Shown piece by piece: positions 1 to 23,147 of a DNA stretch of 23,147 nt. This stretch comes from Oscillospiraceae bacterium (GTDB lineage Bacteria; Bacillota; Clostridia; Oscillospirales; Ruminococcaceae), in NCBI GenBank assembly GCA_015067375.1, contig SVMQ01000003.1:1-23147 (forward strand), in the 5' to 3' direction. Position 1 is the first letter of the stretch, and every line of letters begins with the position of its first letter. Position numbers and translations under genes: made by a program. The notes under the pieces were generated by a model. That model made no database searches and was not told the origin of the DNA. It worked only from the letters and a program-made list of their open reading frames with translations.

Positions 1-338
1 ATAGGACCATCAGTACCAGCAACAACGAGGATAGCGCCGTCCATCTGAGCAGCACCTGTGATCATGTTCTTGATGTAGTCAGCATGGCCGGGGCAGTCAA
101 CGTGAGCATAGTGACGTGCGTCAGTCTCGTACTCAACGTGAGCAGTATTGATTGTGATACCACGCTCTCTCTCCTCGGGAGCCTTATCGATCATGTCATA
201 AGCCTCGAACTTTGCCTTACCGAGCATAGCGAGGTACTTTGTGATAGCAGCTGTTGTTGTAGTCTTGCCGTGGTCAACGTGGCCAATAGTACCGATGTTA
301 ACGTGGGGCTTCGTGGAATTATACTTTTCCTTTGCCAT
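1..338 (-). CDS. tuf: Elongation factor Tu, N-terminal part (cut by window edge)
   Basis: EF-Tu is the GTPase that delivers aminoacyl-tRNA to the ribosome. The 112 codons visible from ATG at 338 contain the P-loop GHVDHGKT (residues 19-26), the switch I region ending [14 protein letters not shown], and the DCPGHADY G3 motif (about residues 81-88). The family is about 397 residues, so roughly 285 residues lie beyond the left edge. The start is fixed by AAGGAGG at 347-353 and by the standard MAKEKY N-terminus. It is the last gene of the str order rpsL-rpsG-fusA-tuf, but it also has its own sigma-A-like promoter (411-439). Identification is secure. Confidence 0.98.
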
Positions 339-371
339 TGGTTTATCCTCCTTAAAGGTGTAATTTCAGCT

Positions 372-389
372 TCCCCCGAAATCGGGGGA
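372..389 (-). other. Stem-loop in the tuf 5' leader
   Basis: A perfect 7-bp GC-rich stem (TCCCCCG paired with CGGGGGA) closes a 4-nt loop. It lies between the tuf promoter and its ribosome binding site. No U-tract follows on either strand, so it does not look like a terminator. It could stabilise the 5' end of a highly expressed message or serve as a regulator site. Confidence 0.6.
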
Positions 390-410
390 TAGCCATAGTT
401 TAGTGATTAT

Positions 411-439
411 ATTGTATCATTATTCCGCGAAAAAATCAA
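411..439 (-). promoter_or_regulatory. Sigma-A-type promoter of tuf
   Basis: On the minus strand TTGATT (439-434), a 17-bp spacer and TACAAT (416-411) form a good vegetative promoter. It would start transcription near 404 and give a leader of about 65 nt. The -35 hexamer sits at the edge of the loop of an inverted repeat (GCGAAAA at 427-433, TTTTCGC at 444-450). It lets tuf be made independently of the upstream str genes. Confidence 0.75.
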
Positions 440-482
440 GTGCTTTTCGCAAAAATTATGATAAAGCTTACAGCAAACGAGA

Positions 483-2570
483 TCAGTTATCCTGCTTGCG
501 CTTGCTCATAATGCCCTCAGCGATGTTCTTGGGAACCTCGATGTAGTGGCTGGGCTGCATTACATAGTTGCCGCGGCCCTGTGTCTTGGAACGAAGATCG
601 TTGGAGTAGCCGAACATCTCAGAAAGAGGAACGCCTGCGGTGATCTGAACAGTACCGTTTCTTGTTTCCTGATTCTGGATCTGACCACGACGAGAGTTGA
701 GGTCGCCGATAACGTGACCTGTGTAATCGTCGGGAGTTACAACGTCTACTCTCATGATAGGCTCAAGAATTACGGACTTAGCCTTCTTCAGAGCCTCCTT
801 GATAGCCATGGAGCCTGCGATCTGGAACGCCATTTCAGAGGAGTCAACCTCGTGGTAGGAGCCGTCGTACAGCTCAACCTTAACGTCAACAACAGGATAG
901 CCTGCAAGAACACCTGCATTGAGTGCGCCCTGGATACCCTTGTCAACAGCGGGGATATACTCCTTGGGAATAGCACCGCCGACAACAGCGTTAACAAACT
1001 CGTAGCCCTTACCGGACTCATTAGGCTCAACACGGATCTTAACGTGACCGTACTGACCCTTACCACCGGACTGACGTGCATACTTCATATCAACGTCTGC
1101 ATTGCCAACGATAGTTTCCTTATATGCAACCTGAGGAGCACCAACGTTTGCCTCTACCTTAAACTCACGAAGCAGACGGTCAACGATGATCTCAAGGTGA
1201 AGCTCACCCATACCGGAGATGATTGTCTGACCTGTTTCGGTGTTAGTGTAGGTTCTGAATGTGGGGTCTTCTTCAGCAAGCTTTGCAAGTGCAAGCGCCA
1301 TCTTCTCCTGACCTGCCTTTGTCTTGGGCTCGATAGCGAGCGAGATAACAGGCTCGGGGAATTCCATGGACTCGAGAATTACAGGGTGTGCGGGGTCGCA
1401 CAGTGTATCACCTGTTGTGGTGTTCTTAAGACCTACAGCGGCAGCGATATCGCCACAGGGGCAAGCATCGATGTCCTGTCTGGAGTTAGCGTGCATCTGC
1501 AGAATACGACCCATACGCTCGTTCTTGTCCTTTGTTGCGTTGAGTACGGTAGCACCTGCGTCAACGTAACCGGAGTAAACTCTGAAGAAGCAGAGCTTAC
1601 CAACGAAGGGGTCTGTAGCGATCTTAAATGCAAGAGCGGAGAAAGGCTCATCGTCGCCTGCTTTTCTCTCGCACTCCTCGCCTGTTTCGGGGTTTACGCC
1701 CTTGATAGCGGGGATATCCAGAGGAGAGGGCATGAAGTCAACAACTGCGTCAAGCAGCTTCTGAACGCCCTTGTTTCTATAAGAAGTACCGCAAACAACA
1801 GGAACGAACTTGTTGTCGATAGTACCCTTTCTGATTGCCTTCTTGATCTCCTCAACTGTGAAGTCCTCGCCTTCGGTCTCGAAGTAGCGCTCCATCAGCT
1901 CGTCATCAAGCTCAGCAACCTTCTCAAGCAGGTTCTTTCTGTATTCCTTAGCCTTTTCAAGCATATCAGCAGGGATATCCTCAACACGCATATCCTTGCC
2001 AAGGTCATCGTAGTATACATCGGCATTCATTTCAATAAGGTCGATAATGCCCTTGAAATCTGCCTCAGCGCCGATAGGGAGCTGGATCGGAACAGCGTTA
2101 CACTTTAAACGATCTTCCATCATTCTTACTACGTTGTAGAAGTCTGCACCCATAATATCCATCTTATTTACATAAGCCATTCTGGGTACTTTGTAGTTAT
2201 CTGCCTGGCGCCATACTGTTTCTGACTGAGGCTCAACGCCGCCCTTTGCGCAGAATACAGTAACGGAGCCGTCAAGAACTCTCAGAGAACGCTCAACCTC
2301 AACTGTGAAGTCAACGTGTCCGGGAGTATCTATAATATTGACTCTATGGTTCTTCCAGAAAGCTGTTGTAGCAGCAGATGTGATAGTGATACCTCTCTCC
2401 TGCTCCTGAGCCATCCAGTCCATTGTCGCGCCGCCATCATGAGTTTCACCCATCTTGTGGTTTACACCTGTGTAGAAAAGGATACGCTCAGTTGTGGTGG
2501 TCTTACCTGCGTCAATGTGCGCCATGATACCAATATTACGGGTCATTTCGAGAGTTACGTCTCTTTTCAT
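483..2570 (-). CDS. fusA: Elongation factor G
   Basis: EF-G is the translocation GTPase; it also acts in ribosome recycling. The 695-residue product has the family's full length. Visible motifs are AHIDAGKT (residues 17-24, P-loop), RGITITSA (switch I), DTPGHVDF (81-88) and NKMD (135-138). The later domains follow, including [12 protein letters not shown] and the C-terminal [18 protein letters not shown] region. GGAGG at 2576-2580 sits just upstream of the ATG. The gene lies 65 bp downstream of rpsG and 144 bp upstream of tuf, the normal str operon order, and no terminator separates it from rpsG. Identification is secure. Confidence 0.98.
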
Positions 2571-2596
2571 AAGTTCCTCCGTAATTTCTGGATAGC

Positions 2597-2617
2597 GACC
2601 GCGGCTATGCCGCGATC
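2597..2617 (-). other. Intercistronic stem-loop between rpsG and fusA
   Basis: A 9-bp stem (GACCGCGGC paired with GCCGCGATC, one G-U wobble) closes a 3-nt loop. No U-run follows on the minus strand, so a terminator is unlikely. It resembles in size and tight loop the rpoB-rpoC gap hairpin at 7523-7545. A role in RNA processing or in differential stability of the fusA segment is possible. Confidence 0.6.
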
Positions 2618-2635
2618 ATCTCCATCTGTTTCTGA

Positions 2636-3106
2636 TTACCACTTGTAATGTGCGAAAGCCTTATTAGCTTCAGCCATCTTATGAGTATCGTCACGCTTCT
2701 TGCAGGAGCCGCCCTGACCGTTCAGCGCGTCAAGGATCTCATTTGCAAGTCTTTCCTTCATTGTCTTTTCGTTACGCTCACGGCTGTACTTGGTTATCCA
2801 TCTCAGACCGAGTGTGCGTCTTCTCTCGGGGCGAACCTCCATAGGAACCTGGTAGGTTGCACCGCCGACACGGCGAGCCTTAACCTCGAGCTGGGGCATG
2901 ATATTCTCCATTGCCTCCTCGAAAGCTTCCAGAGCATCCTTGCCTGTCTTTTCAGCAACGATCTCAAATGCGCCGTATACAATCTTCTGGGCTACGCCCT
3001 TCTTTCCGTCGAGCATGATGTTGTTGATAAGTCTTGTTACCAGCTCGGAACCGTACATAGGATCCGGCAGAACCTCACGCTTCGGAACATTACCTCTTCT
3101 TGGCAC
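2636..3106 (-). CDS. rpsG: 30S ribosomal protein S7
   Basis: S7 binds the 3' major domain of 16S rRNA and nucleates assembly of the 30S head. The sequence reads (M)[15 protein letters not shown], then [33 protein letters not shown] and a C-terminal [12 protein letters not shown], all typical. The reading frame is open to an ATG at 3124, but that codon is part of the ribosome binding site. The GTG at 3106 gives exactly 156 residues, the usual S7 length, with AAGGAGG at the right distance. It is the second gene of the str operon, 122 bp after rpsL. Confidence 0.97.
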
Positions 3107-3121
3107 TTTACTTCCCTCCTT
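3104..3121 (-). promoter_or_regulatory. Ribosome binding site that fixes the rpsG GTG start
   Basis: AAGGAGG (3121-3115) is followed by an 8-nt spacer and GTG (3106-3104). Starting at the ATG of 3124 would translate the Shine-Dalgarno sequence into a six-residue extension (MKEGSK) that S7 proteins do not have, so the GTG is preferred. Confidence 0.85.
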
Positions 3122-3147
3122 CATAAAAAATGAAAATCATAGGTACT

Positions 3148-3165
3148 CGAAAGCGTTAACTTTCG
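3148..3165 (-). other. Stem-loop in the rpsL-rpsG gap
   Basis: A perfect 6-bp stem (CGAAAG paired with CTTTCG) closes a 6-nt loop about 40 nt upstream of the rpsG start. No U-tract follows. In many bacteria S7 represses its own operon by binding mRNA near rpsG, so this leader-like gap is where such a site would be expected. That link is inference only. Confidence 0.5.
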
Positions 3166-3228
3166 CCGTCCAAACAGAGGCAACATCTATACGAATAATG
3201 CCTTGCCTGACAGCATATCAGTTAATGA

Positions 3229-3654
3229 TTACGCTTTCTTTCCAGCCTTCGGACGCTTAGCACCGTACTTGGAGCGTCCCTGCATTCTCTTGTCAACGCC
3301 CTGTGCATCGAGTGTACCACGGATGATGTGATAACGTACACCAGGCAGGTCCTTTACACGACCGCCTCTGATGAGTACAACAGAGTGTTCCTGCAGTTTG
3401 TGTCCGATACCGGGAATGTAAGCAGTAACTTCATAACCGTTGGAGAGTCTTACTCTGGCGATCTTTCTCATCGCGGAGTTAGGCTTCTTAGGTGTGCTTG
3501 TACGAACTGCTGTACAAACGCCTCTCTTCTGGGGAGAGGACTGGTCGATCTCCTGCTTACGCAGTGTGTTCATACCCTTCTGAAGTGCAGGAGACTTGGA
3601 CTTCTTAACTGCAACTTCACGTCCCTTGCGGACAAGCTGATTAAAGGTTGGCAT
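3229..3654 (-). CDS. rpsL: 30S ribosomal protein S12
   Basis: S12 sits at the decoding centre and controls accuracy; it is the streptomycin target. The 141-residue sequence has [34 protein letters not shown] and [14 protein letters not shown]. The lysines where streptomycin resistance usually arises (in PKKPNS and VKDLPG) are wild type. Between SPAL and SPQKRG it carries the longer insertion seen in Bacillus-type S12 rather than the short enterobacterial form. One small oddity is GHKLQEHS where GHNLQEHS is usual. GGAGGTG precedes the ATG. It is the first gene of the str operon, about 110 nt downstream of its own promoter. Confidence 0.98.
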
Positions 3655-3765
3655 TATTTCACCTCCATTAAAATTTCACGTGTCTTAGTATAACCATTTT
3701 TCGCAGAATATTCCGTTTTGAAACGTCATACCGCATCAAAGAATTATACTCGCACGCAATTATAT

Positions 3766-3794
3766 ATTTTAAAGCAAAAAACGGTGTTTGTCAA
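3766..3794 (-). promoter_or_regulatory. Sigma-A-type promoter of the str operon (rpsL)
   Basis: TTGACA (3794-3789) matches the -35 consensus exactly. It is followed by a 17-bp spacer and TAAAAT (3771-3766). Transcription should start near 3759, about 105 nt before the rpsL ATG. The -35 overlaps the 3' arm of the rpoC terminator hairpin, and the terminator's T-tract forms part of the promoter spacer. Confidence 0.85.
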
Positions 3795-3828
3795 GGTTTT
3801 TCTCAAAACTTTGTAGCAAACACCGTTT
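3773..3828 (-). terminator. Intrinsic terminator of rpoBC
   Basis: Minus-strand arms AAACGGTGTTTG (3828-3817) and CAAACACCGTTT (3790-3779) form a perfect 12-bp stem, followed by a run of T (six in total, including the last bases of the arm). The 26-nt loop can itself fold into an A/T-rich inner stem. It lies 70 bp after the rpoC stop. The downstream arm and tail are shared with the rpsL promoter. Confidence 0.85.
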
Positions 3829-3879
3829 CAATTTTATATGCAGGTTTGGTTTTTGTGCATTTTACCGAAACCGCATCAC

Positions 3880-3898
3880 ATAACGCTTTAGCGCGTTA

Positions 3899-3899
<1 letters not shown>
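3880..3899 (-). other. Stem-loop at the rpoC stop codon
   Basis: ATAACGC and GCGTTAT (7 bp, 6-nt loop) form a hairpin overlapping the last base of the rpoC stop codon. No T-run follows. It may protect the 3' end or assist the terminator 50 bp downstream. Confidence 0.5.
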
Positions 3900-7435
<3,536 letters not shown>

Positions 7436-7438
<3 letters not shown>

Positions 7439-7449
7439 TTTAATACCTC
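7436..7449 (-). promoter_or_regulatory. Ribosome binding site deciding a TTG start for rpoC
   Basis: GAGG (7449-7446), a 7-nt spacer and TTG (7438-7436). No ATG between here and the conserved N-terminus has a comparable site; the ATG at codon 10 of the called gene would cut conserved residues. A weak ribosome binding site with a TTG codon may lower rpoC translation relative to rpoB. Confidence 0.7.
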
Positions 7450-7466
7450 GCTTTTCTCCGAAGCCT

Positions 7467-7484
7467 GCTGCGCACATACGCAGC
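7467..7484 (-). other. Stem-loop upstream of rpoC
   Basis: GCTGCG and CGCAGC form a 6-bp stem with a 6-nt loop, 18 nt upstream of the rpoC Shine-Dalgarno sequence. No T-tract follows. It is the second structured element in the 123-bp rpoB-rpoC gap. Confidence 0.5.
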
Positions 7485-7522
7485 AATCTTCCTAAAATAT
7501 CCGATTATTCAAGAACCACTCC

Positions 7523-7553
7523 GCGCAGGATATCTTATCCCGCGCAGTGCGCG
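7523..7553 (-). other. Two mutually exclusive hairpins in the rpoB-rpoC gap
   Basis: Bases 7523-7532 and 7536-7545 form a 10-bp stem with one G-U wobble and a 3-nt loop. The arm segment 7541-7545 can instead pair with 7549-7553 (CGCGC/GCGCG, 3-nt loop). The two folds compete for the same bases, and the smaller one is transcribed first. Neither is followed by a T-run. The element starts 9 nt after the rpoB stop. Confidence 0.6.
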
Positions 7554-7561
7554 CTGTAATC

Positions 7562-10500
7562 TTATTCGTCGTCCTCGCCGAAATCAGCGTCATCCTCGTA
7601 GAAGCCGCTGTCGTCATCGTCAGCGTCGAAATCATCCTCAGATGCTTCCTCTACGATCTCCTCGCCGTCCTGATCAACGATGCCGAAGCCTTCAAGCTCG
7701 TTCTCATTGGTCTGGTAATCCATCTCGAACGTTTCGGAGGGAGCATAGCCGCCCTCGTACTCATCCTCGAAGTCCTGCTTGAGGTCGATCTCCTCGTCGT
7801 TCTCGTCAAGGATCCTGATATCGAGACCCAGACCCTGAAGCTCGCTGATCATTACCTTGAAGGACTCAGGAACGCCGGGCTTCGGAACGGGTTCACCCTT
7901 AACGATAGCCTCGTAGGTCTTCTGACGTCCCATCAGGTCATCCGACTTGACAGTCAGGATCTCCTGCAGTGTATAAGCAGCGCCGTATGCCTCCAGAGCC
8001 CAAACCTCCATCTCACCGAAACGCTGACCGCCGAACTGAGCCTTACCGCCCAGAGGCTGCTGAGTAACGAGAGAGTAGGGGCCTGTAGAACGTGCATGGA
8101 TCTTATCATCAACAAGGTGATGCAGCTTGAGGTAGTACATATAACCGACAGTAACGGGAGCGTCGAACTTCTCACCTGTTCTGCCGTCTGTAAGCAGCGT
8201 CTTGCAGTCGGATGTGAGGGGCAGCTTTGTAAAGTCAAGACCTGCGCTGTCCTCGCCGACAAGCTCGCTGCGCTTCTCGCGTGCGATGTCATAAAGCTCA
8301 CGGATATCCTGCTCGTGCGCACCGTCGAATACGGGTGTGGATATCTTCCAGCCGAGCGCTCTTGCGATATAACCGAGATGCACCTCGAGGACCTGACCGA
8401 TGTTCATACGGGAAGGTACGCCGAGGGGGTTAAGAACGATATCCAGAGGAGTACCGTCGGGCAGGAAGGGCATATCCTCCTGCTTGAGTATACGGGAAAC
8501 GACACCCTTGTTACCATGACGACCCGCCATCTTGTCGCCGACAGAGATCTTACGCTTCTGTGCGATGTAGCAGCGGACAACCTCGTTTACACCTGGTGAA
8601 AGCTCGTCGCAGTTCTCGCGGTTGAATACCTTTACGTCAACTACGATACCACTCTCGCCGTGTGCCACTCTCAGGGAGTTGTCACGAACTTCTCTTGCCT
8701 TCTCACCGAAGATAGCACGAAGCAGTCTTTCCTCAGCGGTGAGGTCTGTTTCACCCTTGGGAGATACCTTACCGACAAGGATATCGCCCGAGTGTACCTC
8801 TGCACCGATGCGGATGATACCGCGCTCGTCGAGATCCTTGAGTGCGTCGTCGGAGAGATTCGGGATATCACGAGTGATCTCCTCAGGGCCAAGCTTTGTT
8901 TCGCGGCACTCAAGCTCATATTCTTCAATATGGATAGATGTGTAAACATCATTGTAAACAAGCTTCTCATTGATGAGAACGGCGTCCTCGTAGTTGTAGC
9001 CTTCCCATGTCATGAAGCCGATAAGCGCATTCTTACCCAGTGCGATCTCGCCGTTCTTTGTAGCGGGACCGTCTGCGATAACGTCGCCTGCGGATACACG
9101 CTCGCCCTTTTCAACGATAGGACGCTGGTTTACGCAGTTGCCCTGGTTGGAACGCTTGAACTTGATAAGTCTGTACGCGTGCTCAACGCCGAGGTCATTT
9201 GTAACAACGATCTTGTCAGCATCGACCTCTGTAACGACACCGTCCTCCTTGGAGCAGATAACTACGCCCGAGTCAACGGCAGCCTTGTACTCCATACCTG
9301 TACCGACGATGGGGTTGTCGGTAACCATCAGCGGAACAGCCTGACGCTGCATGTTCGCACCCATCAGAGCACGGTTCGCGTCATCGTTCTCAAGGAACGG
9401 GATCATAGCTGTAGCGACAGATACCACCATCTTAGGCGATACGTCCATGAAGTCTACCTTTTCGCGCTCTATCTCAAGGATAGCGTCACGGCAGCGTGCG
9501 TTTACGCGAGGACGTGCGAAGCAGCCGTTCTCATCCAGCGGCTCGTTTGCCTGTGCCACAACGTACTTATCCTCTTCGTCTGCTGTCATATAAACAACAT
9601 CGTCAAGCACCTTGCCTGTTTCCTTATCAACGCGGCGGTAGGGAGCCTCGATAAAGCCGTATACGTTGATCCTTGCGAATGTAGCAAGATAGGAGATCAG
9701 ACCGATGTTAGGACCTTCAGGGGTCTCGATGGGACACATTCTTCCGTAGTGGGAGTAGTGTACGTCACGAACCTCGAATCCCGCTCTGTCTCTGGACAGA
9801 CCGCCGGGACCGAGAGATGAAAGTCTTCTCTTGTGAGTAAGCTCTGCGAGGGGGTTGTTCTGATCCATGAACTGGGAAAGCGGCGAAGAGCCGAAGAACT
9901 CTCTCATTGCGGAGATGACCTGACGTGCATTGATGAGCGAGGAGGGAGATACCTTCTCCTGATCCTGTGCCTGCAGCGCCATTCTCTCACGGATAGTACG
10001 CTCCATGCGGGAGAAACCGATCCTGAACTGATTCTGGAGCAGCTCGCCTACGCAGCGGATACGTCTGTTACCGAGATGGTCGATATCGTCGATATCGCCG
10101 ATGTTCTCGCAAAGATTTATAAAGTAGCTTACTGTAGCATAGATATCATCAAGAGTGATGTGCTTGGGGATAAGCTCCTCAGCGCGTGCCTTGAGCAGCT
10201 CAGCAAGCTTATCATTGTCGCCTGCAGCCTCTTCAAGGATCTCAGCGAGTACAGCAAATCTTACCTGCTCGTTGATGCCGAGGGCCTCAACATCCATATC
10301 ACCGACATAAACGGAGATGTCTACCATACCGTTGCCGACAACCTTTACGGTCTTGCCCTCTGCATTGATAACTGTTACGTCTGTAACACCTGCATTCTCG
10401 ATAGCAAGCGCCATAGCGTCAGTGATGACTGCGCCCTCTTCAACAAGTATCTCGCCTGTCAGGGGAGCGATAACAGTTTCAGCTGCCTTTACGCCCTTAA

Positions 10501-11359
10501 GACGCTCGGAGATAGCAAGCTTCTTGTTGTACTTATAACGTCCGAATCTGGACAGATCATATCTCTTTGCATCAAAGAACAGAGTGTTCAGGTGATTCTG
10601 GGCAGACTCTACTGTCGGAGGCTCACCGGGACGCAGCTTCTTGTACACCTCAAGCAGAGCTTCCTCTCTGTTCTGGGTGTTGTCCTTATCCTCTACGGTG
10701 CGGATGATACGGTCATCCTCACCGAACTTCTCCTTGAGCTCCTCGTTGCTGGAAAGACCGATAGAGCGCAGGAATGTCGTTGCAGGGATCTTTCTGTTCT
10801 TGTCGATACGAACATAGAACACATCGTTGGAGTCCATCTCGTACTCCAGCCATGCACCTCTGTTGGGGATAACAGTAGCCTTAAACAGCTTCTTACCTGT
10901 CTTATCATAGTCAAAGCCGTAGTATACACCCGGAGAACGCACCAGCTGAGATACTACTACACGCTCAGAGCCGTTGATAACAAACGTACCGCTGTCTGTC
11001 ATGAGAGGCAGGTCGCCCATGAATATCTCATTATCCATGATCTCGCCTGTTTCCTTGCTGAGCAGACGTGCTGTCACACGCAGAGGTGCGGCATAGGTAG
11101 CGTCGCGCTCCTTGCACTCCTCGATAGTGTACTTTGTTTTGTCGTCAAGACGGTGGTCTATAAACGAGAGTTCAAACTTTCCGTTGGAATCGGTTATCGG
11201 GGAAACGTCCTTGAACACTTCTGCGATACCTTCCGTCAGGAACCATTCATAGGAGTTCTTCTGGATACCGATGAGGTTCGGCATATCGATGACCTCATTG
11301 ATCTTGGAAAAACTCATTCTGGTGTTCTTTCCGAGCTGTACGGGTTTAACATTCACCAT
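7562..11359 (-). CDS. rpoB: DNA-directed RNA polymerase beta subunit
   Basis: This is the second large catalytic subunit, forming much of the active-site cleft and the rifampicin pocket. From ATG 11359 the product is 1265 residues. Visible motifs are [16 protein letters not shown] at the start, the rifampicin region [19 protein letters not shown]...[11 protein letters not shown] (about residues 488-520) with susceptible-type residues, [28 protein letters not shown], and [12 protein letters not shown] late in the protein. The last 58 residues hold 28 Asp/Glu and no Lys or Arg. A GTG four codons upstream overlaps the Shine-Dalgarno sequence and is rejected. It is first in the rpoBC operon; rplJ and rplL are not adjacent. 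Confidence 0.97.
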
Positions 11360-11376
11360 CGGCTTTATCACTCCTT
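11357..11376 (-). promoter_or_regulatory. Ribosome binding site deciding the rpoB start
   Basis: AAGGAG (11376-11371) is 11 nt from ATG 11359. The in-frame GTG at 11371 shares its first base with this site, so it cannot be used with it. The spacing is slightly long, but ATG gives the expected N-terminus. Confidence 0.7.
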
Positions 11377-11410
11377 AATTTATTTCCGCTAATGGTTGTG
11401 AGGCTGACAT

Positions 11411-11446
11411 TTTTTAGGGAAAAATGCAGTTGATTTCCACTAAAAA
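11411..11446 (-). other. Leader stem-loop of rpoBC mRNA
   Basis: TTTTTAG pairs with CTAAAAA and, nested inside after a single-base bulge, GGAAA pairs with TTTCC. That makes 12 bp around an 11-nt loop. It lies in the roughly 120-nt 5' leader, about 50 nt before the rpoB start. No T-run follows, so it is not a classical attenuator. Confidence 0.55.
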
Positions 11447-11487
11447 TCGGTCTTTTCGCACACATATCCATTATGATACATTTTAAT

Positions 11488-11516
11488 ATTATACAACATC
11501 CGTATATTTTTGTCAA
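11488..11516 (-). promoter_or_regulatory. Consensus sigma-A promoter of rpoBC
   Basis: TTGACA (11516-11511), exactly 17 bp, TATAAT (11493-11488). Both hexamers are perfect matches. Expected start is near 11481, giving a leader of about 120 nt. This strong promoter explains how rpoB is transcribed without the usual upstream ribosomal protein genes. Confidence 0.93.
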
Positions 11517-11540
11517 TAGGCGGAAAACAAAAAAAGCGTT

Positions 11541-11580
11541 GAGTTTTAGCCAAAAAAACGGCAGGCAAAAACTCTTTTTT
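11541..11580. terminator. Hairpin with T-tracts on both strands
   Basis: GAGTTTTAGCC (11541-11551) and GGCAAAAACTC (11564-11574) pair with one mismatch around a 12-nt loop. On the plus strand TTTTTT follows at once. On the minus strand a run of seven T comes after a 5-nt gap. It would shield the rpoB promoter from upstream read-through and could stop antisense transcripts entering from the rpoB side. Confidence 0.6.
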
Positions 11581-11673
11581 GCATATTCCGACAAAAATAA
11601 AAATTCTTCAACACAAATAGTTATATACAGCACAAATATTACTCTCAGAGGTTGGTTTTCAACAATACAAAGC

Positions 11674-11704
11674 AAGAACCCTGCTTGTAAAAAGCAGGAT
11701 CCTT
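11674..11704 (-). terminator. Terminator after the SleC-like gene
   Basis: A 13-bp stem with two G-U wobbles (inner seven pairs CCTGCTT/AAGCAGG perfect, 5-nt loop) starts 15 bp after the stop codon. A moderately T-rich tail (TTCTTGCTTTGT, partly in the arm) follows on the minus strand. Confidence 0.65.
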
Positions 11705-11718
11705 GTGTGCCCGATACA

Positions 11719-13089
11719 TCAGGGTCTGGGAGTACCTAACCTGATGAAATTGTATTCTCTTGCTATTGCATCCCACGTCGGTGCACCTACTACGCCCGTG
11801 GGGTCAAGACCGAACAGCTCCTGAAAGCGGCGCACCGCATTCTCTGTCTGTTCACCGAAATAGCCTGTGACCTCGACCTCCGGTATATCACGATAATTTG
11901 CACCTATAACACTGAGGTAAGTCTGCAGGTCGCGCACATCGTCATTAGCCATGCCCGAGGTAAGATTATACCCTGGGTAAAGCACCGCCGCACCTGCCTC
12001 GTATCCCTCGGGAAGCCTGTTCAGGATATCATCGTACATCTGCTGGATGAGTCGCCATGTGCGGAAATCAACGACGCCATCCGGGTTTAAGCCGTAAAAC
12101 CGCTCAAAAGCAAGCACCTGCGCTTCGGTATCTGCCCCGAAAACACCATCTGCCGCAACCTCAGGTATCTCGGGATTGAAGTAGGCGATCACATTCAGAT
12201 AGTACTGCAGCGACCGCACAGGCTGCCCGTAATCACCGCGCTGAAGCTGCTCAGGGAACGGCTCTGCCGCCTCCTCAGGTGCAAGTCCCTCTCCCGCAAG
12301 CTCCGAAAGCCCTTTTACTGCTGTAAAGATATATTTCAGCTGATACCATGTCGCCTTGTTGACGATACCTGTTTCAGGCAGTCCGAATATTCCCTGAAAG
12401 ACCCTTACCGCCTCCGCTGTGCGTTCGCCGTAGAGACCGTTGGCAGGCATTATCTTGGGGATTGCAGGATAGTTATTACCGATGCGGTTAAGCTCCACCT
12501 GAATAGTTCGCACCTCATTGCCCGATGAACCTATACCGAACGGCGCACCTGGATAGGATGGTATATACGGCTCAACAGGCGCATTGCGCACGATATTGAT
12601 ATCGCTGCCATAGTAGTATTGCAGTATCTCATACGGAGTATAGCCCTGATTTGCAAGCGGCACAGTACCCCACTGGGACAGCCCCGCACAGGTTACTGTC
12701 GTTCCATTGCAGAACTGTGTGAACAGCGGCTCGATATTTCCCTGCCGTACAACGTAATTGTTGAACACCTCGTCAACTATCCTGTTGATATTGTCGAATA
12801 TCTCGCGCCCATACACGAAAGCCTGATCGTACTGTGTGGAGTTTGTGATATCGAAATCATAGCCTCTGCTCCTGTACCATTCAGTAAATACCCTGTTCAG
12901 AGCAAAGCTTATCTGCGCATAAATATTCGCGCGCAGCGCCGCCTCAGGCCATGTGGGATATATCTCGCTGGATGCTACGTTCTTAATATAGTCGGGGAAT
13001 GACACCGTAACATTGCGCGCATCTGAGTTCGGTGTACCAAGATGCACAGTTATCGTTTCAGGAATAGTCGGAACATCATAACGCGGCAT
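11719..13089 (-). CDS. SleC-like spore protein: SpoIID-like domain plus three peptidoglycan-binding domains
   Basis: The 456-residue product has an N-terminal SpoIID/SleC-type region (about 12-170). It includes NVASSEIYPTWPEAALRANIYAQ, GYDFDITNSTQYDQAFVYGR and GLSQWGT...GYTPYEILQYYYG. Three PG_binding_1 repeats follow at about 188-255, 285-350 and 377-445, each with a G-x-F/Y-G-x-x-T-E-x-A-V-x-x-F-Q-like core. There is no signal peptide and no recognisable hydrolase domain after the repeats. In clostridia this architecture belongs to spore cortex proteins. It is translationally coupled to the gene before it (TGATG, one shared base; GGAGG in the end of that gene) and ends at a terminator. Family is clear; whether it is an enzyme or a scaffold is not. 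Confidence 0.85.
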   Translation of the reverse strand: MPRYDVPTIPETITVHLGTPNSDARNVTVSFPDYIKNVASSEIYPTWPEAALRANIYAQISFALNRVFTEWYRSRGYDFDITNSTQYDQAFVYGREIFDNINRIVDEVFNNYVVRQGNIEPLFTQFCNGTTVTCAGLSQWGTVPLANQGYTPYEILQYYYGSDINIVRNAPVEPYIPSYPGAPFGIGSSGNEVRTIQVELNRIGNNYPAIPKIMPANGLYGERTAEAVRVFQGIFGLPETGIVNKATWYQLKYIFTAVKGLSELAGEGLAPEEAAEPFPEQLQRGDYGQPVRSLQYYLNVIAYFNPEIPEVAADGVFGADTEAQVLAFERFYGLNPDGVVDFRTWRLIQQMYDDILNRLPEGYEAGAAVLYPGYNLTSGMANDDVRDLQTYLSVIGANYRDIPEVEVTGYFGEQTENAVRRFQELFGLDPTGVVGAPTWDAIAREYNFIRLGTPRP

Positions 13090-14006
13090 CAGGCACCTCC
13101 GTTCAGGACAGGCTCACTCTCTTCAATGATCTCTGCCATCCCCGAAAGTGACGGTACAAGTGCCACCTGCTGCACTGACATTACGCCCTCAAAAACAGGC
13201 ATGTTTGTTATGATAACGTCGTTATAGCCCTCGGCAGTTATCTCGGCGTCGTATGTTGCATAAGGCTGCACGCTGCTGTCGGGAGTTTCAGACAGCTCCT
13301 TCGGCGGCACTGGTAATGTGACGATAGGCGTCTGACCACTGATATCTGTTGTGAGCGCATAGAAAACGTGCTTCTTTCCGCCAATGATATGCGATATCAC
13401 AACCGTTGCTCCTGCAACAGGAAATGCTCCTCGCGCGGTAAAAGTCCTGAAACGCGTCGTACCGCGCCTGTTGTTCACCTCAACAAACTCTTCCAATGTT
13501 GCGTACTCGCGCTCTTGAGGGATAACAGCAGCTTCTCCGCTTTGTTCCAGTGGCTGTATATCGGCAGGATCATTCTGCACGTTGTCCTGTTCCTCAAAAT
13601 CACGCTTGCCCAGCTGTTCATCGGGACTTTCTCCGCTTTCAGGTATATCGTCCAGCTCCTCTGCCTGATCAGGTGTGACAGTGCTGACACCGCTGTACTC
13701 ATCGTTTCCAGGCAGTTCGGAATACTCGTCATCCGCAGACTCACCGAAAATATTACTGAACTGCTCCATTATATCCGCACTGCCGTATCCTATTACCTGC
13801 GGCGCACGCTCTGTGGATGCGTTTTCTGATGCAGTATCAGTGACCTCGCTTTCAGGCTGCAACATCTCCTCTGCCGCTTCAGGCACGCTCTCTGGCTGCA
13901 CCATCTCAGGGAACTCAAGCTTACTCTCAGGAGCAGGTCTAGCCGCCTTGCTGTATTCCATAAGCTCGCGCTTGTATCGTTCAACAAGCTTTTTCATATC
14001 ATCCAT
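13089..14006 (-). CDS. Prealbumin-like-fold protein paired with the SleC-like gene
   Basis: The 305-residue protein has a charged helical N-terminus (1-20). A long acidic, probably disordered stretch follows (about 25-165, rich in E, D, P, S). The C-terminal beta domain (about 185-285) has FTARGAFPVAGATVVIS, ALTTDISGQTPIVTLPVPPKEL and TAEGYNDVIITNMPVFEG. That last part reads like carboxypeptidase-regulatory/transthyretin-like folds that I recall accompanying clostridial SleC-type proteins. No signal peptide is visible, consistent with a mother-cell product. AGGAGA precedes the ATG, and the stop overlaps the next start by one base. A sigma-E-like promoter lies about 40 bp upstream. Function is unknown; a spore coat or cortex partner is inferred. 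Confidence 0.75.
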   Translation of the reverse strand: MDDMKKLVERYKRELMEYSKAARPAPESKLEFPEMVQPESVPEAAEEMLQPESEVTDTASENASTERAPQVIGYGSADIMEQFSNIFGESADDEYSELPGNDEYSGVSTVTPDQAEELDDIPESGESPDEQLGKRDFEEQDNVQNDPADIQPLEQSGEAAVIPQEREYATLEEFVEVNNRRGTTRFRTFTARGAFPVAGATVVISHIIGGKKHVFYALTTDISGQTPIVTLPVPPKELSETPDSSVQPYATYDAEITAEGYNDVIITNMPVFEGVMSVQQVALVPSLSGMAEIIEESEPVLNGGA

Positions 14007-14043
14007 CGCAATTCTCCTTTACCGCGTAGTCATTGTTCGATAA

Positions 14044-14072
14044 ATTGTATTCGTACTCGCACCAGAATATGC
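14044..14072 (-). promoter_or_regulatory. Putative sigma-E (mother-cell) promoter
   Basis: GCATATT (14072-14066), 14 bp, AATACAAT (14051-14044). The Bacillus subtilis sigma-E consensus is close to KMATATT, about 14 bp, CATACAHT. The -35 matches fully and the -10 matches seven of eight positions. A sigma-A reading of the same area gives no acceptable -35. The start would be roughly 30 nt before the 14006 ATG. The spore-type genes behind it make the assignment coherent. Confidence 0.65.
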
Positions 14073-14108
14073 TACCGATATAAAGCCTTACATAAATAAG
14101 ACACTATG

Positions 14109-14145
14109 ACAAAGATGCCCTCGCTTCACGCGAGGGCATCTTTGT
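14109..14145. terminator. Terminator of the GNAT gene (perfect 16-bp hairpin)
   Basis: A perfect 16-bp stem, including GATGCCCTCGC, with a 5-nt loop begins 3 bp after the acetyltransferase stop. The outer arms are A-rich and T-rich (ACAAAG/CTTTGT), so the T-run is partly inside the stem. It could work in both directions. Confidence 0.8.
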
Positions 14146-14147
14146 TA

Positions 14148-14660
14148 TTATGCTTGCGGAGCGTATAGCTCCATTTCTATACATTCCCATGTTTCACCGA
14201 GTATCATATAGCTCTCAGCTTCCTCGACATTTACTTCGCGGAAGCCAGCTGCTCTGTAACAATACAGCGCTGCAGGATTATTTGCAAAGACACCCAGTGT
14301 TATCTTACTGGCCTTGAGTATATCAAAAGCGTACCTTTGTGCAAGCAACAGCATCTCCTTGCCATAGCCCTTGCCGCGCTTTGTGTCATCCACTATCACA
14401 AACCCAAACCTAAGCACGCTTTTTTCTGCATCAACAAAGCGCATTATAAGATGTCCGACTACCCCGTTTTCATCGAAAGCGGTCATCTCATAAAAATCAT
14501 CGCTGTCAGCTACAGCATCATAATGCGCGTTGATGTCCTCCGCACGGATAGGATAACTTTCATATCTGTCAGCGCACCACTGTCTGAACACATATTCGCT
14601 CTTTATCCAACTGGCAATATGCTGTGCGTCACATCTCTTATAAGGTCGCAGCCTTAGCAT
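14148..14660 (-). CDS. GNAT-family N-acetyltransferase
   Basis: The 170-residue protein has the GNAT fold signature. Motif A is FGFVIVDDTKRGKGYGKEMLLLAQRYAF, with the acetyl-CoA pyrophosphate loop RGKGYG at 95-100. Motif B is VFANNPAALYCYRAAGFREV (124-143), where Asn and Tyr are the usual cofactor-side and acid residues. The N-terminal half (MLRLRPYKRCDAQHIASWI) resembles RimJ/RimL-like acetyltransferases. The substrate cannot be told from sequence. GGAGG lies 7 nt before the ATG. It sits alone between two strong terminators, and I see no convincing promoter in the 30 bp between the upstream hairpin and its ribosome binding site. Low read-through expression from the gene before it is possible. 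Confidence 0.88.
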   Translation of the reverse strand: MLRLRPYKRCDAQHIASWIKSEYVFRQWCADRYESYPIRAEDINAHYDAVADSDDFYEMTAFDENGVVGHLIMRFVDAEKSVLRFGFVIVDDTKRGKGYGKEMLLLAQRYAFDILKASKITLGVFANNPAALYCYRAAGFREVNVEEAESYMILGETWECIEMELYAPQA

Positions 14661-14694
14661 GATGTTACCTCCATTCCTTCCGCATAAACAAATA

Positions 14695-14723
14695 AAAAGG
14701 GCGCTTTACTGCAGCGCCCTTTT
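14695..14723. terminator. Terminator of the polytopic membrane protein gene
   Basis: AAAAGGGCGCT and AGCGCCCTTTT (11 bp, 7-nt loop) form an intrinsic terminator. On the minus strand the tail is CCTTTTTATTTG; on the plus strand a T-rich tail also follows. It starts 13 bp after the stop of the membrane protein gene. Confidence 0.85.
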
Positions 14724-14735
14724 ATTATTGAATCA

Positions 14736-16277
14736 TCAGGAGAATCTCTTCTCGTACATATAGTCATCAACGCCCTTAACAACAAACGATGTGATGATAC
14801 CAAAGCAGGACACGATGGACAATACGAGCAGCACCACAACGATGTAGAAAGCGTTTCCTGATTCTACAACGCCTTCAGCCGCCTTGAGTGCAATGAAATC
14901 TTTTCTGCTCTGAAGAACTTCAAAGATCGCACTGAAGTTGCTTGCCGCCGTAACAATGAACAGCGCCAGTGCGCCGAACTTTGTAAAGCTGTAACCGCTC
15001 CACATAGCCAGTGCAAGGAAAAGCGACACGCCACCGAAAGCAATGAAATACAGATAATCCATAGCATGATATGCGGCATCGGGAGTAACAATATTGATAA
15101 GGATCACGCGTGCAGCGATGGTAAGTATGAAGCACAGCAGTACAGAGCCTGCGGAAATGATGAGTGCAACTGCAGGCTTAGCATCAGCCGCGGAGAACTT
15201 GAACTTTGTCTTCTTGAGGATAGCAACTGTAGCGAAAGCAGCAACTGCAGCAGAAGCCACGATAGCAAGCACAAGACATACTACACTGAATATCCACGAG
15301 GAAGTGACACCATTGCTGGATTTCATGAGGGTTTCAGCAGCCTTCCACTCAGGAACATTTTCATCGCCTGCTTCGAAGATGCCTTTAAGACGATTATACA
15401 CATTGGGAACCCACATGAGCCTGTTGATAAGTGCAATTATATTGCTGATAGCTGCAGCAAAGCCAAACGCCGCAAAGAAATGCATAGCCCAGTCTGTTTC
15501 TTTGATATACACGATAGCAGCGACCAGTGCAACAGCAAGAAGTGCGATCACTACAAAGCCCTGCTTGAAAGCGGGTGTGAGTGCTGTGACTTCTGGTTTC
15601 CAGTTAAGGAACAGTGTGCCGCTCTTACCGAGTGCATACATCGCATACTTCTCGAACACGCAGAACAGAGCGAAACCTGCATACAGGATGAAGCCGAACT
15701 TCATGCGCTTATTCATAGCAGAGATCTGTTCATCATTGAGCAGCATATCGTCGATATACTCCTCGTTTGTGAGTGTAACGAAGAACACACAAAGCGCAAT
15801 AGAGAACAGCGCATCAATGATACCGAAGATCATTGTACCTCTGCGCATATTGATCACAGGAACGATCAGAGCAAACATTCCAAGAACGTGCTTCGCGCCG
15901 AACAGAACAACGAAATATGTCTTTGCGAAAGACATACCCTTATACATACAGAAAGCCAGTGCAAGCGCAACACCTGTAATAACAAGGTAGATGAGGATGA
16001 TATTGAGCACACTGTCCCAAAGTGACAGGATGACCTGATTGTTTTCAACCTCCTCAGGGGTAGCAAGCATCTTGCCGAAAAGCTTTACAAGGCAGGTAAC
16101 GCCACTTGCATTATATTCATCGCACTTAAGGTACACAGGATCTATGTACAGTGGCTTGAAGAAGAATAAATACGCAAAGATCGCCTCAATCACGGAATAT
16201 ACGGCAATACCAAGACCGATAATCTTGTTATCAAGTCGGAATTTACCGGATTTCTGCATATCGAGTGTGTTTGTCAT
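14736..16277 (-). CDS. Polytopic membrane protein of unknown function
   Basis: I do not recognise the family. The 513-residue protein has no cleavable signal peptide and about 11-12 hydrophobic helices (for example about 19-41, 88-112, 118-143, 148-170, 194-213, 239-258, 265-287, 327-353, 369-398, 405-426, 433-452, 475-500). Polar loops lie at about 43-85, 170-192 and 290-325. Two segments look related: LALAFCMYKGMSFAKTYFVVLFG (about 105-127) and LFLALAMWSGYSFTKFGALALF (about 419-440). That suggests an internal duplication. AGGAGG is 8 nt before the ATG. It has its own sigma-A promoter and terminator, so it is a single-gene unit. A transporter or integral membrane enzyme cannot be excluded; no motif decides. 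Confidence 0.85.
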   Translation of the reverse strand: MTNTLDMQKSGKFRLDNKIIGLGIAVYSVIEAIFAYLFFFKPLYIDPVYLKCDEYNASGVTCLVKLFGKMLATPEEVENNQVILSLWDSVLNIILIYLVITGVALALAFCMYKGMSFAKTYFVVLFGAKHVLGMFALIVPVINMRRGTMIFGIIDALFSIALCVFFVTLTNEEYIDDMLLNDEQISAMNKRMKFGFILYAGFALFCVFEKYAMYALGKSGTLFLNWKPEVTALTPAFKQGFVVIALLAVALVAAIVYIKETDWAMHFFAAFGFAAAISNIIALINRLMWVPNVYNRLKGIFEAGDENVPEWKAAETLMKSSNGVTSSWIFSVVCLVLAIVASAAVAAFATVAILKKTKFKFSAADAKPAVALIISAGSVLLCFILTIAARVILINIVTPDAAYHAMDYLYFIAFGGVSLFLALAMWSGYSFTKFGALALFIVTAASNFSAIFEVLQSRKDFIALKAAEGVVESGNAFYIVVVLLVLSIVSCFGIITSFVVKGVDDYMYEKRFS

Positions 16278-16355
16278 TAAGCAGTCCTCCTAAATGAACG
16301 GCATTTATGCTGAAAACAATCCAAACACAAATCGCCATAATATACTTCATTTAAA

Positions 16356-16384
16356 ATTATAACACAAGTAATCGTTTTTTTCAA
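16356..16384 (-). promoter_or_regulatory. Sigma-A promoter of the membrane protein gene
   Basis: TTGAAA (16384-16379), 17 bp, TATAAT (16361-16356), with TG one base upstream of the -10 (extended -10). Start near 16349, about 70 nt before the ATG. Confidence 0.85.
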
Positions 16385-16417
16385 GACGAAACCCACATTT
16401 TATCTCATGCGGTTTTA

Positions 16418-16443
16418 CACAAAAATATTATGCAATATTTGTG
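16418..16443 (-). terminator. Possible weak terminator of the B12-linked operon
   Basis: On the minus strand CACAAATATT pairs with AATATTTTTGTG across a 4-nt loop with a 2-nt bulge. It lies about 30 bp after the stop of the toroid gene. The 3' arm is T-rich, but little T follows it, so termination may be partial. Confidence 0.35.
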
Positions 16444-16474
16444 CATTTATCACCTTGACAATGTTACATCATAA

Positions 16475-18025
16475 CTAATCCTGTCTGCCGAGAGTACAGG
16501 TATATGTCATTTCCAGCACATCACCGCTGTTGAGTTTATACTCAGACATAGCACAGGAAGGAGTATCTCCGTTGATGCTGTACAGCCATCCGCTTTCGCT
16601 ACCGAGATCAAACTCATAAAGTCCGCCGATACCGCGCACATAAGCCCCTGACCACGAATCGATATAGTCTATCGTGACCTTCTGCTGACGTGCCGCTTCC
16701 GCCAGTGCATCCAGCGCCGTTGCGCCATCGGCTAAGGTAACTGTACATTGCCTCAGTACCACTCCGTCAGACGGAAGCGTAACGCCTGCATCAACCTTGT
16801 TGATATAGTCAAATGCACTGCTGCAATCAGCGGACACTGTGACTGTGATACCCTCTGTAAGCGACTGTTGCGCGTAGTATTCCTCAGCCGTACTGATATC
16901 TAAAAACCATGCCGCCGCACCTGTCAGTACAAGCACTACCGCCGCCACGATGAGCCACGGCTTTTTCCTTCCGGAAATCAGCCACACCGCAATAAGTGCA
17001 ATACTTATAACCGCGCATACTGCTGTTACGATGAGCTTAATACCGTTTCCTGACAACTTGTCAACGCTCTCATGTGATTCCAGTGCCGCGACCTCTGACG
17101 TCTGTTCGTTTTCCATTGTGACCTCTGTCTGAGACAGAAGCTTCACATAGGCAGTCAGCGCGGTGCAGACCTGCGAAGCCGCAAGCGCACTTGCACCACC
17201 ACCGCTGATATGAGAAAAGCCGCCGTCGCAGCGGTATGACAGCAAAGCCTCCAGCGCCCCGCTCTCTTCTATCCACTTTCGCTCTCCCAACGAAGCCGCC
17301 GCCATTATCGCCTGCGCAGTGCTTTCGCAATTCTCCGTACCCATGCTCGCAAAGCCGCCGCTTTCAAGCTGCATAGACTTTAACGCCGCAAATGCTCCGT
17401 CAAGCGCCAGTCCGACCGCTTCATTATCACGCTGCGGCGCAAGCGCATATATCACCGCGGATGTAATATCACAATCAGCCTTACTTCCTGTCAGTGCAAA
17501 TCCGCCATCCGCAAGCTGCAGGGACAACAACCGTGCCGTTATCGTATCACGCGTGTGTACAGCATCTGCAGGAGGTGGAAGTTCAGCACGCTCCACCGCA
17601 ATAAGCCCCCAGATATACGCGTTCATCCCCTGCTTGCTGAAATCCTCATTGAGGTACACCGCGGCATTGATAAGCTCCTGCGTGCATTCGCCGTAATGCG
17701 CCAGTGCGATCGCGCACTTCTGCAGATCAGTCGGCTTGACGAACCGCTGTGACTGCATCAGCTCCTGCGCCGTCTGCTTAGCGGAGGCTATATAACCCTC
17801 CGCACCTGAACTTCCGTAAAGTTCTGTGTAGCAGTAGATTATACGGTCTGCACCGCCGTATTCCATACCATCATAAAAGCCATCCGCATCCTTTGACACA
17901 TCATCAAAACTGTCAGAGAGTACGGACATTACATCCATATCCTGTGCAAAGGCAGGAAAAGCGGTCTGCGCCGCTATGAATAAAGCCACGCAGACCACCG
18001 CGATGATCCTTTTTATTCTGCTCAT
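16475..18025 (-). CDS. Membrane-anchored intrinsic-factor-like protein (alpha/alpha-toroid plus DUF4430)
   Basis: 516 residues. A signal peptide (1-27, ending AFA) is followed by a prenyltransferase/squalene-cyclase-type helical toroid (about 80-298). Its repeats are LQLADGGFALTG (169-180), MQLESGGFASMG (218-229) and YRCDGGFSHISG (264-275), each with a downstream helix of the D-x-T-S/A-x-x-x-A-L kind. Then come two membrane helices (about 330-351 and 357-375) joined by the basic turn SGRKKPW. A DUF4430/transcobalamin-like C-terminal domain (about 390-514) has SGWLYSINGD (478-487) and LNSGDVLEMTYT. Toroid plus DUF4430, in that order, is the layout of intrinsic factor and transcobalamin. It overlaps the upstream gene by ATGA and shares its cobalamin riboswitch. 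A corrinoid-binding surface role is inferred; binding is not shown by sequence. Confidence 0.82.
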   Translation of the reverse strand: MSRIKRIIAVVCVALFIAAQTAFPAFAQDMDVMSVLSDSFDDVSKDADGFYDGMEYGGADRIIYCYTELYGSSGAEGYIASAKQTAQELMQSQRFVKPTDLQKCAIALAHYGECTQELINAAVYLNEDFSKQGMNAYIWGLIAVERAELPPPADAVHTRDTITARLLSLQLADGGFALTGSKADCDITSAVIYALAPQRDNEAVGLALDGAFAALKSMQLESGGFASMGTENCESTAQAIMAAASLGERKWIEESGALEALLSYRCDGGFSHISGGGASALAASQVCTALTAYVKLLSQTEVTMENEQTSEVAALESHESVDKLSGNGIKLIVTAVCAVISIALIAVWLISGRKKPWLIVAAVVLVLTGAAAWFLDISTAEEYYAQQSLTEGITVTVSADCSSAFDYINKVDAGVTLPSDGVVLRQCTVTLADGATALDALAEAARQQKVTIDYIDSWSGAYVRGIGGLYEFDLGSESGWLYSINGDTPSCAMSEYKLNSGDVLEMTYTCTLGRQD

Positions 18026-18828
18026 CTCTTCTTTGAAACGTACAGAGCCATACCCGCAAGGGCGGTCACACCGATCAATGCAGCAACACCCTCAGCGCCT
18101 GTATCGGGACTGGTGCTGACCGCATCATCCGCTGCGTCTGCGTCAGGAGCAGGCTCAGCAGCGAAAGCTTCACACGCTGCGTCTATCTCTGCCTGCGAAA
18201 CACCAAATGTACCCAATGTCTTTATAGCAGCGACGTATTCATCGGAAGCCGTATCTGCTGCCGCGGCAAGCTCTGCAAGCTCCGCTGTCTGCACAGCCTC
18301 TACAAGTGCAGGGTTGCCGCCCCAGGATGTATTATCCACACCCAGATCGCAGCCGTAGCCGTAAACGGTAAAGCGGAACTGGATAACATCGCCGTCAGCA
18401 GGAACGTAGTCGCCTATGCCTACAGACGCATACTCATCGTTAAGGAACCAGCTCCAGCCCGATTCAGCGGTATAATCGTAAGCGCACAGATAGCCCTCGG
18501 TGTTTCTTCCCCACATCTCAGGGCATACAGCGGCGATCTCCGCGGGTATCTCAGCGCCTGTGTCCGCATCCGCAAAGCCCTCGATGTAGCTGCCCCAGTC
18601 GCCGTCTGCCACGAGCGCATCAGCGGCTCTCTGTACCACATCAAAGCCATTGTCGCCCTCGTAATAAGGCACGCTGACAGGCTCGACTACCAGACCCTGT
18701 CCGAGTACGGTCTTGTCAGCATAAAATGTGACATAGCCCTCAGGTGTATCCTCCGCCATCGCAGTCACCGCAACAGCGCACAGCGCTGCCGCCGACAGCA
18801 TAGCTGTCAGTAATCTTCTTGTTTTCAT
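18022..18828 (-). CDS. Secreted DUF4430 protein with sortase-like SPDTG anchor
   Basis: 268 residues. Signal peptide 1-25 (ending AMA). The DUF4430/transcobalamin-like domain (about 52-160) has GFDVVQRAADAL and the signature SGWSWFLNDEYASVGIGDYVPADGDVIQFRFT (123-154). A helical, Ala-rich stalk spans about 172-225, followed by an acidic linker. The C-terminus SPDTG (240-244), a hydrophobic stretch and KKR form a sortase-type sorting signal with SP in place of LP. No sortase gene is in the window. GGAGGAG precedes the ATG. It is the first gene after the cobalamin riboswitch and overlaps the next gene by four bases. It is read as the wall-attached partner in B12 capture; that role is inferred from the riboswitch and the fold. 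Confidence 0.82.
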   Translation of the reverse strand: MKTRRLLTAMLSAAALCAVAVTAMAEDTPEGYVTFYADKTVLGQGLVVEPVSVPYYEGDNGFDVVQRAADALVADGDWGSYIEGFADADTGAEIPAEIAAVCPEMWGRNTEGYLCAYDYTAESGWSWFLNDEYASVGIGDYVPADGDVIQFRFTVYGYGCDLGVDNTSWGGNPALVEAVQTAELAELAAAADTASDEYVAAIKTLGTFGVSQAEIDAACEAFAAEPAPDADAADDAVSTSPDTGAEGVAALIGVTALAGMALYVSKKR

Positions 18829-18857
18829 GTTTTACTCCTCCGGTAAATATAATATTT

Positions 18858-19219
18858 GCTTAACTCCAGTGGCAGGTCTTCCGGCTTGGAATCCGAGCAT
18901 AACTCATACTAATAACCGTTTGAATGAAGGAAAAGATTTGCTGAAAGACAGTGCCGATATCCAGGAAAAGAAACGCAGGCGTACTATATGTACGTCAAGT
19001 TGCTTTGACGACGATATCGGTGTTGGATTTCTGCAAAGATTTCCTGAGTTAAAAAGGTTTTTAGTATCAGTAATATGCTCCGCGCTCTGTCTGCCTTCCC
19101 CGAGACATAATCTCCAGTGACACGGCGTAAGCCTGTGACAGAAACGCAGCTTCCTCACGGCAGCGGGGACTGCTGCGGATTTTCACCGCATTCCGTTTTG
19201 CCGCCTGTTCATTAAGCCA
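18858..19219 (-). promoter_or_regulatory. Cobalamin riboswitch with an unusually long peripheral arm
   Basis: On the minus strand the core has the GCGGTGAAAATCCGC stem-loop (19189-19175), the stem GCAG/CTGC with loop TCCCCG (19173-19160), CGTGA, GTCACTG (19121-19115) and GGGGAAGG (19101-19094). The closing box CCAAGCCGGAAGACCTGCC (18889-18871) is nearly identical to that of E. coli btuB as I recall it. Terminal pairing is by GCTTAA/TTAAGC, CAGG/CCTG and CGGC/GCCG, bulging GAAGA. About 200 nt between core and closing box fold into one long arm. No T-run terminator precedes the gene, so control of translation is more likely than of termination. Confidence 0.9.
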
Positions 19220-19225
19220 AGCTAT

Positions 19226-19254
19226 ATTATAGCGCGATTTCGTCGGAATGTCAA
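19226..19254 (-). promoter_or_regulatory. Consensus sigma-A promoter of the riboswitch operon
   Basis: TTGACA (19254-19249), 17 bp, TATAAT (19231-19226). Both hexamers are perfect. The expected start, near 19219, falls at the first base pairs of the riboswitch, so no transcript is wasted upstream of it. Confidence 0.93.
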
Positions 19255-19264
19255 TGTATACAGC

Positions 19265-19295
19265 AAAAACACCCCCAAGCATCGCTCAAGGGTGT
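19265..19295 (-). terminator. Terminator of the four-gene operon
   Basis: Minus-strand ACACCCTTGAGC and GCTTGGGGGTGT form a 12-bp stem (three wobbles) with a 3-nt loop, followed by TTTTT. It lies about 35 bp after the phosphopantetheinyl transferase stop and 10 bp before the -35 of the next operon. Confidence 0.85.
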
Positions 19296-19329
19296 CTATG
19301 TGTTATGTAACTGAAATAATATGTGCCTG

Positions 19330-19953
19330 TCAGACATCAAACCGTGCCAGCAGCTCAGACAGCGGAAGCATGACTATATTAGCCTGCTCAACGCCCTTTC
19401 CCGAAGCACCGACGAAATACTCACCGCACTCGAAAGCCGCCACATCGGGGATAAGCGTAGTATCAGCGCCGTTAAGCTTCGTTGCGATGCCGATTCCCGT
19501 GCGCTTCAGAAAAGCTTCCTTCTTCACCCAGATACGCACGAATGCCGCATCCGAAGTGACCAGCGCTTTTTCATTTTCGCTCAGCGTCTTGCGCTTTAAA
19601 GCTTCACTTGCACGACGATCCCTGCGCTCGATATCAACGCCGATCTCACCCTCATCATCAGCAAAAGCCGCGCACACCGCGCCTTTTGTATGCGAGAGCG
19701 AGAACTGTATTCCGCCACCTTTTATATAAGGCTTGCCATGTGCGCCCTTATCAAATACGATCTTTTTCATCGGAGCGCCTGTGCGCTTTGATATTTCCGA
19801 GCGCAGCAGCAGACCGCCAACCAGTGATTGTATCCTGCTTTCCTCCTGCTTCTTATCCAGCACTACCTTGCGGCGACCTGCCGAAACGCAGTCGAGATAC
19901 CTTTCCAGCGAGGAAAACTCCACCCCACTGATATCTACCACAAAAATATCCAC
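19330..19953 (-). CDS. 4'-phosphopantetheinyl transferase, Sfp type
   Basis: This family moves the phosphopantetheine arm of coenzyme A onto a serine of carrier proteins. The 207-residue protein shows FDKGAHGKPYI, FSLSHTKG (84-91), the metal-binding GVDIER (105-110, D107 and E109) and IWVKKEAFLKRTGIGI (141-156) with K145-E146-A147. These are the three family motifs, and the length is near the Sfp class. The start is GTG 19953 with GGAGG 6 nt upstream. It is last in the operon, 21 bp after the secreted protein gene. No carrier protein, polyketide or nonribosomal peptide synthetase gene is in the window, so its client is unknown. Confidence 0.93.
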   Translation of the reverse strand: MDIFVVDISGVEFSSLERYLDCVSAGRRKVVLDKKQEESRIQSLVGGLLLRSEISKRTGAPMKKIVFDKGAHGKPYIKGGGIQFSLSHTKGAVCAAFADDEGEIGVDIERRDRRASEALKRKTLSENEKALVTSDAAFVRIWVKKEAFLKRTGIGIATKLNGADTTLIPDVAAFECGEYFVGASGKGVEQANIVMLPLSELLARFDV

Positions 19954-19974
19954 TACAGACCTCCGTGCCGCGCA

Positions 19975-20940
19975 TTATTCGCCCAGCATATACCACTTGC
20001 CGTTCTTCTCCGCCACAAGGATAACGATGTCCTCTGTTACAGTGTCGCTGCTTGTCTTGACAGTAACAGTGCAGGCTGCTTCATATACCTTGCCGCCCTT
20101 GTAATATGCGTCAGCTATCGTCTTAGCGTCACCTGTCAGTGTCTTTTTAGCGGTAAGCTTTGTCGCCTTGACATCAACAGACTTCACCTTTGCAGAGTCG
20201 ACGCCTTCTTCCTTCATCTCAGCCTTGTATACCTTTGAATATTCATCGCAGTAAGCCTTGAGAGTTGAGCCTGTCGCCGCAAACGCCGCGTCTATCGCCG
20301 CAATATGCTCCTTGCAGAACAGCGTGCTGACTGTGCCATAGATATCATTGGACTTTACCGCCTTGGTGAAAGCAGTTTCAAGCTGCTTCTCTATCGCGGT
20401 TCTGTCGATATACTTGTCAAGCTTCGCGCAGGAATTCTTGCCCGTGCAGCTGAATGCTGCATTCGCGCCCACAGAAAGTGACTTAGGAGTGCCTGTAACT
20501 GTTCCCTTGGAATATATGTACACTTTGCCGTTGAGCGTTACCTTTGCCTTGCTTCCGAAACGCATTTCGCCGTAGTTGGCAAGCGTCTTGCTCTTATACT
20601 GATACAATGTGCCTGATACAGCAAGGGTCGCGCCCGACTTTATGTTGAGCTTGCCCTTGATATAAAGCGCTCCCTTTGTGCTTATCCAAAGCTTTGCGCC
20701 CTTCTGTACAACAAGCGTCGTACCCGAGGGGATGGTGACCTTTTTGGATATGGTCACATCGGAAGTTACTATGTAGTTCTTGCCAGCCTGCATAGCAGTC
20801 TTGCCGCTCCACTTGATGTAAGAAGCCTCTGCCTCGCGCGTTACAGAAGCAGTCTGCATATCCTCAGCGGACACAGATACCGTCACTGCTGACACCGAAA
20901 TAATGGCGCTGAGTAAAAGCGCAGCTAACTTTTTAAGCAT
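19975..20940 (-). CDS. Secreted protein with beta-solenoid-like repeats, unknown function
   Basis: 321 residues. Signal peptide 1-25 (ending VSA). Residues about 53-155 are short beta-strand-and-turn units (VTIPSGTTLVVQKGAKLWIS, GALYIKGKLNIKSGATLAVSG and so on) that look like a small right-handed solenoid. The rest (about 175-320) alternates helix and strand and ends CTVTVKTSSDTVTEDIVILVAEKNGKWYMLGE, which resembles an NTF2-like/lumazine-binding type fold; that is a guess. AGGAGG is 7 nt before the ATG and lies just after the stop of the gene before it. I do not recognise a named family. It is probably exported; there is no sorting signal. Confidence 0.8.
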   Translation of the reverse strand: MLKKLAALLLSAIISVSAVTVSVSAEDMQTASVTREAEASYIKWSGKTAMQAGKNYIVTSDVTISKKVTIPSGTTLVVQKGAKLWISTKGALYIKGKLNIKSGATLAVSGTLYQYKSKTLANYGEMRFGSKAKVTLNGKVYIYSKGTVTGTPKSLSVGANAAFSCTGKNSCAKLDKYIDRTAIEKQLETAFTKAVKSNDIYGTVSTLFCKEHIAAIDAAFAATGSTLKAYCDEYSKVYKAEMKEEGVDSAKVKSVDVKATKLTAKKTLTGDAKTIADAYYKGGKVYEAACTVTVKTSSDTVTEDIVILVAEKNGKWYMLGE

Positions 20941-20955
20941 TGTGTTTCCTCCTGT

Positions 20956-21915
20956 TTATCCATCCGCAGGAAAGCTGTCGCCACTGTCGGATTTTCTTGC
21001 CGCTTTGAACAGCGGACTTTTTTTCGTAACTATCCTGTCGCAGATGCCGTCATCCGTACACAGTCTGAGCGTTATCTTTCCGCTCTCTATCTTCGGATGC
21101 CGCAATATCCTCGCACTGCCTGCGCACGGCTCGCGCGTCACTGCAAGAAAGCAGAACTTTTCATCCTCATACGGCACCTCGCCGCCTTTTAGCTGCTTGT
21201 GCAGTTTTGAGCGCGCTATCCTTGCAGTAAAATGACACCAGTCATCCTCGGGAAGTCTGCACTCCCCGTTATGCGGACACGGCGCCGCAATATGCCCACC
21301 CTGTTCTATAAGCAGCTTCCTTGCCTCTCTGAGCTGAGAAAAGCCCTCAGGCGTGCCAGGTTCTACTATCAGAAGCAGTTTGTCCGTACTCTCCCACAGC
21401 TTTAACACCGCGCTCTTGCGCGCCGCCGCTGTAAGCTCATTCAGACAATATGAGGACACGACCATATCCGCGTGCAGCGTGATATCTGTCGAGGAGATAT
21501 CCTGCTTTATCCACTCAGCCGTTATTCCGCGTGCCTGCATCAGCTGCTTTCCGAGGGATATCATTCCATCCTCGCGCTCAAGGCAGGTCACGCTCTCACA
21601 GCCTGTCAGCAGCTCTGCCGCGTGGCTTGCCGCCCCTGTGCCTGCACCGACGTCCAATACAGTTGTAATATCCGCATCGTACTGCTCTAGGGTCAGCTCC
21701 AGCGCCTTGCTCACCGCACCGAAGGTCGCAGGCATCCTGACCGCCGCATACGCCAGCGTATCACGCTCGGTCGAAACGAGATGCTTTCCTGCACCGCTCT
21801 CACTGCGATAACGCTTTGATATCTCCTCTGCCGAGGCGGTCAGCTTCCTGATATCCTGCCCCGACATAAGCTGCTCTATCGCAAACCGAAGCTCTGACGG
21901 AAATTCCACCGTCAA
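20956..21915 (-). CDS. Rsm22-type small-ribosomal-subunit methyltransferase
   Basis: The 319-residue protein matches the Rsm22 family of predicted SAM-dependent rRNA methyltransferases. It has YAAVRMPATFGAV (56-68), the SAM loop VLDVGAGTGAA (86-96), SSYCLNEL (154-161) and EPGTPEGF (185-192). The cysteine cluster APCPHNGECRLPEDDWCHF (211-229) is conserved in the family and binds an Fe-S cluster in mitochondrial members as I recall. The usual CPL after the second Cys reads CRL here. The start is TTG 21915 or GTG 21909; GGAGG (21924-21920) is 4 nt from the first and 10 nt from the second. It lies 11 bp after the SGNH gene. Confidence 0.88.
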   Translation of the reverse strand: MTVEFPSELRFAIEQLMSGQDIRKLTASAEEISKRYRSESGAGKHLVSTERDTLAYAAVRMPATFGAVSKALELTLEQYDADITTVLDVGAGTGAASHAAELLTGCESVTCLEREDGMISLGKQLMQARGITAEWIKQDISSTDITLHADMVVSSYCLNELTAAARKSAVLKLWESTDKLLLIVEPGTPEGFSQLREARKLLIEQGGHIAAPCPHNGECRLPEDDWCHFTARIARSKLHKQLKGGEVPYEDEKFCFLAVTREPCAGSARILRHPKIESGKITLRLCTDDGICDRIVTKKSPLFKAARKSDSGDSFPADG

Positions 21916-21926
21916 ACTCCCTCCAA

Positions 21927-22691
21927 TCAGAAGTAATTATTGCGTATCTCCTTTGCGGCGTATGCGCCCTGCAGCGCACGACCGTTGTCCTTGGGATGCA
22001 GACCGTCGATAAGGTATCTGCCCTCTGCTCCCTCATTCTCAAACATCTCGGAAATTCCGCTGTTTGCAAAGCAGTCTATCATCTGCACCGACATACCCTC
22101 ACAGATCCTGCGCATGATGCCAAGCTGCTTTATGGTCTTTTCGTTGTGATCGTGCATGGCTGTCTGCAAAGGCGTCAGCACGAACACGCGGCAATCAGGG
22201 AAGTTCTCCAGTATAGTCTGTATGCACCAGCGCATAGCGCCTGCTTCGGTGAAAAGGTCGATGTTGTCGTTGTTTTCAAGGCTCTTGCCTGTCAATGCCT
22301 TTTCCGCGTCACCAAAGTATTCATCAAGATCATTCGTACCCATAGCGAAAGCAAACACATTGGGCGCGGGATACTCGCCGCTCTTTACTTCGGCAAGGAA
22401 CTTCTGGATATGCACTACCGCACAGTTGTTCGTTCTCATCAGCATCTCATTTGCATCGTCCGTAGGCTCCCAGCCACCGCTGATGCCTGCAAAATCACTG
22501 TCGCTGTAATCCTGTGTGGTAACAGTCTTGCCGCCGCACTCTATGGTGCGCTTGTACCACACCGCACTTCCTACCGCAACATTGTGATGCGACTTCATGC
22601 CAAGCGTATTGAACACATGATAAGACCACTGCTGTCCTGCTGTGATGCTATCACCGTCTACGCCAAAATTCAGATTTTCAAATTTCTCCAT
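21927..22691 (-). CDS. SGNH/GDSL-type hydrolase
   Basis: A 254-residue esterase/lipase-like protein. Block I is FGVDGDSITAG (9-19) with nucleophile S15; block III is MGTND (117-121); block V is IDGLHP (228-233) with the catalytic Asp and His. There is no signal peptide, so it should act in the cytoplasm. The substrate is unknown; deacetylation or cleavage of a small ester or acyl group is typical. The ribosome binding site is weak (GAGG about 10 nt upstream of ATG). It is first in a tight operon with the methyltransferase, secreted protein and phosphopantetheinyl transferase. Confidence 0.9.
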   Translation of the reverse strand: MEKFENLNFGVDGDSITAGQQWSYHVFNTLGMKSHHNVAVGSAVWYKRTIECGGKTVTTQDYSDSDFAGISGGWEPTDDANEMLMRTNNCAVVHIQKFLAEVKSGEYPAPNVFAFAMGTNDLDEYFGDAEKALTGKSLENNDNIDLFTEAGAMRWCIQTILENFPDCRVFVLTPLQTAMHDHNEKTIKQLGIMRRICEGMSVQMIDCFANSGISEMFENEGAEGRYLIDGLHPKDNGRALQGAYAAKEIRNNYF

Positions 22692-22724
22692 AAGTCTGTA
22701 CCTCTCAGATAAATATACATTATT

Positions 22725-22753
22725 ATTGTAATATAATTCCGCCGATTTGTAAA
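22725..22753 (-). promoter_or_regulatory. Sigma-A-type promoter of the four-gene operon
   Basis: TTTACA (22753-22748), 17 bp, TACAAT (22730-22725). Transcription would begin near 22718, about 27 nt before the SGNH hydrolase ATG. Confidence 0.75.
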
Positions 22754-22764
22754 GAGGTAATTAA

Positions 22765-22782
22765 GCTTTTTTTCAAAAAAGC
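22765..22782 (-). terminator. Possible terminator after the radical-SAM gene
   Basis: An A/T hairpin closed by GC pairs (GCTTTTTT with AAAAAAGC) lies 5 bp after the stop, followed by only a short T/A-rich tail. The form is weak; read-through into the next operon is plausible. Confidence 0.4.
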
Positions 22783-22787
22783 GTATC

Positions 22788-23147
22788 TCAGCTCACTATG
22801 ATACCGCTGAGGTCGAAATCAGGTGTATACTCCTCCTTAGCCGAACTGCGCTCCTGCATATATCCCTGCAATCCTGCCTGCAGCACTGCGTCCAGCGCCT
22901 TGCGATATTCAAATGTAGTAATCCTGCGGTTCAGCTTTGGGTCGTCCTTTGCCTTGTGAAACGGTGTATACTGGCTCATCAGACTAAACAGCACGTCATT
23001 TCCGAAGCGCTCACCCACACGCCTGATTACCTCCAAGGAATCCTTGTAGTAATTCGGTATCACCATATGCCGCACTATCGTTCCTTTTTTCAGCAGCTCT
23101 CCATCAAACTGTGGCTTTCCCGTCTGGCGAAGCATCTCCTCCACCGC
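22788..23147 (-). CDS. Radical-SAM protein of the PflX/COG1313 type, C-terminal part (cut by window edge)
   Basis: The last 120 codons are visible and the frame is still open at the right edge. The apparent start, GTG at 23144, is probably internal. KKGTIVRHMVIPNYYKDSLEVIRRVGERFG, VLFSLMSQYTPFHKA and LNRRITTFEYRKALDAVLQAG are typical of the C-terminal half of uncharacterised homologues of pyruvate-formate-lyase activating enzyme (PflX). The CxxxCxxC Fe-S motif would lie outside the window, so the enzyme class is inferred from this half only. Confidence 0.8.
   Translation of the reverse strand, partial: AVEEMLRQTGKPQFDGELLKKGTIVRHMVIPNYYKDSLEVIRRVGERFGNDVLFSLMSQYTPFHKAKDDPKLNRRITTFEYRKALDAVLQAGLQGYMQERSSAKEEYTPDFDLSGIIVS

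Follow-up and report, generated by a model that had tools for sequence, protein, structure and literature searches.

A cobalamin riboswitch upstream of two overlapping genes for transcobalamin-like surface proteins: a candidate corrinoid capture operon for a CbrT-like ECF transporter

What do two overlapping genes do when a cobalamin riboswitch stands directly before them and neither resembles a known transporter or biosynthetic enzyme? This question is raised by the window, i.e. the whole stretch of 23,147 nucleotides of DNA from a gut-type Oscillospiraceae bacterium that was analysed, whose minus strand carries, in this order, a promoter, a cobalamin riboswitch, gene 1 and gene 2. The features are the following:

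19226..19254, minus strand: sigma-70-like promoter directly preceding the aptamer, TTGACA-17-TATAAT (12/12 consensus positions)
18854..19232, minus strand: cobalamin riboswitch aptamer RF00174 (41.1 bits, gathering cut-off 31.5)
18906..19067, minus strand: MITE-like inverted-repeat element of about 162 bp within the aptamer insertion (inverted arms, second copy)
18022..18828, minus strand: gene 1, DUF4430 (transcobalamin-beta-like) surface protein, 268 aa (PF14478 1.8e-7, structure model)
18358..18747, minus strand: beta-grasp DUF4430 domain of gene 1, about residues 28-157
18097..18111, minus strand: SPDTG sortase-like motif of gene 1, residues 240-244, followed by a hydrophobic stretch and KKR (homologue alignment)
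18022..18025, minus strand: overlap of the gene 1 stop and the gene 2 start, 4 nt, ATGA (ORF coordinates)
16475..18025, minus strand: gene 2, toroid, membrane hairpin and DUF4430 protein, 516 aa (domain matches, structure model, homologue alignment)
17120..17941, minus strand: alpha/alpha-toroid of gene 2, about residues 29-302 (PF00432 1.4e-5, predicted helices, fold matches)
16901..17050, minus strand: membrane hairpin of gene 2 (two helices joined by a positively charged loop), about residues 326-375 (hydropathy, homologues, model)
16493..16849, minus strand: C-terminal DUF4430 domain of gene 2, about residues 393-511 (PF14478 6.2e-14 at 434-509)

The riboswitch and gene pair, which the original prediction had read from the same letters, are real and well supported. 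The aptamer match (E 2.1e-7 in the window scan and 4.9e-9 in the whole-genome scan, where it is the sole RF00174 match) covers model positions 1-189 and still scores above the gathering cut-off with an insertion of 223 nt in place of 26 model positions. The MITE-like element lies within this insertion, and a second copy is found on contig C239 (90% over 162 bp). The promoter is a consensus match only, the scanned region holding 8 promoter-like sites where shuffled sequences average 6.5. From its sequence, the aptamer is predicted to bind cobalamin and to switch expression of the pair.

Gene 1 had been described as a DUF4430 protein with a signal peptide and a sortase-like tail, a description that agrees with its PF14478 match, its signal-like hydrophobic stretch at residues 6-24 in the hydropathy profile and the SPDTG-hydrophobic-KKR terminus. 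The PF14478 matches of the pair score 52.6 and 32 bits, both above the cut-off of 23.8, and they are the only DUF4430 matches at E<=0.001 in the genome of the window. In the predicted structure of gene 1 (pLDDT 80), the top match is the human transcobalamin beta domain 5no0 (E 2.3e-5), and the top matches of Foldseek and VIA agree on the beta-grasp fold of this domain; the gene 1 profile against PDB sequences and single-sequence searches of the PDB gave no useful match. An S[PA]xTG motif is present in 30/30 aligned homologues, 23 of which match the NPXTG-anchored NCBIfam family NF033846 at E<=0.01; the tail of gene 1 itself scores 19.9 bits, below the cut-off of 23.5. We regard anchoring of the protein to the cell wall as probable.

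Gene 2 combines a toroid with DUF4430, the same domain pair, in the same order, as in intrinsic factor and transcobalamin. This part of the original prediction is confirmed by PF00432, PF14478 and the structure model, although a membrane hairpin located between the two domains had been overlooked. The PF00432 match, with 25.1 bits, falls slightly below the cut-off of 26.5, and the toroid is borne out by the predicted structure, through both its helices and its fold matches. Hydropathy places the membrane helices of the hairpin at about 332-350 and 357-375, and the structure model at 326-350 and 356-374; all 35 aligned gene 2 homologues keep the two segments and a short loop with 2-4 Lys/Arg. 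With this topology, the toroid and DUF4430 would both lie outside the cell. Structure comparison of the models matches the predicted folds to transcobalamin, haptocorrin and intrinsic factor, and 5no0 is also among the structural matches of gene 2. Superposition on intrinsic factor, which had been proposed as a check, shows that the toroid matches intrinsic factor with a VIA Z of 19.6 and cyclases just as well (20.4), and its sequence profile retrieves squalene cyclases, not B12 carriers; both points weigh against the carrier reading. Gene 2 shares domain pair, order and predicted fold with the animal carriers, at 11-17% identity in structural alignments, and gene 1 corresponds to their beta domain alone. 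In contrast to these soluble, secreted proteins, which lack membrane helices, gene 2 is bacterial and tethered by its hairpin, and its ligand is only predicted.

From the perspective of function, these data support the original interpretation of surface corrinoid capture under riboswitch control. The reading that we consider probable is a B12-repressed operon that hands corrinoid to a CbrT-like ECF transporter. When adenosylcobalamin drops in the cell, the riboswitch, presumed to be an OFF-switch, would permit expression of both genes. Gene 2 would act as a membrane-tethered analogue of intrinsic factor, with its toroid and DUF4430 domain closing on one corrinoid at the outer face, and gene 1, a second DUF4430 domain that is probably wall-anchored, would pick up corrinoid at a greater distance from the cell and relay it inwards. 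Both ectodomains may bind corrinoid, which would then be handed to an ECF transporter whose CbrT-like S-component is encoded elsewhere in the genome. Once imported, the corrinoid would serve mainly methionine synthase (MetH).

In favour of this reading, a B12-binding domain is present in 16/18 genomes and, of the four best matches, the three inspected are MetH; against it, the genome of the window, which is 74% complete, yielded no B12-binding domain. CbiD occurs in 1/18 genomes, and therefore most of them seem unable to make B12, judging from their gene content. The absence of CbiD from the other 17 has no bearing on corrinoid salvage. In one relative (L085), consecutive genes encode DUF4430, DUF4430, a putative S-component, MTHFR and MetH.

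Gut corrinoids are diverse, and the pair may instead capture incomplete or unusual corrinoids, such as cobinamide or pseudocobalamin, and not B12 itself, by the same ECF route. CbrT imports both cobinamide and cobalamin, according to the available part of the paper on it (PMC5997447). Nothing speaks directly against this alternative, but by its predicted fold the carrier belongs with the transcobalamin family, and we consider the alternative unlikely.

Regarding the uptake system, the original prediction placed it elsewhere in the genome, which is upheld as far as a CbrT-like S-component and an EcfT on other contigs are concerned, the EcfT being only partial. The S-component of the window's genome (G000, C224:4387-5061) matches the S-component profile at E 2e-84 and, against solved structures, CbrT 6FNP at 1.3e-6, with the next at 0.2. 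The profile itself finds CbrT 6FNP at 8.4e-21 and the next solved S-component at 1.4e-3, and for the small S-components adjoining short DUF4430 genes 6FNP is the sole match (2.7e-21). The profile of a 435-aa neighbour of the S-component gave no useful match. CbrT-like S-components were detected in 21/24 genomes with such proteins, the profile search finding none in the remaining 3. The EcfT of the window's genome (C17:22624-22995, positions 3-129) is cut by the contig end, and PF02361 alone detects none in that genome; EcfT is present in 18/18 genomes, in 17 of them with an E-value no higher than 1.1e-32, and in one relative (G119, L148) a double EcfA follows it. Among 40 loci that we picked from 74 DUF4430 matches, 20 with and 20 without linked RF00174, an ECF S or T gene lies near DUF4430 in 35, namely 19/20 linked and 16/20 unlinked loci, as judged with profiles (A3-A5) built partly from those same loci (leave-one-out recovery 47/47, the weakest being L085 at 8e-9). 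ECF genes also lie near the pair in L019-L022, and L046 and L048 are examples of relatives with a complete operon. Beside the pair, no ECF gene, CbiO/CbiQ-type included, is found in the window, nor is any found in its clade (L004-L018).

This detachment, together with the fact that the only RF00174 found precedes the pair, would fit a surface sequestration of B12, as a store or against competitors, with no hand-off to a transporter; the ECF genes of the picked family loci and of L019-L022 argue against it and make it improbable. Still less probable is that the pair serves another importer, such as an ABC transporter of the BtuFCD type: btuFCD is found in many Gram-positive gut bacteria, as stated in the available part of a further paper (PMC6977713), but CbrT-like S-components recur in the genomes with such proteins, and relatives have their DUF4430 genes next to ECF genes.

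The original prediction named homologous pairs that regularly lack a cobalamin riboswitch as a refutation, and the loci in which RF00174 is missing do count against it. Of 22 related loci, L006, L013, L020 and L025 begin within the locus or so close to it that a riboswitch cannot be judged, which leaves 18 assessable; RF00174 is present in 13 of these and was not found in 5 (L014, L015, L018, L021 and L023), in three of which (L014, L015 and L018) it is missing even at E<=5. RF00174 is unique in 13/14 genomes whose pair has it, with soft negatives in some genomes, where part of the candidates was scored. Across 119 family genomes, RF00174 lies upstream of 36 of the 74 DUF4430 matches, on the same strand and no more than 9 kb away, where 0.17 would be expected; none has it downstream or on the opposite strand. 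The linked count falls to 33 when only RF00174 matches above the cut-off are kept, the three below it being in G047, G053 and G100. The other 38 matches have no linked RF00174, soft negatives given the stricter filters of the 119-genome scan. That DUF4430 and the toroid are general surface domains (adhesion, polysaccharide) beside a coincidental or relic riboswitch could draw on these 38 matches, on the other architectures of some DUF4430 proteins and on the element inserted in the riboswitch, but it is the least credible alternative, given the excess of linked matches and their uniform orientation, the CbrT-like partners and the MetH neighbour in L085.

The idea of B12 scavenging by transcobalamin-like proteins is not new, as it was predicted for the SLBB surface proteins of Gram-positive bacteria by Burroughs, Balaji, Iyer and Aravind in 2007 (PMC1796856). 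Those proteins have in common with the present pair a signal peptide, a Gram-positive anchor, for which gene 1 has a candidate in its sortase-like tail, a toroid fused to a beta-grasp domain and an occurrence as paralogous pairs. Their link to CbiO/CbiQ-type (EcfA/EcfT) genes, given in that paper as a general trend and not as a strict definition, is likewise seen in the present family. Compared with them, the present system adds a CbrT-type S-component, the inter-domain membrane hairpin and the separation of the pair from the transporter; additionally, the word "riboswitch" is absent from the text of that paper. Among openly licensed papers, riboswitch control, the CbrT link, the hairpin and the transporter-detached layout seem new relative to the 2007 prediction.

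ECF-CbrT of Lactobacillus delbrueckii (Santos et al. 2018, PMC5997447) is another close system: the genome of the window has an S-component matching CbrT and a relative of EcfT. In the part of that paper available, substrate binding falls to CbrT itself, an extracellular capture protein is not mentioned and the cluster is nrdJ-cbrS-cbrT-pduO. A laboratory E. coli strain deleted for btuF, btuC and metE has served for work on ECF-CbrT. Surface capture of B12 before transport, as proposed for the pair, is also the role of BtuG and BtuH of Bacteroidetes; according to the accessible part of their description (PMC8941943), they are Gram-negative proteins that work with the outer-membrane BtuB. Their folds differ from those of the present pair, BtuG being a beta-propeller. 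A beta-propeller gene is part of some operons studied here (L022, L052, L054 and L060).

To our knowledge, ECF transporters are held to lack a substrate-binding-protein layer. There is about an even chance, in our estimation, that one class of them has dedicated capture proteins of the intrinsic factor type, in which a tethered two-domain clamp and wall-anchored single domains deliver to a CbrT-like S-component, with the riboswitch of one lineage controlling the capture proteins only and not the transporter. If true, ECF transporters would gain this layer, and the protein from which the animal B12 carriers descend would be placed in a working bacterial uptake route. The locus bears on the origin of animal intrinsic factor. 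The capture pair could also account for part of the competition for B12 in gut and rumen. With two small ectodomains suited to expression, a B12 switch and a transporter partner that can be named, the locus opens the 2007 prediction to direct testing.

Finally, DUF4430 is also present in other surface-type proteins, for example a Lactobacillus DUF5776 protein, a point against the capture reading, and a further protein for comparison is RUMGNA_00854 of Ruminococcus gnavus (PDB 3u7z), a single domain of 97 residues titled 'putative metal binding protein'.

The best reading of the two DUF4430 genes is that they form a B12-repressed capture layer feeding an importer of the ECF-CbrT type. Low B12 would relieve repression, the capture proteins would be displayed and B12 would be handed to the ECF-CbrT-type importer. 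This route from riboswitch through surface display to a CbrT-like partner is drawn from sequence and predicted structure; we infer that B12 is bound, that it regulates the genes, that gene 1 is anchored in the wall and that B12 is handed on. The elements concerned are the following:

19254-19226, minus strand: sigma-70-like promoter of perfect consensus, leading into the riboswitch
19232-18854, minus strand: cobalamin riboswitch RF00174 (41.1 bits, gathering score 31.5)
18906-19067: MITE-like inverted-repeat element of 162 bp inside the aptamer (second copy, 90% identical, on contig C239)
18828-18022, minus strand: gene 1, with one DUF4430 domain (PF14478)
18025-16475, minus strand: gene 2, overlapping gene 1 by 4 nt, with DUF4430 (PF14478)

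The originally noted arrangement of a riboswitch ahead of two overlapping genes is thus borne out. The aptamer ends 25 nt from the start of gene 1, and since a GGAGGAG ribosome-binding site stands just behind it and no terminator-like site was called on the same strand before the start, the switch is likely of the translational type. The aptamer core remains recognised despite the inserted element, and the 231-nt stretch around that element has a stable predicted fold (z -3.2). This is the single RF00174 match in the window's genome (2.23 Mb, 74% complete), and because a second was not found, the riboswitch would govern only the capture proteins in this lineage.

The product of gene 1 has a hydrophobic stretch at its N-terminus, carries a single DUF4430 domain and ends in an SPDTG-hydrophobic-KKR tail. 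All 30 of 30 aligned homologues conserve S[PA]xTG, and the NCBIfam NPXTG-anchor model matches 23 of these 30 at E<=0.01. The signal peptide and sortase-like tail proposed earlier are compatible with the hydrophobic N-terminus and the SPDTG tail, although the window's own protein scores under the cut-off of the anchor model. For gene 2, the proposed order of toroid and DUF4430 stands, but two membrane helices, absent from the original prediction, lie between them. This hairpin is present in 35/35 aligned homologues and its loop carries 2-4 Lys/Arg; by the positive-inside rule, the loop is predicted to lie within the cell and the toroid and DUF4430 both outside. Gene 2 looks like a fusion, as its toroid part and its helix-plus-DUF4430 part are separate adjacent genes in two related loci (L021 and L022). 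Eight toroid residues (Gln102, Asp184, Asp186, Thr188, Ser235, Gln238, His272 and Gln285) are invariant in 35/35 rows and may line a putative ligand cavity. No further DUF4430 match was found in the window's genome.

Scanning each species through a single genome yielded 22 related loci, mostly metagenome-assembled, of which 21 are labelled as Clostridia or groups within it and one as Bacillota only. The expected tie between pair and riboswitch, with RF00174 upstream, is seen in 13 of the 18 loci that could be judged, but not in the other five (L014, L015, L018, L021 and L023), the first three lacking RF00174 even at E<=5. Matched by position, the RF00174 of the pair is the sole one found genome-wide in 13 of the 14 genomes whose pair carries it, the window's included; the exception, G122, has two. 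Across 119 genomes of the window's family, DUF4430 occurs in 59 (74 matches) and RF00174 in 80 (136 matches with E no higher than 0.001; above cut-off in 76 genomes). A same-strand RF00174 lies <=9 kb upstream of 36/74 DUF4430 matches, both of the window's among them, in 31/59 genomes, against a chance expectation of 0.17; restricted to RF00174 above cut-off, the figure is 33/74. RF00174 was found on the other strand or downstream within 9 kb for none of the 74, and 38 have no linked RF00174. An AdoCbl-II riboswitch replaces it in L066 (10866-10943; 36.8 bits, gathering 36.5), ahead of a toroid-DUF4430-ECF operon, and a sub-threshold one is present in L068. Additionally, 14736-16277 of the window encodes a protein of 513 aa that has some eleven hydrophobic segments, no family match and its own promoter-like site, and that follows the pair in 8/22 related loci (L004-L007, L014-L016 and L018).

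Regarding the transporter, EcfT and EcfA follow the pair in L019-L022, and then an S-component in all but L022, which is cut short by its contig end. Of 40 loci chosen from the 74 family matches, 19/20 riboswitch-linked and 16/20 unlinked ones contain a gene for ECF S or T (leave-one-out checked); none was found in L055, L076, L077, L082 and L084. Two layouts recur: a large operon of toroid, DUF4430, EcfT, EcfAA and EcfS in variable order, and a small unit in which a DUF4430 gene of only about 130-180 aa precedes a small CbrT-like S-component (L061, L063, L064, L065, L079, L081 and L083; RF00174 ahead in the first four), which may be the system in its minimal form. The profile built from 18 large S-components finds 6FNP at 8.4e-21, with the next solved S-component at 1.4e-3; 6FNP is the structure of CbrT, the S-component for B12 in L. 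delbrueckii (PMC5997447). A profile of nine small ones finds 6FNP alone (2.7e-21). In the window's genome the large profile has one match (C224:4387-5061, E 2e-84), which as a single query finds 6FNP at 1.3e-6. CbrT-like S-components occur in 21/24 genomes searched, all but G120, G122 and G125. The EcfT profile matches 18/18 genomes, 17 at 1.1e-32 or better; the EcfT of the window's genome is interrupted by the end of contig C17, and in a relative, G119, a double EcfA follows EcfT. Divergence and truncation may explain why a PF02361 search of the window's genome returned no EcfT. The uptake system predicted to be encoded elsewhere is thus probably represented in part, by this CbrT-like S-component and the truncated EcfT. 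Directly 5' of the CbrT-like S-component in nine genomes, the window's included (L093 2175-3482, on C224), stands a member of a family of 413-453-aa proteins with a low-complexity tail (no Pfam match in two members checked).

Burroughs et al. 2007 (PMC1796856) defined the domain clade of DUF4430-type proteins. They reported fusions to the toroid, signal peptides and anchors of the Gram-positive kind, as well as pairs of paralogues and neighbouring CbiO/CbiQ genes, and suggested that the proteins scavenge B12 and that they were passed on to animals; their text makes no use of the word "riboswitch". Putnam et al. 2022 (PMC8941943) describe Firmicutes as less well known and, in Eubacterium siraeum, place a BtuH homologue close to an ECF transporter predicted to carry cobamides. 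As no experimental test of these proteins was recognised among the openly licensed papers searched, the present case supports the 2007 prediction and extends it by control through a riboswitch, a partner of the CbrT type, tethering to the membrane and a layout in which the pair stands apart from its transporter.

The B12-binding domain PF02310 is found in 16/18 genomes, the window's incomplete genome and G119 giving no match, and, of the four best matches, the three that were read carry MetH domains within the stretches covered. CbiD, which marks the anaerobic route to B12, occurs in 1/18, so that, judging by this one marker, the hosts are probably mostly B12 consumers. In L085 (2601-8835), two DUF4430 genes are separated by a short ORF. 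They are followed, in this order, by a putative S-component that has no Pfam match and is found at 8e-9 when left out of its profile, by MTHFR, by a partial match to Met_synt_B12 and by a methionine synthase of the MetH type. Finally, proteins similar to PQQ-like beta-propellers head or join some B12-linked ECF operons (L022 3938-6130, L052 1670-4309, L054 9855-12494 and L060 9411-11045); they are reminiscent of BtuG of Bacteroides, a propeller.
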